This document shows, one piece after another, positions 1 through 64,000 of a stretch of DNA of 64,000 nt. Numbering within the stretch: position 1 is the stretch's first letter; every line of letters begins with the position of its first letter. A program made the translations under genes and the position numbers. Source of the stretch: Candidatus Eisenbacteria bacterium (GTDB taxonomy: Bacteria > Eisenbacteria > RBG-16-71-46 > CAIMUX01 > JAHJDP01); contig JAHJDP010000077.1 in NCBI GenBank assembly GCA_018831195.1, positions 124,001 through 188,000 on the forward strand, given 5' to 3'. The notes under the pieces were generated by a model. The model was given only the letters and a program-made list of their open reading frames with translations. It did not search any database and was not told the DNA's origin.

Positions 1-24
1 ATGACTCATCTCTTTAACCTGTGT

Positions 25-75
25 GGGGCTCCGTCAGCGATACGAGGGCCAATCGGAGCCCCTTCTTGTTTTTTT
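25..75 (+). terminator. Rho-independent terminator of a gene left of the window
   Basis: A perfect 9-bp inverted repeat (GGGGCTCCG at 25-33, CGGAGCCCC at 54-62) is followed by a T-rich run to 75. The T-tract lies on the plus-strand 3' side, so it ends transcription entering from the left edge, not the minus-strand genes that follow. Confidence 0.7.
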
Positions 76-102
76 GTCTCTTTGCCTCTCCGGCGCCGGC
101 GA

Positions 103-816
103 TTAAGCCAGGATTGTCTCGTCGGGGAGCTCCGTATTCAGGTAGTCTCTGATGCCCTGGATCGCGTCCAGCTTCCATTGATCTCCATCAGTTGAGATGA
201 GCGCACAGGAAATACCGGGTCTTACTCGCAAGACGAAATCAGAGGCCGGCTGATCAATCTCTCTAAAAGTCCGGTAGGGCTTAAGATTGAATGGATTCTT
301 GATTTCTGCGGTCCTAACCAGCGCCGCTCCAGCCTTCACCGTGACTTGCTGGCTGAATCCATCATCATTCGAGGTCCGGATCGCTTCGTCTTTGATGTTG
401 CTGACGAGCTTTAGCAATTCATCGCGGGCTGGAGTTCGCAGAAAAGAACCCTGAAGCCAGATGATGAACTCCTCGACCGGGATAAAATTCCCGATCATGT
501 CCTTTCCGGAATACAGGGCTGCACCAACAGACGCGAAGACTTGTCGATCGCGGAACGGCCCGGCCGGCGGAGTGATCACTTTGACATCTACAGGCGAAAC
601 AATCTGGATAACTCGGGTGGAATAAGAAGGGTGTTCCTTGTCCATCCCTGAGTTGATGTAATCAACCAACCCAGTCAGCGTGTGCAAACAGAGATTAGGG
701 ATTTGTGGATCTCTCACAGCACGGAGCTCGCAGGTTGCGTAGGACCGTCCATCAACCTCAATGACATCCTCTTTTTTGAGCTCGAGAATCTTTTCAATGG
801 CTTCTGGAGTCAGCAT
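103..816 (-). CDS. Phage-like hypothetical protein
   Basis: A 237-residue soluble protein with no signal peptide or membrane segment. The N-terminal part carries a 'VDGRSYATCELRAVRDP' and 'LHTLTGLVDYINSG' layout that I associate with uncharacterised phage proteins, loosely like the DUF2303 group, but I cannot name a family with certainty. I place the start at the ATG at 816 because GGGAGG sits 5 bases upstream; an in-frame start at 831 has no such site. It overlaps the end of the upstream gene (stop at 794) by about 23 bases, so the two are probably translated together. The pairing with a 'replication terminator' type phage gene supports a phage origin. Confidence 0.7.
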   Translation of the reverse strand: MLTPEAIEKILELKKEDVIEVDGRSYATCELRAVRDPQIPNLCLHTLTGLVDYINSGMDKEHPSYSTRVIQIVSPVDVKVITPPAGPFRDRQVFASVGAALYSGKDMIGNFIPVEEFIIWLQGSFLRTPARDELLKLVSNIKDEAIRTSNDDGFSQQVTVKAGAALVRTAEIKNPFNLKPYRTFREIDQPASDFVLRVRPGISCALISTDGDQWKLDAIQGIRDYLNTELPDETILA

Positions 817-1153
817 CCTTACCTCCCTCAATTACGGTTGGAGAGTCAAAGGCGTCCATTTGTGCGGGATTGCGCATAAACGCCAACATTTTCCCGGCCT
901 TCCGGCCCATGAAGATGGTTGCCGTGGCGGGCTGATAGACCGGGAGCTTGGGCCTGCATGAGATGAGAATTTCCGCCATCTCCCGGTCCTTGGATGGCTT
1001 GATGGATATCTCGAGCGTGATCTTACGGACGGCATCAGCCTTCGTATTGGGGTCATCGATGTTCGCCAATACATTGGCAAGTTCATAATCGAAGAGCTCG
1101 CCGGCGGCGCCGGCGGCGAGTGAAACCAAACTCATTTCCTTTGGGTTCGACAT
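794..1153 (-). CDS. Phage 'replication terminator protein' family protein
   Basis: A 119-residue acidic protein. The core pattern (LAAGAAGELFDYELANVL, then NIDDPNTKADAVRKITLEI, then DREMAEILISCRPKL, then TIFMGRK) matches small proteins annotated as 'replication terminator protein' in phages of Gram-positive bacteria. The name is inherited; the biochemical role is not established for the family as far as I know. AGGAGA precedes the ATG by 8 bases. It overlaps the next gene downstream, so the pair forms a compact unit typical of phage genomes. This is the best single marker that 0.1-2.6 kb is phage-derived. Confidence 0.75.
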   Translation of the reverse strand: MSNPKEMSLVSLAAGAAGELFDYELANVLANIDDPNTKADAVRKITLEISIKPSKDREMAEILISCRPKLPVYQPATATIFMGRKAGKMLAFMRNPAQMDAFDSPTVIEGGKDADSRSH

Positions 1154-1168
1154 GGGTTCATCTCCTGT

Positions 1169-1420
1169 CTATTTGGGAACCAAGATTCTCGAGCCGCTCC
1201 GATGGGGTACGTAGATTGTTGAACGGCCGCTCCGAGCTCGAGAGGGTCCTGTGATACAAATCTTCTGGGTTGGGGCGTGATACTTCCGGCGCAACTTCAG
1301 GATGGATAGGCTCCTTGGTATTCGGCATCTCGGATTCCCGCAACGGATCCGTGTGTCGTCTTTGCGCCGGCTGATCCCAAACCACCCACATTCACAAGAA
1401 ACCTGCTTGAACCATTTCAT
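1169..1420 (-). CDS. Small putative zinc-ribbon protein
   Basis: An 83-residue reading frame starting at the ATG at 1420, whose ATGA overlaps the stop of the upstream gene, a common translational-coupling arrangement. The N-terminal half has paired cysteines (CEC near residue 9, then CGNPRC near residue 28) that could bind one zinc. The C-terminal half is low in recognisable features. An alternative minus-strand frame (1158-1391) covers the same DNA and gives a Pro/Glu-rich peptide. I cannot decide whether a frameshift joins the two, so the exact product is uncertain. Confidence 0.4.
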   Translation of the reverse strand: MKWFKQVSCECGWFGISRRKDDTRIRCGNPRCRIPRSLSILKLRRKYHAPTQKICITGPSRARSGRSTIYVPHRSGSRILVPK

Positions 1421-1932
1421 CGGATCCGCACCTCCAAGATCTGCTCGGGCTTGAAGACCCGCGGGAAGGCGATCCAGGTTTTTGTATAGCCCTCCCTGTG
1501 CCATAGTGGTGCAACGTCTTTGGGGTTTCGGCTCGAAAACTGCATCAAGCCACACTCCTCCGGGCCTGTGACTGACAGCCAGTAGATGAAATCTATGGAT
1601 TCCGTATCGGTCTGAATGTATAGACGCGGGGCCCGGAACAGTCCGTCGGTTTGCCAGAGTTTGCACCTGAACCAAATTAATGTATCTTGGGATGCGACAA
1701 TTTCTTGTTGGACATGCCCGCATACCCGCCTCTTTGCAGCCCGCAAAGCCGCGATGTCTTGCTCCAGATCGGCTCGGACGACATAGGGATATTCAGAGAC
1801 GATCTCTATAACGACTCCATCATCGTTTGTGGCGGACCACTGACCTTGTGCCGCCGGTAGGGCGCAGAGGAGGATGTACGAGACGAGAAGAAACAAAATG
1901 AATAGAACTGCATCGCCTATGGATTTGCGCAT
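1417..1932 (-). CDS. Membrane-anchored or exported hypothetical protein
   Basis: A 171-residue protein with one strongly hydrophobic segment near residues 8-28 (AVLFILFLLVSYILLCALPA), either a signal peptide or an N-terminal anchor, followed by a soluble domain with several cysteines. No family is recognised. I use the ATG at 1932 because GGATGGGA lies upstream; an in-frame ATG at 1944 is the alternative and overlaps the preceding small gene. It belongs to the minus-strand run of short, tightly packed genes that ends at the tRNA fragment. Confidence 0.55.
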   Translation of the reverse strand: MRKSIGDAVLFILFLLVSYILLCALPAAQGQWSATNDDGVVIEIVSEYPYVVRADLEQDIAALRAAKRRVCGHVQQEIVASQDTLIWFRCKLWQTDGLFRAPRLYIQTDTESIDFIYWLSVTGPEECGLMQFSSRNPKDVAPLWHREGYTKTWIAFPRVFKPEQILEVRIR

Positions 1933-1934
1933 GG

Positions 1935-2120
1935 CTAGTCCCATCCATTGCAGTCTGGATCCAGACCGCGTTGTTCAAACAATTCCAACATGAGACAAAT
2001 GCGCAGGAGGCCAGGCACGTACTCCCAGCCGTGTGGAAGACTACTGCAATCGAGAGCGGCCACTGGCAGGACCGCCATAAAAAGCACCAACGCAATGAGC
2101 AGAACAGCGATAAGTTTCAT
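1935..2120 (-). CDS. Small secreted protein (61 aa)
   Basis: A 61-residue peptide with a typical signal peptide (MKLIAVLLIALVLFMAVLPVAA) and a short mature part with three cysteines. The mature part would be only about 40 residues, so it could be a secreted peptide or a lysis/periplasmic accessory of the phage-like element; no family is recognised. AGAGGAG precedes the ATG. The stop lies 3 bases upstream of the start chosen for the next gene, so they are probably co-transcribed. Confidence 0.5.
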   Translation of the reverse strand: MKLIAVLLIALVLFMAVLPVAALDCSSLPHGWEYVPGLLRICLMLELFEQRGLDPDCNGWD

Positions 2121-2140
2121 AATTCCTCTCCTCTTTAATC

Positions 2141-2193
2141 ACGGCTGGAGGCTAAAGCCCTCAGACCGCTTCCCTTCGGAGGCCTCCAGCCGT
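2141..2193. repeat. 12-bp perfect inverted repeat (hairpin)
   Basis: ACGGCTGGAGGC at 2141-2152 pairs perfectly with GCCTCCAGCCGT at 2182-2193 across a 29-base loop. It lies just upstream of the small secreted gene, so it may be an attenuator or operator. There is no T-run on either side, so I do not call it a terminator. Confidence 0.5.
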
Positions 2194-2414
2194 ATCCCGG
2201 AGGGCGCCGCTCCTTCACTCCCGAACCATCCGAGATCCACACAACTTCACCGCTCGGCGCCCTCGGGGTTGGGTTGGGGACGGGTTGACGAAACCCGCCC
2301 CCGTGGATGAACCATGTCGCTTCACCCCGCATGGGGGCTTTCATAGGCACATGGGCAGGGCCCTCCTCTGAGGCTGAAACCGATAGAGGGAAAAGCTGTC
2401 ATTGTTTCGGGCTC
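2194..2414. other. Intergenic stretch with no supported gene
   Basis: Between the hairpin and the next minus-strand gene. Short open frames on both strands lack ribosome sites and family resemblance. I see no conserved feature here. Confidence 0.5.
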
Positions 2415-2648
2415 CTACTTCCTAGTGGGAGAGGGTTCGGCCGCGGCCGCGGTGGCAAGGTTGCCAGGCGAATAGCCCAGGCGCCGGAGGACTTCTTGAC
2501 GTTCCTTCAGAAATTTATGCCGAGCTCTGGCGTCTTTGACGCAGCTGGCAGCCTTTAGATAGAGCTCGATGGTGTAGAGGCGGTTTCGGTGATGCTGAAT
2601 GTCTTTACTTTGGGGATTGTAGACGGTGATACAGTCTGTCGAGTCCAT
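2415..2648 (-). CDS. Small hypothetical protein of the phage-like element
   Basis: A 77-residue basic, probably helical protein with no signal peptide. Residues 20-60 are rich in Lys, Arg, Glu and Leu. AGGAGG lies 7 bases upstream of the ATG, a strong initiation site that argues for a real gene. It is the outermost gene of the minus-strand phage-like run, less than 100 bp from the tRNA 3' fragment. No family is recognised; a small DNA-binding or regulatory phage protein would fit its position but is not shown. Confidence 0.5.
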   Translation of the reverse strand: MDSTDCITVYNPQSKDIQHHRNRLYTIELYLKAASCVKDARARHKFLKERQEVLRRLGYSPGNLATAAAAEPSPTRK

Positions 2649-2734
2649 GGTAGCCTCCTGTGAGGCCCCACGGATCGCTAACCTATTGATATTGCTGAAG
2701 GTATATAGTCTTCGTCCGTATCACATGCGGGCTC

Positions 2735-2782
2735 GTTGGGCTCATAACCCAAAGGTCGTAGGTTCGAATCCTGCCCCCGCTA
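2735..2782 (+). other. 3' half of a tRNA-Met (CAT) gene; probable attachment site
   Basis: The anticodon stem-loop (TTGGG 2736-2740, loop CTCATAA, CCCAA 2748-2752, anticodon CAT 2743-2745), the T arm (GTAGG TTCGAAT CCTGC, 2758-2774) and the 3' acceptor strand CCCCGCT with discriminator A are all present. The D arm and 5' acceptor strand are absent, so this is not a functional tRNA. A solitary tRNA 3' half is the usual trace of integration into a tRNA gene, and it marks the end of the element away from the restored tRNA. With this orientation the element lies to the left, where the phage-like genes are. Confidence 0.75.
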
Positions 2783-2798
2783 AGCTCTTGAAAGAGGA

Positions 2799-2836
2799 CC
2801 TCCCGGTGCCGTTTTGCGGCATCGGGAGTTTCTTTA
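2799..2836 (+). terminator. Rho-independent terminator (CTCCCGGTGCCG family)
   Basis: The stem CTCCCGGTGCCG (2800-2811) pairs with CGGCATCGGGAG (2817-2828), followed by TTTCTTT. It lies directly downstream of the tRNA fragment and would have been the terminator of the original tRNA transcript. Related hairpins occur near 5834 and 19255. Confidence 0.75.
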
Positions 2837-2863
2837 TCCCGTTCGGTCCGGGAGAATCGGCTC

Positions 2864-3781
2864 TCATTCTTCAGACCACGGGCCCGGGGCCCGCCAGCGG
2901 CTTCTGAACTCCCGACCCTCATGGAGCGCTTCGGCAACCGGCCCAAGGAAGTCTGAAAGGGCCTGGATCACTTCCTTCAGTTCGCTGGGTGCTTCCCATA
3001 GCAGATTCTTCCTTAGAAATCCTCGCCATTGCGCGGCTTTCGACAAATCCGCCGCAAACTCATCTGTCAGGGCCGCCGGTCGTAGAACGAAGTCCTGGCC
3101 CCGTCGAGCAAACGTCTCGCGGATGGCCGCCGCCAGGACACCACCGTCAAAGTCGAACCGGCGCGACAGCGACCAAACATCAAAGAAATCCCTCATTCGG
3201 CTGTTGAGAATCCCCCGGCGAACCATCGTGTGGAACTTCTCGGCGATCACACTCTCCCTCGTGTACGCGCGAACCCGGGGAGCCGGCAGATCGAGCAGCG
3301 TTGGATAAACGACCATCACCGGAGCCGGCACGACAGCGTCGCCGAAGCCCACGTCGATCTGCATTGACACTCGAGCCGTACCGAGATTTCCCCGAAAGCG
3401 GACGCGCACTCCTTCGTACTCGGCCTCCTCTGCGATTCGGGCCCCCATCACGGTGTCTGTGTTGAACTCCAGGCCATCCGGCTCAACCTCCTGACGGCAC
3501 ACTTCTTTGACGATCGTCACGATTCGATCCACATCGTTGGCCACATTGCCCAGGAGGTCGATGTCGCTGGTAGGGCGCGTGAGCGAGATTTCCCACGTCG
3601 CCAGCATGAGCGCTCCCTTCAAGACGAATCGCTCGCCATGCGGGGACACCGACAGCCGGAACAGGAATCTCTCCATGGCAAAGTACTGGAGCAGCTCATT
3701 GAACGGCCGGCCGGATTCCCTCGCCCTGTTCAGGAGGCGTTGTTGCACCGACGCGGCGATGTTCGTGACGTTCCGCGCCAC
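2864..3781 (-). CDS. Type IV toxin-antitoxin system toxin, AbiEii/AbiGii nucleotidyltransferase family
   Basis: A 305-residue member of the AbiEii/AbiGii (DUF1814) nucleotidyltransferase-like toxins. The conserved core is visible: FVLKGALML, then RPTSDIDLLG with the Asp-x-Asp metal/nucleotide motif, and the later RVRAYTRESVIAEKFHTMV block typical of this family. The related toxin MenT transfers nucleotides to tRNA; whether this protein does is not shown. Translation starts at a GTG whose G is the last base of the antitoxin stop codon, so toxin synthesis is probably coupled to the antitoxin. No truncation is seen, so this pair looks functional, in contrast to the second AbiE locus at 6.2-7.2 kb. 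Confidence 0.9.
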   Translation of the reverse strand: MARNVTNIAASVQQRLLNRARESGRPFNELLQYFAMERFLFRLSVSPHGERFVLKGALMLATWEISLTRPTSDIDLLGNVANDVDRIVTIVKEVCRQEVEPDGLEFNTDTVMGARIAEEAEYEGVRVRFRGNLGTARVSMQIDVGFGDAVVPAPVMVVYPTLLDLPAPRVRAYTRESVIAEKFHTMVRRGILNSRMRDFFDVWSLSRRFDFDGGVLAAAIRETFARRGQDFVLRPAALTDEFAADLSKAAQWRGFLRKNLLWEAPSELKEVIQALSDFLGPVAEALHEGREFRSRWRAPGPWSEE

Positions 3782-4386
3782 TACAGAATCGCCTCCAGGT
3801 AGGGCCGGATCACCTTCTTCACGCGGCAGATCGAAGCGTAGTGCATGAGGTCATCCACCCCGATACTCCCCCGTTCGCGATAGGACCGGAGCGCCTCGAC
3901 CACCGTGTCGAGGCCAATCCTGTTGCGGAACTTGAAGCAGTCGGCGAGCGTCTTCTCCGGGCTGTAGATGCGCACATCAACACCGTCGATCTCGTGAATC
4001 TCTACACCCTCGGTGAACGACTCGCCGGTGAACCGGTAGATTTTGAGGGGAGGATGCTCCAGCCGTGGCTCCTCGGATCCGCCCGCGAGCGCCACGTGTA
4101 CCTCGTGGGGAATTTGAGTCGTCATCTCATGAAACGAGAGCGCGGATATGAGACAGATCACACCGCCCGGTATCCGGGTCGCGACGGTCACAAGGTCCGG
4201 GTTGCCTAGTGGCGGGCTGCTCGCGAGGCGATAAGCACCACGGCTCACCCTTTCCAGAAGCCCCGAGTCTCGCATAGCGTACAGCGTGCGCGGGTGGATG
4301 CCCGAGCGAAGAGCCTCCGCCGTACGGAGTACCCCCCCATGCTTCTTGAAGATCTCCGCAGCCTTGTCGAACCTGTCGGCTTGCAT
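3781..4386 (-). CDS. Type IV toxin-antitoxin system antitoxin, AbiEi family
   Basis: A 201-residue protein with the AbiEi layout. An N-terminal winged helix-turn-helix (residues ~8-50, with GGVLRTAEALRSGIHPRTLYAMRDSG) is followed by a C-terminal antitoxin domain containing 'YSPEKTLADCFKFRNRIGLD', a signature of this family. AbiEi proteins neutralise the partner without forming a stable complex and repress their own promoter. The gene sits immediately upstream of the toxin with a one-base overlap. Repeated TACCT elements in front of it (4392-4444) are candidates for its own operator. Confidence 0.88.
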   Translation of the reverse strand: MQADRFDKAAEIFKKHGGVLRTAEALRSGIHPRTLYAMRDSGLLERVSRGAYRLASSPPLGNPDLVTVATRIPGGVICLISALSFHEMTTQIPHEVHVALAGGSEEPRLEHPPLKIYRFTGESFTEGVEIHEIDGVDVRIYSPEKTLADCFKFRNRIGLDTVVEALRSYRERGSIGVDDLMHYASICRVKKVIRPYLEAIL

Positions 4387-4390
4387 TAGG

Positions 4391-4444
4391 ATACCTCGAG
4401 CCGGAGCGGATAAAAATACCTACAGAAATCAATATCCATAGGTA
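4391..4444 (-). promoter_or_regulatory. Candidate operator/promoter of the AbiE-type pair
   Basis: TACCTA at 4417-4422 and TAGGTA at 4439-4444 form an inverted repeat, and a further ATACCT lies at 4391-4396, next to the antitoxin ATG. The stretch is more AT-rich than its surroundings. AbiEi antitoxins bind inverted repeats in their promoters, so this is a reasonable site, but no clear -35/-10 pair can be fixed. Confidence 0.35.
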
Positions 4445-5091
4445 ATTCTATCCACCCTAATCCCCCCGTCAAGGAGCAAAGACCGGACAACCGAGCAAGG
4501 ACGCCCGCACAGGGCCCCACGTGGTTCGCGGACCCCAGCTCGACGCCGGTCTGGGTCACGGTCTACCGCGCCCACCCTGCAACCGCACGCCTCCTGCGAC
4601 TGCATGTTTCTCAGAGATCGCCTGTGGGAGATAGCTTCTCTTCCGGCGGCCTGGGCAAACCCACCAGAGAGGGAGCGACCACCCTGAGGACGGCGAGGAG
4701 GATTGACATCTCGCGGAGACTCGGTATGCTCTCTTCCTGTGCTGGGAGTGACTTCAGATCACTCGGAAGAAAGGAGGCGTGGCGTGACAACGAGTCGGCG
4801 AGCTGCATGGGCCGGGCTGCGCCCCCGGGAGGACGACTGCTGAGATCGGGTTGATCCCCTTTGACCCGCAAGTCTGCCAGCTTCCCGTAACGGGAGGCTG
4901 TTTTCGTCTCCCCGACGCCCCCCCCCTGAAGGGTCGACGGTGAACCTTCGCCACTTCTCGATTTGCCAACTAGCAAGCCGCGAGTCGGCTTGTCATCAAT
5001 CGCGGGTTCGTCATCCAGAAAGGAGGTGAAGCTTGGAGAATCGACAAGAACACGTTCAGGGCATGAATCGGAAACCACAGAGGAGAATGCT
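4445..5091. other. Intergenic region with one hairpin
   Basis: No open frame here has a convincing ribosome site or family resemblance. One hairpin is visible: CAGCTTCCCG (4878-4887) pairs with CGGGAGGCTG (4891-4900) and is followed by TTTT, a weak plus-strand terminator. A long frame entering the DinB gene from 4963 is only an upstream extension without an initiation site. Confidence 0.5.
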
Positions 5092-5601
5092 ATGGAATTC
5101 GAACACCTCGTTTCTCAGATGGTCGACAACGCACAACGCATTCGGGCGCTCGCCGAGCCCGTCTCGATGGAACAGGCGCGCTGGAGACCCGATCCTGAAT
5201 CCTGGTCGATCCTGGAGGTAGTGAACCACATGCATGACGTGGAGCATGCGGACTTCCGCACCTTCCTGGATCTTGCCCTCCATCGCCCCAACGAACGGCG
5301 CCCCCGGATCTCCCCGGAGGCCTGGGTGACTGAGCGCAGATACAACGAGCGCGATCTCACCGAATCCCTGCAGGGCTACTTGGCGGCGCGGGAGGAGTCA
5401 GTCGCTTGGCTACGGACCCTGGCCTCACCGGATTGGGAGGCGGTCTACCCGGCTCCCTGGGGACCCATCAAGTCTGGTGACGTCTTCGCCGCCTGGGTGG
5501 CGCATGATGTGCTGCACATGCGTCAGCTCGTGAAGCTTCATTGGGCATTCACGATCCGCGAGGTTGGTCCCTTCAGCACGGACTACGCCGGGGACTGGTA
5601 G
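5092..5601 (+). CDS. DinB family protein
   Basis: A 169-residue four-helix DinB/YfiT-type protein. The DinB fold is suggested by the N-terminal helix (LVSQMVDNAQRIRALAEP), the 'WSILEVVNHMHDVEHADF' helix with its His, and a C-terminal 'WVAHDVLHMRQLVKLHW' block. The histidines at these positions form the metal site of the superfamily. Members act as thiol-dependent transferases or have unknown substrates. The start is the ATG at 5092, preceded by AGAGGAGA; the frame is open further upstream but lacks a ribosome site. It stands alone between two toxin-antitoxin loci. Confidence 0.8.
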   Translation: MEFEHLVSQMVDNAQRIRALAEPVSMEQARWRPDPESWSILEVVNHMHDVEHADFRTFLDLALHRPNERRPRISPEAWVTERRYNERDLTESLQGYLAAREESVAWLRTLASPDWEAVYPAPWGPIKSGDVFAAWVAHDVLHMRQLVKLHWAFTIREVGPFSTDYAGDW

Positions 5602-5833
5602 TCGCAGGAGGACGGATGCAATGGGCGGGGCTAACGCCCCGCCTGATGCGTCGGCAGAAACACCCTGGGATCTCGCCGTCGACCGGATGACCATTCCCCA
5701 CCTCAGTCCTCCGCTATCTCACCCCCACCGGCACCAACGCCTTCCCTCGCCTCTCAAACGCCACCCGGACCACATCCGGCTCACGCCCCAAACTCCTTTT
5801 TTGGACTTCGTAGAGGACCCCCGCTACATTCAT
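5602..5833. other. Intergenic region without recognised features
   Basis: Between the DinB gene and the hairpin at 5834. Short frames are present on both strands, none with supporting signals. Confidence 0.4.
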
Positions 5834-5876
5834 AAAACTCCCGCTACCGTTCTCATGCGGCAGTGGGAGTTTTTTG
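5834..5876 (+). terminator. Rho-independent terminator (second copy of the ACTCCC family)
   Basis: AAAACTCCCGCTACCG (5834-5849) pairs with CGGCAGTGGGAGTTTT (5858-5873) around a short loop. A-rich and T-rich flanks on the two sides suggest it may act in both directions. The stem resembles those near 2800 and 19255. Confidence 0.7.
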
Positions 5877-6020
5877 GTCCGAGGCTCTAACCCTCTCCAC
5901 TCACTCGCCCTCCCCAGGAAAGCCCCACCACTTCAATAACTGCAGAAGCGGATGTGGAGATCCTCCCTGAGATCGGTTCAATCAAGAGAGACGAACATTC
6001 TCTGTCTGCAATTCACTCTC

Positions 6021-6121
6021 AAAAACTAGCGCTTTATGCTTGTTTTTGCCATTGATTTGTAGCTTCTTTTGCACAGGTTTCTCGATTCACTTGCATAAGT
6101 TAGCGAAATGCGCTAGTTTTT
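6021..6121 (+). promoter_or_regulatory. AT-rich promoter with long-range inverted repeat in front of an AbiEi gene
   Basis: AAAAACTAGCGC (6021-6032) and GCGCTAGTTTTT (6110-6121) are perfect reverse complements 77 bp apart. TTAGCGAAATGCGCTAG makes a further partial palindrome inside the right arm. The region is much more AT-rich than its neighbours. AbiEi repressors are known to bind paired inverted repeats in their promoters, and the right arm ends about 40 bp before the antitoxin start, so this is probably the autoregulatory site. Confidence 0.55.
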
Positions 6122-6163
6122 GCTAGAAATTTGCCGATCCTGAATACAGGAGGGATAGCTAGA

Positions 6164-6955
6164 ATGGCGACGAAACCTGCCATGTCGACCTGGGTGGAGC
6201 AGCTTCAATCAATTGGCTGCTACACCTTTACGCGCTCCCGGGCCGAATCTGAAACGGAACGCTCGTTCGTGGCCGCCCAGACGGCACTGCGGAGGTTGAA
6301 GGAGCGACGGAGAATCGTCTCCCCCAGGCGCGGATTCTACGTCATCGTTCCTCCAGAGTATCGAGCGACCGGTTCGCCACCAGCCAGCTGGTTCATCGAC
6401 GAGCTTATGGGCCACCTCGACCAGCCCTACTACGTGGGGCTGCTCAGCGCCGCGGCGATCCATGGCGCGTCCCACCAGCAGCCCATGGTCTTTCAGGTCG
6501 TGACCAGCAAGCCTACGCGCGAGATGAGTGCCGGCAAGGTCACCATCCAGTTCTGCATGAACAGCAAAGTCGAGCAGATGCCGGTGACGGAAAGGCAGAC
6601 CGAGACGGGCATGATGCGTGTCGCCACTCCCGAGACCACCGCGTTCGACCTCGTCCGCTACCAGGCCGGGGCCGGACAACTGAGCAATGCAGCAACGGTC
6701 CTTGCCGAGCTGGCAGAGCGAATCGACACCCAGGCCTTGGTCAGGATCGCGCACCTTGTGCGGCTTCCGGACGTCCAGCGCCTCGGGTACTTGCTTGATG
6801 CAGTCGGCGAAAGTGATCTCGCTGGTCCACTAGCGGGATGGCTCAAGGCACGAAAACCCCGCACGGTCCCGCTACGTTCCGGAGAGCCAGCGGAAGTCGC
6901 GATCAATGACCGGTGGCGCATTCTGCCCAATACCGAATTGGAGGTTGACGTTTGA
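6164..6955 (+). CDS. Type IV toxin-antitoxin system antitoxin, AbiEi family (toxin partner degraded)
   Basis: A 263-residue AbiEi-type antitoxin. The winged-helix N-terminus (residues ~15-60: AAQTALRRLKERRRIVSPRRGFYVIVPP) is followed by the antitoxin domain (YYVGLLSAAAIHGASHQQPMVF and the VATPETTAFDLVRY block). The start is the ATG at 6164, with AGGAGGG 9 bases upstream. The stop overlaps the TTG start of a toxin remnant (TTGA). The protein itself looks full length, so this is now an antitoxin without an intact toxin. It belongs to a different AbiEi subtype from the gene at 3781-4386 and may persist as a regulator or anti-addiction factor. Confidence 0.85.
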   Translation: MATKPAMSTWVEQLQSIGCYTFTRSRAESETERSFVAAQTALRRLKERRRIVSPRRGFYVIVPPEYRATGSPPASWFIDELMGHLDQPYYVGLLSAAAIHGASHQQPMVFQVVTSKPTREMSAGKVTIQFCMNSKVEQMPVTERQTETGMMRVATPETTAFDLVRYQAGAGQLSNAATVLAELAERIDTQALVRIAHLVRLPDVQRLGYLLDAVGESDLAGPLAGWLKARKPRTVPLRSGEPAEVAINDRWRILPNTELEVDV

Positions 6956-7190
6956 TTCCGCGCGCCAACATCACCGCCTGGCGTACTCACGCGCCCTGGC
7001 CATCCAACGAGCAGGTCGAACAAGACCTGGTACTATCGCGGGCTTTGGTGTCCATGTTCACGCGAGAGATCGTGTCCACCCAAGCCACCTTCCTTCGAAA
7101 CATCCTTTCAGCCGGTGACGACCATGAGACTGAAGATCGAGATCAATACCCGGGAGCATTTTTCTGATCTGCCAGTTGATCTCAAGGTTG
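6952..7190 (+). pseudogene. Degraded AbiEii-type nucleotidyltransferase toxin
   Basis: The frame from the TTG at 6952 encodes the family N-terminus (MIPRANITAWRTHAPWPSNE, then QVEQDLVLSRALVSMF) but leaves homology after about 40 residues. A later family block, MRLKIEINTREHF, appears near 7123 in a different frame. The segment between, which should hold the GS and DxD catalytic motifs, is missing. This is an internal deletion plus a frameshift, so the toxin cannot be active. The antitoxin upstream is intact. Confidence 0.75.
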
Positions 7191-7390
7191 CCTGGCGAGC
7201 CATGGAAGGGGGCGGGATGATGCCGTTGCGCGCCCGGTCATTCCGCCTCTTGACCAGAGGGCGCTCCAGAGGCGCTTGGGCAGACAGACGGCCCCATCAA
7301 CGGCACCCACGGGCGTCCCTTCGTCTAGGCGATATCTTCCGTCGTCAATACTGACTTCCCATCAGCGCCGGATTAGAACCATCTCCGCAC
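7191..7390. other. Intergenic region after the toxin remnant
   Basis: No gene is supported. Short frames continue from the toxin remnant, but I cannot match them to the family C-terminus. Confidence 0.35.
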
Positions 7391-8590
7391 TCACTTGCTC
7401 GAATCCCACCATTTCTGGCGATGCACGGCGGACCATGGGACGGCCATGCCCCGAGATCGCTTTTGCAGCGCCGTTCCTCCATAGACGACAAAACTCCGAA
7501 CGGCACGCCTCAGGCTTGAGGACGCGACCCACGACGCGAAGGCCTCGATTCCGTCGAAGAAGTCTGCTGCCATCGTGGCGCCTGACTTGGTTTCCACGGC
7601 GAGGATCGTCCGGGCGAGTTCCACCAAAAGGTCGACCTCCAGTCCCTTCCGATCGCGGAAGAAGGAAAGATGGGGCTGCAGGCCTCGATGGACCCTGGAT
7701 TTGACTATTTCCGAGACCGCCCACGTTTCAAAGATGGCGCCCCGCAGGGGATGGTCGCGGAGTTGCCGGGGCGTCTGGATGCCAAGCAGATGGCAGACGA
7801 GGCCAGAGTCAAGAAAATGCAGCTTGGGAGTCTTGATCAGGCGCTTCGAGACATTGGCATGAAATGGCGGCAGGCGCCAGATCACGTAGCCCGCCTCCAA
7901 CACGGAGAGCCATGACCTTGCTGTTCCGTGGGTCACCCCGGCATCCGCGCCCAGCGAAGACAGATTCACCAACTGGCCTGCTCGACCTGCACAGAGCCGC
8001 AGAAAGGTCCGGAAGGCAATCAGGTTTCCGACATTCAGAACCGATCGGACATCCCTCTCCAAATACGTGGAGACATAGCTGGGATACCACTCCTGTGTAT
8101 CGAGCCGACGATCGTAAACGGCCGGATAGCTGCCCCGCAGCAAGAGTTCATAGAGATCCTGTGGACTCTTGGGAAAACGCTCCACCTCATCCAAACCCAG
8201 GGGCAAGAGCTCAAGGAGCGCTGTTCTCCCCGCGAGCGATTGCCCTAGCGACTGCAGGAGCGCGAAGTTCGCCGACCCGGTCAGGATGAAACTTCCCCGA
8301 ATCGGACGCTCATCCACCATGCTCTGTAAATAGGACAGCAATTCAGGAACGCGGTGGATTTCATCCAGCACCGCACCCTTGCGGCGCTCGGCAAGGAATC
8401 CGCGCGGGTCCTCGCGGGCGTAATCCTGCATGTCTGGCGCCTCGAGCGACACATACGGCTTCTCGGGAAAGACCTCCCGACAGAGCGTCGTCTTACCTGA
8501 CTGACGCGGCCCGGTTATCGTGACGACAGGAAACTTCCGGGCCATGCGGCGTAATTGAGTCTCGAGGGTCCGGGTAATCATGAAAGGCAT
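7391..8590 (-). CDS. ATP-binding protein of the AAA_14/DUF4143 family
   Basis: About 400 residues. The N-terminal AAA domain has Walker A GPRQSGKTT near residue 30 and Walker B 'GAVLDEIHRVPELL', plus the sensor-like 'FILTGSANFALL'. The C-terminal DUF4143 part has 'YLERDVRSVLNVGN' and the PD-(D/E)xK-like block 'EVDLLVELARTILAVETKSG'. This family is widespread and mobile; its role is unknown, though linkage to toxin-antitoxin and defence islands is common, as here. I place the start at the ATG at 8590 (ATG 8581 is possible) because the frame further upstream runs through an inverted repeat that looks like a promoter or operator. Confidence 0.85.
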   Translation of the reverse strand: MPFMITRTLETQLRRMARKFPVVTITGPRQSGKTTLCREVFPEKPYVSLEAPDMQDYAREDPRGFLAERRKGAVLDEIHRVPELLSYLQSMVDERPIRGSFILTGSANFALLQSLGQSLAGRTALLELLPLGLDEVERFPKSPQDLYELLLRGSYPAVYDRRLDTQEWYPSYVSTYLERDVRSVLNVGNLIAFRTFLRLCAGRAGQLVNLSSLGADAGVTHGTARSWLSVLEAGYVIWRLPPFHANVSKRLIKTPKLHFLDSGLVCHLLGIQTPRQLRDHPLRGAIFETWAVSEIVKSRVHRGLQPHLSFFRDRKGLEVDLLVELARTILAVETKSGATMAADFFDGIEAFASWVASSSLRRAVRSFVVYGGTALQKRSRGMAVPWSAVHRQKWWDSSK

Positions 8591-8601
8591 GCTATCTCGG
8601 T

Positions 8602-8638
8602 CGGGGCTGATTGTCAATTGCATTTCCAATTAGCCCCG
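8602..8638 (-). promoter_or_regulatory. Inverted repeat in front of the DUF4143 ATPase
   Basis: CGGGGCTGATTG (8602-8613) pairs with CAATTAGCCCCG (8627-8638) with one mismatch. It lies 12-48 bases upstream of the chosen start, where an operator would be, and also touches the end of the adjacent IS21-like fragment. It could be either an operator or an element end. Confidence 0.35.
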
Positions 8639-8941
8639 CAGTACCCAATGGCAAGCAAGAAGCCCGGACACCCGCTTTCGCGTTTCTGGGGCAGGAGCAG
8701 CTGGGTGTGCTGTCGGCGTGACTGCCGGCGAACTCTCCCGAGGACCCGGTGGCCGGGGTGGGGGATTTTGGTCCTCGGTAGAGTGCGAGCCGGTGGCCAC
8801 CCCGGCGGATTTTAAAACGTGCGCACAGCATCGAATCGTCCTCCGATCTACCCCCGCACGCCGGGAGATCTCCCTGCAGCTGACTCCGCAACTGACCAGC
8901 CTTTCTATAGTTATGCGTAAATGATTCTTCAAGATGTTCAC
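8630..8941 (-). pseudogene. N-terminal remnant of an IS21-family transposase (IstA-like)
   Basis: The first ~75 residues match the beginning of IS21-type transposases: MNILKNHLRITIERL, the helix-turn-helix REISRRAGVDRRTIR, then the Pro-rich QNPPPRPPGP linker. The DDE catalytic region (several hundred residues) is absent, and the frame ends in unrelated sequence near the DUF4143 promoter. This marks an old insertion-sequence scar at the border of the accessory region. Confidence 0.7.
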
Positions 8942-9157
8942 TCCTCTCCCCCCTCCTACTGGTGAGGGGCTTAGGGTAACGGTCCGTCGCGACGCTGGCG
9001 ATCAGATCCTGCTCAGGTCAAATCAGGCTGGGGGATTTTGGGGTGGCCACAGGTGGAGGAGTTTGGGTGGCTGCCGGGGGGCTGGCAAATTCCAGGAATT
9101 TGATCTCAAAAGCTCAAATTGATGGAAATCCTCGAAATTTCCCTTTTCTCCTGCGGA

Positions 9158-9220
9158 TTCTTCTTTTCTTCTTTTCTTCTTTTCTTCTCTTCTTCTTTTC
9201 TTCTTTTCACCTTTTTTCCC
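9158..9220. repeat. Polypyrimidine tract of TTCTTTTC units
   Basis: A run of imperfect CTTTT/TTCTT units, almost purely pyrimidine on the plus strand. It is low-complexity DNA between the IS21 remnant and the efflux operon. The open frames crossing it (Lys/Arg- or Phe-rich) are artefacts. Confidence 0.7.
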
Positions 9221-9336
9221 CTCAGGAAAAGGCATCAGACACCGGGAAACATTGATATCATACTGATTTATAATAAATTAAGAACTTCTTACGTCTCTCC
9301 TATCGGATTCCCGCACACTGCCAAACCCGCACCAAA

Positions 9337-9353
9337 ACTGCGGAATCCGCAGT
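9337..9353. promoter_or_regulatory. 17-bp palindrome upstream of the efflux operon
   Basis: ACTGCGGAATCCGCAGT is a perfect palindrome around a single central base. It lies about 55 bp upstream of a possible -24/-12 element, the place where an enhancer-binding regulator would sit. The operon itself encodes an NtrC-type regulator at 15516-16844, so autoregulation is plausible but not shown. Confidence 0.45.
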
Positions 9354-9405
9354 CGAAGCGGTGCCGACTAAAACCCCATCCACTTATACTACAATCAATT
9401 ACCCG

Positions 9406-9423
9406 ACGGCATACTTCCTGCGC
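9406..9423 (+). promoter_or_regulatory. Possible sigma-54 (-24/-12) promoter of the efflux operon
   Basis: GG at 9408-9409 and GC at 9420-9421 are separated by exactly 10 bases (ACGGCATACTTCCTGCGC), the invariant spacing of sigma-54 promoters. The flanking bases fit only partly (CGGCAT for TGGCAC, CTGC for TTGC). The start codon is about 65 bases from the predicted transcription start. The last gene of the cluster is a sigma-54 activator, which raises the plausibility. Confidence 0.4.
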
Positions 9424-9497
9424 TAGAATGATCCAGATGAGTCATCCAGTGGATCGGGCAACGCTGAGCGGCGGCTGGTTAGGCTAGGAGTGACCTT

Positions 9498-10745
9498 ATG
9501 AAAAAACTTGTGATTCCCGTAGTGGTCGTGGTGGTGGCGGCGGCGCTCATCGTTGTGGGGATGACGTTCTTCCGGCACCGCGACGACATCGACTACCGCC
9601 TGGTCGAGGTGACGCGCGCCGATGTGCGCACCACCGTCACGAGCACGGGAACCTTGCAGGCGATTACAACCGTTCAGGTCGGAACCCAGGTGTCGGGGGA
9701 GGTCTCCGAGATCTACGTAGACTTTAACGATCACGTCACAAAGGGACAGCTGATCGCCCGCATCGATCCCGTGCTCCTGGAGCAGGCGGTCCGCTCGGCC
9801 CAGGCCGATCTCGCCCGCAATCAGGCCGAGCTCGACCAGGACCAGCGCGAGTTCGATCGGATCGCGCGGCTCTACGAGCGCAAGGCCGCCACCGAGAGCG
9901 AGTACAACACCGCCCAGTACAGGGTCGATGTGGCCAAGGCCTCGCTCGAATCGGCCGGGATCGGTCTCGAGCGGGCGCGACGCAACCTCGGCTACAGCGA
10001 GATCCGCTCCCCCGTTGACGGTGTCGTGCTCGACCGCACGGTGGATAAGGGGCAAACGGTGGCGGCGAGCCTCTCCGCGCCGCAGCTCTTCCTCATCGCG
10101 GAGGATCTCTCCAAGATGGAGATCCTCGCCTCGGTGGACGAGAGCGACATCGGGAAAATCAAGGAAGGCCAAGCCGTGGAGTTCACCGTGCAGGCCTATC
10201 CCGACTCGACCTTTCCGGGAACGGTGAACCAGGTGCGCCTCAAGTCGACAAACCAGGAGAATGTGGTCAACTACGTCGTCTCCATCACGGTGGCCAATCC
10301 CACCGGACGGCTCCTGCCCGGCATGACCGCCACCGTGGAGTTCATCGTCGCCGAGGCCAAAAACGTACTGCGGGTCCCCAATGCCGCTCTCCGCTTCCGC
10401 GCCACCGATGAGATGCTGGCCGAGCTGCGCCAGCGCCGGCAGACGGCGGATGCCGATAGCAGCATGGGCGGAAGGCCCCGCGGCGACAGAATCCGCCGTC
10501 CCCACGCGCAGGGCACGGCGGAGCGCGCCATGCTTTGGACCCTCGACGAGAACGGCAAACCCACTGCTCTCTTCGCCCGCACGGGAATCACCGATGGTCA
10601 GTACACCGAGTTGATGGGTCAAAAGATCGAGGAGGGCACGCAGCTCATCGCGGCGATCGTGAAATCGTCCGCGGCGACGGCTTCCACCAATCCATTCCAA
10701 CAAGAACAACCGTCCGGGGGGCGCCGTCCCCCGCCCGGGCTCTAG
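9498..10745 (+). CDS. Efflux transporter periplasmic adaptor subunit, MacA/HlyD-like
   Basis: A 415-residue membrane-fusion protein. One N-terminal membrane segment (residues ~4-25) anchors it in the inner membrane. Next come a biotinyl-lipoyl half (TTVQVGTQVSGEVSEIYVDFNDHV), an alpha-helical hairpin (residues ~85-160), the second lipoyl half (IRSPVDGVVLDRTVDKGQ) and beta-barrel/membrane-proximal domains. It would bridge the MacB-type transporter and the TolC-type channel encoded next. AGGAG lies 7 bases upstream of the ATG. The C-terminal tail is Pro/Arg-rich. It is the first gene of an operon whose members overlap or nearly touch, so the whole tripartite pump is co-expressed. Confidence 0.9.
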   Translation: MKKLVIPVVVVVVAAALIVVGMTFFRHRDDIDYRLVEVTRADVRTTVTSTGTLQAITTVQVGTQVSGEVSEIYVDFNDHVTKGQLIARIDPVLLEQAVRSAQADLARNQAELDQDQREFDRIARLYERKAATESEYNTAQYRVDVAKASLESAGIGLERARRNLGYSEIRSPVDGVVLDRTVDKGQTVAASLSAPQLFLIAEDLSKMEILASVDESDIGKIKEGQAVEFTVQAYPDSTFPGTVNQVRLKSTNQENVVNYVVSITVANPTGRLLPGMTATVEFIVAEAKNVLRVPNAALRFRATDEMLAELRQRRQTADADSSMGGRPRGDRIRRPHAQGTAERAMLWTLDENGKPTALFARTGITDGQYTELMGQKIEEGTQLIAAIVKSSAATASTNPFQQEQPSGGRRPPPGL

Positions 10746-10758
10746 GGAGATCAGCGCC

Positions 10759-11517
10759 ATGGCATCGCAGGCGGTCATCGAAACCCGGGATCTGGTGAAA
10801 ATCTATCGGATGGGAAGCACCGAGGTGCCGGCCCTGCGCGGGGTTTCGTTCCGCGTGGATCCCGGGGAGATGATCGCCATCATGGGCGCCTCCGGGTCGG
10901 GCAAGTCGACGCTCATGAACATCCTCGGCTGCCTCGATCGTCCAACATCGGGGAGCTACCGGCTCGACGGGATGCGCGTGGAAGAGCTCGGCCGCAGCGG
11001 CCTTGCCGACATCCGCAATCAAAAGATCGGATTCGTCTTTCAAACCTTCAACCTTCTCCCCCGCACCAGCGCGCTGGAGAATGTAGAACTGCCGCTCCTC
11101 TACGACCGCTCCGGACGCAAGATGATCACACGGGCGGCGGCCGCAACGGCCCTTGAACGCGTTGGGCTCGGCGACCGGATGGAGCACGAGCCGTCCGAAC
11201 TCTCCGGCGGCCAGCAACAGCGCGTGGCCATCGCCCGCGCCCTGGTTACACGGCCGGCGCTGCTGCTCGCCGATGAACCAACGGGCAACCTCGACACCCG
11301 CACTTCGATTGAGGTCATGGCCCTCTTCCAGGAACTGAATCGTGAGGGCATGACGACCATCCTCGTGACCCACGAGCACGACATCGCCGGATATGCCCGC
11401 CGGGTCATCGAGCTGCGCGACGGGCGGATCCTGCGCGACGCGGCGGTGGAAAAGCAACGCATCGCCTCCGAGGATCTTTCACATTCACCCATCGTCGTCG
11501 AAGGAGACGCGCCGTGA
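10759..11517 (+). CDS. ABC transporter ATP-binding protein, MacB/LolD-like
   Basis: A 252-residue ATPase with Walker A GASGSGKS (residues 43-50), a Q-loop in 'GFVFQTFNLLPRTSALENVELPL', the signature LSGGQ (148-152), Walker B LLLADEP (168-174) and a switch His in 'ILVTHEHDIA'. The 'FNLL..TALENV' wording is typical of the MacB/LolD/FtsE branch. It powers the permease encoded directly downstream, whose GTG start overlaps this stop (GTGA). In MacB of Escherichia coli both parts are fused; here they are separate genes. Substrates cannot be told from the sequence; peptides, lipids or macrolides are known for the family. Confidence 0.93.
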   Translation: MASQAVIETRDLVKIYRMGSTEVPALRGVSFRVDPGEMIAIMGASGSGKSTLMNILGCLDRPTSGSYRLDGMRVEELGRSGLADIRNQKIGFVFQTFNLLPRTSALENVELPLLYDRSGRKMITRAAAATALERVGLGDRMEHEPSELSGGQQQRVAIARALVTRPALLLADEPTGNLDTRTSIEVMALFQELNREGMTTILVTHEHDIAGYARRVIELRDGRILRDAAVEKQRIASEDLSHSPIVVEGDAP

Positions 11518-12731
11518 AATCGATCAACCTCATCCGCATCGCCGGCCACAGCATTTTGAAGAACAAGATGCGGGCGCTGCTCACCATGCTCGGTATCGTG
11601 ATCGGCGTGGGGGCGGTCATCCTCATGGTCGCCATCGGCCAGGGGGCCACCAAGCAAATCGAGGCCACCGTGCAGGGGCTCGGCACCAACATGCTGGTCA
11701 TCACTCCCGGCGCGGCCACCGCCGGCGGCGTGAGCCAGGGGGCGAACACCTTCAATCGTCTCACCATCGAGGATGCTGAGATGCTCCGTGAGCAGAGTTA
11801 CTTGCTGGCCGCTGTCTCCCCGGTGGTGACCACGCGCAGTCAGATCGTCGGCGGCCAGGGGAATTGGCGCGCCTTCATCTTCGGCGTCCACACCGACTAC
11901 CAGATCATCCGCGATTGGCCCGTGGAGTTCGGGGTCTTCTTCGATCAAGGCGACATCAAAGCGATACGGAAGGTCGCCGTCTTGGGAAATACGGTGGCGA
12001 TCAATCTCTTCGGCGACGAGGATCCCATCGGGCAGCAGATCCGGATCCGCAATGTGCCGTTCACGGTGGTCGGCGTGCTCACGCAGAAGGGGCAAACCGC
12101 ATCGGGGGACGACCAGGACGACATCGTTCTCGCTCCCTATACGACGGTGCAGAACCGGCTCTCGGGACATCAGTTCATCACCCAGATCCTGGCCAGCACC
12201 TTTTCGCCGGATGAGATTGAGGCCGGCCAGGAGGAGATCCGCTCGATTATGCGTGACGCGCACGGATTGAGCGAGAGCCAGGGCGATGATTTCACCGTGC
12301 GCAACCAGGCAGAGCTCGCCGAAACGGCGGCCCAAACGACCCAGGTGATGACGCTGCTGCTCTCGGCCATCGCGGGCATCTCCCTCGTCGTCGGCGGGAT
12401 CGGCATCATGAACATTATGCTCGTCTCGGTCACCGAGCGGACGCGCGAGATCGGACTGCGCATGGCCCTCGGCGCGCGGGGAAGCGACATCCTCACCCAA
12501 TTCCTCGTTGAGAGCATCGTGCTGAGCTCCGCGGGCGGCCTCATCGGCGTGGCCGTGGGGATCGCCGGCGGCCTGCTGCTCGGTTCGTTCACCGGCTGGG
12601 CCATCGCCATATCCCCCCTCACCGTGCTCATCGCCCTGGCGTTCGCGGGCTCGGTGGGCGTGTTCTTCGGCTTCTACCCGGCGCGACGCGCGGCGGCCCT
12701 CGACCCCATCGACGCCCTCAGGTACGAATGA
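11514..12731 (+). CDS. ABC transporter permease, MacB/FtsX type
   Basis: A 405-residue inner-membrane protein with the MacB layout: one N-terminal membrane helix (residues ~18-40), a large periplasmic MacB_PCD domain (~45-270), then three C-terminal membrane helices with the FtsX motif (TREIGLRMALGARGSDILTQF). The C-terminal 'GFYPARRAAALDPIDALRYE' is the family signature end. It starts at a GTG overlapping the ATPase stop and ends in an ATGA overlap with the TolC-type gene. It transmits ATPase motion to the periplasm (mechanotransmission) rather than carrying substrate across the inner membrane in the best-studied relatives. Confidence 0.93.
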   Translation: MKSINLIRIAGHSILKNKMRALLTMLGIVIGVGAVILMVAIGQGATKQIEATVQGLGTNMLVITPGAATAGGVSQGANTFNRLTIEDAEMLREQSYLLAAVSPVVTTRSQIVGGQGNWRAFIFGVHTDYQIIRDWPVEFGVFFDQGDIKAIRKVAVLGNTVAINLFGDEDPIGQQIRIRNVPFTVVGVLTQKGQTASGDDQDDIVLAPYTTVQNRLSGHQFITQILASTFSPDEIEAGQEEIRSIMRDAHGLSESQGDDFTVRNQAELAETAAQTTQVMTLLLSAIAGISLVVGGIGIMNIMLVSVTERTREIGLRMALGARGSDILTQFLVESIVLSSAGGLIGVAVGIAGGLLLGSFTGWAIAISPLTVLIALAFAGSVGVFFGFYPARRAAALDPIDALRYE

Positions 12732-14134
12732 TGAAGATAAATGCAGAGAAAACGTTTTTGTTAAACCATGCGATCATGGCGATCCCGGGCCTGCGGCGCT
12801 GTGCGGGCATCGCCGCCGCGCTCCTGTTCGCGCTCAGCGCCATCGCCCCGTGCGCTCAGGCCGCGGCGCGCACGATCACATTTGAGCAGGCGGTCGATAT
12901 CGCCCTCGAACGGAACCTCTCGCTGCTGCTGGCCGACAACCAGCGCGAGCTCAACGACATTTCCGTCTCCGATGCGCGCTGGCGCTTCTTTCCCGACCTG
13001 CGCTTCAGCCTTTCGCGCAGCCTGTCGGCCGACAAATCCCAGACGGATGGTGGAAGCTCGGACTGGTCGACCGGAACCTCCATGAGCGCCGGTCTCTCAT
13101 CCGGCATCACGCTTTTCAACGGATTCGCCAACGTCTCCAGCCTGCGCCAGGCCCGTTTCGAACAGGCGGCGGGCGAGCTCAACTACGAGCGGGCGCGCCA
13201 GACCACGGTTTTCCAAATCATCAGCGACTACCTCGCCTTGATCGAAGCAACGGAGCAGGAGCGGGTTCGCCGGGAGAACCTCGCCGCCCAGGAGGAGCAG
13301 ATCGAAAAGGTGCGCGCCCTGGTTGATGAGGGGGAGCGCCCGATCAACGAGCTGTATCAGCAGGAAGCCAATGTGGCGTCGGCGCGGCTTGCCCTGGTGG
13401 AGGCGCAACGCACCCTCGAACTGAGCCGCGTCGATCTGATTCAGACATTGCACCTCGATCCTCTGGCGGAGATCGAGTTTATCATTCCCCCCACCGGCGC
13501 CCTCGAGCCCGGCGGGGAACCGCAACCCTACGCGGACTTGATGGAGACCGCGAGCCACGTGCGCGCGGATCTCGCCGCCGAGGTGAATTATCTCGCGGCG
13601 GACAAAGAGCAGCTGACTCAGGCCAAGGCGGACCGGTGGCCCACCCTGTCGCTTTCAGGAAGCTTCTCGAGCCGCTACTCTGATTCCCAGACGGGAGGGC
13701 TCTTCACGCAATTCGATGAACGGCAGTCGGCCGGGTTAGGACTTTCACTTTCCTACCCACTCTTCAACCGCATGCAGACGCGCCATGCGATCCAGCGGGC
13801 CAAGATTGCTTTGAAGAACGCTGAGATCGGAATGGACGGACTGCGGCAGGATGTCGCCCTGCAAATTCGGCGCGCGGTGCTCGACCGCGACGCCGCGCGC
13901 GAGTCGATGAAGGCCGCAACGGCGCGGGTCACGGCCGCACGCGAGGCGCTCACCTATATCAATGAACGCTATCTCGCGGGCGCGTCCACCCTCTTCGAAG
14001 TCACCTTGGCCCAGGCCGAGCTCATCTCCGCGGAGAGCGGTGAAGTGAGCACACGCTACCGTCTTCTGTGGCAGAATCGCCTGGTCGACTACTACGTTGG
14101 GACGCTCGATCCCGATGCCGGGCTGGGAAATTGA
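12728..14134 (+). CDS. TolC family outer membrane protein
   Basis: A 468-residue outer-membrane efflux channel. The signal peptide lies within the first ~45 residues (cleavage after AQAAA). Two repeats of the outer-membrane efflux protein domain follow, with long helical stretches (e.g. FEQAAGELNYERARQTTVFQIISDYL) and amphipathic strands 'SGSFSSRYSDSQTGGLF' and 'LGLSLSYPLFNR'. Translation starts inside the permease stop codon, so it belongs to the same transcript. Together with the adaptor and the split MacB it completes a type I-like tripartite exporter. Confidence 0.92.
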   Translation: MMKINAEKTFLLNHAIMAIPGLRRCAGIAAALLFALSAIAPCAQAAARTITFEQAVDIALERNLSLLLADNQRELNDISVSDARWRFFPDLRFSLSRSLSADKSQTDGGSSDWSTGTSMSAGLSSGITLFNGFANVSSLRQARFEQAAGELNYERARQTTVFQIISDYLALIEATEQERVRRENLAAQEEQIEKVRALVDEGERPINELYQQEANVASARLALVEAQRTLELSRVDLIQTLHLDPLAEIEFIIPPTGALEPGGEPQPYADLMETASHVRADLAAEVNYLAADKEQLTQAKADRWPTLSLSGSFSSRYSDSQTGGLFTQFDERQSAGLGLSLSYPLFNRMQTRHAIQRAKIALKNAEIGMDGLRQDVALQIRRAVLDRDAARESMKAATARVTAAREALTYINERYLAGASTLFEVTLAQAELISAESGEVSTRYRLLWQNRLVDYYVGTLDPDAGLGN

Positions 14135-14167
14135 CCGGCGGCGCGGGCCGCTACGGTGGAACACCGG

Positions 14168-15511
14168 ATGCAAACAATGATGGGCAAGCCGGCCGGCGGG
14201 AAAATTCGGTGGAGCTGGGGCCTCCTGGCCAGCGCGGTGATCCTGGGCGTGGCGCTGATCATCGCCTCCTGGTCGAATGACCGCAGCGCCCGCGAGGCGG
14301 CTCAGGCCCTGCATAACGGCCAGGCCCGTGTCTTCGAGCGGGCCATCTTCGGCGCACTGCGCAATGCGGAGCGGGAAGAATCTCCCGACCTACAAGCCAC
14401 CGCCGACAGCCTGCTCATTGATTACAGCACTGAGGGTCTGCGCTACATCGTCCTCATCGGCCCCGACAATAAGAGAGCGGCCGCGGGAATATCGGTCGCC
14501 GAGAACGACTCTATCGGTGTCGAAGAACTCCGATACCGCCTGACCACCATCGGATCGCGCGTGCGCGTCGCGCTCTTCCGCCATCCGTCGGGATCGAACT
14601 CTGCGGATGGACGGCCGCCGGAACAGGCCTCCCCCGCCGATGCAACGCCGGCGCCCCGCGAGGACGACGACCATCGGCGACGCGACATCCGTCCCGCGGG
14701 CGTGATCTTCGAGTTCGAGCCGGTCGCCGCGATGCGGCTCGTCGAGCGTGCGCGCGGACTCATGCTCTTCGGTATGGCCGCGGCCATCGCCATGCTCGCG
14801 GTGGCCTTCGTCTCGTGGAACATGTCGCGCCGCTATGAGCGCGCGCTGCGCCACATGGAGGACCAGCGGCGCCTGAGCCTCCTGGGTGAGATGTCGGCGG
14901 TGCTGGCCCACGAAATCCGCAATCCGCTCGCCTCACTCAAGGGACACGCGCAGCTCCTGGTCGAGAAGCTCCCACCGGGCGGATTGGAGCTGCGTAAGGC
15001 CGAGACCGTTGTGCGGGAGGCGACGCGACTCGAGGCGCTGACCTCAGACCTGCTGGACTTCGTGCGCCTGGGGCCGGTCAAACGCGCGCCGGCCGATCCC
15101 ACGGCCCTCGTGCAAACATCCATCGAGGAGGTCGATCCCGACGGATTCGAGCTGCAGGCCGGCGCCGCGCCGGAAAGCTGGCTCTTCGACGCGGATCGCA
15201 TGCGGCAGGTCATGGTAAACCTCCTGCGCAACGCGCGCCAATCATCGCCGGCGGAGGCGCCTCCTCCGGTGGTGACGCTGTCGGCCTCCGCCGGCAGGCT
15301 TATCATCGAGGTAAGGGACCACGGCGCGGGCCTCCCCGCCGGGGACGAGCAGCACATCTTCGACCCCTTCTTCACCACTCGGGCCACCGGGACCGGTTTG
15401 GGGCTGGCGGTCGCACGCCGCATCGTCGAGCATCATGGCGGGAAGCTCTCCGCCGCCAATCACCCCAAGGGCGGGGCCGTCTTTCGCGTCGAGCTCCCGG
15501 AGAGGAGTTGA
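14168..15511 (+). CDS. Membrane sensor histidine kinase
   Basis: About 447 residues. A first membrane helix (residues ~18-35) and a second (~197-217) flank a ~160-residue extracytoplasmic sensor domain. The cytoplasmic part has the HisKA H-box '[18 protein letters not shown]' with the phospho-accepting His near residue 248. It is followed by an HATPase domain with N-box '[14 protein letters not shown]' and G-boxes 'DHGAGLP' and '[13 protein letters not shown]'. This kinase type usually pairs with NtrC-class regulators, and one follows 4 bp downstream. I use the ATG at 14168, with GGTGGA 7 bases upstream; a GTG at 14156 in the same frame is possible. It probably senses cell-envelope or substrate stress for the pump upstream. 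Confidence 0.9.
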
Positions 15512-15515
15512 GCGT

Positions 15516-16844
15516 ATGGCCGTCATCTTGATCGTCGATGACGAAGCGGGAATCCGCGCCTTCATCGCCGAAGCCCTGGCCGAGGAGGGGTATCTGACGG
15601 TTGAGGCCGCGGATGGGAGTGCCGCCGTCGAGAAACTCCGTCGGCGTGGATTCGATCTGGTTCTGACCGACCTGCGCATGCCGGGGCCGGTGGATGGGAT
15701 GGCGCTGGTGCGGATGCTCCGCGCCGAGCAGCCGGATGTGGAGATCATCGTGCTCACCGCCCACGGCACCGTCGATTCGGCGGTGGAGGCGATGAAGCTC
15801 GGCGCCTTCGACTACCTGCAGAAGCCGGTCTCAAGCCCGGGGCAGCTCCGGATGGTGGTGTCGCGTGCTCTGGAACGGCGGCGGCTCCTCGCCATTCGGG
15901 ATCGCACGTCACGCGAGATCTCCGCCCTGCCTCCTTTGTTTTACAGCGACCCCGCCATGCAGCCGGTGGTCCGCGCCGTCGAGAAGGTCGCCCCCACTGC
16001 GAGCACGGTCCTCATCCTGGGTGACAGCGGGACGGGGAAGGAAATTGTCGCCCGCACACTCCACCGGCTAAGCGCCCGCCGGGACGGTCCCTTCGTGCCG
16101 ATCAACTGCGCTGCAATCTCCGAATCACTCATGGAGAGCGAAATCTTCGGCCACGAGAAAGGGGCTTTCACAGGCGCCACCGCGGCCCGCCGCGGACGGC
16201 TCGAACTGGCCGACGGCGGCACCCTATTCCTCGATGAGATCGGCGAGCTGAAGGCATCCCTGCAATCGAAGCTGCTGCGTGTGATCGAGGACGGCCGCTT
16301 CGAGCGCGTCGGAGGGACCCGGACTCTTCAGGCCGACGTGCGCTGGATCGCGGCGACAAACCGCGACATTGAAGCGATGGTGGCCTCGGGCGCCTTCCGC
16401 GAGGACCTGTATCATCGCCTCGCGGTTTTTCCGATCCGTCTGCCGGCCTTGCGCGAGCGGCCGGCCGACATCGTACCCCTCGCGGAGGGGCTGCTCGCCC
16501 GGATCGCGGCCGAGATGGGGCGCCCCGGGCTGCGTCTGAGCGACGACGCACGCGCGCGCATCCGGTCCGCGTACTGGCCGGGCAACATCCGCAGCCTGGC
16601 CAACGCCCTCGAGCGTGCGGCCATTCTGGCGGAAGGCGACACGATCGAAGGGAAGAGCGTTGTGCCTAGCACTCCGAACCCGAAGCGCGGGAGCGACGGG
16701 GTCCGAACCATGGCTGAGATCGAGGCGGAAGCCATCCGCCGCGCCCTCGACGATATGGATGGAAACCGGCGGCTGGCCGCCGAACGGCTGGGGATCGGCC
16801 TCCGCACGCTTTACGAAAAGCTCAAGCGGCACGGGATCTCGTAG
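15516..16844 (+). CDS. Sigma-54-dependent response regulator, NtrC family
   Basis: A 442-residue protein with three domains. The receiver (residues 1-120) has the acidic pair in IVDDE and the phospho-acceptor Asp52. The AAA+ domain has Walker A GDSGTGKE (169-176) and the sigma-54 contact loop GAFTGA (216-221). The C-terminal Fis-type helix-turn-helix contains 'RRLAAERLGIGLRTLYEKLKRH'. AGAGGAG precedes the ATG at 15516. It is the last gene of the efflux cluster and the partner of the kinase just upstream. The GAFTGA loop is intact, so it should activate sigma-54 promoters; a possible one lies in front of the operon's first gene. Confidence 0.93.
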   Translation: MAVILIVDDEAGIRAFIAEALAEEGYLTVEAADGSAAVEKLRRRGFDLVLTDLRMPGPVDGMALVRMLRAEQPDVEIIVLTAHGTVDSAVEAMKLGAFDYLQKPVSSPGQLRMVVSRALERRRLLAIRDRTSREISALPPLFYSDPAMQPVVRAVEKVAPTASTVLILGDSGTGKEIVARTLHRLSARRDGPFVPINCAAISESLMESEIFGHEKGAFTGATAARRGRLELADGGTLFLDEIGELKASLQSKLLRVIEDGRFERVGGTRTLQADVRWIAATNRDIEAMVASGAFREDLYHRLAVFPIRLPALRERPADIVPLAEGLLARIAAEMGRPGLRLSDDARARIRSAYWPGNIRSLANALERAAILAEGDTIEGKSVVPSTPNPKRGSDGVRTMAEIEAEAIRRALDDMDGNRRLAAERLGIGLRTLYEKLKRHGIS

Positions 16845-16851
16845 TCCCGAT

Positions 16852-16881
16852 CCCGGATTTCCAGGCAGACCGAAATCCGGG
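16852..16881 (+). terminator. Hairpin after the regulator gene
   Basis: CCCGGATTTC (16852-16861) pairs with GAAATCCGGG (16872-16881), a perfect 10-bp stem only 8 bases after the stop codon. The T-run (GGTTTTAT) is about 14 bases further on, so it may be a weak terminator or an mRNA-stabilising hairpin. Confidence 0.5.
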
Positions 16882-16985
16882 CGTCGGCCACCGGTTTTAT
16901 CATCAACTTCTGGTTTTCGCCCCCCTGATGGAGTATCCTCGTTGTGAAGTGAGATTTGTCTTTGTTCTTCCCGAGGAGGTGAACC

Positions 16986-19166
16986 ATGTTACTTTTTTCG
17001 ACTGTGTATCGGGTTGCGGTGACGGCGTTCTTGATTTGCATCGGGCTGGCGCTCCCCTTCGCCGGAACGGCCCAGAATTGTTTGGATTATTCCGAGACCC
17101 TGCACTGGTCCAACGCTGTGGAAACCACCGGCCTGGCTGAAGCCGTCGCGCTGGACGGGAACCTCGGCTATACCGCCAACGGATCCGATGACGGGGACGG
17201 GGGGAGCATCTCCATCCTGGACATGACGATTCTCCGGGCCCCCCAGATTCTCAGCACCCTCTACACCCCCGGTTTCGCCCTCGACATCGACGAGGAGGCA
17301 GGTGTCATCTGCGTCGCGGATGGCTCTTGCGGGCTCACCATCGTCGAGGCGGCCAACCCGGCCGACCCCTCCATCATCGGGCGGCTTGAGGATCTAGGAT
17401 TTGTTCAATGCGTTGCGCTGACCGGCTCCATCGCCCTGGTCGGATCGCACGCGCTCTACGCCGTCGATGTCGCGTCGCCGGCATCCCCCGTGATCCTGGA
17501 CCAGATCGAAGCGCCCGGCTGCTCCCAGATCGTCATCGAAGGGACGCGGGCCTACGTCTCCAGCAACTGCTGCGGTTTCCGGATCTTTGACATCGAGGAT
17601 CCAGGCGATCTCCGCTTGCTCGGCTCGTTCGATGTGACCTGCCGTACGAGCGGCTTGGCCGTTTCCCTCCCGTACGTCACTTTCGCTGGGTCGACGTACG
17701 GCTTCGGGGTCATCGATGTGAGCGATCCGGCCGCGCCGTTCCAGGTCGGCTGGTCGCCGGAGCCGGAATATGCCCAGGGCGCGGCGGTGTGCGGAGGAAG
17801 GGCGTACGTCGTCGACGGCCGGGGATTAACGCTGTTCGACATCGAAGATCCGGCCGCACCGATCATGTTGGGATATGTGCCCCTCTCGGAGTCTCCCCAC
17901 TCGGTGACCCTGGCCGGAGGCTACGCCTTCGTCTCGAGCGGTTATGCCGGCGTGCAGATCGTCAACATCGAACACGACTGGCCGGCCGAGCCGCTTGGAG
18001 AGCTGGCGCCGCTCGACCATACGAAAGATGTCGCGGCCTGCGGCGGGTTTGCGTACTTGGCTGAAGGAACCGCGGGTTTGGCTGTGGTCGACCTGGCGGA
18101 CCCGGCGCTTCCCGTGGTTGTCGGAACGGCCTCGCTCCCGAACTCGACCTCGGCCCGAAATGTCGCCGTGGAGGGTTCACGGAGCTGCATCATCGATTAC
18201 ACCCGCCAGCTTCACACATTCGACGTGAGCGAACCGAGCGAACCCGTGCTGCTCTCGTCGACGCTCCTTCCGGAGTCCCCTTACTCGCTGATTCTGGCCG
18301 GCGGCTGGGCCTTCATCCCCTGCGGTGGGAATGGGTTGGTTTTGATCGACATCAGCGGCTCCCGTGGTCCCCAAACAATGTGGGTTTACGACACGCCGGG
18401 CTGGGCCTTGGACATCGCCGTCCAGGGTCATCTCGCCTACGTCGTCGACAGCTATGCCCTCATGATCCTGGATGTGACCAACCCGCCGAAGCCCAAACTG
18501 GTCGGGCAGTGGAACCAAGCCGCCGATGAGATCTCGGTCGACGGCGACTACGCGTGCCTGAGCAACGGGTACGGCGGTCTCTTCCTTCTGGACATTCGCG
18601 ATCCCGCGAACCCCTTCCAGGTCGCCGAATGCGACCTCCCCAGTTACACATTGACCGCGACGCTTTCCTGGCCGTACGTGTACAGCTCGAATGCAGAAGG
18701 GGGGCTCGTCATCCATCGGGTGGATGATCCGGGCGGTTTCACATTCGCCGGCTCGTACGATCTCCCTCGAAACACCGGGACGGTGACCCGTGAGGGGGAT
18801 CTTCTCCTCGTTCCCTTGTGGGATGAGGGTCTTCAGATCCTCCGTCCCCAATGCGGCGATGCGGCCGCGGCTCCCGCTGGAGCCGGATGGAATGCGCCGG
18901 TCGCCTTCCGGGCGCCGAATCCCTTCTCCGCTCCGGGCGTGATTCGTCTCGAACTCCGGCGGCCCGCCGACGTGACCCTCTCAATCTTCGATGCCTCCGG
19001 CCGCTGTATAACCACGCTGGCGGATCGAGCCTACCCCGCGGGGAAGGCGGAGATCATCTGGAATGGGAAGGATCGCCGGGGAAGCGCGGTGAAGCCGGGA
19101 GTTTATTTCATGTCTTGCCGGACCAGCGAAGGAACGTCGACGGCGAAGCTGATCCTTGTGCGCTAA
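16986..19166 (+). CDS. Secreted LVIVD-repeat beta-propeller protein with FlgD-like C-terminal domain
   Basis: A 726-residue exported protein. The signal peptide spans residues ~1-30. A long series of LVIVD-type repeats follows (units like 'ALVGSHALYAVDVASPASPV' and 'RAYVVDGRGLTLFDIEDPAA'), each beginning with a Tyr/Val-x-Val strand and ending in D-x-x-x-P, which fold as propeller blades. The C-terminus (from about residue 645) is a FlgD-like Ig domain ('LSIFDASGRCITTL', 'IIWNGKDRRG') ending in KLILVR, the layout used for outer-membrane secretion and anchoring in FCB-group bacteria. AGGAGGTG precedes the start. A cell-surface binding or scaffold role is likely; no enzymatic motif is visible. 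Confidence 0.8.
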   Translation: MLLFSTVYRVAVTAFLICIGLALPFAGTAQNCLDYSETLHWSNAVETTGLAEAVALDGNLGYTANGSDDGDGGSISILDMTILRAPQILSTLYTPGFALDIDEEAGVICVADGSCGLTIVEAANPADPSIIGRLEDLGFVQCVALTGSIALVGSHALYAVDVASPASPVILDQIEAPGCSQIVIEGTRAYVSSNCCGFRIFDIEDPGDLRLLGSFDVTCRTSGLAVSLPYVTFAGSTYGFGVIDVSDPAAPFQVGWSPEPEYAQGAAVCGGRAYVVDGRGLTLFDIEDPAAPIMLGYVPLSESPHSVTLAGGYAFVSSGYAGVQIVNIEHDWPAEPLGELAPLDHTKDVAACGGFAYLAEGTAGLAVVDLADPALPVVVGTASLPNSTSARNVAVEGSRSCIIDYTRQLHTFDVSEPSEPVLLSSTLLPESPYSLILAGGWAFIPCGGNGLVLIDISGSRGPQTMWVYDTPGWALDIAVQGHLAYVVDSYALMILDVTNPPKPKLVGQWNQAADEISVDGDYACLSNGYGGLFLLDIRDPANPFQVAECDLPSYTLTATLSWPYVYSSNAEGGLVIHRVDDPGGFTFAGSYDLPRNTGTVTREGDLLLVPLWDEGLQILRPQCGDAAAAPAGAGWNAPVAFRAPNPFSAPGVIRLELRRPADVTLSIFDASGRCITTLADRAYPAGKAEIIWNGKDRRGSAVKPGVYFMSCRTSEGTSTAKLILVR

Positions 19167-19254
19167 TCTCAGCGCGCAGCGCTGTGGGGATCGCTGCCCG
19201 CCTTGGCTTCCTTGCAACTGACGCCGGGTGCCGCCCAGGTCAGGCCCTTATCAG

Positions 19255-19293
19255 ACTCCCAATGCTGCTAGAAGGCGGCATTGGGAGTTTCTT
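19255..19293 (+). terminator. Rho-independent terminator (third copy of the ACTCCC family)
   Basis: ACTCCCAATGCTGC (from 19255) pairs with GCGGCATTGGGAGT with one wobble and is followed by TTCTT. It ends the LVIVD-protein transcript. Loop and stem resemble the hairpins at 2800 and 5834. Confidence 0.7.
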
Positions 19294-19352
19294 CAGTTGG
19301 GACTCCATGAAAAGTTGGACGAATTTCCGATTCCTCCTTGCTGCGAGATGCA

Positions 19353-19380
19353 TAACATGTTAATTTATACACATGTGATA
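19353..19380 (+). promoter_or_regulatory. Palindrome-rich promoter with candidate BlaI-type operator
   Basis: TAACATGTTA (19353-19362) and CACATGTG (19370-19377) are two palindromes in a short AT-rich stretch about 55-80 bases before the start codon. The 10-mer ACATGTGATA (19371-19380) recurs on the opposite strand at 25003-25012, upstream of the blaI-like gene. BlaI/MecI operators have a TACA...TGTA core, and TACACATGTG is close to that. Confidence 0.4.
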
Positions 19381-19432
19381 AATATAGCAAGCAAGAGCCG
19401 GGGGGCCTGCGTTGCCATGGGAGGAGAGACTC

Positions 19433-20851
19433 ATGATCATCCTGACTATTTTTCTGATGCTCTGTCTGGCGGTCCCGGCAGGATCGCAAATGGCCTTCGA
19501 AGACCAGCTTGATGAACTCAAAGTCGAGAAAATCAGCGACTCCATCATCATCGTAAAGACCGTGGCCGGTTATCCCAACCAGTTGGCCATAAACTCCGAT
19601 CAGGGCATCATTGTTTTAGGCACTCATTGGAATCCCAAAACCGCCTCGGAATTCCGCCACGTCATTGAAGAGGAATTCGGCAGCGAAAAGTTCCGATACA
19701 TCATTGATATCACATCGCGAATCATCTCCAACGGAGGCACCGACGCCTATCCCGGTGTCGAGAATCTGGCGCATGAAAGCTGCCGCGAGATCATGCTTGC
19801 GCGCGCGTCGCGGCTTCAAGAAGACATCGATCAGGAGATCGAAGTTTTCCGGTGGAAGGAGAATCATTCCCGAACCATTCTCGAGGAAACGCCGGATAGT
19901 CCCGACGCGGATCAGGGGCAATACAATTGGATGATGTTCTGCAAGCGGCTGGCGGATGATCTCGAGAGCGACGGATACAAACAGAAACTCCCCGACATCA
20001 CATTCAAGGATAGAAAAAGCATCGATCTCGGGCATGGAACACTAGAACTTATCGATTTCGGCAAAGGGACCGATTCAAACTCCCTGATGATCTGGCTTCC
20101 TCAAGATGGATTCCTCATGGCGCCGGCATTCGGGCCGCATCACATGTCTCCCATTCTAAGAGACTTTAGCGACGATAAAACCGTTGAAAAATGGCTGGCC
20201 GTCCTCGATGAACTCCTCGATGGTGAGCATGAAATCAAACAGGTTTATTGCGGACTCCAGGGCGATCTGACCGTGGATCAACTCGCCAAAAGACGGGACT
20301 ATATCCGGGCCCTCTGGAACGGCGTTGTCAAAGCCACGGAAGAGGGGCTCGATTATACGACAGCAACGGAAAGGCTCGCCGTGGAGAATCTTGTTCCTGA
20401 TATCAAGACATGGCCGATTTGGGAAAACCACAAAGAAGGGTGGGTCTACGAAGATCATGGAGAGCATCTGTACTCCTATTGGATGCTCCTGCATGAATCG
20501 GCGGCGCAGGTCATCGAACAAACGCTTGATGATGCCGGCATTAAAAAGGCTCTTTCCAAGTTTGAAGAAATCCTAAAAGATAAAAGTCACAGCTATTTTG
20601 TTTCCGAGCAATGGTTCAATTCGCTTGGGTATCGACTGCTTAACGAAGATCGCATAGCGGAAGCCATCGCCGTCTTCCAAATGAATGTAAAAGCCTATCC
20701 CGGATCCGCCAATGTTTATGACAGCCTTGCCGAAGCCTACATGACAAACGGGCAAAACGAACTCGCGATCAACAATTACAAAAAATCACTGGAGCTGAAT
20801 CCGGCGAACGCAAACGCCGTTGAAATGCTGGAAAAGCTGGAGAAATTATAA
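19433..20851 (+). CDS. Exported protein with a degenerate metallo-beta-lactamase fold and C-terminal TPRs
   Basis: A 472-residue protein with a signal peptide (first ~18 residues). Residues ~25-240 follow the order of the metallo-beta-lactamase fold: 'SIIIVKTVAGYPNQLAINSDQGIIVLGT', then 'YIIDITSRIISNGGTDAYPG', then 'LMIWLPQDGFLMAPA'. The metal-binding HxHxDH is replaced by S-R-I-I-S-N and the later His is lost, so it should not bind the usual zinc pair. The C-terminus (from ~375) has TPR units ('EAIAVFQMNVKAYPGSANVYDSL'). The ATG at 19433 is preceded by GAGGAGA. It is followed by the ankyrin gene, and both face the BlaI/M56 pair, whose peptidase carries a related TPR. Confidence 0.65.
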   Translation: MIILTIFLMLCLAVPAGSQMAFEDQLDELKVEKISDSIIIVKTVAGYPNQLAINSDQGIIVLGTHWNPKTASEFRHVIEEEFGSEKFRYIIDITSRIISNGGTDAYPGVENLAHESCREIMLARASRLQEDIDQEIEVFRWKENHSRTILEETPDSPDADQGQYNWMMFCKRLADDLESDGYKQKLPDITFKDRKSIDLGHGTLELIDFGKGTDSNSLMIWLPQDGFLMAPAFGPHHMSPILRDFSDDKTVEKWLAVLDELLDGEHEIKQVYCGLQGDLTVDQLAKRRDYIRALWNGVVKATEEGLDYTTATERLAVENLVPDIKTWPIWENHKEGWVYEDHGEHLYSYWMLLHESAAQVIEQTLDDAGIKKALSKFEEILKDKSHSYFVSEQWFNSLGYRLLNEDRIAEAIAVFQMNVKAYPGSANVYDSLAEAYMTNGQNELAINNYKKSLELNPANANAVEMLEKLEKL

Positions 20852-20884
20852 GACTGTCCGGATGACGGGATTAAGGAGACACCC

Positions 20885-22927
20885 ATGACCCAACGCCACC
20901 GCCCTCAAATGCTCATTATTCTGATTCCCTTCCTGCTTTTGATGAGCGCTGCTTCGGGATTTTCTCAAAATCTCATCCAGGCCGCCAAAGATGGAGATCT
21001 TGAAACAATCGAGGAGCTTCTCTCTGCGGATGCGAGCCTTGTTAATGAAAAGGACGAGCGTGATGGCACAGCCTGGCTCTTCGCCATCGATAGAGGCCAC
21101 CGTGAAATAGTTGATTACCTTCTTGAACATGGGGCCGATATCCATGCCCGGGATGTTGATGGGGATGGGGCCCTGCATTGGGCCGCCTATGCCGGCAGAG
21201 CAGGGATTGCGGCCCGTCTTCTTGATCTCGGCCTGCCCGTCGATGATCTCAATCAACAACAGCAGACGCCGCTTCATTATGCGGCCATGAGGGGACATCC
21301 TGAGGTTGTCATGCTGCTCCTGCAAGGCGGCGCTGATATCAATCGTCCATCACATACCGGCGAACCTGCCATCACCTATGCCGTCTTGAGAAATCAGTTC
21401 GATACCGCCGTCGTTCTGCTCATGCAGGGCGCGGATCTTGAAATTCGAGACGACTACGGCAGAACGCCCCTGCTTCTCGCGGCCAGGGAAACGGGAAATG
21501 CCGACATGGCGCGCCTCCTTCTCAAATACGGCGCCGACATCAATGCGGTGGACAAATATGGCGATACGCCTCTCACCCTCACCACTTGGCGGGGATTCGC
21601 CGACGCTGTCGATGTCCTTCTCGAATATGGGGCCGATATTCCGACTTCCGGAAAAAATGGCGAATTCCTCATGACCTTTGCTGCCGCGAAGGGATTGAAT
21701 CGATTGTTCTCAATCCTGCTCGAGGGAGGCGCCGACCCGAATATTCGAAATAGCTACGGCGGTAATCTCCTCCACTCCGCTGCCGCCGCCGGCTCCGTTG
21801 AAATCGTTGAATTGTTGTTGCATCGGGAGCATCTTGATCCTCTTGAAAGGGACCGTTACGGATGGAATGCGCTTCACTATGCCGCGTATAGAGGCCGCAC
21901 GAATATTATCAATTACCTATCGAACGCGGGTGTCGATTTGAACTTGAGAACTCACTCGGGGAGATCCGCTCTGAATCTTGCGGATTTTATGGGACGCGAC
22001 CAGAACGTCATGTTGTTGAAAAAGCTCGGTGGAGATGCCGCGCCGATACAATTCCCGGCGCTTGAAGGACCCTATCTCGGGCAGAGGCCGCCCGGGCCAA
22101 AGGCGGAGCTCTTCGCCTTGGATATCGTCGCTTCGAATGAGGGGCAGCACGGCTCGGTGTCTTTTACGCCGGATGGCAAAGAAGCCTTCTGGTCATCTTT
22201 CCTCTCCACGGATGTCGGTTACTCAAGGAGCGGCATCCTAACATCCAAAATGGTCGATGGACGGTGGACCCCGCCCCAAATGGCTTCATTTGCTCCCACA
22301 TGGGAACGGGACCAAAGTGGTGATGTCCCGTTTGTATCACCTGACGGCCGGCATCTTTACTTTTTAAGCCGCCGTCCTCACGAACCCGGCGGCCCGATCC
22401 GCGGCGAGCATCTTTGGATCACCGAATATGACGGCAACGGCTGGTCGGAGCCCACCCTTGCCGGAGGAGTCGACAACCCCATCTCCTTCCATTGGCAATT
22501 TTCCATTGATAAGCATAGAGACCTTTATTTCTCGGCCAATCGGCCGTCAGGGCGCGGCATGGGAGATATTTATTGTTCCAAATTTGTAAATGGAGTGTAC
22601 CTGCCCGCTGAGAATATGGGGGCCGTCATCAACACCGAATATAGTGAAGGCGCGCCTTACATCTCCCCCGAGGGTGACTACCTCCTTTTCATCAGAGACG
22701 ATGAGATTACTGGTTTCGGAAAAGGCGATATTTATATCAGCTATCGAACAGACGGCAATAATTGGACGCCTCCGCGGAATCTTGGAGGCGACATCAATTC
22801 CTCTTCTTCGGAAATCTGTCCAATGGTATCACCCGACGGAAGGTATCTTTTCTTTATCAGCCAGCGGCTGGATACGAACAATGTCTTTTGGGCAGCCGCG
22901 GATTTTATTTCGAAGTTCAGGCCCTAA
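20885..22927 (+). CDS. Exported ankyrin-repeat protein with C-terminal PD40-type propeller
   Basis: A 680-residue protein. The signal peptide ends near residue 27. Residues ~28-385 contain about eleven ankyrin repeats ('TPLHYAAMRGHPEVVMLLLQGGADIN' style). Residues ~400-680 hold WD40-like PD40 repeats ('SVSFTPDGKEAFWSSF', 'PFVSPDGRHLYFLSRR', 'PYISPEGDYLLFIRDD', 'PMVSPDGRYLFFISQR') as in TolB-type propellers. A Thr-Pro-Asp-Gly or Ser-Pro-Asp-Gly turn marks each blade. It is a periplasmic interaction protein with no catalytic motif. It starts 33 bases after the degenerate MBL gene, with AAGGAGA upstream, so the two form an operon. Confidence 0.85.
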   Translation: MTQRHRPQMLIILIPFLLLMSAASGFSQNLIQAAKDGDLETIEELLSADASLVNEKDERDGTAWLFAIDRGHREIVDYLLEHGADIHARDVDGDGALHWAAYAGRAGIAARLLDLGLPVDDLNQQQQTPLHYAAMRGHPEVVMLLLQGGADINRPSHTGEPAITYAVLRNQFDTAVVLLMQGADLEIRDDYGRTPLLLAARETGNADMARLLLKYGADINAVDKYGDTPLTLTTWRGFADAVDVLLEYGADIPTSGKNGEFLMTFAAAKGLNRLFSILLEGGADPNIRNSYGGNLLHSAAAAGSVEIVELLLHREHLDPLERDRYGWNALHYAAYRGRTNIINYLSNAGVDLNLRTHSGRSALNLADFMGRDQNVMLLKKLGGDAAPIQFPALEGPYLGQRPPGPKAELFALDIVASNEGQHGSVSFTPDGKEAFWSSFLSTDVGYSRSGILTSKMVDGRWTPPQMASFAPTWERDQSGDVPFVSPDGRHLYFLSRRPHEPGGPIRGEHLWITEYDGNGWSEPTLAGGVDNPISFHWQFSIDKHRDLYFSANRPSGRGMGDIYCSKFVNGVYLPAENMGAVINTEYSEGAPYISPEGDYLLFIRDDEITGFGKGDIYISYRTDGNNWTPPRNLGGDINSSSSEICPMVSPDGRYLFFISQRLDTNNVFWAAADFISKFRP

Positions 22928-22965
22928 AAAACGCATTGTTCGAGAGGCGGTCGGACGTGTACCCA

Positions 22966-24492
22966 TCATTCAACGGTTTCGACCGCCGCTCTTCTCGTCT
23001 CCTCAATTTGCTGCATAAATTTCTGCGCGCCCTTTATGTTTTTCGATCCGATTTTCAGCGATTGCTTGAAATTCTCATACGAGGATTCATACTCACCGGC
23101 GAGATAAAGAGCTTCACCCAGGCTGTCATAAACATTCCAGGATTTGGGGAACATCGATACATTCATTTCGAAGATCGCAATCGCTTCAGAGACCTTATTA
23201 TCATAAAGATAACGGTAACCCAGCAGGTTGAACTCGTTTTCATCAATATAATGCGACCGATGACTCTTCGATTGGGCGGCAAGATTTCTTAATAGATGTA
23301 GGGCGGCTGTAAGACCCGAATCATTCAGTACACACTCGACATTGTAAGCCGCCGACGCGTCCGGATTCTCAACCTCCGACCAGTACAATGCCGACTTTGC
23401 AGGCAATTCGACCTGGGACATCAATAACTCACTCTCGCCCCGGCCCCAGACGCCCAGCACGGACAGCGGCAGAATAAGGAGAATGAGCAAAATACCTGTG
23501 ATGAGCGACGCCCTGCGCCCCATGGCTCCCCGGCGGATATTTGGATTGAGAATGTGGAGGAGCCTATCCTTGAGATTCGAGTTTTGCGAGATTCCGACCG
23601 GTTGCCATGCCAAGCTGATATTGTTGCTGACATCTTCAGCCATTTCCATCAACTGCATGGCGTAATCGGATGGCTTGACTCCTGACCGAAGCACGGCATT
23701 ATCGCAGTCCCGCTCTCTCTCAATACGAAGGCGGGAGAGGGCCATCCAAACAAGCGGATTGTACCAGTAGAGAACGGTGACAATTGAAGCAAGCTCTTCC
23801 ATCAAGGCATCGTGCCTCTTGATATGGGCCATTTCATGCGCTATGACCAAATGCCGGCGCTGCTCGTTCCAACTCTCTGCATCCTCCGGGAGAATAATGA
23901 GCGGCCGGAGGATTCCCAGTGTCATCCCCGTCTTAATTCGTTCCGATTTTAAAACCTGAACTCTCCGGCTCAGTTTAAAATGACGTGACAGATCGGCGCA
24001 CCGTTCGTTCCAGGACCCCTGAAGCGTTTCAGCGCTTCTGACAATCCGCCGGATGTGCAGACGCCAGGCTAAAATCCAAAGAAATGTGATACACGAGCCA
24101 ATGGCCAGGCAAAGAAGCGCCCAATGAGACCAATGGGTGCCGAAGCTCGGTATGGCATCTCCACCAGCCGCGGTATCTGATCCCGGATCCTTCGTGCCGG
24201 ACAATCCTTCAAGGGCGAGTCGGGTGAGATGGGATGAGCCCGCGTCAACACCGCCGGCGAGGCCGACAGAGTGAAGATCCGGGAGAATCGGGATTTTAAG
24301 GACCGGTCCTGCGATGGAAAAGACCGGAAGAACGAGGAGGCCGACAAAGGTGAAAGCCCAAATCCTGTTTCGAATGCAGGCCGATGTGTTGCGCAGCAGC
24401 ATCGTCAGGAGCCGGGCGGCGGCGCAGATAACAGCTCCCTTTAACGCAAAATCGATGACAATCTGAAGAATGCCGGTCCACGAATCCATCAT
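22966..24492 (-). CDS. BlaR1-like M56 family membrane metallopeptidase with TPR C-terminus
   Basis: A 508-residue sensor peptidase. There are four membrane helices (residues ~10-35, 45-65, 123-143 and ~325-345). The zinc site HEMAH (~219-223) sits on the cytoplasmic loop in 'LVIAHEMAHIKRHDALMEE', with downstream Glu/Asn residues in 'WYNPLVWMALSRLRIERERDCDN'. In BlaR1/MecR1 the extracytoplasmic C-terminus binds beta-lactams. Here it is instead a ~150-residue region with TPR units ('EAIAIFEMNVSMFPKSWNVYDSL') close to those of the protein at 19433. The start overlaps the BlaI stop; I use the ATG at 24492 (GTG 24495 is possible). The signal sensed is unlikely to be a beta-lactam. Confidence 0.85.
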   Translation of the reverse strand: MMDSWTGILQIVIDFALKGAVICAAARLLTMLLRNTSACIRNRIWAFTFVGLLVLPVFSIAGPVLKIPILPDLHSVGLAGGVDAGSSHLTRLALEGLSGTKDPGSDTAAGGDAIPSFGTHWSHWALLCLAIGSCITFLWILAWRLHIRRIVRSAETLQGSWNERCADLSRHFKLSRRVQVLKSERIKTGMTLGILRPLIILPEDAESWNEQRRHLVIAHEMAHIKRHDALMEELASIVTVLYWYNPLVWMALSRLRIERERDCDNAVLRSGVKPSDYAMQLMEMAEDVSNNISLAWQPVGISQNSNLKDRLLHILNPNIRRGAMGRRASLITGILLILLILPLSVLGVWGRGESELLMSQVELPAKSALYWSEVENPDASAAYNVECVLNDSGLTAALHLLRNLAAQSKSHRSHYIDENEFNLLGYRYLYDNKVSEAIAIFEMNVSMFPKSWNVYDSLGEALYLAGEYESSYENFKQSLKIGSKNIKGAQKFMQQIEETRRAAVETVE

Positions 24493-24884
24493 CACTGTCC
24501 TTGATTGCGCGAATCCTTAATAAGTTTGAGAATATCCTCTTTATCCTTTTTCGACAGGGACAATTCAGATTCCTTGAGAATGGAAATAACGGCGCTCGCC
24601 TCCGCGCCCTTAAAAAAAGTCTCTATCACATGTTTGAGCATATTCCTCCGCACCTCGGCGGTGGAGATTGTCGGGGAATAGATAAACCGCCCCTTTAAGA
24701 CCTTATGCCGTAGATAACCCTTGGTTTCTAATACGTTGAGCAAGGTCCTTACGGTTGCATTGACCGGCCTGCCCGGAAGGCCTTCGACCACCTCGACCGC
24801 CGTGGCCTCGCCCGATTTGAAGATAATATCCATAATCTGGCGCTCCCGGCGCGTGAGATCGCTGAGTTTGGGTTTCCGGGTCAT
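24492..24884 (-). CDS. BlaI/MecI/CopY family transcriptional repressor
   Basis: A 130-residue winged-helix repressor. 'LTRRERQIMDIIFKSGEATAVEVVEGLPGRPVNATVRTLLNVLETKGYL' is the family DNA-binding domain, and the C-terminal part is the dimerisation helix pair. The Pro/Asn-Ala-Thr-Val-Arg-Thr recognition helix is intact. It is translated just before the M56 peptidase (overlapping stop and start), the standard arrangement in which peptidase signalling inactivates the repressor. AGGAGAG precedes the ATG. Candidate binding sites lie at 24994-25012 upstream and at 19353-19380 in front of the divergent target operon. Confidence 0.9.
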   Translation of the reverse strand: MTRKPKLSDLTRRERQIMDIIFKSGEATAVEVVEGLPGRPVNATVRTLLNVLETKGYLRHKVLKGRFIYSPTISTAEVRRNMLKHVIETFFKGAEASAVISILKESELSLSKKDKEDILKLIKDSRNQGQ

Positions 24885-24993
24885 TTATCTCTCCTGTCAG
24901 GATTTAATCGCTTACCCATCAATCAAATAGACGGTATGCCCGAGCCGGGGGCCGCCACGTTGAGTGCCTTGGACCCCGGCCACATGGAGATAC

Positions 24994-25012
24994 TGTGATT
25001 TCTATCACATGT
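24994..25012. promoter_or_regulatory. TGTGAT-N4-ATCACA palindrome upstream of blaI-like gene
   Basis: TGTGATTTCTATCACA (24994-25009) is a perfect inverted repeat that also matches the CRP-type consensus TGTGA-N6-TCACA. It continues into ATGTTAAT, and ACATGTGATA on the minus strand (25003-25012) is shared with the promoter at 19371-19380. It sits about 110 bases before the repressor start, so it may serve BlaI autoregulation, a CRP-like factor, or both. Confidence 0.45.
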
Positions 25013-25297
25013 TAATGATCTAACACTCAGGAGCCAGGTGTCAAGATTCATCTCTGGCATCGGGCGGATGAGGCTTTGGATCACGGGAGCCGTCAGATTG
25101 TAAAAGTAGGAATCGGCGCCGCCGGTCACCTTTTTCTTTCTCAATTCATCCTCGGAAGACGCACTTAGGGATAGGGGCCGGCCTGATGGCGGAGGAGCCT
25201 GCCGGAGTCGGGTCACCCGGCGTCGGGCGGAAAGGACGTCTCAACCCGAGAGGTGTTTTACTATCTTACCCAAGAGGATTCAACATATTATCCCAGC
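25013..25297. other. Intergenic region between divergent regulators
   Basis: Separates the minus-strand BlaI/M56 pair from the plus-strand sigma-factor cluster. No gene is supported. A short frame upstream of the sigma factor is open from 25253 but lacks the family pattern. Confidence 0.4.
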
Positions 25298-25852
25298 ATG
25301 AATGAGATCACGAGAATACTGACGGCCCTCGAGCAGGGCGATCCCCGCGCCGCGGACGAGCTTCTACCCCTGGTCTACCAGGAGCTCCGCCGCCTGGCGG
25401 CCCAGAAACTGGCGCGCGAGACTCCGGGTCAGACGCTTCAAGCCACAGCTTTGGTGCATGAAGCCTATCTCCGCATCGTTGGATCGGGAGACCAGGATTG
25501 GAGCCACCGGGGACACTTCTTCGCCGCCGCGGCCGAGGCGATGCGCAGGATTCTCATTGAAGCCGCCCGCCGCAAGAAAAGCCTCAAACGCGGCGGTGAT
25601 CGCCGGAGAGTAGAACTCGACGATGCGACTCTCGCGATAGAAGGTCCGTCGGACGATATCCTCGCGTTGAATCAGGTTCTCGACAGGTTTACCGAGGTCG
25701 ATCCGGAGGCCGCGGAGCTGGTGAAGCTGCGCTACTTCGGGGGATTGACCCTCGAGCAGATCGCTCAGATCCGAGGTGTCACCCGGCGCACCGTTGTTAA
25801 TCATTGGGCCTATGCCCGTGCTTGGTTGCATCGGGAAATGACCAAAGAGTAG
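25298..25852 (+). CDS. ECF-type RNA polymerase sigma factor (Sig-70_X6 group)
   Basis: A 184-residue sigma factor. Region 2 carries 'ALEQGDPRAADELLPLVYQELRRLAAQKLARE' and 'ALVHEAYLRIVG', and region 4 carries 'LKLRYFGGLTLEQIAQIRGVTRRTVVNHWAYARAWLHREM'. This wording is typical of the ECF group that accompanies Ser/Thr kinases and large surface proteins. I place the start at ATG 25298 because family members begin 'MNEITRLL'; an upstream in-frame GTG at 25253 would add 15 non-family residues. No anti-sigma factor of the zinc-binding type follows. The gene order sigma factor - membrane protein - kinase suggests control by phosphorylation, as proposed for this ECF group. Confidence 0.9.
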   Translation: MNEITRILTALEQGDPRAADELLPLVYQELRRLAAQKLARETPGQTLQATALVHEAYLRIVGSGDQDWSHRGHFFAAAAEAMRRILIEAARRKKSLKRGGDRRRVELDDATLAIEGPSDDILALNQVLDRFTEVDPEAAELVKLRYFGGLTLEQIAQIRGVTRRTVVNHWAYARAWLHREMTKE

Positions 25853-25866
25853 AAAGTGAGGTGCTT

Positions 25867-26310
25867 ATGCTTGAAGCCTTTTCAACTCCCCACAACCGTA
25901 CCCTGACATTCGTTTTTCTGGCGATCTGTTGCGCTTCTGTCGTGGCTGCCGGCGTTGTTGGAATCAGCGATAATTTGCCGGGAATTCTCTTGGCCTTTGG
26001 TGGGGCCGCGGCCCTCATCCTCGCCTTCGTCCACCCCTGGCGTACGGCAAGGCAATTCAGACTCCTTCTGCTTGTATCGGTAATCAGTTTCGTGGTACTG
26101 GCCGTTCTGCACAATGTTTTCGAGGCTGTGGCGGGGATGACAGAAATTGTTGGCGCGATCAAGATCTTGCTGCAAGGACTCAGCATTGCGGCCTTTCTTC
26201 TCGCGGTTCTGGTCTGCCCTCCCGCGATCATGGTCAGCGCGGTAGGTTCGATTGTTATGGCCCCCCGGAACCATCGCCCGCCCGCACCGGATCGTAGTTC
26301 GGATGCCTAA
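25867..26310 (+). CDS. Four-helix integral membrane protein
   Basis: A 147-residue hydrophobic protein with about four membrane helices (residues ~15-35, 40-55, 65-85 and ~105-130) and short polar ends. The C-terminus (MAPRNHRPPAPDRSSDA) is Pro-rich and probably cytoplasmic. No family is recognised. It lies 14 bases after the sigma-factor gene, with AAGTGAGG before the ATG, so it is in the same operon. A role as membrane partner of the sigma factor or kinase is a guess from position only. Confidence 0.6.
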   Translation: MLEAFSTPHNRTLTFVFLAICCASVVAAGVVGISDNLPGILLAFGGAAALILAFVHPWRTARQFRLLLLVSVISFVVLAVLHNVFEAVAGMTEIVGAIKILLQGLSIAAFLLAVLVCPPAIMVSAVGSIVMAPRNHRPPAPDRSSDA

Positions 26311-26551
26311 CCCATTCTCAGGCACTCTGCGAATGGTGAGCGCCGCCGGTTTGCTCCCGGCCCTGGCCATGCCGGCGTGGGGCCAGGAGGCGAAGTCAGA
26401 GGCGCCCTTGGATTCCTCTGCAATGTCGGCGTGGGCTGGTACCGGCAAGTCTCCTCATACAGCGGTCCGGCCGATTCATTCTGGGGTGTACATTTCGGGA
26501 TCGGGATTTAGTCGTTCCCGAAACGGCCGGGAAATGCGCACTGATACATAG
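26303..26551 (+). CDS. Possible small exported peptide
   Basis: An 82-residue frame overlapping the end of the membrane protein. Residues ~8-30 (TLRMVSAAGLLPALAMPAWGQE) look like a signal peptide with an AWG-Q cleavage site, but the rest is low-complexity Ser/Ala/Arg and no family is recognised. The spacing between membrane protein and kinase would otherwise be about 270 bases without a gene. Weakly supported. Confidence 0.22.
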   Translation: MPNPFSGTLRMVSAAGLLPALAMPAWGQEAKSEAPLDSSAMSAWAGTGKSPHTAVRPIHSGVYISGSGFSRSRNGREMRTDT

Positions 26552-26578
26552 AGGCCCGTTTTTCAATAGGAACCGACC

Positions 26579-29488
26579 ATGAATCCTGAATCCAAAGACA
26601 TCAAGCAGATCTTCGCCGAAGCGCTGAAGTTGCAGACCGCCCCGGAGCGGGCGGCATACCTGAACGAATGTTGCGGAGAGGATGCCGCCCTGCGCGCGGA
26701 AGTTGAGTCACTGCTCAGTGCCCATGAAGATGCCGGCGACTTCCTCGACACCGCCGCCGTCGGCTTGGAGGCTCCCCTGTCGGACATTTTTCTGAACGAC
26801 GGCGCCGGCACAACCATCGGTCGCTACAAGCTGCTTCAAGTGATCGGTGAAGGCGGATTCGGTATTGTTTACATGGCCGAGCAGCAAGAGCCGATCCGGC
26901 GGCGCGTGGCCCTCAAGATCATCAAGCTTGGCATGGACACCAAACAGGTCATCGCGCGCTTTGAAGCCGAACGGCAGGCCCTGGCGCTGATGGATCATCC
27001 CAACATCGCCAAGGTGCTGGATGCCGGAGCGACCGAAACGGGCCGGCCTTATTTCGTGATGGAGCTGGTCAAAGGTATGCCCATCACTCAGTATTGCGAC
27101 GAGAATAAGCTGGACACCAAGCAGCGATTAAGATTGTTCCTCGACGTGTGCAACGCCGTCCAACACGCGCATCACAAGGGGATCATCCACCGCGACATCA
27201 AACCCTCCAACGTGATGATCACACTCCTTGACGGCACTCCGGTCCCAAAGGTCATTGATTTTGGGATTGCTAAAGCAATCCAGCAGCGCCTTACCGAGAA
27301 AACGCTTTTCACGGAGTACCAGCAGTTCATCGGCACACCGCAATATATGAGCCCCGAACAAGCCGCGATCAGCGGGTTGGATATAGACACTCGAACAGAT
27401 GTCTACTCGCTCGGTGTTCTTCTCTATGAGCTTCTCACCGGCACCACCCCCTGCGAGGTCAAGCGCCTCCGGGGCGCCGCCTATGACGAGATCCGCAGAA
27501 TCATCCGCGAAACCGACCTCCCCAAACCGTCCACACGATTGAGCACATTGGGTGATGATATCGGCGAGGTCGCTAAACAACGCCATGCTCAGCCGGGGCG
27601 GCTGCGCAAGATGGTCGCCGGCGATCTGGACTGGATCGCCATGAAGTCGCTCGAGAAGGATCGCACGCGTCGCTATGCAACGGCCAATGAACTGGCGGCT
27701 GATATCAGTCGCTATCTTGCCAATGAGATGATCTTGGCCGGTCCTCCGAGCATTGGCTATCGCCTCTTGAAGCGGGTCAGGCGGCATAAGACATTGTTTG
27801 CCACAGTGGCCGCGGTGGTGCTGCTGGCGGTCCTGTTCGGCGGCGTTTTCACACTGCAACAGCGGCAGAAGCTGGAGCGCTTAAGAGGTGTTGCCGAGAC
27901 CGGCTTGGCCGACGGGCGGCTGGCCATGGCAATGGGTGACTATGGCGCCGTTCAGCGCCGGCTGACCTCTGTGAAAGTGCAACTCGAAGACAGCGAGTCT
28001 CTCACAACCCGCTATCAATCGGAAGTGGACAGCCTTCTCGGCAAGGCGGAGTTGAAGCTTCGTTTTCGGCGCTTTCAGTCGTCTGTGGAAACAGCCCGGT
28101 ACGCGACCCAACCCCTGATGGGTTTGTTGCCTGAGTATTGGAGCTGGACCGATCAAGAACTGAATACCCGTCTGCTGAAAGCCCGCGATCGTTGCCGGGA
28201 GGCGCTTACAATTTTCGGCGTGATCGACAATCCGCAATGGCGGGACGAACTCGAGAAACTTCCTCTGGATCCGAATGAGGCGCGGTTCGTTCAGGATAAG
28301 GCGGCGGAATTGCTCTTTATGCTGGCCACCACCCAACATCGCATTGGAAAACTCAGCTTCGCTTGGAGCAGCACCGCCGGTGCGCAACGGGCTATCGGCT
28401 TTCTCAATCAGGTTGAAGCGCTGGCGCCGAATCTCCAGGCCCTTTACGAATACCGAAGCACTTATTGGGATGAGGTCGGCAACACCGAAAGGGCCGATGC
28501 GGATGCCGCGCGTGCCGAGGTAGTCAAACCCTCGACTTGGCTCGATCATTGGCTGCTGGCCAACAAATTCTGGCCGGATCAGCAACGGGCGATTGCGGAG
28601 CTGGAGAAGGCCATCGCTCTCAAGGTCGATGACTACTGGACCTGGTACGCCTGGGGACTGGCGTTCGAATGGGCCGAGGAGTTCGCCGAGCGACGGATCC
28701 ATCATGCGATGAGTATCTGCATCAACCTCAATCCACTGGAGGCGGCCGGATGGATCGGTCGCGGGGCGCATGGCATGCTTCCCGAACCGTCAGGCCGCGA
28801 GGCGGCCATCGCCGATCTCACCAGGGGCTTGGAACTGACCGACGACCCGGGCCTGCGAAGCTTTGCCCACTACTACCGGGGCGTCGCTCTATCCGCAATG
28901 GGTGACATGGATGGCGCCCTGCGGGATCTCTCCTCTGCGGTCGAAGCAAAATCGAATTTCCCCGGCTGTTTGGTCACCCGCGGTGAACTGTATCTGATGC
29001 TCGGCGACAAAAGCCGCGCGCAGGCGGATTTCCGGGAGGTCCTTGTTCGATTCCCCCGGCCGGCGAAGCCGAGCGAGTATATTTGGCGCATCCGGGCCCT
29101 TAAACATTTGGAAGAATGGGAAACGGTCATCGAGGAGTGCCATCTGCAGGCCGCGCATCCGGACAACATCTTTAACAATCAAACCAATGTTGCCTACGCC
29201 GATTACCGGTTGGGCCGGTACCAGGAAGCGGCCCAGATTCTCCAGAACGCGACGGGGGCCGCCGAGTCTTTTGTCTTGTCGATGGCGCTGTGGAAGATGG
29301 GCAGAAAAGAAGAAGCCCGCGCTTCGTATCGGAGGGGTGTGGACTGGATCGCCAGGAATGGGTCTGCAGTCCTGTCGGGCAGCCGCGTGTTGTGGTGCCG
29401 ACGGGTCGGTGCTTATGAATCCGAAGCGGCGGGACTCAGCGGGATCAGTGAGTCCCAGAGACCGGATTTGTTCATCCCAACGCAGTGA
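26579..29488 (+). CDS. Transmembrane Ser/Thr protein kinase with TPR sensor domain
   Basis: A 969-residue Hanks-type kinase. A ~75-residue N-terminal helical leader ('AEALKLQTAPERAAYLNECCGED') is typical of kinases linked to Sig-70_X6 sigma factors. The kinase domain spans ~82-385: glycine loop GEGGFG (90-95), Lys113, catalytic HRDIKPSN (204-211), DFG (227-229) and APE-like SPE (258-260). One membrane helix (406-424) leads to a long extracytoplasmic region of TPR-like repeats. All catalytic residues are present, so it should be active. It sits in an operon with the ECF sigma factor upstream and two TPR proteins downstream, which may be partners or ligand carriers. Confidence 0.93.
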   Translation: MNPESKDIKQIFAEALKLQTAPERAAYLNECCGEDAALRAEVESLLSAHEDAGDFLDTAAVGLEAPLSDIFLNDGAGTTIGRYKLLQVIGEGGFGIVYMAEQQEPIRRRVALKIIKLGMDTKQVIARFEAERQALALMDHPNIAKVLDAGATETGRPYFVMELVKGMPITQYCDENKLDTKQRLRLFLDVCNAVQHAHHKGIIHRDIKPSNVMITLLDGTPVPKVIDFGIAKAIQQRLTEKTLFTEYQQFIGTPQYMSPEQAAISGLDIDTRTDVYSLGVLLYELLTGTTPCEVKRLRGAAYDEIRRIIRETDLPKPSTRLSTLGDDIGEVAKQRHAQPGRLRKMVAGDLDWIAMKSLEKDRTRRYATANELAADISRYLANEMILAGPPSIGYRLLKRVRRHKTLFATVAAVVLLAVLFGGVFTLQQRQKLERLRGVAETGLADGRLAMAMGDYGAVQRRLTSVKVQLEDSESLTTRYQSEVDSLLGKAELKLRFRRFQSSVETARYATQPLMGLLPEYWSWTDQELNTRLLKARDRCREALTIFGVIDNPQWRDELEKLPLDPNEARFVQDKAAELLFMLATTQHRIGKLSFAWSSTAGAQRAIGFLNQVEALAPNLQALYEYRSTYWDEVGNTERADADAARAEVVKPSTWLDHWLLANKFWPDQQRAIAELEKAIALKVDDYWTWYAWGLAFEWAEEFAERRIHHAMSICINLNPLEAAGWIGRGAHGMLPEPSGREAAIADLTRGLELTDDPGLRSFAHYYRGVALSAMGDMDGALRDLSSAVEAKSNFPGCLVTRGELYLMLGDKSRAQADFREVLVRFPRPAKPSEYIWRIRALKHLEEWETVIEECHLQAAHPDNIFNNQTNVAYADYRLGRYQEAAQILQNATGAAESFVLSMALWKMGRKEEARASYRRGVDWIARNGSAVLSGSRVLWCRRVGAYESEAAGLSGISESQRPDLFIPTQ

Positions 29489-29514
29489 CAGAACCATTGC
29501 GAAGGAGGCGGATG

Positions 29515-30615
29515 ATGATATTGAAAATAATGAGCAAACTGGTCGGGGCCCTTGTTTGCGCAGCCTGCCTGTTCTTATCCGTATCCTGCGCACCAACCAC
29601 CGAGCGCGGACCGGCCGAAGTGGCCTACGAATTGAGGATAAACGGCAAACTCGATGAAGCAAAACAGGTTCTCGAGGATGCGCTGTCGCAAGATCCCGGC
29701 TATGCGGACGGCCACTATGAGCTCGCCAGAGTTAAATCCCACATGGCGTTCGGAGATCCGCGGCAGACTGAGAATCTATTGACCGAGGCGCTGCAGTCGA
29801 TTAACCGGGCGGTCGCGCTGGACTCCAGCAGCGTAATTTATACATTCTTTGCAGGACATGTTCATTTCGTACGCGCTTTTTTTGCGATGCACATGGGCGA
29901 AGCCGATGCGGCCGAAAGAGCCGCCCGCAGCTGCGATTCCTTTACCGCCGCGCTGCGATTGGACCCTGACTATCGCGAGGCGATGCTGTATCTCGTCGAA
30001 CTCTATGGAGTTTTACCGGTAGAGATGGGCGGCGACAGGTCCAAAGCTGAGGTCTACAGGACCGAGCTGGCCGCGAAGGATGAAATTTATGGCATGAAGG
30101 CTCGATCGATTCTCAGCGAGGTTGGCGTCGCGGATTGGAAGGAACTCTACGAAAAACATCCCGGCAACACCGATGTTCTCGAGGAGCTGGGAAAGGCCTA
30201 CCTGCGTAAAGGCAATGTGGCCGAAGCAGACAAGTTCTTTGAGGAAGCCGTCGCGATCGATTCGAGCCAGGTGATCCTCTTCTTGGATCTTGGCAGGTAT
30301 CATTTCGGATCCGCCCTGGAAATCATGGAGTCCGAAGAGCAGGAAACACTACAAAGGCACTGGGCGGCTGCCGAATCCGCCATACTCAGATACCTTGAAT
30401 CGGAACATCCGGCTCCTATGAAGGCCTATGCGCTCAGGATGCTCTCGAAGGTGAAGCATGGAACCGGTGACAAGGGAGAGGGCGACAACCTCAAGGCCGA
30501 GGCCAAGGCATTGGATCCTTTCCATTCGAGAGCGACCGGGAATCCGCCGGCAGTACTGTTCACGCCTCCGGGAATGATTGAACACGACCACCGGTATCTG
30601 ATGAGGCCGTTCTAA
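29515..30615 (+). CDS. TPR-repeat exported protein, probable lipoprotein (paralogue A)
   Basis: A ~366-residue protein with an N-terminal export signal ending at Cys (LFLSVSC), a near-fit lipobox. About six TPR units follow ('LDEAKQVLEDALSQDPGYADGHYELARV', 'VLEELGKAYLRKGNVAEADKFFEEAVAID'). The C-terminal 'FTPPGMIEHDHRYLMRPF' is shared with the next gene. AAGGAGG lies 6 bases before the ATG at 29515 (ATG 29512 is possible). It begins 26 bases after the kinase gene. The ordered pairing with the kinase and its TPR sensor domain suggests a periplasmic partner; this is inference. Confidence 0.75.
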   Translation: MILKIMSKLVGALVCAACLFLSVSCAPTTERGPAEVAYELRINGKLDEAKQVLEDALSQDPGYADGHYELARVKSHMAFGDPRQTENLLTEALQSINRAVALDSSSVIYTFFAGHVHFVRAFFAMHMGEADAAERAARSCDSFTAALRLDPDYREAMLYLVELYGVLPVEMGGDRSKAEVYRTELAAKDEIYGMKARSILSEVGVADWKELYEKHPGNTDVLEELGKAYLRKGNVAEADKFFEEAVAIDSSQVILFLDLGRYHFGSALEIMESEEQETLQRHWAAAESAILRYLESEHPAPMKAYALRMLSKVKHGTGDKGEGDNLKAEAKALDPFHSRATGNPPAVLFTPPGMIEHDHRYLMRPF

Positions 30616-30690
30616 TCTCACACCGGCTCGGGGAACGACTTAGTTACACATACACCAGGTTGCAAATAAAATCGGGAAGGAGAGAGGATC

Positions 30691-31800
30691 ATGACACAGC
30701 GATTGAGCAGAAGACGAGCGGGCACACTCCTTTGGGCCGTCTTGGCGCTTGTAGTGATAATGTCGGTTGATGCCTTAGGATCGAATCCGGTTGGAGTGGC
30801 TGAATCGGCGTACGAGTTAAGAATGAACGGCAAGCTCGATGAAGCGAAAAAGATACTCGATGACGCCGTCGCCGCAAACCCCGGCTACGCAGCGGGTCAC
30901 TTCGAGCTTGCGAGGGTGAAGCTTCACATGGCGCTGGGAAATCCACGAGAGATCGCCGCTCTCTTAGCGGAGGCCCAGCAATCGATTGACCGGGCTATAG
31001 AGATTGATCCTGACAATGTGATCTATTCGTACTTCGCGGGAAAAGTGGCTTTCGCTCGGGCTTATATGGCCATGGCGATGGAAGAACCGGATGCAAAAAT
31101 CAAGGCCGCGCGCTGTTGTGAAGCCTTCGAAACCGCCGTACGGCTGAAGCCGGATTATTACGAAGCGATGCTGCACCTCGTTGAACTCTACGGAGACCCG
31201 CCGGAGGGGTTTGGAGGCGATAGATCCAAAGCCGAAGCTTATCAATCCAAACTGGCCAAGAAGGACGAAATCTTTGGAGTAAAGGCCCGTTCGGTGCTTG
31301 AAAATGTGAGCGTCGCAGACTGGACCTCATTGCGCGACAAATATCCCGGCAACACCGACATCATTGAAGAGTTGGGAAAGGCTTATCTGCGTGAGAATAA
31401 TTTGGTCGAGGCCGGCAAGTGCTTCGAAGAGGCCGTCAAAATTGATCCCCGAGAAGCCATCCTCTTCATGGATTTGGGACGGTACCATATCTTCAATGTT
31501 ATACAGGCCATGGAGTCGGAGGATAAGAAATCGGTGGAGACGGATCTGGCGGCCGCCGAGAAGGCGATCCAGCGCTATCTCGAATTCGAACATCCCGCAC
31601 CGATAAGAGCCTACGCGCTCGAGATGCTCGCGAAGGTGAAACGCGGAAGGGGCGAACAGGACAAAGTGGATAAGCTGAGGAAAGAGGCGCAGGCCTTGGA
31701 TCCGTATTACTCGAAGGCGACCGGTTGCCCGCCGCTGGCGCTATTCACACCGCCGGAGACGATTTTTCAAGACCACCGGTATCTGGCGAGGCCGTTCTAG
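30691..31800 (+). CDS. TPR-repeat exported protein (paralogue B)
   Basis: A 369-residue paralogue of the preceding gene along its whole length: 'AYELRMNGKLDEAKKILDDAVAANPGYAAGHFELARV' and 'NTDIIEELGKAYLRENN', ending 'FTPPETIFQDHRYLARPF'. The export signal (residues ~1-30, ending VDALGS) lacks the cysteine of the first copy, so this one should be soluble in the periplasm while its sister is membrane-anchored. A recognisable ribosome site (GGAAGGAGAG) precedes the ATG. It is a tandem duplication with diverged localisation, closing the sigma factor-kinase operon; a terminator follows. Confidence 0.75.
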   Translation: MTQRLSRRRAGTLLWAVLALVVIMSVDALGSNPVGVAESAYELRMNGKLDEAKKILDDAVAANPGYAAGHFELARVKLHMALGNPREIAALLAEAQQSIDRAIEIDPDNVIYSYFAGKVAFARAYMAMAMEEPDAKIKAARCCEAFETAVRLKPDYYEAMLHLVELYGDPPEGFGGDRSKAEAYQSKLAKKDEIFGVKARSVLENVSVADWTSLRDKYPGNTDIIEELGKAYLRENNLVEAGKCFEEAVKIDPREAILFMDLGRYHIFNVIQAMESEDKKSVETDLAAAEKAIQRYLEFEHPAPIRAYALEMLAKVKRGRGEQDKVDKLRKEAQALDPYYSKATGCPPLALFTPPETIFQDHRYLARPF

Positions 31801-31823
31801 AGCAGGGAACGGCGAGTCACAGG

Positions 31824-31852
31824 AAGGGCGGGCCCGAAAGCCCGCCCTTTAT
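31824..31852 (+). terminator. Rho-independent terminator of the kinase/TPR operon
   Basis: AAGGGCGGGC (31824-31833), loop CCGAAA, GCCCGCCCTT (31840-31849), then TAT. A perfect 10-bp GC-rich stem 23 bases after the last stop codon. Confidence 0.8.
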
Positions 31853-31899
31853 GTCCAAGAATCAAACCCACCGTTTCCGGTGGCGATTCCATTTTCGGA

Positions 31900-32664
31900 T
31901 TACCGATAGGTGCTCTTTATGGTCCCCCAGGTGGAGGATTCGGCCGGCGTCGGCTGGCCGCCACCGCAGAGCCATTCAACAACGTTGATCACATACTGGT
32001 TCGAACCGGGATCGGCCGAGTTCGCACTGAGATTCGACGTGTCGAGGAACACCTTGCCGTTGCTGTACAGACCGCCGGCGCAGTGGACATCAGTAGCGCA
32101 GGTGCCGGTGCCCTGGGCGATCAGGGTATAGCCGGCTCCAAGATTCGTCGTGTAGATGGTATCGAAGCGCCCCGGCAAATCCACGGCATTGAGACCGTCC
32201 ATCGTGGGATGTCCGGGCTCGACGATCGCATTTGCGTCCCAGGGCATACAAAATCCAACAGCCGTGATGTAAAGCCCAAACCCCGTTGGGGCATAGTCCA
32301 ATGCTCCCGTCGCAGCGCCCGGCTGGTGAATGTACAACCCGCCGCCTCCGCCGACGTAGGCTTCTAGATCGGCCTGATAGGAAGCGATGAACCCAGGACC
32401 AACAAGGGGAATGACAACGACATCATAGCTCGAGATGTTCGCAAAGCTCAGGTTTGAGCCCACGGTTACGCTGTAACCAAGACCCGTGAAGCGAATCACC
32501 TCATTCAACGGATCATTATAGAAATAAACTGTGCATTCTCTGTTGGCGTGATTGTCTTCGAAGTTGACCCAAACATCGGGATCATATCCGGTATGGTCCG
32601 GTTCGGCGACAGCCACACCGGTCAGCACTAGAATACACAGGAAACCGAGAACCAAGTGTCTCAT
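31900..32664 (-). CDS. Secreted GATase-like (ThuA-type fold) protein with WG-x-IK C-terminal motif
   Basis: A 254-residue exported protein. The signal peptide is residues ~1-20 (cleavage after GVAVA). The middle resembles the Rossmann-like class I glutamine-amidotransferase/ThuA fold: 'YDVVVIPLVGPGFIASYQADLEAYVGGGGGLYIHQ' is the nucleophile-elbow region but lacks a Cys, so catalysis is doubtful. The C-terminus TPAESSTWGTIKSTYR resembles the end of the unrelated protein at 38643-39365 and may be a sorting signal. GGAGGA precedes the ATG at 32664; the frame is open upstream without an initiation site. Confidence 0.65.
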   Translation of the reverse strand: MRHLVLGFLCILVLTGVAVAEPDHTGYDPDVWVNFEDNHANRECTVYFYNDPLNEVIRFTGLGYSVTVGSNLSFANISSYDVVVIPLVGPGFIASYQADLEAYVGGGGGLYIHQPGAATGALDYAPTGFGLYITAVGFCMPWDANAIVEPGHPTMDGLNAVDLPGRFDTIYTTNLGAGYTLIAQGTGTCATDVHCAGGLYSNGKVFLDTSNLSANSADPGSNQYVINVVEWLCGGGQPTPAESSTWGTIKSTYR

Positions 32665-32943
32665 TTGATTCCTCCAAAGGTGCATGCATACGTTCGTATT
32701 AAACAACCGGTTGCGCCCCCGGGACAAACAGCACCATGGCCAATGGCTCCCGGAGACAGAAGGCATTATAGGGTATGCGGGATCGAAAGTAAAGCGCGAA
32801 TCCCGGCCCCGGCCTGCGCGTCTGATTTATCAAGTTCAGCATGCCGGCGACGACGACGCCGGCCGACGCATGCCGCGCAGAGTAGATGCCCGATGGAATT
32901 TTAAATCTCAATGTGACCCCGGAATCGGTTTACTCGTTCTCGA

Positions 32944-34566
32944 TCAACGAAGTACGACGACCTTTGCCATACCCACCTGGTTTCCGGCCTTCAGACGGAT
33001 GAGATAAACGCCCGATGCGACAGGGCGGCCCTGCCCATCCATACCGTTCCAGGAGACCCTGCGCCATCCGGGGGACTCCACCCGGTCCGCCAGAGCGCAT
33101 ACCTCTCTCCCCCTCAGATCGTACACGCCCAGCAAGACGCGACCGTCGGCGGGCATCTGAAACCAGACTTCCGTTTGGCCCTGGAGGGGATTCGGTGAGC
33201 ATGCCAGCGCGACGCGGCAGGGATAGCGGATATCATCCCCTTCATCGACATCCGCCGCCATCACCAGGAGTTCCTCGTACGTCGCATCGCTGATCGGAAA
33301 ATTGAGGTCGCGGAACTCGTCGCGCAGATCGGTATCGAACGCGAACGATTCAGCCGTGACCATGAGGGTCGCCCGGAAAGTGTCGGCCTCGGCCGTGTCG
33401 TTCTGCTGATCGTACCTTTGTTGAAGGTCTTCATTAAAGACGGAGAGAAGCCGTGTCATCCGTCCGGCGGGTCCGGCATAACCCTCACCCGCCCCTTCCG
33501 CATGGGCGCAAAATTTGTAAGCCAGCGTCATAAACGTATCGAAGGTTTCATCCTCCGGCGTCACCGGGTCATTCCACGACGCGAAGTTCATGCCTTCGGA
33601 GATGTACCGTTCGTAGGCGTTCCTGACAACTCCAATCGTCTGGATGGCGTTCTGTTGGATGTCGAAGATGAGATCATCGCTCAATCCGTACGCCTCACCC
33701 TGGTTTATCATTTCATAGGCCGTTGCATGCTGGAAGATCTGCGCCATCGTCTCGGAATAAATGGCGTTTGCACATCCGTCGATCTTCCCGCCGTAATAGA
33801 AGCCTGCGGGGAAATTGAGGGTTACGTTGTGTCCCATCTCATGCATAAAGGATGACCACTGCACGGTTCCCTGGAAGGCGTAATCGGCGGCAGCGAAGCT
33901 GACGGGACTTGTGTACCAGAGCGAATACATCCCCGGGAAATCCGCATCCCTTAAGACGACCTGCCGGAAGCCGCCGTCAATCTGGAACAGGTCATCGTTC
34001 ACCATCCCTTTTTGCATGAACGCCGTGACGGAGAGAAGATACTCTACAGCTGATCTGGAGATGACGGTGAAAAACTCGTCACCAAAAAAAACGAGATCGT
34101 CGGGGATGCCGTAACCGGGCATTCGGCTGGTCAGTTCCACGAGGGAATCGGGAACAGAGACGGCGACCTCTTCAGGGATCGGAAGTGGATCAATTTCCGG
34201 CGGGACAAACCGGATGAGAACCTGCGTCGAATCGGTTTCATCGCCGTCATAGTGAGCGGTTATCGTGAGGATATAGTTTCTTGAAATATCAGCGTAGGTG
34301 TGGTCCTGGGGGAACCAACCGTCGTTAACCTGATTATCGCCCCAGTTCCATGTGAACGGAATCGAAGGGCCCTGGCTGTCGCAGCCGTTCACCAGCACGT
34401 AGCCCGTCGTCTCGTTCATCTCGACGATCCACGCATTTAACGTCGGCAAACCGCCTGACAGGTACCGCTCGAATGTGAAATCTCGTTGCCCCGCCATTGC
34501 CGGCACGGTCCAAAGGTGCGCCAGCATCGACAATATCATCGCAGATTGTACAATTCTTGTGGCCAT
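32944..34566 (-). CDS. Secreted zinc metallopeptidase with PKD-like and FlgD-like domains
   Basis: A 540-residue exported protein. The signal peptide spans residues ~1-26. An Ig/PKD-like domain (~27-122: 'PFTWNWGDNQVNDGWFPQDHTYADISRNYILTITA') precedes the catalytic part. The zinc motif HEMGH (242-246) is set in 'SSFMHEMGHNVTLNFPAG', and 'NAIYSETMAQIFQHATAYEM' may supply the third ligand. The C-terminal ~85 residues are a FlgD-like Ig domain ('LLGVYDLRGREVCAL', 'WNGMDGQGRPVASGVYLIRL') ending KVVVLR. GGAGGG precedes the ATG at 34566. A surface-attached protease is likely. It is separated from the neighbouring minus-strand genes by 190-280 bp, so it probably has its own promoter. Confidence 0.8.
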   Translation of the reverse strand: MATRIVQSAMILSMLAHLWTVPAMAGQRDFTFERYLSGGLPTLNAWIVEMNETTGYVLVNGCDSQGPSIPFTWNWGDNQVNDGWFPQDHTYADISRNYILTITAHYDGDETDSTQVLIRFVPPEIDPLPIPEEVAVSVPDSLVELTSRMPGYGIPDDLVFFGDEFFTVISRSAVEYLLSVTAFMQKGMVNDDLFQIDGGFRQVVLRDADFPGMYSLWYTSPVSFAAADYAFQGTVQWSSFMHEMGHNVTLNFPAGFYYGGKIDGCANAIYSETMAQIFQHATAYEMINQGEAYGLSDDLIFDIQQNAIQTIGVVRNAYERYISEGMNFASWNDPVTPEDETFDTFMTLAYKFCAHAEGAGEGYAGPAGRMTRLLSVFNEDLQQRYDQQNDTAEADTFRATLMVTAESFAFDTDLRDEFRDLNFPISDATYEELLVMAADVDEGDDIRYPCRVALACSPNPLQGQTEVWFQMPADGRVLLGVYDLRGREVCALADRVESPGWRRVSWNGMDGQGRPVASGVYLIRLKAGNQVGMAKVVVLR

Positions 34567-34757
34567 AATCCACCCTCCATGCAAAGCGGCTCATCCAAAC
34601 GCCGCAACACATAAAGTCCAGCCATTCGACTCGAAACCCGCCTGCGCCCTGCAATGGCATCGCAAGCTGATGCGCCCGGCCTCGGCAGAAATATTATAGG
34701 AGCGGCGACGACCAAACGACAAGGGTCGCCTTCTCCGCTGTCCTTCTTCCGCCTCCT

Positions 34758-37517
34758 CTATTTCCGGCATCCGCAATCGGTTTGAACGTGGCAATAGGGA
34801 TGTGCCGTCCGGAAGGCGCAGACCTGCCCGCAAGAGTTCACATCCAGGTTGTTGTTGAGCACATTCAGATCCTGCATGGAATTATGCGCCATGATGGGCG
34901 TGAGGTTGATCGAGTTCAGGTCGTTGTCGGGCAGATCCAACCATGTCAGGTTAGTACAGGTCTGCAGAGGCGCCAGATCGATGGATACAAGGTCATTGTC
35001 TCCGAAGTTGATCGACCGGAGCCGCAGGCAGTTGCCCAGAGGAGCCAAGCTGACATGATCGAGCGAATTGCTGTTGAAGGCGACGATATCCAGTCGCGGA
35101 CAGGAGGCCAGCGGCGTGAGATCGATGGTGTCGAGATTGTTCGTCCCCGCGGCCAGGAAGATCAGCCGTGTGCAGGTCGCCAAAGGCGTGAGATCAAGGG
35201 CGTCCAGCCCGCACTCGTTGAATTCCAGGTTGCGGAGGTTGGGCACCGACCCCAGAGGGGTAAGGTCGATTTGGCCGAGAGGATTCCTTCTCAGGATGAG
35301 ATATTCCAGGCTGTCGCATTCCGCCAGCGGCCCCAGATCGAGACCGCCGATCGAGTTGTCTGTGGCCCAGAGCTGGCGGAGTTGCTTGCACGAGGACAGC
35401 GGGTTGAGGTCCAAGGAGACGAGGCTGTTGCCGGATAGATACAAACCGCGTAGATCGGTGCATCCGGAGAGCGGGCCCAGATCGACCGCGTCCAACCCAA
35501 GGTAACCCAGGTCCAGAGACTGGAGGCGCTTGCAGACCCGAAGCCAGGAAAGGTTGATCAAATCCAGATGATTGCCCGGCCCGCTGAAGGAGCCTCCATA
35601 GAGATTCAGCTTCTTGAGCTCCCCGGCGTAGTATTCGATTCCTTGCAAGCAGTTCAGATCGGTCAGGTTCATGTCCCGGAGATCGATTTCGGTCACGCAT
35701 CCTCCTGAAGACCGGACCACTTTCGACTCGGGGATGTCTATCCCGTTGAGCACAACCGGCAAATCCGGTTCACACCTCCGCGCTGTGACCGTGATCGTAG
35801 TGGGTACATAGTTGGTTTGACTGCCCTGAGAGCGGTTCACCATCAAGACCAGGGCCTTGCCGTCGGCCGCCCATTCGTCCAGCCGGGGAACGACCATTTC
35901 ATGCCCGCTCTGAGTGATCGATCCATAACGGCTCCACATTTGGCCGCGCTTGTATTCGTAGGCAAGGACCTGGCAGCCGCCCTCCTCATCCATCAGACTC
36001 ACGGAGAGGGAAGATCCTTGAGGAAACGCCGCCCCTTCAGCAAAGAACACGGTGTAGACGTGCGCCGTCCAGTCTGTGGCGTACCAGCTGAAGGTTGTCC
36101 CGCTGTCCGTGGGGCTGCTGAAGGCGTAGGTGGCATTCCTGCCCTCCACGATCTTGTCCGGATGGGGGAAGGACGGCACATCTTGATAGATGGCCCCGTC
36201 CATCCAGGCATAGCAGAAGCTGCGCCAGATTGCTTCGAATCCAGCCGTGTACTGCGAAACGACCTCGTTGACGGCGTTTAGGGGGTTGCGCGATTCCAGC
36301 CTCAGCTTCAACACATCTCCTATCCTCCGGTCCCCGCCGGTGACCCCCTCAAAGGTGGCGCCAAGAAAGAGCGAGGCGCCGTAGCCATGATTCTGAACCA
36401 GCCAGCAGTCCGTGCAGGAGCCGGCGGCGGTGAGGGTCGGCGAGTATTGAAGGGAGTGGGAGCAGAGAAAGCGATAATCCGCTTCGACAACGGATTGGGT
36501 CACATACTGAGTGCCGGCCATCTTGCGTTCGAACCAGGTCGACATCGCCTCGTTCATCCAGTACCACTCATTCGGAGCACCCTGGAGGATACGATAGCGC
36601 GGATCATAGAGGTGTTGCATCAGATGGAACAACTCGTGTCCGACCGTGACTGCCAGTTCCTGACTGCCCGGGCTGGCCATGACCTTGGTCTCGTTCAGGA
36701 GGATCTCGTCGTAATCAGCCCCATACCATTTACTCGGAGAATGAAGTCCCCATTTCTCGGTGTCGGCGGTGGAGAAGGGCTGGATCGTCACCTGAATCGG
36801 GCGCGTCCGCTTAGCCCAGGAGAGCTGCAGGTCATCGCGCAGCTTGCTGTAGGCGCTCTCCAGTAGCGTCCCCAGCTGCGCGACCGTCCCCTGAAGGCCG
36901 GAGTTGTAGGTGATGAAATGGAAATGTCCCTCGGCGCTCACATCTCTCTTGATACCCGAGGTGCCGGAGACATCCAGAGTCCCCTCCGCCGTGTCGACGA
37001 AGGGATGCGCCGGAGTTGGGGTGGACTTCTCGGAGGGTGTGGCCGGCAGAAGGGCGGACAAGCCGGTTTCTCCGGCCGATGCGGCCAGGGTGACCCCGCA
37101 GCGTCTGAAATCCGCCCCGCTGTCGACCCATGTGTCGGTCTCTTCAATGAGAATGGCGTACTCACCATCAGGCGGCGGATCTCCGGGCATGACGATTTGC
37201 AAAGAGCACGGAAGAACGATCGTCTCCGGCAGGCCAATGACACGAAATACCGGCGTCGCGCGGTGTGGATTCTCCGGCGCTTGCGCCGTCACGTCCGTCA
37301 CCTTGAGGGTGGCCGGTTCGAGAAAGGCTCCCGGTGGGACGACGAGACGGAATCCCTCGGTCTCGAGCACCCCCCCCTCCGATGTAATCGTCACTTCGGT
37401 CAGATCGGGCTGGCCGTCATCCTCCACGCTCAACCGCTCCCGGTCCGAGCAGGAGAGCGCGCAGAATAGACCGGCCGCCAGCGAAAACCTCAACGCCATC
37501 ACCCATGAATTTCTCAT
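34758..37517 (-). CDS. Lipoprotein with ZU5-like, gluzincin peptidase and leucine-rich repeat domains
   Basis: A 919-residue lipoprotein (lipobox ALSC, Cys23). Residues ~40-75 look like a ZU5 domain ('TITSEGGVLETEGFRLVVPPGAF'). A metallopeptidase domain follows with HELFH (294-298) and a downstream Glu in NEAMSTWFE (~323), the gluzincin arrangement. After a beta-rich section, the last ~300 residues hold about nine leucine-rich repeats of 23 residues with a regular DL-x-PL-x-x-C-x-x-L-x-x-L pattern, ending in a Cys-rich cap (CHVQTDCGC). GGAGGTG precedes the ATG at 37517. The peptidase-LRR combination suggests a surface enzyme with a built-in binding scaffold. I recognise no named family with this order. 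Confidence 0.75.
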   Translation of the reverse strand: MRNSWVMALRFSLAAGLFCALSCSDRERLSVEDDGQPDLTEVTITSEGGVLETEGFRLVVPPGAFLEPATLKVTDVTAQAPENPHRATPVFRVIGLPETIVLPCSLQIVMPGDPPPDGEYAILIEETDTWVDSGADFRRCGVTLAASAGETGLSALLPATPSEKSTPTPAHPFVDTAEGTLDVSGTSGIKRDVSAEGHFHFITYNSGLQGTVAQLGTLLESAYSKLRDDLQLSWAKRTRPIQVTIQPFSTADTEKWGLHSPSKWYGADYDEILLNETKVMASPGSQELAVTVGHELFHLMQHLYDPRYRILQGAPNEWYWMNEAMSTWFERKMAGTQYVTQSVVEADYRFLCSHSLQYSPTLTAAGSCTDCWLVQNHGYGASLFLGATFEGVTGGDRRIGDVLKLRLESRNPLNAVNEVVSQYTAGFEAIWRSFCYAWMDGAIYQDVPSFPHPDKIVEGRNATYAFSSPTDSGTTFSWYATDWTAHVYTVFFAEGAAFPQGSSLSVSLMDEEGGCQVLAYEYKRGQMWSRYGSITQSGHEMVVPRLDEWAADGKALVLMVNRSQGSQTNYVPTTITVTARRCEPDLPVVLNGIDIPESKVVRSSGGCVTEIDLRDMNLTDLNCLQGIEYYAGELKKLNLYGGSFSGPGNHLDLINLSWLRVCKRLQSLDLGYLGLDAVDLGPLSGCTDLRGLYLSGNSLVSLDLNPLSSCKQLRQLWATDNSIGGLDLGPLAECDSLEYLILRRNPLGQIDLTPLGSVPNLRNLEFNECGLDALDLTPLATCTRLIFLAAGTNNLDTIDLTPLASCPRLDIVAFNSNSLDHVSLAPLGNCLRLRSINFGDNDLVSIDLAPLQTCTNLTWLDLPDNDLNSINLTPIMAHNSMQDLNVLNNNLDVNSCGQVCAFRTAHPYCHVQTDCGCRK

Positions 37518-37849
37518 CCCGCACCTCCCACCATACCCTGCCGGCGTGTCCCGCATGCCGGCGAACGAAAGTTGCGAACAAGTCTATCGGGTCGCACCGC
37601 TGATTGGGTGCGCCATCCGGTGACATCGGACACTGATTCCGGTGATGCCGGCCACCGATCGGAGCGCCGGCGACGCGTAGCGATTCATTCCCACTGCATC
37701 TTCTCTGTTTTCGTTAAGCGCTTCTTCCATCCCGTCAATGCGCCCTTGATTTGGTTGGATGAATTTCCCCCGGCTTGTTCAACTTCCTCGCCTTGGAAAA
37801 CTTCAATTCAGGCCGCGCTCATTATGACACAGGTGGAGCCCGAAAGGGA
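37518..37849. other. Intergenic region
   Basis: No supported gene. Around 37625-37680 there is a GC-rich stretch with repeated 'CCGGTGATGCCGGCCACCGAT'-like words that resembles insertion-sequence flanks, but I cannot define ends. Confidence 0.35.
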
Positions 37850-38190
37850 GATCGGAGGATCGCGGTTGCGATCTTGGTGCGGGGCTAGCCGATCCTCATG
37901 AAGGGTTATGGCCTGCGCGACGTCGAAGGGAATCTCCCGGTCACGGAGAGAACCAATTTCACCATTCGGTACTCGGCCAAGTTCTTCACCGCCGTCGTCA
38001 TCGACCACATCGGCAACCCGCACGAGCACTGGCCCTACGACATCTTCAACTGCGTGAAAGACGCCTCTGACCCGGTCTTCGAGGACAAAAAATCCACAAT
38101 GGACTTCAAGGGGAATGTCGACGAATTATGCATCATGCCAGAGCTGGGGTTGGAGGAGATCACCATTCACCGCCGGCCCGAGAGACAGCT
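37850..38190 (+). pseudogene. Partly deleted second copy of the serine hydrolase gene
   Basis: The DNA at ~37850-37950 matches the hydrolase gene at ~40095-40185 (GATCGCGGTTGCGATCTTGG, then ATGAAGGGTTATGGCCTGCG). Sequence at ~37990-38130 matches ~41280-41410 (ACATCTTCAACTGCGTGAAA). The ~1.1 kb between, holding the catalytic Ser and Tyr motifs, is missing, and small indels interrupt the frame before 37898. A 127-residue open frame (37898-38281) spans the fusion but encodes no active site. It lies 1.4 kb upstream of the intact gene in the same direction, so it is a decayed tandem duplicate. Confidence 0.85.
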
Positions 38191-38219
38191 GCTCGCGAGG
38201 CGCCGTGGGTGTCGCGGCC

Positions 38220-38445
38220 GGTCAAACGAGCCGTTGGATTTGTCATCCGTCATCCAGAAGGCGGTCCAGGCAAAGTCGTAGCTGAGGACGGAATGGTCAT
38301 TGATGATCAGGTGCAGAGCGGCGCGCAGCGGCTCACCCGAGAGCCCTTCCGCGGCGTTGACATATCCCGCGGGGGCGCTGTAGTCGATGGAACTCGAACT
38401 CGCAGAGGGCCCCATCCATGTCATTCCAGAAAAGATCCTCGGCAC
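38220..38445 (-). pseudogene. Fragment of a secreted endonuclease I family protein
   Basis: On the minus strand 'DYSAPAGYVNAAEGLSGEPL', 'RAALHLIINDHSVLSYDFAW' and 'TAFWMTDDKSNG' match the start of the endonuclease I (EndA/NucM) domain, where family members read 'YY..A.GLTG..LK.ALH.II..H..LSY...W.AL..TD.D'. The catalytic part is absent; the frame runs into the hydrolase duplicate. The upstream portion continues in another frame (38333-38608), so both a frameshift and a truncation are present. Confidence 0.6.
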
Positions 38446-38642
38446 CCGTAACGGTCGGTGTACAAGTCCCCTCCGACATCGGTGAGTGGCTTAGATCGAC
38501 CTGGCCGGACTCGCCTCCGCCGGATAGTCTATAAGCGTCAAGCGGCCGTCCGGCAATTTGGCTCCATCCCCCACCCTCCCGCTCCAGAGTCCGTTCTTGT
38601 TGGACCACTCCTCTGCGGGAAAGCCAACGAATCTCTGCGGAT

Positions 38643-39365
38643 TCATGGGCGGTAGAGATCCTTGATCCGCCCGAACGTCATGCCTTCGACCGGGGTCGCC
38701 CCCACCGTTTCCACCAGAACCCGGTCGAAGATCGAAGGTCCCTCGCCGTAGTCGAACAGCATCACCGCAGCCGCGGCGCCCAGGTCCTCACGGGTAAAGG
38801 TCGCAAAAGCCGTGGTGTAGTCGATCGGTCCCGAAGAGAACGGGGGAGAATCGGTGGAGACACTGAACGACGCCGGTCCCAGGACCACCGTGAGCCGGAT
38901 CGGCCCGCCGGTATAGCCGACCAGATAGCCGACGTCGTACCATTGGAGGCCCCCTTCGACATCCGCAGCGTTCACTTCAATCCGGCCGCCTTCCCATTGG
39001 ATGGCGCAGAAAAAGAGCGCGCCGTCCGGAAAACCAGGACCGACAAAGAGTCCGCTCGCCCCTTGACCGGCGATACCGACAAATTCGGTCTCGATCGTTA
39101 CCGTCCCGGAACCGGGGTCGATGGTCGCGTCACTGCTGATGGCGACCTCTCCCGGAATGGGGCCGCCGCCCAGGGTGACCGTCGTGCCCGCTTCGACAAC
39201 GGCTCCCATTCCGGCGATGCGAGACCAGCCCGCCGGCATCCCGCCGGAATCGCCTGTGAAATGGTCGTCGAAGACGATCGCCGCCAAAGCTGATCGCGGG
39301 GCCGCCAGTGAAAGGAATACCAGAGGCAGTCCCAACAATAGGTACTGACAGAAGCGCCGCATCAT
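38643..39365 (-). CDS. Secreted beta-rich protein with FG-x-IK C-terminal motif
   Basis: A 240-residue exported protein. The signal peptide covers residues ~1-28 (cleavage after SALA). The mature part reads like a concanavalin/laminin-G-type jelly roll ('FDDHFTGDSGGMPAGWSRIAG', 'TVTIETEFVGIAGQG', 'IRLTVVLGPASFSVS'); no catalytic residues are apparent. It ends TPVEGMTFGRIKDLYRP, matching the tail of the unrelated protein at 31900-32664. GGGAGGTG precedes the ATG. A structural or binding role on the surface is likely. Confidence 0.65.
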   Translation of the reverse strand: MMRRFCQYLLLGLPLVFLSLAAPRSALAAIVFDDHFTGDSGGMPAGWSRIAGMGAVVEAGTTVTLGGGPIPGEVAISSDATIDPGSGTVTIETEFVGIAGQGASGLFVGPGFPDGALFFCAIQWEGGRIEVNAADVEGGLQWYDVGYLVGYTGGPIRLTVVLGPASFSVSTDSPPFSSGPIDYTTAFATFTREDLGAAAAVMLFDYGEGPSIFDRVLVETVGATPVEGMTFGRIKDLYRP

Positions 39366-39597
39366 AACGCACCTCCCGCCGGGCGCCGAGCCGCGACCCG
39401 GTCTTATTGTTCACCGGTCAACCGCTTCCAGACCCCCGCATCATTCTAACACCGAACCGACCGAACCGCCATTTGAAGAGGGGTTGGCAAAACCCAAGTG
39501 ACAGCAATACGGAATTGACCGCCACCGGAAAAGGGGATTTGATAGGCGGCGACACCTGCCGGCTGATCACCTCTTTTAACATTAGGAGATCCTATCG

Positions 39598-41748
39598 ATG
39601 ACGATTCCCCCTTGCCCTCTTTGGCGGCGCCGCTTGGGCGCCGCAGCGCTCCGGACCGCCCTTGTTTTTCTCGGCCTTTCCACGCTGTGGACACACGCCA
39701 TCGCCGCCGAGCTGACCGGCCATTGGGTCGGTTCGATCGAACTGCCCGGCATGAAGCTCGAGATCGATATCGATTTCGCCGGAAGCCCCGGCGCCTGGAC
39801 CGGGGACATCACCATCCCGGCGCAGGGCGCGAGGGATCTCCCCCTGACCGCGATCACCCTCGATGGAGAGGCGGTCTCTTTCGCCATCGCGGATATCCCG
39901 GGCGAGCCGACCTTCAAGGGAATGTTAAACATCGATGAGTCAACCATCGCCGGAGACTTCACCCAGGAAGGGCAAACCTTCCCCTTCAAGCTCGCCAGCC
40001 GGCAAGGCCGGGGCGCGGCAGCCCTGGCTTCCCTCGAGGGTTTTGACGCCGTGGTGGAAAAGGGACTCAGCGACCTGAAGGTACCGGGGATCGCGGTCGC
40101 GATCCTGGTCGGAGGCGAGCCTATCCTCATGAAGGGGTATGGCCTGCGCGACGTTGAGGGGAATCTCCCGGTCACGACGGAAACCCTCTTCGCTATCGGC
40201 TCCTCGACCAAGGCCTTCACCGCCTTCGTCCTCGGCACCCTGGTGGACGAGGGGAAGCTGGAATGGGATAAGCCGGTCTATGATTACATCCCGGATTTCC
40301 GTCTGAAGGATATGGAGATCGGATCGAGGGTCACCCCCCGCGATCTGGTTACGCACCGCTGCGGGCTGCCGCGCCATGACCTGGTCTGGTACAACAACAC
40401 GGAGCTGAGCCGGAAGGAACTCGTGGGCCGGCTCGCCGCCCTCGAGGCCAACAAAGACCTGCGCCAGAGCTGGCAGTACAATAATCTCGCCTATCTCACC
40501 GCCGGCTACCTGGCCGAAGTGCTGACCGGCCAGAGCTGGGAAGATTGTGTAAGAGAGCGGATCTTGCAACCGCTCGAAATGAACACCACCAACTTCTCGG
40601 TCGAGGCGTCGCAGAAAAGTGCGGATTACGCGCTCGGCTACCGGGAGGACGAGGGGCAGATCCTGCGCATGCCCTTCCGCCCCATCACAAACATGGGACC
40701 GGCCGGATCGATCAACTCCAGCATCGATGAGATGTCGCACTGGGTTTCGCTGCAGCTCTCGCAGGGAATGTATAAAGATGCGCCGCTGATCCAACAGGCG
40801 ACCCTGGCGGATCTGCAGACGCCGCAGATGGTCATCGCGGCGCCGCCCGACCCGCGGCACCCGGAGCTTCCGCAGACGAGTTACGCTATGGGCTGGTTTG
40901 TACAACCGTATCGAGGGCACTACCGGCTGCAGCACGGCGGCAATATCGACGGTTTCACCGCGCATGTTTCCTTCCTCCCCCAGGACGGCATCGGATGCGT
41001 CTTCCTGGCGAATAAGAACGATGCAACCTTGCCGGTGTTGCTGGAAAGAGTCGCGCTCGACCGGATCTTCAACCTCGAGGGCCGCGACTGGATCGGGGAG
41101 TTTCTGACCCTGAAAACGCAGGAGGAGCAAGCCGGGAAGGAGGCGGAGGAAAAGGCCGAGCTGATCCGGGTCAAGGGGACCAAACCGTCGCATCCGCTGT
41201 CCGATTACGCGGGCGAATACGAGAACCCGGGATACGGCGTCATCCAGGTCGACCTGCGGGACAAGAACCTCGCCGTCGTGATCAACCACATCGCCAATCC
41301 GCTCGAGCACTGGCACTACGACGTCTTCAACTGCGTGAAAGACGCCTCCGACCCGGTCTTCGAGGAGACGAAGATCCAGTTCACAATGAACTTCAAAGGG
41401 AACGTCGACGGATTACGGATCGCGCTCGAGCCGTTGGTGGAAGAGATCATCTTTCACCGGCGGCCCGATGCCCGGCTCTCGGATCCCGCCTTCCTCGCCC
41501 ACCTCGCCGGCTCTTACACATTGGTGGATGAGACCATCCGCTTCGAGTTGAAAGGAAACGGATTGATCCTGGTCGTCCCCGGCCAGCCCCCCTACGAGCT
41601 GATTCCGGACCGCGGCACCGAATTCAATCTCAAGGGGATTAGCGGATACAGCGTGACCTTCATCCTGGACAAGGATGACAGGGTGGAAGAAGTGCGTTTC
41701 AACCAGCCGAACGGTGTCTTCTCGGCCAAGCCGGCGGCGAAGAGGTGA
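39598..41748 (+). CDS. Exported serine hydrolase (class C beta-lactamase family) with C-terminal DUF3471-like domain
   Basis: A 716-residue protein. The signal peptide spans residues ~1-37. A ~100-residue N-terminal beta domain precedes the beta-lactamase/transpeptidase-like domain (~148-495): SxxK is SSTK with Ser202 and Lys205, YxN is YNN (294-296), and the third motif is HGG in 'LQHGGNIDGFTAHVSF'. The C-terminal ~200 residues ('LSDYAGEYENPGYGVIQVDLRDKNL' and 'FLAHLAGSYTLVDETIRFELKGNGL') are DUF3471-like beta domains common on such hydrolases. Members are peptidases, esterases or D-stereospecific amidases rather than true beta-lactamases. TTAGGAGA precedes the ATG. A broken copy lies upstream at 37.9 kb. 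Confidence 0.9.
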   Translation: MTIPPCPLWRRRLGAAALRTALVFLGLSTLWTHAIAAELTGHWVGSIELPGMKLEIDIDFAGSPGAWTGDITIPAQGARDLPLTAITLDGEAVSFAIADIPGEPTFKGMLNIDESTIAGDFTQEGQTFPFKLASRQGRGAAALASLEGFDAVVEKGLSDLKVPGIAVAILVGGEPILMKGYGLRDVEGNLPVTTETLFAIGSSTKAFTAFVLGTLVDEGKLEWDKPVYDYIPDFRLKDMEIGSRVTPRDLVTHRCGLPRHDLVWYNNTELSRKELVGRLAALEANKDLRQSWQYNNLAYLTAGYLAEVLTGQSWEDCVRERILQPLEMNTTNFSVEASQKSADYALGYREDEGQILRMPFRPITNMGPAGSINSSIDEMSHWVSLQLSQGMYKDAPLIQQATLADLQTPQMVIAAPPDPRHPELPQTSYAMGWFVQPYRGHYRLQHGGNIDGFTAHVSFLPQDGIGCVFLANKNDATLPVLLERVALDRIFNLEGRDWIGEFLTLKTQEEQAGKEAEEKAELIRVKGTKPSHPLSDYAGEYENPGYGVIQVDLRDKNLAVVINHIANPLEHWHYDVFNCVKDASDPVFEETKIQFTMNFKGNVDGLRIALEPLVEEIIFHRRPDARLSDPAFLAHLAGSYTLVDETIRFELKGNGLILVVPGQPPYELIPDRGTEFNLKGISGYSVTFILDKDDRVEEVRFNQPNGVFSAKPAAKR

Positions 41749-41799
41749 TCCTTCGGCGCCATCAGAGCCTTCTGCAAAAATCCAGCGTGCAAGCCCTGT

Positions 41800-42747
41800 T
41801 CATGACCAGACCTCCCCTGTCATCTGTTCAGGATGCGCAAACACTCCCGGACGGATTGTACAATGTGCCCGGCATCGATTCCGGCGACCCAGGGCCAGCA
41901 ACTCCTGGAGCTTTATACCGAGTTTCTGTTCGGCATACCCCCCGAGGTATTGTTCAATAAGAGCCGGGGCGAACAGGTCGAATCCCGCGGCCACCGCCGT
42001 GTGGGTGGTGAAGAGGTTCCCGGCGCGAGTGACGGCCAGGGCGACTTCGAAAGGCTGCCCGCTCTCTTCCATAAAACTGCGGGCGCGCTCCAGTACGGCG
42101 AAAGCCGCATGCCCTTCATTCAGGTGGCAGACTTCCGGCTGGATGCCGAGCGCCCTCAGCAGCCGCCATCCGCCGATCCCCAGAAACAATTCCTGCTTGA
42201 GACGCAGCTCCGGCCCGCCCCCATAGAGCTCACTGGTGATCCCTCGATGAACGGGGAGGTTGGCCGCATCATTACTGTCCAGCAGGAAAAGTTTGACCCT
42301 TCCCACCTGGACCTGCCAGGCGCGCAGCCAGACCTTGTAACCGGGCAAGGCGATTTCCAGGCGCAACCACTCGCCATTCGGCTGGCGCAACGGCGTGATC
42401 GGCAACTGCCCGGGGTCGTTATATGGGAAGAGGGCCTGTTGCGCGCCGTCTTGGTCAATGATCTGGCGAAAATATCCCTGTTGGCAAAGCAGCCCCACGC
42501 CCACAACCGGCACGCCCAGATCGCTGGCCGCCTTGAGCTGATCGCCTGCCACATTGCCGAGTCCGCCCGAGTAGATCGGCAGCGCTTCACTCAACATGAA
42601 TTCCATGCTGAAATACGCCACGCAACTCAAGGGAGCCTGCGGATACGCTCCGCCGAACCAGGTGGGCGCCTGCGCCGCCTCACGGCTTGCTTGTACAAGC
42701 ACATCGATCTGTCTGCGGAGCGGCGGCCTTGCGGATAGAACCGTCAC
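41800..42747 (-). pseudogene. Truncated glycogen/alpha-glucan phosphorylase
   Basis: The frame carries the N-terminal third of the GlgP/alpha-glucan phosphorylase family: 'VAYFSMEFMLSEALPIYSGGLGNVAGDQLKAASDLGVP', 'GYFRQIIDQDGAQQ', 'CHLNEGHAAFAVLERA' and 'TTHTAVAAGFD'. It leaves homology after LLALGRR near 41880 and stops. The C-terminal two thirds, including the pyridoxal-phosphate lysine, are missing, so it cannot be active. It is also shorter than usual at the N-terminus. It follows phosphoglucomutase by 15 bp, the normal partner in glycogen breakdown (glucose-1-phosphate to glucose-6-phosphate). Confidence 0.8.
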
Positions 42748-42762
42748 CTTGTGCTCTTTTAC

Positions 42763-44457
42763 TCATCGTTTCTCCTCCGGCTTTGCGCCCGGCGAAGCCT
42801 TTGCCCCGCGCACCACTATCGCCAAGGCATCGCTGACAATCGCCTGGGCTTCTTCAATGATCCGATGCAGATGATCCTTTCCACGGAAACTCTCCGCATA
42901 GATCTTATAAATATCCTCTGTGCCCGACGGACGCGCCGCAAACCATCCGCCCTCTGTTACGACTTTCAAACCACCGATAGAAGCGCCGTTCCCCGGCGCT
43001 TGCGTGAGGATGGTTTGGATCTTCTCCCCGGCCAGATCGGAACGCCGGACTTGTTGTGCCGATAGATTTTTCAGGATTTCCTTTTGCGTGCGGTCCGCCG
43101 GAGCCTCCACGCGCTCCGCGACAGGCTCACCCAGCTCGCGCGTCAGCTCCTGGTAAATCTCGCCGGGATTGCGGCCCATCCGCGCCGTGATCTCCGCGGC
43201 GAGCAGCGCCGCGACGATACCATCCTTGTCCGTCGTCCAGACGCCGCCGTTCAGACGAACAAAAGAGGCTCCCGCGCTTTCTTCTCCGCCGAAACCCAGC
43301 GAGCCGTCGAGGAGACCATCCACGAACCACTTGAAACCGACCGGCACCTCGTGGAGCTTCCGCCCCAGCCGCGCAGCGACGCGATCGATCATCCGGCTGC
43401 TCACGACTGTTTTTCCCACCGCCGCCCGCTCGTTCCACCGCGGCCGATGCTGAAAAAGATAATGGATGGCGACGGCAAGGTAGTGGTTGGGCGGCAGCAA
43501 TCCCGCCCCTCGGGTGACGATCCCATGCCGGTCATGGTCGGTGTCGCAAGCGAAGGCGATATCGAAGCGATCTTTCAGACCGATCAGGCTCTCCATTGCA
43601 TAAGGCGAGGAGGGGTCCATGCGGATCTGGCCGTCCCAATCCACCGTCATGAACCGGAAGGTCGGATCGACGGTTTCATTGACGACGGTCAAGTTCAGTC
43701 CGTAGCGTTCGGCAATCCGCCCCCAGTAATGAACGCCGGCGCCGCCGAGCGGATCCACCCCCAGATTGATCTTCGCGTCGCGGATGACCTCCATGTCGAT
43801 CACAGATCCGAGGTCGCTGATATACGCTTCGAGATAGTTATGCCGATGGGTCGTTGAGGCGCGAAGAGCCTTCTCATGGGGAATCCTCTTCACACCCCGG
43901 AGGTTATTCTCGAGGAGCTCATTCGCCTTGGCCTCGATCCAGCCGGTCACCGTGGTCTCCGCCGGACCGCCATTGGGTGGGTTGTACTTAAAGCCGCCGT
44001 CATGGGGCGGATTGTGCGACGGCGTGATCACGATGCCGTCGGCAAGTCCCGTCTTGCGCCCCAGGTTGTACATAAGAATCGCGTGGGAAACGGCCGGTGT
44101 CGGTGTGTATTCGTCACCCTCCGCGATCATCACATCCACCTCGTTGGCGGCAAGCACTTCAAGCGCGCCCGCGAGCGCCGGCGCTGAGAGCGCATGCGTA
44201 TCGATGCCGATAAAGAGAGGACCGTCGATCTGCTGCCGCATTCGATACAGGCAGATCGCCTGAGTGATGGCTAGGATATGCCGTTCATTGAAGGCCCTGT
44301 CGAATGCGGAGCCGCGATGGCCGGATGTACCGAACGCCACGCGCTGCTCAGGAATGGCAGGATCAGGCGTCTCCGTATAGTAAGCTGTGACCAACTTCGT
44401 CACATCAACCAGCATTCCGGGTGAAGGCCGCTTTCCTGCCAGCGGACTTACTTTCAT
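42763..44457 (-). CDS. pgm: Phosphoglucomutase, alpha-D-glucose phosphate-specific
   Basis: A 564-residue enzyme of full family length that interconverts glucose-1-phosphate and glucose-6-phosphate. The phosphoserine loop is TPSHNPPHDGG (Ser147), the metal loop is 'ACDTDHDRHGIV', the sugar-binding loop is 'GGEESAGASF', and the phosphate-binding loop is 'ARPSGTEDIYKIYAES' near the C-terminus. 'VAFGTSGHRGSAFDRAFNE' is the typical N-terminal signature of the bacterial alpha-specific type. It lies directly upstream of a glycogen phosphorylase remnant, pointing to a former glycogen-mobilisation operon. All catalytic loops are intact. Confidence 0.95.
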   Translation of the reverse strand: MKVSPLAGKRPSPGMLVDVTKLVTAYYTETPDPAIPEQRVAFGTSGHRGSAFDRAFNERHILAITQAICLYRMRQQIDGPLFIGIDTHALSAPALAGALEVLAANEVDVMIAEGDEYTPTPAVSHAILMYNLGRKTGLADGIVITPSHNPPHDGGFKYNPPNGGPAETTVTGWIEAKANELLENNLRGVKRIPHEKALRASTTHRHNYLEAYISDLGSVIDMEVIRDAKINLGVDPLGGAGVHYWGRIAERYGLNLTVVNETVDPTFRFMTVDWDGQIRMDPSSPYAMESLIGLKDRFDIAFACDTDHDRHGIVTRGAGLLPPNHYLAVAIHYLFQHRPRWNERAAVGKTVVSSRMIDRVAARLGRKLHEVPVGFKWFVDGLLDGSLGFGGEESAGASFVRLNGGVWTTDKDGIVAALLAAEITARMGRNPGEIYQELTRELGEPVAERVEAPADRTQKEILKNLSAQQVRRSDLAGEKIQTILTQAPGNGASIGGLKVVTEGGWFAARPSGTEDIYKIYAESFRGKDHLHRIIEEAQAIVSDALAIVVRGAKASPGAKPEEKR

Positions 44458-44466
44458 CGAGCCCTC

Positions 44467-44740
44467 CTATGCAATGATCTTGGCTATGGCGAAAGCTGCG
44501 GCTGCGGCGAGAGCGCCGATCAGCATGCTCTGAATCGCACTGCGCAGCAGTCGCGTACCAGTGAAGCGACCTTTTATATATCCAAATGCCGCCAGCGCCG
44601 CCAGGGTCGCCGCTGCTGAGAATACCAAACCTGTCCGCGCGTTGGAGAAAAGAAAATAGGGCCCCAGCAGCACAAAACCTCCGGCAATATACGCGGCGGC
44701 GATGGTGCCCTGCTGAGCCGATCCGCGCACATCCCATGCT
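44467..44740 (-). pseudogene. C-terminal fragment of a VIT1/CCC1-family transporter
   Basis: About 90 residues remain: 'GSAQQGTIAAAYIAGGFVLL', 'GPYFLFSNARTGLVFSAAAT', 'FGYIKGRFTGTRLLRSAIQS' and 'MLIGALAAAAAFAIAKIIA'. This matches the last three membrane helices of VIT/CCC1 iron/manganese transporters, including the KGRFTG-x-x-x-LRSA turn. The N-terminal metal-binding half is gone; the frame begins at the very end of the radical SAM gene with no start codon in place. It is a remnant of a third gene removed from this cluster. Confidence 0.7.
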
Positions 44741-46217
44741 ACCGTATGTTCAGTTCGCAGATCCGGCGGAAATGGAATCCGTAGATGGCCAGCCGGATGG
44801 CCAGAGGCAGAGATCGCGGCCGGATGAAGGCCGTGGAAAATATCAGGGACCAATACTGCTTGCGCCCCTTTCCGGCGATGCCCAGTCGATAGGCGCAGCG
44901 GCAGACCGCCAGCAGGTCGTTCATATCGAGATGGGCGGCGAATTTGGGGGGATTGTATTCCTTCAAGAAGGTCCGGATGCGCCTGTAGTAAGGTTTCGGC
45001 GCGTAGATGTGAGACAGGACGCGCTCGTATCCTTCCTTCAGCGTCTTCATCGTCATCCGTGGTATAACATTCGTGGATCCATCGGTGTTATCCCCGGACA
45101 TCTCATCAATCAGGCGCCCCTCCTTCTTCAAGCGCTCATAAAGTCGTGTTCCATGGGGCGCCTGGAGCAGGCCCACCATGGCCGTGACGACGCCGCTGCG
45201 CTGGATGAAATCGATCTGACGCTGGAAAATCGAAGGCGTATCACTGTCGAAGCCGACGATGAACCCTCCCTGCACCTCGAGACCGGCGCGCTGTATCTGC
45301 TTGACGCTTTCAACCAGGTCGCGGTTCCGGTTTTGAGCCTTGTTGCACTCGCGCAAGGCACTATCATCGGGCGTTTCGATCCCTACAAACACCGTTTCGA
45401 AACCAGCCGCCACCATCATGGCCATCAGTTCCTCATCGTCAGCCAGATTAATGGAGACTTCCGTATTGAAGGGCATGCCGGTTCGTCCCCGGCGCCAGCT
45501 GATCAGCGCCGGCAGGAGCTCCTGCTTGAGTTGTTTGCGATTGCCGATGAAGTTGTCGTCGACAATGAAGACTCCCCGGCGCCAGCCCCGGTCATACAAG
45601 TGTTGAAGATCAGCGATGACCTGCGCCGCTGATTTGGTGCGGGGACGATGGCCGAACAAGGTGGTGACATTGCAGAACTCACAACCAAAGGGGCAGCCTC
45701 GGGAGTACTGAATGCTCATTGATGCGTAATGTCTCAAATCGACGAGATCCCATAGGGGCGTGGGCGATTGCCGGAGATCAGCGAACTCTTTCGTGCTGTA
45801 GATCTCTTTGGCGCAGCCGTCCTCGAAATCCCGGATGAAGGGGGGCAAGGTCAACTCGGCCTCATTGAGAACGAAATGATCAACCTGTTCGAAGGTCTCA
45901 TGCTCAGCGGTGAAGAGCGGCCCCCCCGCAACAACTTTGACACCGGCCTCTCTGCAGCGCGTCATCAGGGAGAGGGCCGATTCGCGCTGGATGTTCATCG
46001 CGCTGACCAGAGCCAGATCGGCCCAGGCGAGGTCTTCCCGGGTCAGGCCGGTAACGTTGGTATCGATCAGGCGTTTGTTCCAAGCTTTCGGCAGCAGGGC
46101 CGCCACGGTGATCAAGCCAAGGGGTTGGTGACCGGATTTCTTGCGCACAAAGGCCAGCGCGTACTTAAAGCTCCAAAAGGTGTCGGGAAACTGCGGGTAA
46201 ATCAGTAATACATTCAT
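44739..46217 (-). CDS. B12-binding domain radical SAM protein (DUF4070 type)
   Basis: A 492-residue enzyme. An N-terminal cobalamin-binding-like Rossmann domain (residues ~1-130) precedes the radical SAM core with CxxxCxxC (Cys175, Cys179, Cys182, in 'YSRGCPFGCEFC'). The S-adenosylmethionine-contact stretch GIETPDDSAL and a DUF4070-type C-terminus (~from 365) follow. The B12 domain lacks the classic DxHxxG, so cobalamin may be bound base-off or not at all. Relatives include hopanoid C-2 methylase-like and uncharacterised enzymes; the substrate cannot be predicted. The region holding its start codon is duplicated just upstream (46277-46328). Confidence 0.85.
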   Translation of the reverse strand: MNVLLIYPQFPDTFWSFKYALAFVRKKSGHQPLGLITVAALLPKAWNKRLIDTNVTGLTREDLAWADLALVSAMNIQRESALSLMTRCREAGVKVVAGGPLFTAEHETFEQVDHFVLNEAELTLPPFIRDFEDGCAKEIYSTKEFADLRQSPTPLWDLVDLRHYASMSIQYSRGCPFGCEFCNVTTLFGHRPRTKSAAQVIADLQHLYDRGWRRGVFIVDDNFIGNRKQLKQELLPALISWRRGRTGMPFNTEVSINLADDEELMAMMVAAGFETVFVGIETPDDSALRECNKAQNRNRDLVESVKQIQRAGLEVQGGFIVGFDSDTPSIFQRQIDFIQRSGVVTAMVGLLQAPHGTRLYERLKKEGRLIDEMSGDNTDGSTNVIPRMTMKTLKEGYERVLSHIYAPKPYYRRIRTFLKEYNPPKFAAHLDMNDLLAVCRCAYRLGIAGKGRKQYWSLIFSTAFIRPRSLPLAIRLAIYGFHFRRICELNIR

Positions 46218-46328
46218 GGCGCCCTTTCCTGCTTTACCGCGCGGCGGTGGAGTCTTTTATACAGTGAGTCGGCAAGACATTCATGGCGCCTTTTCCCGTT
46301 GTGCCGCGCGGCGTCAAGACTCTTCATA
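46210..46328. repeat. Imperfect tandem duplication (~50 bp, 67-bp offset)
   Basis: ACATTCATGGCGCCCTTTCC at 46210 and ACATTCATGGCGCCTTTTCC at 46277 begin two related stretches that continue through CCGCGCGGCG to TCTT(T/C)ATA. The first copy contains the start codon and ribosome site of the radical SAM gene (minus strand). The second copy is therefore an orphan translation-initiation region. Confidence 0.7.
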
Positions 46329-46389
46329 CCATAAGAATCTTCGACGCGGCCGCTGAGGAAGGCAATCGGCCAAAGGATGGATAAAGGAG

Positions 46390-47100
46390 CTAGTCCTTTG
46401 GGTGGATGGGTCCGGCAGATTCCGCCGGTGGACGATCCGCGGGGATTTCGGTCAGCCGCTCTCGGTGGGCAAAGCTGGCCAGCTCCAAGCGCGTATGCAA
46501 GGCCAGTTTCTCCAGAATATTATGGACATGGCTCTTGACCGTATGGACCGCGATGTGGAGTTTGGCGGCGATCTCTTTGTTGCTCTTTCCACCGGCAATC
46601 TGATCCATGACCTCGCGTTCCCGCTTGGTCAGCCTGACCGCCCGCAGCAACTGGTCCGGGTTTCCATGTTGGATCGCGTGCTCCACGATCTGGGAAAAGA
46701 GCGAGCCCGCCAGAGGCGGCGGCAGAACCTTCTTGCCGGTGGCGACTTCCCTGATGGTATGCAGGAAGTCATCAAGACTGGCATCCTTGAGAATGAATCC
46801 CGAAACGCCGGCCTTGACGAAGGTAACGACGTCAACCTGGACAGGGATCAGGTCCATCACGATCACTTGAGTCTCAGGCAACTCCGTCTTGATCGAATGC
46901 ACCACGCGCACGCTGTTCTGGCTCCTTAGACCGGTATCCAGCAGGACCACTTGGGGCTTCAGTTTCCTCGCCTTTGTTAAAGCATCTCCATTGCCGGTCG
47001 TTGCCACGGCCTTAATGTCGGGCTGTTCATTGAGCATGGCCGTGATCCCTTCGCGCAGCAGGCGATTGTCTTCGATCAGCAGTACCCGAATCCTGGTCAT
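46390..47100 (-). CDS. LuxR/NarL family response regulator
   Basis: A 236-residue regulator. The receiver domain (residues 1-120) has the acidic pair in LLIEDN, the phospho-acceptor Asp in 'VVLLDTGL' and the Lys in FILKDAS. The C-terminal helix-turn-helix (~150-215: 'LTKREREVMDQIAGGKSNKEIAAKLHIAVHTVKSHVHNILEKL') is typical of NarL/FixJ proteins. The start is ATG 47100, whose ATGA overlaps the stop of the gene upstream, so it is co-translated with that chimeric gene. No kinase is next to it; its inducing signal is unknown. Its place among stress genes suggests a hypoxia or starvation regulator. Confidence 0.88.
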   Translation of the reverse strand: MTRIRVLLIEDNRLLREGITAMLNEQPDIKAVATTGNGDALTKARKLKPQVVLLDTGLRSQNSVRVVHSIKTELPETQVIVMDLIPVQVDVVTFVKAGVSGFILKDASLDDFLHTIREVATGKKVLPPPLAGSLFSQIVEHAIQHGNPDQLLRAVRLTKREREVMDQIAGGKSNKEIAAKLHIAVHTVKSHVHNILEKLALHTRLELASFAHRERLTEIPADRPPAESAGPIHPKD

Positions 47101-47813
47101 GAGTGATTCTCCCTCCCAGCGCGGGCGAAATCGATAAAGCCGCGCTCCGGATCGGTGTGGATGAGCTTCACCCGCACCCGATCCCCCACATCGAGCCCCT
47201 GCATTCCTTCGGTGATGCGCCCCTCCACCGGTGGGTTGAAGATGCGCGCCCACGTCCCCTTGGGAGAGGTGCCGGTGACGACGCCGTCGAACAGGTGTCC
47301 GATTCGACGATCAAGCAGGCAGGCTGCCGCCGTCTTGACCAGCCTTTGCGTCATGAGATCCGTGCTCAACCGCTCCGGCAGCATGGGAAAATTCTGGGGC
47401 GGTGTGTAGATCGAGGTCGTGTTGGCGGCGGCATGCGCATCCACCGCCGAGCCCGATGGCACCAGGGTGCTGACATCAGCAACGGCCACCATCACCTTGA
47501 CGCCGCCTCCCGGGAGCGCCGGGGCCGGAAAATCGGGTTCGAGCCCGCGCCGGCGTATTTCCTGCCGATCCGTCATGCGGTCAAATGTTTCCATACCAAC
47601 GATGCGTTCGCCGAGGTGGACTTGTTCCATGCGTCTCTTGAACTCGCCCTTTGCTTCTCCGGGACCCATAATGTATATAGACTCCGCGTCACGCAGGCGA
47701 GCGATGATCGCATCGTAGTATTTGTTCAAGTGTCCGGTAAGCGATTTCTCGCGACTGTCGTCGGCCGGAACTTGCTGTGCTTCATACGATCCCTTGAGGG
47801 GTGCGTCACCCAC
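47097..47813 (-). CDS. Chimeric gene: eRF1-like 'translational machinery' segment fused to an RNase II/R remnant with S1 domain
   Basis: A 238-residue frame with three parts. Residues ~15-85 ('LTGHLNKYYDAIIARLRDAE', then 'GPGEAKGEF' and 'ETFDRMTDRQ') match small eRF1/Pelota-like proteins found in stress clusters. Residues ~103-155 ('VMVAVADVSTLVPSGSAVDA' and 'TSIYTPPQNFPMLPERLSTDL') are a piece of the RNB catalytic domain. Residues ~160-235 ('RRIGHLFDGVVTGTSPKG', 'LDVGDRVRVKLIH') are the S1 domain that ends RNase R-type proteins. Most of the RNB core is deleted, so exonuclease activity is unlikely. The start codon is GTG. It overlaps the LuxR regulator downstream. It may be a pseudogene that happens to stay open. 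Confidence 0.65.
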   Translation of the reverse strand: MGDAPLKGSYEAQQVPADDSREKSLTGHLNKYYDAIIARLRDAESIYIMGPGEAKGEFKRRMEQVHLGERIVGMETFDRMTDRQEIRRRGLEPDFPAPALPGGGVKVMVAVADVSTLVPSGSAVDAHAAANTTSIYTPPQNFPMLPERLSTDLMTQRLVKTAAACLLDRRIGHLFDGVVTGTSPKGTWARIFNPPVEGRITEGMQGLDVGDRVRVKLIHTDPERGFIDFARAGRENHS

Positions 47814-48015
47814 CGGCTTTTCCGGTCTCCTGAAAGCCCAGCGGGCTTTGTTATGATCGCAACCTCTTTAATGTACAGGCTCCCTCCCTCAATGGGATCG
47901 ATTTTATCTCATCATGCTGGAATCCTCAAATGCCTCTTTCGGTGAAATCCTTTCTTCACCTCGAAAATTAGTGTAGAGGATGAAGGAAGGGAACAGCAAC
48001 CCAAGGAGGACCCGC
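47814..48015. other. Divergent promoter region
   Basis: Lies between the minus-strand chimeric gene and the plus-strand Hsp20-like gene. TTCGGTGAA and TTCACCTCGAA at ~47938-47965 form an imperfect inverted repeat. No classic CIRCE element is seen despite the chaperone genes downstream. Confidence 0.3.
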
Positions 48016-48372
48016 ATGCGACCGGAGATGCTGGAGGAGATTGAGAGAGAGATCACACGGCTGCGCCGCCGGTACGCGATGCTCATGCGTGAGAGGACCG
48101 GCGTGCGGGAGGTCATCGCCCGGTGGGCCGCTCAGGCCACCGGCCTCTGCTGGTTTGTGCCTCTTGAAGATGTGGTCGAATCCGACATCGACGTGGAGAT
48201 CACGCGTGAAGTTCTCATTGTTCGCGCCAACAGGACCTGGCCCGAACCCGCGATCCTGATAGGTATCCTTCCCGTGCCTCCCGGATTCGATCCCGAGCAC
48301 CCGATCATCCGATTTACCGAGGAGACTCTGGAAGTGCGGATCCGGCGCGTCCGTTCCGGGGGGTCGCGATGA
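48016..48372 (+). CDS. Hsp20/alpha-crystallin-like small protein
   Basis: A 118-residue protein. The N-terminal half is helical and basic ('[20 protein letters not shown]'). The C-terminal half has the strand pattern of an alpha-crystallin/CS domain ('[17 protein letters not shown]', '[28 protein letters not shown]'), though it is shorter and more diverged than typical Hsp20. AAGGAGGA precedes the ATG at 48016. The stop overlaps the dnaJ start (ATGA), so it is part of a chaperone operon; a holdase working with the DnaJ protein is the natural reading. Confidence 0.65.
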
Positions 48373-49448
48373 AGACCCACTACGAGATCCTTGGTGTTGC
48401 GAGCTCCGCCACCCCCGCGGAAATCAAGAAGGCGTACCGCACCCTCGCCCTCAAATACCATCCGGACAGAAACCCTGATGACAAGAGCGCCGAGGAAAAG
48501 TTCAAGGAACTGGCCGGATCTTACGAGATTCTCTCCGATCCGGAGAAGCGCCGAGAGTATGACGACACCTTGGCGGGCCGGGCGCCATCCGGAACCGGAC
48601 AAGGCGGCCCCTTCGGGGCTGACGGATCGGCCACTTACGCGTCGGATGCGCCGTCGATGTCGATCGACGAGATCCTGCGCCGTTTCGGCGGCATTTTCGG
48701 CGGAGAGTTCGGCGAGACGATCCACCGCTCGCGCGGCGCGGCCCGCCCCGGGTATGATGCCGAGGTCCAACTCGAGGTCGACTTCCGCACGGCGGCCCTG
48801 GGGGGAAAGGTTTCTGTCTCACTCTCAAGCGCGGTCGCCTGCCCGCGCTGCCGTGGACGGGGCGCCGTGGGTGACCATCCGGAATGTACAACATGCCGGG
48901 GGAGTGGGCGGGTCACCGCGCAGTCCCGGGATAAGGGGCAGTTCTTTACCATGACCCGCCCCTGCGCGGCCTGTCACGGCACCGGCGTCGATCCCGCTAA
49001 GGAATGCCCGGAGTGCCGCGGCGAGGGCACGGTCGAACGAACGCGCACGCTCAACATCACCATTCCGGAAGGAACGAAGGATAAGGCGATTCTCAGCCTT
49101 AAGGGACTGGGGGGCGCCGGGACGGGGGGTGGTCCGTCAGGGGATCTTTTGGTCCATGTCAATGTACGCCCCGATCCGGTCTTCCGCCGCGAGGAGAATG
49201 ATATTCACTCAGAGGTCCCGGTTCCCGCGGCCACCGCGGCCCTCGGAGGCAAAGCGCCGATGCAGACCCTTCGCGGGCGGGTCCAGCTGGCCATCCCGCC
49301 GGGAACCTCATCCGGCGCGCAACTCAGGCTGCGGGGCCAGGGTATCCGTGGAGGGGATCATGTCGCGCGGGTCATGATCACCGTGCCCGGGAAACTGACC
49401 TCGAAACAGCGGGAGCTGTTCGAGGCGCTGGGAAAGTGCGGGGCGTGA
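48369..49448 (+). CDS. dnaJ: DnaJ-type molecular co-chaperone
   Basis: A 359-residue type I J protein. The J domain (1-66) has the HPD motif at 31-33, with a short Gly-rich linker after it. The zinc-finger region is present: [24 protein letters not shown] and CPECRGEG, four CxxCxGxG-type repeats binding two zincs. C-terminal substrate-binding domains I and II follow ('[22 protein letters not shown]', '[18 protein letters not shown]'). It stimulates DnaK ATPase and delivers unfolded substrates. It overlaps the Hsp20-like gene. Whether it is the housekeeping DnaJ or a specialised paralogue cannot be decided, because dnaK and grpE are not adjacent. Confidence 0.9.
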
Positions 49449-49502
49449 AAGTCCGGCGCCTCGAATAACCTGATGCGCCCCACCCTTATGAATCGTCGTC
49501 TA

Positions 49503-49961
49503 TCAGCTTCCGGTGGATGCGGCCGGTTGACCGGGGAGCAGAGATCGGACCTGATCCAGAAGCGATTCCATATCAAACGGTTTGTCTAACAATGCCACGG
49601 CGCCCTGTCGCAACGCCGCTGCATGGGTTTCCGCGTCGCCGAAAGCGGTGATCAAAATCATGGGGGGCGCTTTTGGGATCCGATGGAGCCCTTCCACAAC
49701 CTCCATCCCCGTCAAGCCAGGCATCCGGATGTCAGAGATGATGACGTCGTAGTGCTCTTCATTGGTCTCGTTGACATAGGACGTCAGGTGGCTCAGGAGA
49801 TTAATCCCGTTACTGCACTGGGTGACATGGTAGCCATCCTTGCGCAGCACCGAGGCAATCAGACGACACATCTCGTTATCATCCTCAGCGAGGAGGACCC
49901 GGAACTTCTCTTTCATTTGCACATCTGATTTCGGATGGGACTCCATATTCTTCTTTCGCAT
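49503..49961 (-). CDS. Stand-alone receiver-domain response regulator
   Basis: A 152-residue protein consisting of one receiver domain with short extensions. It has the acidic pair in LLAEDDNEM, the phospho-acceptor in 'DVIISDIRMPG', the Thr in 'ILITAFGD' and the Lys in LLDKPFD. No output domain is present. AAGGAG lies 8 bases before the ATG at 49961. A well-matched sigma-54 promoter sits ~100 bases upstream. The sequence resembles the receiver half of NtrC-type regulators, so it may be a separated receiver from the collapsed two-component locus beside it, or a CheY-like relay. Confidence 0.8.
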   Translation of the reverse strand: MRKKNMESHPKSDVQMKEKFRVLLAEDDNEMCRLIASVLRKDGYHVTQCSNGINLLSHLTSYVNETNEEHYDVIISDIRMPGLTGMEVVEGLHRIPKAPPMILITAFGDAETHAAALRQGAVALLDKPFDMESLLDQVRSLLPGQPAASTGS

Positions 49962-50064
49962 GGCTGTGCTCCTTTCCATTCCTCCGTCACCGAGATCCGG
50001 CTGGACGGCTGTTACGATGAGATTCACATTGCAGAGAACTCAACCGCTCTCTCCATAGAATGGA

Positions 50065-50079
50065 TCAAGGATCGTGCCA
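50065..50079 (-). promoter_or_regulatory. Sigma-54 (-24/-12) promoter of the receiver gene
   Basis: On the minus strand TGGCACGATCCTTGA matches the sigma-54 consensus TGGCACG-N4-TTGC at all but the last base, with the required 10-base GG/G spacing. It points at the receiver gene starting at 49961. Tandem palindromes that could be activator sites lie 55-100 bp upstream (50133-50165). Confidence 0.7.
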
Positions 50080-50132
50080 TGTGCCGTTGGACATTTCGCA
50101 TGCATTAGGGCCGGGCAACGGGCGCCGGCGTT

Positions 50133-50164
50133 GGGGCATAATGCCCCTGGCGGGCAGATTGCCC
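50133..50164. promoter_or_regulatory. Tandem GGGCA...TGCCC palindromes (candidate activator-binding sites)
   Basis: GGGGCATAATGCCCC (50133-50147) is a perfect palindrome around one base, and GGGCAGATTGCCC (50152-50164) repeats the same GGGCA/TGCCC halves 19 bp further on. The spacing, about two helix turns, suits two dimers of a Fis-type regulator. The truncated NtrC-like gene that begins to the right keeps its DNA-binding domain. Confidence 0.55.
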
Positions 50165-50190
50165 CGGATGGGGGAACTAAAAAATTAACT

Positions 50191-50568
50191 TCAGCCGCTC
50201 GCGTCGCTCACGCCGCCCGCGTCGATTTCCCCCTCCTCGTGGCGGCGGAGTTTGCGGTAAAGGGTTTTTCGATCGAGACCCAAGACGCGCGCGGCCACCG
50301 TGCGATTGCCACCGACAGTTTCGAGCACGTGCTGGATGTAGCGTCGCTCCACCTCATCGAGGGGCGCCAGCTCCTGCGGATTCTCACTGCTCAGGATCAC
50401 GTGGCTTCGTCTGTAATCCCGGATGCGCTCGGGAAGATCCTCAACCGATATCTTTTCGAATCGCGTCAGAGCGACGGCCCGTTCCATCGCATTGCGAAGC
50501 TCCCGTACATTTCCCGGCCATGGATAGGCGAGGAGCTTTTCGGCCACCGCGGTCGAGAGGCCGGTCAC
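50191..50568 (-). pseudogene. C-terminal remnant of an NtrC-type sigma-54 activator
   Basis: Only the end of the AAA+ domain ('LLAYPWPGNVRELRNAMERAVALTRF') and the Fis-type helix-turn-helix ('NRTVAARVLGLDRKTLYRKLRRH') remain. Receiver, Walker A and the GAFTGA loop are missing. The frame opens at a GTG overlapping the stop of the kinase fragment. It could still yield a 125-residue DNA-binding protein that would block rather than activate the nearby sigma-54 promoter. It arises from one deletion that joined kinase and regulator genes. Confidence 0.8.
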
Positions 50569-50753
50569 CGGTCGTTGTTCCGCCAGATGTCTCGCAGGAC
50601 GCCCACCAGACCGTGGCCGAGCACACCGGCATCGTGGGCCATGTCTTTTTCAAATAAGGTGATCTCGCGCTGGATGGTGAGAAATGCATCTATGGCGAGC
50701 AGCAAAAACGCTCCCAACGTAAGGATCACGATAAGCTTGGCAGCGAGTTTCAT
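50565..50753 (-). pseudogene. N-terminal remnant of a membrane sensor kinase
   Basis: The frame encodes one membrane helix ('LAAKLIVILTLGAFLLLAID') and the beginning of an extracytoplasmic sensor ('QREITLFEKDMAHDAGVLGHGLVGVLRDIW'), as found at the start of kinases that pair with NtrC-type regulators. It then stops. The HAMP, histidine and ATPase domains are absent. The break falls at the point where the regulator remnant begins, so a single deletion of perhaps 2-3 kb removed the rest of both genes. Confidence 0.7.
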
Positions 50754-50826
50754 GACATCCTTCCAGACAAGGCCAATCACTTTTCCCGACACCATACACC
50801 CGATGCCGAGTCATCCGGAATCTCTA

Positions 50827-51318
50827 TCAGGCCGCTTTCCGGGGGATGGGAGTGGTTCCAGGCGAGGGATCAGGCAACGGCGATTCCGGCACACCCACGG
50901 GCTCGATGATCACCCCCTGCAGCGGCGGGAATCCCCAGGCAGCCCGGCTTAATGTACACCGCCGGTAGGAATCCTCATCCCCCCGCATGGAGGCGCCGTC
51001 CCAATCGACGTGGAAGACCCGGCAGGCGCTGGGCCGCCGCGGATAAATCGCGCAATGGACCGACACGCCGATGTTCCCCTCAAGGGCGATGCAGCGGACG
51101 GGAAAAGTCGACGTTCCCTTCATGCAGGCGAGAAAAGGGCCGGCCGCCTCGGTCCATTCCGCGGGGACCCCACCCGGGGTTAGATCGTCGGTTTCACCGT
51201 AATAGAAGGCGACATGATAGGTGGCGCAGCAGGCGCCGCAGGAAAGGCAGGCATTGGCGGTGGGAAGAGGATCCCCAATGCCCGTCGCATCCGCCTCCCG
51301 CCCCCCGTGAATCTCCAT
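50827..51318 (-). CDS. YkgJ-type zinc/iron-chelating cysteine-cluster protein
   Basis: A 163-residue protein with a cysteine pattern of the YkgJ family: 'CLSCGACCATYHVAF' near the N-terminus, then 'CMKGT', 'RCIALEG', 'HCAIYPRRPSACRVF' and a late 'RRCTLSR'. These cysteines are thought to hold a metal, possibly an Fe-S centre; the family function is not established. The Pro-rich C-terminus is variable. AAAGGA lies 6 bases before the ATG at 51318. It is slightly overlapped by the run-on end of the neighbouring SEC-C C-terminal frame. Confidence 0.8.
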   Translation of the reverse strand: MEIHGGREADATGIGDPLPTANACLSCGACCATYHVAFYYGETDDLTPGGVPAEWTEAAGPFLACMKGTSTFPVRCIALEGNIGVSVHCAIYPRRPSACRVFHVDWDGASMRGDEDSYRRCTLSRAAWGFPPLQGVIIEPVGVPESPLPDPSPGTTPIPRKAA

Positions 51319-52022
51319 AGAGCATCCTTTGATCGCAGAAGAAGTCCCATACCTATACGACAAGAGGACCGCGAAGGGCCCTCGGATCGCTGAAATGTCG
51401 TGTGATCAGCCGGATTCTCGATCGCGCGGCAGAATCCGGCAAGAGGGATTTTTACCCCCCTACAAAAAAACAATTGCCGGCGAGTCTTTAAGGATGAACG
51501 CTTAATAAAAAGAGGGCCGATCTTCTCATTTTGCAAGCGTAGAACGGGCACGGCCTGTCGGCGGCGCAACCGCTCGCGAACCCGCTGAATTACATTGTCT
51601 GCCTCGACGGGCGGTAGAGCCCGCGGATGGGTCCCGCACAAAACCGATATCCCATCATGATCAACAACCCGTCCAAGAATGGCTTCCCGGCTTATCAGGG
51701 CTTTTGATGCGGCGACTTCTTGTACAAGTCGCTCTTCGTTCGTAAAAAGATCCCTGAGTCTGATACTGCGGCCCGGGTCCGTCTCCAACACCTCCCAGAT
51801 CGAGGGCCAGGAAACTCGCTGGGCCTCCAGCCAGGTCCGTTCTTGCTTCGAGAGTTCGCTCCCCCTCTCCTCGAGGAACCAATGCACGAGCGGCTTCCCC
51901 TTGATCAAAATGTGATATAGCGCCCATGGAGTGCAGATCTGTTCGACCGTCTCCCAATCGTTAAAGTCCTTGCAGGCGCGTTCGAACCACTCCCCCCCGA
52001 ATCGATGGATCCCGGTGTGCAT
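51180..52022 (-). CDS. C-terminal half of a SEC-C family protein, separated by an in-frame stop
   Basis: A 280-residue frame in the same reading frame as the SEC-C gene upstream, divided from it by a TAA at 52077-52079. The intervening bases still read 'AIHDGDRRLVDLLMHTGIHRFGGEWFERA', the kind of sequence that follows a SEC-C motif in longer homologues I recall. The middle ('ERTWLEAQRVSWPSIWEVLETDPGRSIRLRDLF', 'LCGTHPRALPPVEADNVI') looks like genuine conserved protein. After about residue 175 (near 51490) the frame loses resemblance and runs on into the YkgJ gene. Probably not an independent gene but the tail of a broken one. Confidence 0.5.
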   Translation of the reverse strand: MHTGIHRFGGEWFERACKDFNDWETVEQICTPWALYHILIKGKPLVHWFLEERGSELSKQERTWLEAQRVSWPSIWEVLETDPGRSIRLRDLFTNEERLVQEVAASKALISREAILGRVVDHDGISVLCGTHPRALPPVEADNVIQRVRERLRRRQAVPVLRLQNEKIGPLFIKRSSLKTRRQLFFCRGVKIPLAGFCRAIENPADHTTFQRSEGPSRSSCRIGMGLLLRSKDALWRFTGGGRRMRRALGILFPPPMPAFPAAPAAPPIMSPSITVKPTI

Positions 52023-52076
52023 GAGTAGGTCGACGAGACGCCGGTCTCCATCGTGGATGGCCGCGGGACGCCCGGC

Positions 52077-53279
52077 TTACTCGCTCTCGCGCTGAACACG
52101 CGGCAAACAACATTTCTTGTACTTGCGACCGCTGCCGCAAGGACACGGCTGGTTGCGCCCGATTTTAGCGCCGGTTATGGTCGGGGGCCTCTCAGACTCC
52201 AATCCCGGTAGCGGGGAGGAAACGCCGGCCGGCGGGTTTTTGTTCACTGCGAACGATGTCCCCGCTTCGTAGGGCATGGTGAAACGCACTTCCAGATCAT
52301 CCTCGTCATAGAACGACAAGCATACAGGTTCATCGAGGCCTTCCCGGCTGAAGATATGGCTGTGCTTGGCGAAGAGCGCGACCAGAGAGGTGGCACAAGC
52401 GGAGACCACCCGAAGATCATGCTCCGTCAGGGGTCTCGGTACACCATCCTGATCTCGATGATTGACGATAGGATAGGCGTCCGGACCTGCCACGGGCCAT
52501 CCATGTTCCGTCACCTCGCGAAGCATCACACCCGGCAGATCGGCGCCGCGTTCGTAATCGAGCGACAGCGTGGTCGTACCCATGTCGATCGGCGCGTCGG
52601 TGTCATTTCCTACATGCGCGGCATCTAGGAAGTTCTCAAGGGCCACCTTCGAAGGGAAAATAATGAAGCCGCGACTTTCTCCCAGAATACCGATGATGGA
52701 AAGGCAGGCGCCTTCTATGCCGAGCTGTGGGATGTCGAGCCGCAAGACTTGATCCTCGTTGGCGAACTTCCAAGGCGCGAGGTGATAGAGGACCTGCGCT
52801 ATGCGGAAAAGGCCATCGAGCAGCTCCGTGGAGAGGACTCCTTCCTCGAAGTAGCTCCGTTCTGTTCCAAACCTCTCTACCCCTTCGGATTGGGCCATCG
52901 CTTCGAGGATTCTATTCAGCTCCGGCGTCGGCGCCTTCACGATCTCGAGATCCGGGAAGGCCTGCTGGAGTTCATGCACCGCCAAGGCATCGTCCACGCG
53001 CACGCGCGGCGGCCGGCGTGGCGGGCCCACAAGAGGCGACTTCATTGCATTCTGTAACATCTCACTGAGGGAAACTGAGCCCTTCCTCGGATCGAGCAGC
53101 GTGAACGAAACAACGATGTCATCCGGCAACTCGAGCCAAAGAATCAGCTCGGGCCGGTATGGTCCGCCCTCGGTGATATAAAAAGGAGAGAGCAACCGTC
53201 CTCCGACCCACTCGTGCCGTTTCAAACCGGTCCTGGAACGGCCCGCCCTGGATCTTCCCAATTTCTTAGGCTTCGTCAT
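52077..53279 (-). CDS. SEC-C metal-binding motif protein
   Basis: A 400-residue soluble protein. The body (residues ~20-340) contains no motif I can name. The C-terminus has a complete SEC-C zinc motif, 'GRNQPCPCGSGRKYKKCCL' (~375-393), with the CxC...CC ligand set found at the end of SecA and in many unrelated proteins, where it binds zinc or iron and mediates protein contacts. The frame continues after the stop codon into a second conserved segment, so the gene may have been longer. The first residues are strongly basic (KKLGRSRAGRSR). Confidence 0.75.
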   Translation of the reverse strand: MTKPKKLGRSRAGRSRTGLKRHEWVGGRLLSPFYITEGGPYRPELILWLELPDDIVVSFTLLDPRKGSVSLSEMLQNAMKSPLVGPPRRPPRVRVDDALAVHELQQAFPDLEIVKAPTPELNRILEAMAQSEGVERFGTERSYFEEGVLSTELLDGLFRIAQVLYHLAPWKFANEDQVLRLDIPQLGIEGACLSIIGILGESRGFIIFPSKVALENFLDAAHVGNDTDAPIDMGTTTLSLDYERGADLPGVMLREVTEHGWPVAGPDAYPIVNHRDQDGVPRPLTEHDLRVVSACATSLVALFAKHSHIFSREGLDEPVCLSFYDEDDLEVRFTMPYEAGTSFAVNKNPPAGVSSPLPGLESERPPTITGAKIGRNQPCPCGSGRKYKKCCLPRVQRESE

Positions 53280-53339
53280 ACCGATGACTATACAGATTTC
53301 GAATCGGTGTGTCTAACAAGAGGATTCACAAAAATCGAA

Positions 53340-53470
53340 GAGTCGTGACGGGTGGCAGCGCGATCTTCGGCACCGCCGATAGTAAGCGTGCCGAACGCCA
53401 ACGAGAACCGGGAGAACAACAAGCTTGCCGGTCCCACGCGGGGCCGACTGCGCGGCATGCAATGAGAGTG
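53340..53470 (-). pseudogene. Tail fragment of an rve-type insertion sequence
   Basis: On the minus strand 'SAPRGTGKLVVLPVLVGVRHAY' matches the end of the transposase remnant at 59964-60491 ('SSTGKLVAHPVLGGVKHD'). The DNA itself is similar (CGAGAACCGG...CAAGCTTGCCGGTC at 53402-53433 and 60000-60031). Only the last ~30 codons remain. It marks a former copy of the same element on the left side of the STAND-like gene. Confidence 0.65.
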
Positions 53471-53760
53471 CCCTTGGTCCGGAAGATAGCCATGGGCCTG
53501 GCCTGCCTGGAACCGCTCAAATTTCCCACCGGGACCGTGATCGAATTCCTCACCCTTTTGTACTTGATGCACCACGATGATTTGATGGAGATGCTGCCGG
53601 CGGATGGGCGGCGGATCGCTGCCCCGGCCTAACCGGGGCAGGGGCTTGCGATGTGTCTGCGATTCCGAGTATTGTTTAAAGCACCGATATACTTTACAGA
53701 GTCATTAACGCCTGAATGCCCTCCGGCCGGAGGGGCGATGTCGGGCTGGATTGAGCCAAT

Positions 53761-56700
53761 ATGCCTGAACATTCGAGCTCCTATCCCCCAAGCAGCGACC
53801 GGGTAGTTCGTGTCTTCGTTTCTTCAACATTCCTTGATATGCGCGATGAACGGGACTACCTAGCGAAAGTTACATTTCCCAAATTGAGGAAATTGTGCCG
53901 GCAACGCAATGTTGAATTTATCGACGTGGACCTGAGATGGGGCGTGACGGACGAGCAAAAGGCCGAAGGCAAGGTGCTGCCAATCTGTCTGGCTGAAATC
54001 GAAAGGTGCCGACCCTATTTTATCGGATTGATCGGCGAGCGCTACGGCTGGGTCCCTGAGAAGATTGGAGCGGATCTCATCGAAGAGCAGGGTTGGCTGG
54101 AAGGATGCGGGCAAAAGAGTGTAACCGAACTCGAGATACTGCACGGCGTTCTCAAAAATCCGGCCATGGCTAGCCACGCCTTCTTTTATTTTCGCGACCC
54201 GCGGAAATCGCGGGAGATTGAGCGCAGAATCAGGGCAGAGCGCGGGTATAGGCCGGAACCGGAATCCTCATCACTAAAACTCGCAGCGCTCAAAGAGAAG
54301 ATCGAAACAAGTGGACTCCCGGTGCATCGCGGCTACCTTAACGTGGAGGAGCTCGATGAGCGGGTGCAGCGGAATCTGACACGGGTTATAAACAGTCTTT
54401 ATCCGGCGGATGCGCGATTTGATCCTCTCGATCAGGCCGCCGCTGATCACAAGGCATTCGCCAAACGTAGATTAGGCTTCTATATCGGGCGCGAAGAGTA
54501 TTTCGCAGCCATCGATGCCCACATCGAGAGCGAGAGCCAACCGCTCGTCATCTTGGGAGAGTCAGGCTCCGGAAAATCCGCCTTCTTGGCCAACTGGGCG
54601 GCCAAGGCCAATGAGAATCGGAATGAGCAAGTCTTCCTGCTGAGTCACTATATAGGATCGTCGCCGCACAGCACCGATTGGGCCACTATGCTCAAAAGGA
54701 TCATGGGCGAAATCAAACGCCTGATGGGAGTGGCTCAGGATATTCCCAATGATCCCGCCGGTTTGCGTGCGGCCTTCACCAATTGCCTCCATAAGGCCGC
54801 CGCCAAGGGCCGCCTTATCCTGATACTGGATGCCTTGAATCAATTGGAAGATGTGGATGGGGCGCCTGATTTGATATGGCTTCCTCCGCAGATCCCAGCC
54901 AATGTCCGAATAATCCTGTCGACCCTCCCCGGGCGGGCGTTGGATGAATTGGAAAGGCGACATTGGCCGACGCTGACGATTAAGGGGCTCGATAAGGACG
55001 AACGCCGTCGATTTATTCGCAAATTCCTAAGGCCATATGCCAAATCTCTCAATCCGATCCAGATTGACCGCATTGTAGAGGCCGATCAGACCCGCAATCC
55101 GCTCTTCCTTCGAACGCTGCTGGAGGAGCTTCGGTTATTCGGGAAGCATGAGGATCTCGACGGGCGCATCGACTATTATCTTGAAGCCGAATCGGCGAAG
55201 CGTCTTTATGTGAAAGTCCTCGGTCGCTGGGAGGGGGATTACGAGGAGTCCTGCAAGGGATTGGTGCGGCAGGCGATGTCCTGTATCTGGGCGGCGCGGC
55301 GGGGGCTCTCCGAAAGCGAGCTCCTCGACCTCTTGGGTCCACTGCAGGAGCGGCGGAGCGGGACCTCGTTTTTTTTCGGCAAATTCGGATTTCCAAAACA
55401 CAAAGATATGCAAACGGGCACTCCACTTCCCGCCGCATACTGGGCTCCACTCTATCTTGCCGCGGAGGAATCCTTGATCCTGCGCTCGGGTTTGTTGGAC
55501 TTCGCGCATGATTACCTGAGAGAGGCGGTCGGGGACGTGTATCTCGAGTCCGATGAATCCAGGAAGGCAGTTCACATCCGGCTGGCCGACTACTTTGACA
55601 ATTCAGAACCAGGCGGTAGAAGAATCGATGAACTTCCCTGGCAGCTGAAATCGGCTCGCGAGTGGAAGAGGCTCTATGGCCTCCTATCCGATCTGGATTT
55701 TTTCAATGCCGCCTGGAAGACGGATCCATTAGAGATAAAGAGTCATTGGGCGGCGCTGGAAAGCAACAGCGATTTCAAAATGACGGTGGCGTATCAGCCG
55801 GTCCTGACAGATCCGGCCCGTTTCCGGGATTTCGCATGGAATGTCGGCAGGTTGTTCTACGACACAGGTTACTTGGAGCAGTCACTGAAACTCAGGGATT
55901 TCAACGTCACCGACTCATTCCAGCTGAAGGAATACGAAAACATGGCATCGGCCCTTCACAATCGGGCGTCCACACTGAACTCCCTGGGAAGGCGGGAGGA
56001 GGCCGCCCGCTCCTACGAAGAGGCGGAGAAGTTATACAGAAAATTGGAAGATTCTGTGGGCCTGGCGGTATCGCTGAACAGCCAGGCGGTCTTCTTTTTG
56101 GAGATAGGCGAGACTGAAAAGGCAATGAACTACTTGAATGAAGCCAATTCGCTTTACGCCTCAATCGGCGACGACTTGGGCCAAGCCCAGTGCATGATCA
56201 ATCAAGCCGAGATCCACCACCAACGCGGCGACCTCGACAAGGCCATAGAGCTTTTTGAGTCAGCCGAGACGCTTTGCCGCAGGCATGGCGACCGCCTGCT
56301 ACTGTCCACCTGCGCTATAGGGCGCGCCTCGGCTTATTTTGATCGCGGTGACCGGGTGGAGGCGTTTGAGCAGAACCGTCGAGCGGTGCCATTGGCCCGT
56401 GAGCTGGGAGACAAGGACAGGCTTATTTCGGTTCTTTACACGCAGGGCCTCATCCAATTGGAACAGGGTAAAGCCACCGAAGCCAGTGGCAAGTTTGAAG
56501 AGATCGAGCTCATCGGCCGGGATTCGGGATTCATCAGAGGAGTGATCTTTGGCCTTCTTGGAAAAGCCTCAGTAGCGGAGAAACTCAACGATCTCAAAGG
56601 AGCGCTGGAATACTATCGCGAGGCTGAGTCTGCATGCCGGAACACCTCAAGCCGGGACCGGCTGGCCGAAATCTTGTCGAATCAGGGTTTGATACTTCAG

Positions 56701-58509
56701 AAACTGGGGGAACATCTTCAATCCCGCAAAAAGTATGAGGAGTCTGAATCGATAAGCAAGCAAATCGACCACCGCCCCAATCTGGCCACGGCGCTGCGGG
56801 ACCAGGCCATTCAGCTGTGGAAGCAGGGCCGGCTGGGCGAGGCTTTGGCAAAATCGCGGGAATCTGAAGAATTGTACAATAAAATGGACCACAAGCAGGG
56901 CATGGCCATTTCGATGGATGATCAAGCGACCATACTGCGGGATGGCGGCCGGGTGGGAGAGGCCCTGACTCTAATGAAGAGCGCCGAGAAGCTCTGGCGT
57001 GAACTGGACAACAAGATCGGTATTGCTGTCTGCCTGGGCAATCAAGGGCTGGCATTGCAAAAGCTGAAAGACTTCGACGGGGCGATGAAGGCGCACAAGG
57101 AGGAAGAGGGCATATACCGTGAAATAGATTTCCTCGAGGGGCTTCAGCGAAGTATAGGCAACCAGGGCGTAATCCTCGAAACCCGGGGTGACTTGGACGG
57201 CGCCATGAAGTGTTACAAATATCAAGAGCGGATAGCCACCCAACTTCGAACCATGTCCGAGGTAATGACCAGCATCGGCAATCAGGCCCTGATCTGGGAC
57301 AAAAGGGGAAACGCCGGGAAAGCATTAGAGCTGCTGCGGCAGACCGAAACCTATTTCCGGGAGCACTCAGAACTAATCGATCTGCAGCTGGCGCTGGGAA
57401 ATATCGGACAGATTCTGGAGGAACAGGGAGATTCGAAGGGGGCGCTGGAGCGATTCCGGGAGATGGAGGCTATTTGTCGCGAGGCTGGCCACCCGGAAGG
57501 ACTCAAGAAGAGCCTCAGGTGCCAGGCCGATCTTTACAATGACAGGGAAGACCATGAGAAGGCGCTGGCCTGCGCCGCAGAGCTCGAGAAGATTTCAGCC
57601 GAGACGAATGATGACATCGCGCTGGTATCGAGTCTTTCACGCCAAGCCCATTGTTTTAAGAGAATGGGTGATCCGGGGAAGGCTCTCGAAACGTTGAAGC
57701 AGGAAGAAAATATCTGCCGCAATCTGGAACATGGAGCCGCGACCGCCGATTGCCTCTATCGCCAGGCGCTTCTCATGGTGTCAGCGGGCGATCCGAGTGC
57801 GGCCCTGGCGACTCTCGCCCCCCGCCGGGAGCTCGAGATAGATCCCGGCAACGAAGATGTGACGCTGACGATTCTGCGTCTCGAAATCGCTATTTTGCTA
57901 AATCAAGAAGGGCTCGATGGCGCCCAGGCGGCGCTCGGCGAATATGACGGAATCATTCAGAACCTTGATGATGCTGAAGCGCGGGTGTGGAGCCTCGGTA
58001 TTCATTCATTGATCGAACAAAAAAGGGGAAAGATGGATGAGGCCCAGCGCATCTTAAAGGAACAACGGAGACTTCTCGAGGAACACGGGTTGAAGAGCGA
58101 TTTATTGGCCAATATCACCGCCCAGGTCAACATCGCGCTGGATAGGCAACAAACACGGGAAGCCCTCGCCCTGCATCTGGATCACGAACAAGTCGCCCGC
58201 GAGATCGGGAATAATGATCAACTCAAAGAGGGACTCAAGATGCAGATCTGTATCTTAATGGACCTCGATGAATTGGATAAAACCTGGGAGAAGCGCATCG
58301 AGTGTGAAGCGCTCTGCCGGGAGTCCTCTGATGAGGACGGCTTGGCCCTATGCACCCTCATCAAAGCTGCAACACTCGAACATCGCGGGGAGCAGGCCGC
58401 CGCCGAGGCCGCCTGCCGGGAGGGACTTGAGGGCGCACGCTGCCTGCCGCCCGAGCGCCGGGATTTCATCAAGGGGAAGCTTAATGAGATTCTCCGCCGG
58501 GTAACTTGA
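53761..58509 (+). CDS. DUF4062 - NTPase (STAND-like) - TPR protein
   Basis: A 1582-residue cytoplasmic protein. Residues ~15-125 form a DUF4062 domain ('RVFVSSTFLDMRDERDYLAK', 'EFIDVDLRWGVTDEQ', 'CRPYFIGLIGERYGW'), a Rossmann/TIR-like fold. A NACHT/AAA-type NTPase follows: Walker A GESGSGKS (266-273), Walker B LILILDALNQLED (352-364), and arginine-rich and winged-helix segments to ~700. From ~715 to the end run about 20 TPR units of ~40 residues. The effector-switch-repeat-sensor order is that of STAND proteins (Avs, NACHT, nephrocystin-3-like). No strong ribosome site precedes the ATG. It stands alone between IS remnants, as mobile defence genes often do. The target it senses is unknown. Confidence 0.85.
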   Translation: MPEHSSSYPPSSDRVVRVFVSSTFLDMRDERDYLAKVTFPKLRKLCRQRNVEFIDVDLRWGVTDEQKAEGKVLPICLAEIERCRPYFIGLIGERYGWVPEKIGADLIEEQGWLEGCGQKSVTELEILHGVLKNPAMASHAFFYFRDPRKSREIERRIRAERGYRPEPESSSLKLAALKEKIETSGLPVHRGYLNVEELDERVQRNLTRVINSLYPADARFDPLDQAAADHKAFAKRRLGFYIGREEYFAAIDAHIESESQPLVILGESGSGKSAFLANWAAKANENRNEQVFLLSHYIGSSPHSTDWATMLKRIMGEIKRLMGVAQDIPNDPAGLRAAFTNCLHKAAAKGRLILILDALNQLEDVDGAPDLIWLPPQIPANVRIILSTLPGRALDELERRHWPTLTIKGLDKDERRRFIRKFLRPYAKSLNPIQIDRIVEADQTRNPLFLRTLLEELRLFGKHEDLDGRIDYYLEAESAKRLYVKVLGRWEGDYEESCKGLVRQAMSCIWAARRGLSESELLDLLGPLQERRSGTSFFFGKFGFPKHKDMQTGTPLPAAYWAPLYLAAEESLILRSGLLDFAHDYLREAVGDVYLESDESRKAVHIRLADYFDNSEPGGRRIDELPWQLKSAREWKRLYGLLSDLDFFNAAWKTDPLEIKSHWAALESNSDFKMTVAYQPVLTDPARFRDFAWNVGRLFYDTGYLEQSLKLRDFNVTDSFQLKEYENMASALHNRASTLNSLGRREEAARSYEEAEKLYRKLEDSVGLAVSLNSQAVFFLEIGETEKAMNYLNEANSLYASIGDDLGQAQCMINQAEIHHQRGDLDKAIELFESAETLCRRHGDRLLLSTCAIGRASAYFDRGDRVEAFEQNRRAVPLARELGDKDRLISVLYTQGLIQLEQGKATEASGKFEEIELIGRDSGFIRGVIFGLLGKASVAEKLNDLKGALEYYREAESACRNTSSRDRLAEILSNQGLILQKLGEHLQSRKKYEESESISKQIDHRPNLATALRDQAIQLWKQGRLGEALAKSRESEELYNKMDHKQGMAISMDDQATILRDGGRVGEALTLMKSAEKLWRELDNKIGIAVCLGNQGLALQKLKDFDGAMKAHKEEEGIYREIDFLEGLQRSIGNQGVILETRGDLDGAMKCYKYQERIATQLRTMSEVMTSIGNQALIWDKRGNAGKALELLRQTETYFREHSELIDLQLALGNIGQILEEQGDSKGALERFREMEAICREAGHPEGLKKSLRCQADLYNDREDHEKALACAAELEKISAETNDDIALVSSLSRQAHCFKRMGDPGKALETLKQEENICRNLEHGAATADCLYRQALLMVSAGDPSAALATLAPRRELEIDPGNEDVTLTILRLEIAILLNQEGLDGAQAALGEYDGIIQNLDDAEARVWSLGIHSLIEQKRGKMDEAQRILKEQRRLLEEHGLKSDLLANITAQVNIALDRQQTREALALHLDHEQVAREIGNNDQLKEGLKMQICILMDLDELDKTWEKRIECEALCRESSDEDGLALCTLIKAATLEHRGEQAAAEAACREGLEGARCLPPERRDFIKGKLNEILRRVT

Positions 58510-59079
58510 AGCGGGCAGTTCGACCGTAATGGTTTGGGATACAGCCAGTTACATCCAAACAAATCGGTTGGCAGGGTCGAGGATCGGCTGCGTTTCTGCA
58601 CGCCACTCTGATGTCGCGGACGACCTCAGCGCTGGAAAATACCGCTCTCCGCCAATAACTCGCAATCTACCAGTTGTCCTCGCTAACAGCGTTGCCCGCA
58701 GAGATACGATTGGAGGTAGTCATCTTAGAGTCGATAGTCGGAGGACTCCATCACCGTTATTTCCGGCGCGTCGCTTAAGTCGGGGAAAATTGCCGGAAAT
58801 CACCATCCACCCTGGATTTCGCTTGCCGTTACCCGGCCAAAATGGCCTATCGTTTCTCACTTCAGCTAAGCTGCACAATCCAATATCATAGAGCTGGCTT
58901 CAAAGCCTGGGCCAGGAAGGGAAACAGTCCACGATCTCGGGTCTAAAGACAATGATAGAAGCCACAGGCTGACCGGCCGCTTAGAAAACGGAGGACGGAT
59001 AGACATCATTTGACTCGCGCCCTCCTTCGCCATCGTGTAATTTATGCAAGGGCAAATCTCCTGTCGCCCGAGGGTTGTA
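58510..59079. other. Intergenic region after the STAND-like gene
   Basis: 570 bp with frames on both strands but no ribosome sites or recognisable families. No hairpin terminator is evident. Together with the IS scars it looks like decayed accessory DNA. Confidence 0.4.
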
Positions 59080-59727
59080 ATGATGACCTTTAATGACAAG
59101 ACGCTTGTCGAAGCTGGGAACCGCTTCACTCACGGAGCCGTGTACCACGCTCTCTATGATCGTCCACTGGCTGCGGCCCGAAGGGTCGTGATTGACTACG
59201 TGCCTGAGGAATCCAGCGTTTTGGACATTGCCTGCGGAACGGGTGAGCTCTGCTTTGAGCTGGCCTCGAGGAAAAACTGCCGGGTCGTGGGTGTTGACTT
59301 GTCGCGCCGCATGATCGAGTACGCTCGGAAACGCAACCGCAGCTCACAGATCCGCTTTGAGCAGGGCGATGCGACGCGACTCTCCGGTTACGCGATAGAT
59401 ACTTTTGATTATGCGACGATTCTACTTCTCTTGCATGAAGTACCTAGAGAGATACAGATCGCCGCGCTCTGTGAAGCTTTGCGGGTCGCGCGCAAGGCAG
59501 TCGTTGTCGACTCACAGGTTCCGCTGCCGAGGAACCTTCACGGGATCGCCCTGCGGATTGTCGAGGCATCAGGGGGACGAAGTCACTACCGGCCATTTGC
59601 GGATTATCTGGCGGCCGGCGGCATCGGAGGCATTCTTTCCGATCCCCGCATTAAAGCCTCGCCGGTCAATCGCTCGACATTTTGGCACGGCTGCCGAGAG
59701 GTGATCGTGCTGCAGCGACGGACCTAA
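59080..59727 (+). CDS. Class I SAM-dependent methyltransferase
   Basis: A 215-residue methyltransferase of the Methyltransf_11/25 type. Motif I is VLDIACGTGELCFEL, motif II (acidic) is 'VVGVDLSRRMIEYA', motif III region is 'FEQGDATRLSG', and 'FDYATILLLLHEVP' resembles the UbiE/COQ5-like group. The substrate is not predictable. GAGGG lies 5 bases before the ATG at 59080. The gene shares the inter-IS segment with the STAND-like gene but lies 570 bp away, so co-transcription is doubtful. Confidence 0.85.
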   Translation: MMTFNDKTLVEAGNRFTHGAVYHALYDRPLAAARRVVIDYVPEESSVLDIACGTGELCFELASRKNCRVVGVDLSRRMIEYARKRNRSSQIRFEQGDATRLSGYAIDTFDYATILLLLHEVPREIQIAALCEALRVARKAVVVDSQVPLPRNLHGIALRIVEASGGRSHYRPFADYLAAGGIGGILSDPRIKASPVNRSTFWHGCREVIVLQRRT

Positions 59728-59863
59728 GGCAACACGATCAGCCTGCGGCTTTCGGTCTGGGCCGTACCCCGCTAAAACTCCATCGGTTCTATTCCATCGG
59801 TCGCCGACCGGGATGATCGGTCTCCGAAGAGCCACCCGGCCGGTTGGTTTCTGGCAAGTGGAT

Positions 59864-59880
59864 CCATTCCGCTGGAATGG
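59864..59880. repeat. CCATTCC/GGAATGG hairpin near the IS remnant
   Basis: CCATTCC (59864-59870) and GGAATGG (59874-59880) form a 7-bp perfect stem with a 3-base loop. It lies ~85 bp beyond the end of the transposase remnant and could be part of the element end or an unrelated small hairpin. Confidence 0.35.
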
Positions 59881-59963
59881 GTGGAGGGGCCGGGAGCCGA
59901 TTCAAAAGCAGGGCGAACTCGCACTGATCACTGAATCCACAAAAGGCGCAGCCGCATGGTGGT

Positions 59964-60690
59964 CTACGCCACGAGTCGCAAATCATGTTTAACGCCGCCG
60001 AGAACCGGATGAGCGACAAGCTTGCCGGTCGACGACGGAGGCTGCTTCAGTTCCGGATACGGGTCTGGAATCCCGTGGATCGCCTGTGATGGACGCAAAT
60101 GATTGTAATATCGAACATATTCTGAAACAACCCTGCGGATGTGATCAACACCGAGGAAAACAAAGTGGTTCAACGCCTCCTCCCGTAACGTCTTGTTGAA
60201 GTGCTCGCTTTGTGGTGATGCGTTCGGGACGCCGTAGCGAATGGACAATCCTTTGATGTCCATAATCTCGTGCAACCATCGGTCCCGGTGGCAGTGATAG
60301 CTGCACCTTCTGCCGCACTGCTCCACAATCACCTTCCTTTCATTCTGACCGAATATGCCGTCATTGTCGTGGACAAGGAAGCGAGGAGTCATGTCCCAGG
60401 AAGTGTCTTCACGGAGCTTTTGTTTCACCCGGAAGCCCGTCGGGTTGGTGGTTGCGTTAACATGTACAATCCGGCGCAAGTCGATCTCCATGATTATGAA
60501 AACATAAGCAACGGTGAAAGGGTGATGTATTGAGTGAGAAAGTCACAGGACCACAGTTCCTCGACAATCTTGTCCTCGCCTCACTCGAAGCGGTGTCAAC
60601 CGATGACCGTGTCGGGTTTAACGATGATGAGAGGTTGAAACCAGCCCGACCAGAGCCTGCGGATGAGGACCCAGAAGACGCGGCCCCCTG
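59964..60690 (-). pseudogene. Frameshifted rve-type (integrase core) transposase
   Basis: Reading 5' to 3' on the minus strand, pieces of one transposase appear in successive frames: 'LIIVKPDTVIGWHR' (~60620), 'VEELWSCDFLTQYITL' (~60540-60580), 'FTVAYVFIIMEIDLRRIVHV' (~60470-60515), then a long open part (59964-60491) with the core DxD/E region 'FLVHDNDGIFG', 'YGVPNASPQSEHFNKTLREEALNHF' and 'RVVSEYVRYYNHLRPSQAIHG', ending 'GKLVAHPVLGGVKHD'. At least two frameshifts and a deletion after GWHR make it inactive. A short tail of the same element lies at 53340-53470 on the same strand. Confidence 0.8.
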
Positions 60691-61114
60691 CCCAAGTCGT
60701 GTCCGCTTGTGGCTCCGCTGGTAGACAGTTGCTGGCGCATGGCCATAGCACAAATGGGGAATTGCCCTACCGCATGGGATTACGGCCTTTTCGCGGAGGA
60801 CGGGAGCCAGAGACAAAGGCCGCGCATGAACCCTCGGTGGATTGCACCAGCGGCAACGGCCAACCGGTGAGCACGAAGTGACCGAGGTGGGTGACTCCTC
60901 CCAATGGGCCCTGACGCCAAGTGTATATTCGATATTGTGTTGCATGGTTGGGGCGCGATTGATTCCTCACCGCGAAAGGCCATGGAGGACCCCAATCGGC
61001 GCCAGCGTCCTTACTATCCTATAATTTCACCGTGTAAGGAATCCGAATGTCGGCAAACAAATACTGTGGGTGTTGACCAGCTGTGTCTAGGCCGTTGGGA
61101 ATAGGAGGTGCATC
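60691..61114. other. Intergenic region with a 30-bp dispersed repeat
   Basis: No gene is supported. ATGGGATTACGGCCTTTTCG (from 60774, continuing CGGAGGACGGG to 60804) recurs with few changes at 63377-63408. The remainder shows nothing recognisable up to the ribosome site of the next gene. Confidence 0.4.
60774..60804 (+). repeat. Dispersed ~30-bp repeat, copy 1
   Basis: TTACGGCCTTTTCGCGGAGG (60780-60799) and flanking bases match 63377-63408 (TTACGGCCTTTTCGCAGAGG). The two copies are 2.6 kb apart, in the same direction, each near an IS remnant. Confidence 0.6.
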
Positions 61115-62785
61115 ATGCGGCGCATTCTTTTTATGGTTGGGATCATGGTTGTGAGCCTGCCGTCGTTGTCCCATGGAGCCATGCGTACCGTATGTCCGGA
61201 CGGCTCCGGTGACTACATCACGATACAAGCCGCAATCAATGCTTCCGTCAATGGAGACGTCATTGTTCTTTGTAATGGCATTTTCCTAGGGGATGGCAAC
61301 CGAGATATCGATTATCTCGGCAAAATGATAACCGTGCGTTCACAGGGGGGAAATCCCGAGGCCTGCATCATCGACTGCGGAGGCAATCCCCACCGTGGAT
61401 TCAACTTCCATTCTGGTGAGGGAAGCGGTTCGGTGCTGAAGGGAGTCAAGGTCAGGAACGGTTTCGCCGCAACAGGCGAAGGTGGCGGGATCTACTGCGA
61501 CGGGGCTTCACCGACGATCGATAATTGCATTCTTGAAGACAATGTCTGCCCCGGTGGGTATGGAGCCGGCTTCTTCTGCAGGAGCAGCTCCCCTGCGCTC
61601 AATAACTGTACATTCTTCAACAACGGCACGGGTGTGGAAATCGCCGGAGGGGGGATGGCCTGTCTCGATTATTCCTCCCCAATCCTTACCGGGTGCGTTT
61701 TCGAAGAGAATCGGGCGCAGGCCGGCGGGGGCGGCATGATCTGTGCGGGGATTTCGAATCCAGCGTTGACGGATTGCCAATTTTGGGGGAACAGCCTTCA
61801 GCAGATCCCCGGCGCCTGGGGGGGCGGCCTCTTCTGCTGGTCCAGCGCTTCCCCCGTCTTGGAGGGGTGCCTCTTCGATGGGAACCTGGCCACCTGCGGT
61901 GGAGGGATTGCCTGTTATGACCACTGTGATCCCGTGTTGACCGGATGCGTCTTCTCGGAAAACGCCTCGGGCGGAGGGGGCGGGGCTTTCTTCAAATACA
62001 TCTGCAACCCTCAACTCGTCGATTGCACATTCAACAACAACAGCGGCGATTATCCGGTAAACGGATCCGGAGGAGCCATCCTTTGCGACGCCTCATCTCC
62101 CACATTGACAACGTGCACGTTGGCCGGTAATTACGCCACGACCAGCGGGGGGGGCATCTATCTTTATCAATCCTCACCCTCGATCGAGCGGACGATCATT
62201 GCCTTCAACACAATCGGGGAATCTGTTTATTGCTACGGCACCGGCAGTTCCCCCACACTCACCTGCTGCGATGTTTATGGGAACGCCGGCGGGGATTGGG
62301 TCGGATGCATCGCCGGCCAATCGGGCCTTAACGGCAACATCTCCCTGGACCCACTCTTCTGCGACGCTGCCAACGGCAATTACTGCCTGGCGGATGGATC
62401 TCCCTGTGCCCCGTTCACAGCCCCCAATCCGCAATGCGACCTGATCGGCGCCTGGCCGCCCGGCTGCAACGCGGGTGTGGCCGAGGAGACTGTCGTGGAA
62501 TCCGGACTCGGGCTGGAAGCTTTCCCGAGCCCGTTCACAACATCAGCGAGTATCAGGTATTCCCTGCCTGCTCGCGCGGTGGGGGCATTGGTGCTTCTCG
62601 ACATCTATGACACGGCGGGCCGAAGGGTGCGCCGGCTCGTCGACAGCCAGCCGACCACTCAATTGGCGACGGTGGAATGGGACGGCCGGAGCCAGAACGG
62701 CGAGCGCATGGCGGCGGGAATCTACTTCGCCCGGCTCGGCGCCGGAAGGGAAAAGGTCAGCCGGCCCCTCATCTTGATTCGATGA
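61115..62785 (+). CDS. Secreted right-handed beta-helix protein with FlgD-like C-terminal domain
   Basis: A 556-residue exported protein. The signal peptide covers residues ~1-22. 'DGSGDYITIQAAINASVNGDVIVLCNGIF' is the usual opening of Pel-type beta-helix proteins. Many parallel beta-helix turns follow ('GGGIYCDGASPTIDNCILEDN', 'GGGMACLDYSSPILTGCVFEEN'), each ~24-30 residues. The C-terminal ~85 residues are FlgD-like ('VLLDIYDTAGRRVRRLV', 'VEWDGRSQNGERMAAGIYFARL') ending RPLILIR. No catalytic cluster of a pectate lyase is recognisable, so a surface adhesin or glycan-binding role is as likely as an enzyme. TAGGAGGTG precedes the ATG. Confidence 0.8.
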   Translation: MRRILFMVGIMVVSLPSLSHGAMRTVCPDGSGDYITIQAAINASVNGDVIVLCNGIFLGDGNRDIDYLGKMITVRSQGGNPEACIIDCGGNPHRGFNFHSGEGSGSVLKGVKVRNGFAATGEGGGIYCDGASPTIDNCILEDNVCPGGYGAGFFCRSSSPALNNCTFFNNGTGVEIAGGGMACLDYSSPILTGCVFEENRAQAGGGGMICAGISNPALTDCQFWGNSLQQIPGAWGGGLFCWSSASPVLEGCLFDGNLATCGGGIACYDHCDPVLTGCVFSENASGGGGGAFFKYICNPQLVDCTFNNNSGDYPVNGSGGAILCDASSPTLTTCTLAGNYATTSGGGIYLYQSSPSIERTIIAFNTIGESVYCYGTGSSPTLTCCDVYGNAGGDWVGCIAGQSGLNGNISLDPLFCDAANGNYCLADGSPCAPFTAPNPQCDLIGAWPPGCNAGVAEETVVESGLGLEAFPSPFTTSASIRYSLPARAVGALVLLDIYDTAGRRVRRLVDSQPTTQLATVEWDGRSQNGERMAAGIYFARLGAGREKVSRPLILIR

Positions 62786-62801
62786 TATGGAACGACCTGT
62801 C

Positions 62802-62845
62802 AATACGATCGCCCTCAATGAATCGGGGGCGGTCGTATTCTTTAT
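62802..62845 (+). terminator. Rho-independent terminator of the beta-helix gene
   Basis: AATACGATCGCCC (62802-62814) pairs with GGGCGGTCGTATT (62827-62839) with one G-T wobble, followed by CTTTATA. It lies 17 bases after the stop codon. Confidence 0.75.
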
Positions 62846-62964
62846 ACAAGAGATATGTGGAAGACCGGGCGCTTCGACGATGAGTCGCGCTGATATTCGC
62901 GGGTTGTACCGGCGTCCCGGACAAAGCCGCATCACTGTGGTGTCAGAACCCTGCTGAGGCGCCT

Positions 62965-63248
62965 CTTGCCACGAATCCGAACCCGATTACATTGTTGGTT
63001 ATGCTAAGAACGCCGTGCTGGAAAAACAGATCTTTGGCGCTCTTTGCCGGAGCTGGGAACACTGGCGCCGGGGCGATCCTTCATGGAAAGTCCATTGTGC
63101 CCGGGGTGATGTCGAGAACCGGATCAAGGAACTAAAGGTTGACCTGCAGAACGATCGGACGAGTTGCACAATCTTCCTTGCAAATCAGCTGCGGGTATTA
63201 ATGACGGCGGCGGCTTATGTGCTGTTGCAAGAGTTATGTTGTCACTGA
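62965..63248 (+). pseudogene. C-terminal remnant of an IS1380-family transposase
   Basis: The frame 'HESEPDYIVGYAKNAVLEKQ' followed by 'ARGDVENRIKELKVDLQNDR' and 'TSCTIFLANQLRVLMTAAAYVLLQ' matches the end of IS1380 transposases, where family members read 'RGxxENRIKEQQLDLFADRTS...ANQFRLLLSSAAYVL'. A stop codon interrupts it just upstream of 62965, and the N-terminal and most of the catalytic part are missing. Confidence 0.75.
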
Positions 63249-63522
63249 TCGGCCGATTCTTCGGCTGAAATCTTTCGGTGATGTTGCCGGGTCATCGGCG
63301 GTAGGGATGATTAATCAATATTAACCCGGTTTTGCTCTCCTTATTGCTGCTTTTGATCAATTGTCTGATCGAGTGCGATGGAGTTACGGCCTTTTCGCAG
63401 AGGACGGGTATCGCGTACGCAGGATCGCAGGCCGTGACTCTGCCTAAGATGGCTGACGTTTTCCAATACTGTTTTCCGCACACGCGACCTGATACCATAG
63501 ACTGGATTCCATGTGCGTCTCG
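63249..63522. other. Intergenic region with second copy of the dispersed repeat
   Basis: Contains TTACGGCCTTTTCGCAGAGG within 63377-63408, matching 60774-60804. No gene is supported. Confidence 0.4.
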
Positions 63523-63540
63523 ATGAGGAAGGAGGGGAGA

Positions 63541-64000
63541 GTGAGGAACTGGAGATCAATTCATCGAACTCTTCTCGCGGTTCTCTTTTTGGTTCAGTTC
63601 ACGAGTTCGGCCTCCGACACAATGGCCGCGAAGTCGCCTCCCTCCACGGATGTCCTCCTGCACAACTACCAGCAAGTGGCCGCCCTCGAACTCGACTTTC
63701 TTCTCCCCTGGGTATTTGCGGACGATGAGAGGCGGGACGAATTTTCATCCATGCCCCCCGGAGATACTCTGCGGATCGAGCCGGTCGCCAGAGGTATTGC
63801 GCTGGGGGACAGCGCGTCAACCCATCCACTGATCTGGGTCTGGATGGATGGCCACGATCTGGTGGCCGCCTTCGATGAAAACGGAGATGCCACAAGGGAG
63901 GACGCCCGCCCCGACTCGATCGAGGACTGCTACGTCGTGGACCTCGACGCCGATGGAACCGTGGATCGGGTTGTGGATTGGGATGATGTCGATCGCGACG
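63541..64000 (+). CDS. Secreted Asp-rich protein, partial (runs off the right edge)
   Basis: An uninterrupted frame from the GTG at 63541 to the window end (153 codons). GGAGGGG lies 3 bases upstream; an in-frame ATG at 63523 is an alternative start. The first ~25 residues ('RTLLAVLFLVQFTSSASDT') are a signal peptide. The visible mature part is acidic, and its end ('VVDLDADGTVDRVVDWDDVD') has Asp-x-Asp-x-Asp-Gly turns like calcium-binding loops of dockerin/EF-hand type. No enzyme family can be named from the part available. Confidence 0.65.
   Translation, partial: MRNWRSIHRTLLAVLFLVQFTSSASDTMAAKSPPSTDVLLHNYQQVAALELDFLLPWVFADDERRDEFSSMPPGDTLRIEPVARGIALGDSASTHPLIWVWMDGHDLVAAFDENGDATREDARPDSIEDCYVVDLDADGTVDRVVDWDDVDRD

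Follow-up and report, generated by a model that had tools for sequence, protein, structure and literature searches.

The window, a 64,000-nucleotide stretch of a Candidatus Eisenbacteria genome, encodes on its minus strand two small exported proteins with the same kind of C-terminal tail. The first protein (254 aa; 31900..32664, minus strand) begins with the Sec signal peptide MRHLVLGFLCILVLTGVAVA (32605..32664, minus strand; assigned by eye and by a heuristic) and ends in the tail TPAESSTWGTIKSTYR directly before the stop codon (31900..31950, minus strand). Its start is likely at 32664, where MRHLVLGFLCILVLTGVAVA begins, and not at 32766. The second protein (240 aa; 38643..39365, minus strand) carries the Sec signal peptide MMRRFCQYLLLGLPLVFLSLAAPRSALA (39282..39365, minus strand; assigned by eye) and the variant tail TPVEGMTFGRIKDLYRP before the stop (38643..38696, minus strand), in which F replaces W and one extra residue is present. 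The window contains two occurrences of the core pattern, whereas shuffling predicts 0.11 and none of 100 shuffles reached two. The first-pass annotation had described a common C-terminal motif on two mutually unrelated proteins with signal peptides; both tails were recovered where it had placed them, the signal peptides are plausible by eye, and the bodies are indeed unrelated. As a search of Pfam and NCBIfam at E<0.05 assigned neither body to a family, the names “GATase-like” and “jelly-roll-like” given to them there stay guesses. A relative of the first protein from another genus (locus L016) also has the tail.

The first tail gene adjoins a gene for an exported protein with a different C-terminal signal (32944..34584, minus strand). 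TIGR04183 identified a type A sorting domain of the type IX secretion system (T9SS) at residues 464–544 of this protein (about 32953–33195, minus strand; 24.9 bits, cut-off 23), and FlgD_ig scored 23.5 bits, under its cut-off. A second window protein (61115..62785, plus strand) has a FlgD/type A-like C-terminus ending in PLILIR, as judged from its C-terminal sequence and a length match to the ORF. The earlier remark that other secreted proteins of the window use another tail is thereby confirmed, and given a name, in the case of 32944..34584, and its suggestion of two parallel signals in one organism agrees with the presence of type A CTDs in the same genomes as the tail.

Over 193 distinct tails, the consensus was [TSV]-P-V-E-x-x-[ST]-W-G-x-I-K-x-[LIM]-Y-R-stop. 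Conservation extended to positions outside the search pattern, namely S/T at −10 (189/193), a hydrophobic residue at −3 and P at −15 (118/193). The terminal Arg was the exact chain end in 187 of these 193 pattern-selected tails; Lys-ended tails were rare in a profile scan, and one tail ended in YRK (L051). The scan applied a position-specific profile to all ORFs of the collected DNA (about 2 million positions) and gave 281 matches, 250 exactly at the C-terminus, 29 within 1–6 residues of it and two at distances of 7 and 9. These tails had themselves served to build the profile, so that the number of matches is not independent, while their position relative to the interior of proteins is. None was internal, all 281 lying at or 1–9 residues before a stop; the refuting condition set in the first-pass annotation, that the motif should occur inside proteins or in cytoplasmic ones as often as at the ends of exported ones, thus did not hold. 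The pattern without the stop had 61 matches in the window phylum; the 11 inspected all ended 1–6 residues downstream, and an internal motif was rejected on these grounds. Codons were free to vary at Gly, Tyr and Arg (all six for Arg) while the residues stayed fixed; selection therefore acts on the protein, and an RNA-level or repeat element is ruled out. In AlphaFold2 models of two tail proteins (mean pLDDT 63 and 38), an unstructured linker led into a tail modelled with low confidence as a helix, which is only suggestive of a helical tail.

In the window’s own genome (5.24 Mb), the pattern with the stop matched 13 times and its reversed form not once. Among these matches, L010 was followed by TGG instead of a stop and lay within the leader of another tail gene. 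A looser pattern without the stop gave 16 matches against 4 reversed. About 16 proteins of this genome end in the tail, and further variants were TTWGSIKVVYE and TTWGSIKRTYQ, each followed by a stop.

The strict DNA pattern matched 270 times in 43/47 genomes of Candidatus Eisenbacteria (reversed-pattern control, 0), 653 times in all 20 genomes of a second phylum, that of G054 (control, 0; maximum 58 matches in a 3.2 Mb genome), and 238 times in 63/80 genomes of a phylum labelled Krumholzibacteriota, that of G047 (control, 1). In the distant phylum to which a Candidatus Binatia genome belongs, there were three matches among 148 genomes. The reversed-pattern and distant-phylum controls rule out a chance origin. 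The phylum labelled Krumholzibacteriota also includes a genome labelled Latescibacterota. A contig-wide pattern scan returned at least 119 matching stretches; among the matches listed, most of those whose titles were informative belonged to Candidatus Eisenbacteria or Krumholzibacteriota/Krumholzibacteriia, and none came from the T9SS-bearing Bacteroidota. The Binatia genome (G051) had a single match and no SprA or PorV family, and the contig with the match, which also has a type A CTD ORF, is probably foreign.

Signal peptides were predicted by the heuristic in 134/147 tail ORFs and in 155/519 neighbouring ORFs (91% vs 30%; Fisher p about 6e-43), an enrichment that the first-pass annotation had proposed as a check. 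Several of the 13 tail ORFs without a signal peptide were truncated or had a misplaced start. The bodies of 113 tail proteins fell into over 30 Pfam families whose folds are unrelated, including beta-helix, NHL, CBM20, lamin tail, PKD, FG-GAP, laminin G and FGE-sulfatase; Por_Secre_tail was not among the families listed for them. Over the whole set, mean column identity was 7% while W, G, I, K, Y and R were fixed, and with the number of families this rules out a shared domain family. NCBIfam assigned choice-of-anchor E, V and J domains, a ScyF-type NHL protein and relatives of rhombosortase-dependent M36 proteins. The ScyF-type protein carries PEP-CTERM in cyanobacteria, and because bodies of the choice-of-anchor, ScyF and M36 types are known to vary in their sorting signal from one bacterium to another, the tail seems to stand in for those signals here. 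For some body domains, one protein bore a type A CTD and a second one the tail (pairs L107/L150, L117/L015 and L082/L068).

From sequence comparison, then, the tail looks like a real, uncatalogued C-terminal sorting tag of Eisenbacteria and at least two related phyla. Its restriction to C-termini, the signal peptides and the unrelated exported bodies support the sorting-signal look first attributed to it, and the same short end recurs on many unrelated exported proteins, as in C-terminal sorting signals generally. That it acts as a linear C-terminal sorting signal of Sec-exported proteins is, on this evidence, very probable, and other accounts of the pattern are difficult to find.

SprA, the T9SS translocon, was present in 71/74 genomes tested. 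PorV/PorQ-family genes numbered 6–18 per genome in 37/38 genomes, the exception being the Binatia genome, and with that genome excluded type A CTDs (TIGR04183) ranged from 40 to at least 113 per genome. Tail proteins thus combine a Sec signal peptide and a C-terminal signal in genomes with SprA and the PorV family, as T9SS cargo broadly does. At the ends of type A CTDs from these genomes, position −6 was basic in 28/29 and position −1 was K/R in 24/29, together with hydrophobics. Across 33 genomes, tail counts correlated with PorV copy number (rho 0.58) and with the number of type A CTDs (rho 0.45), both values being uncorrected for phylogeny; within the window phylum alone, the correlation with PorV, likewise uncorrected, was not significant (p 0.08). 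The tail-poor genomes G038, G017 and G024 still have SprA and PorV, so the presence of T9SS does not predict tail number.

The first-pass annotation had also proposed co-occurrence of the tail with one transpeptidase or secretion gene, and among the PorV-family orthogroups of 12 genomes none co-varied cleanly. A tree built from 101 of their PorV-family sequences showed four universal orthogroups and none that tracked tail abundance. One orthogroup enriched in tail-rich Eisenbacteria was missing from the tail-richest phylum; another occurred in 6/6 tail-poor and 0/6 tail-rich genomes (uncorrected p 0.002, phylogenetically clustered). PorV-family genes were not enriched near tail genes (three in 1.27 Mb), and a linkage like that of type B CTDs with porP/sprF was not seen.

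The co-presence of SprA, PorV and type A CTDs, the similar layout of the ends and published work on CTDs make recognition by T9SS our leading idea, and by analogy we hold the chances of a T9SS/PorV route to be evenly balanced. The signal peptide would bring the protein to the periplasm, where a P/T/E-rich linker would present a short, possibly helical peptide with hydrophobic W, I, L/M and Y positions, an invariant Lys at −5 and an Arg at the free C-terminus. An envelope receptor would bind this end, the most likely candidates being the expanded PorV/PorQ-family shuttle barrels of T9SS, singly or together. The tail would then do in ultra-short form what the folded type A CTD does, and small proteins bearing it would pass through SprA to reach the surface or the outside of the cell; the surface location of tail proteins is inferred. 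We found no published T9SS signal this short or without beta strands in the open-access journal literature.

The main rival to the T9SS reading is a sorting or retention tag read non-covalently by a dedicated receptor of another kind, such as an outer-membrane, S-layer or polysaccharide-binding protein. The tail resembles neither type A nor type B CTDs, is essentially limited to a few phyla while T9SS is wider (among the matches listed), and follows no PorV orthogroup in the 12 genomes; against this, no candidate receptor was found, and the neighbours of tail genes at the loci examined held no fitting recurrent family. We regard such a receptor as possible and give it real, if lesser, credence. 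Its fullest form, in which the 16-residue peptide defines a separate, T9SS-independent outer-membrane sorting route with its own receptor, serving up to about 58 proteins per genome in at least three uncultured phyla, we consider somewhat unlikely.

A quality-control tag for a periplasmic chaperone or a C-terminus-specific protease, with no role in localisation, would suit an element that is short, closes the chain and has a defined last residue, but it leaves unexplained both the restriction to exported scaffold, lectin and beta-helix proteins and the interchange with type A CTDs, and is improbable. Slightly less probable still is covalent attachment, by an L,D-transpeptidase as for Braun lipoprotein or by a sortase or exosortase. 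The C-terminal position and basic end of the tail, with YRK in L051, recall Braun lipoprotein, whose C-terminal basic stretch likewise includes an aromatic residue; however, the last residue is Arg in nearly all tails and not the C-terminal Lys of Braun-like lipoproteins, and no transmembrane segment of the kind needed by PEP-CTERM, MYXO-CTERM and GlyGly-CTERM follows the motif. Shared descent, by which the tail would be the functionless conserved end of one diversified protein family, can draw on a single-linkage body cluster of 96 ORFs (58 with tails), yet the many unrelated Pfam folds, the fixed tail residues amid minimal column identity and the presence of tails on bodies of independent origin make it highly implausible.

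A simple rule of this kind marks part of the exported proteome in candidate phyla with almost no cultured members. If the tail is read by T9SS, a folded CTD is not required, and the signal shrinks to a peptide for dissecting recognition and building reporters; otherwise, the tail indicates an unknown sorting route. In both cases, proteins that are at present annotated as hypothetical gain a feature that can be tested.

Searched in isolation, the tails had no match in Pfam or NCBIfam (release 20, June 2026), even with E<=10 allowed, and the open-access journal literature yielded no description of the tail. Given the lack of a model match, of the folded domain of TIGR04183 and TIGR04131, and of the transmembrane helix of PEP-CTERM, the tail is a member of none of these three classes. 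Like PEP-CTERM, GlyGly-CTERM and MYXO-CTERM, the substrates of exosortase, rhombosortase and myxosortase, it is a short C-terminal tag on many unrelated exported proteins and has body families in common with them (ScyF, M36 and choice-of-anchor domains). Those signals, however, consist of a motif, a transmembrane helix and a basic cluster, whereas tail proteins end at the motif or 1–9 residues on and have no such helix and cluster. The T9SS type B CTD (TIGR04131) is likewise an alternative C-terminal signal, and is read by other shuttles (PMC12618676), but it exceeds 100 aa and often lies beside a porP/sprF gene, while the tail showed no PorV-family linkage.

The T9SS type A CTD (TIGR04183/PF18962) is, like the tail, C-terminal, found on Sec-exported proteins of the same genomes and interchangeable with it on some of the same body domains. 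It shares a conserved basic residue near the end, hydrophobics and a basic last residue, the tail’s layout of K at −5, hydrophobics at −3/−2 and R at −1 being broadly that of the type A ends seen here. The type A CTD is a folded beta-sandwich of 70–100 aa, in contrast to about 16 aa on a linker; the WG and Tyr motifs of the tail are absent from it, and the tail has no type A profile match. Prevotella intermedia has short CTDs of 43–55 aa (PMC11969387), which resemble the tail as a reduced signal with a basic residue (theirs in motif E) and differ in having three beta strands and in having motifs B, D and E, which the tail does not evidently contain. In published work, PorV is in contact with a Lys that is nearly invariant close to the end of type A CTDs (PMC10994853), and in HBP35 the targeting signal was localised to the last 22 residues and tolerated a C-terminal extension (PMC11285876), which matches the natural tails with 1–9 extra residues.

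Small paralogous genes bearing the 16-residue tail occur in tandem arrays of three to five copies at four loci (L216, L212, L218 and L219), and these arrays suggest that tail proteins have expanded recently. In one tail-protein ORF (L009/L010, G000:C78:31433-31459), the leader also codes for RGRIKALYRW, another stretch resembling the tail; it is not located at a stop codon and may be what is left of a gene upstream.

Within the window, the 932-aa exported protein with leucine-rich repeats (34758-37556, minus strand) weakly matched MXAN_6640-type HExxH metalloproteases and ended in CGCRK, carrying neither the short tail nor the type A CTD. The segment at 37859-38191 (plus strand) comprised two pieces, 55-67% identical to residues 165-233 and 559-627 of the beta-lactamase-family-like gene product at 39598-41748, which are separate in the parent and adjoin here. 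Judged from sequence, this segment is the leftover of a partial duplication of that gene.

The PorV-family orthogroup OG6 was present in 6/6 tail-poor and 0/6 tail-rich genomes among the 12 compared (loci L274-L372; p = 0.002, uncorrected, with a phylogenetically clustered OG6 distribution).

Several papers describe the T9SS as Bacteroidota-specific, whereas the genomes G000-G074, from FCB-type phyla, encoded 6-18 PorV/PorQ-family copies per genome, alongside SprA.
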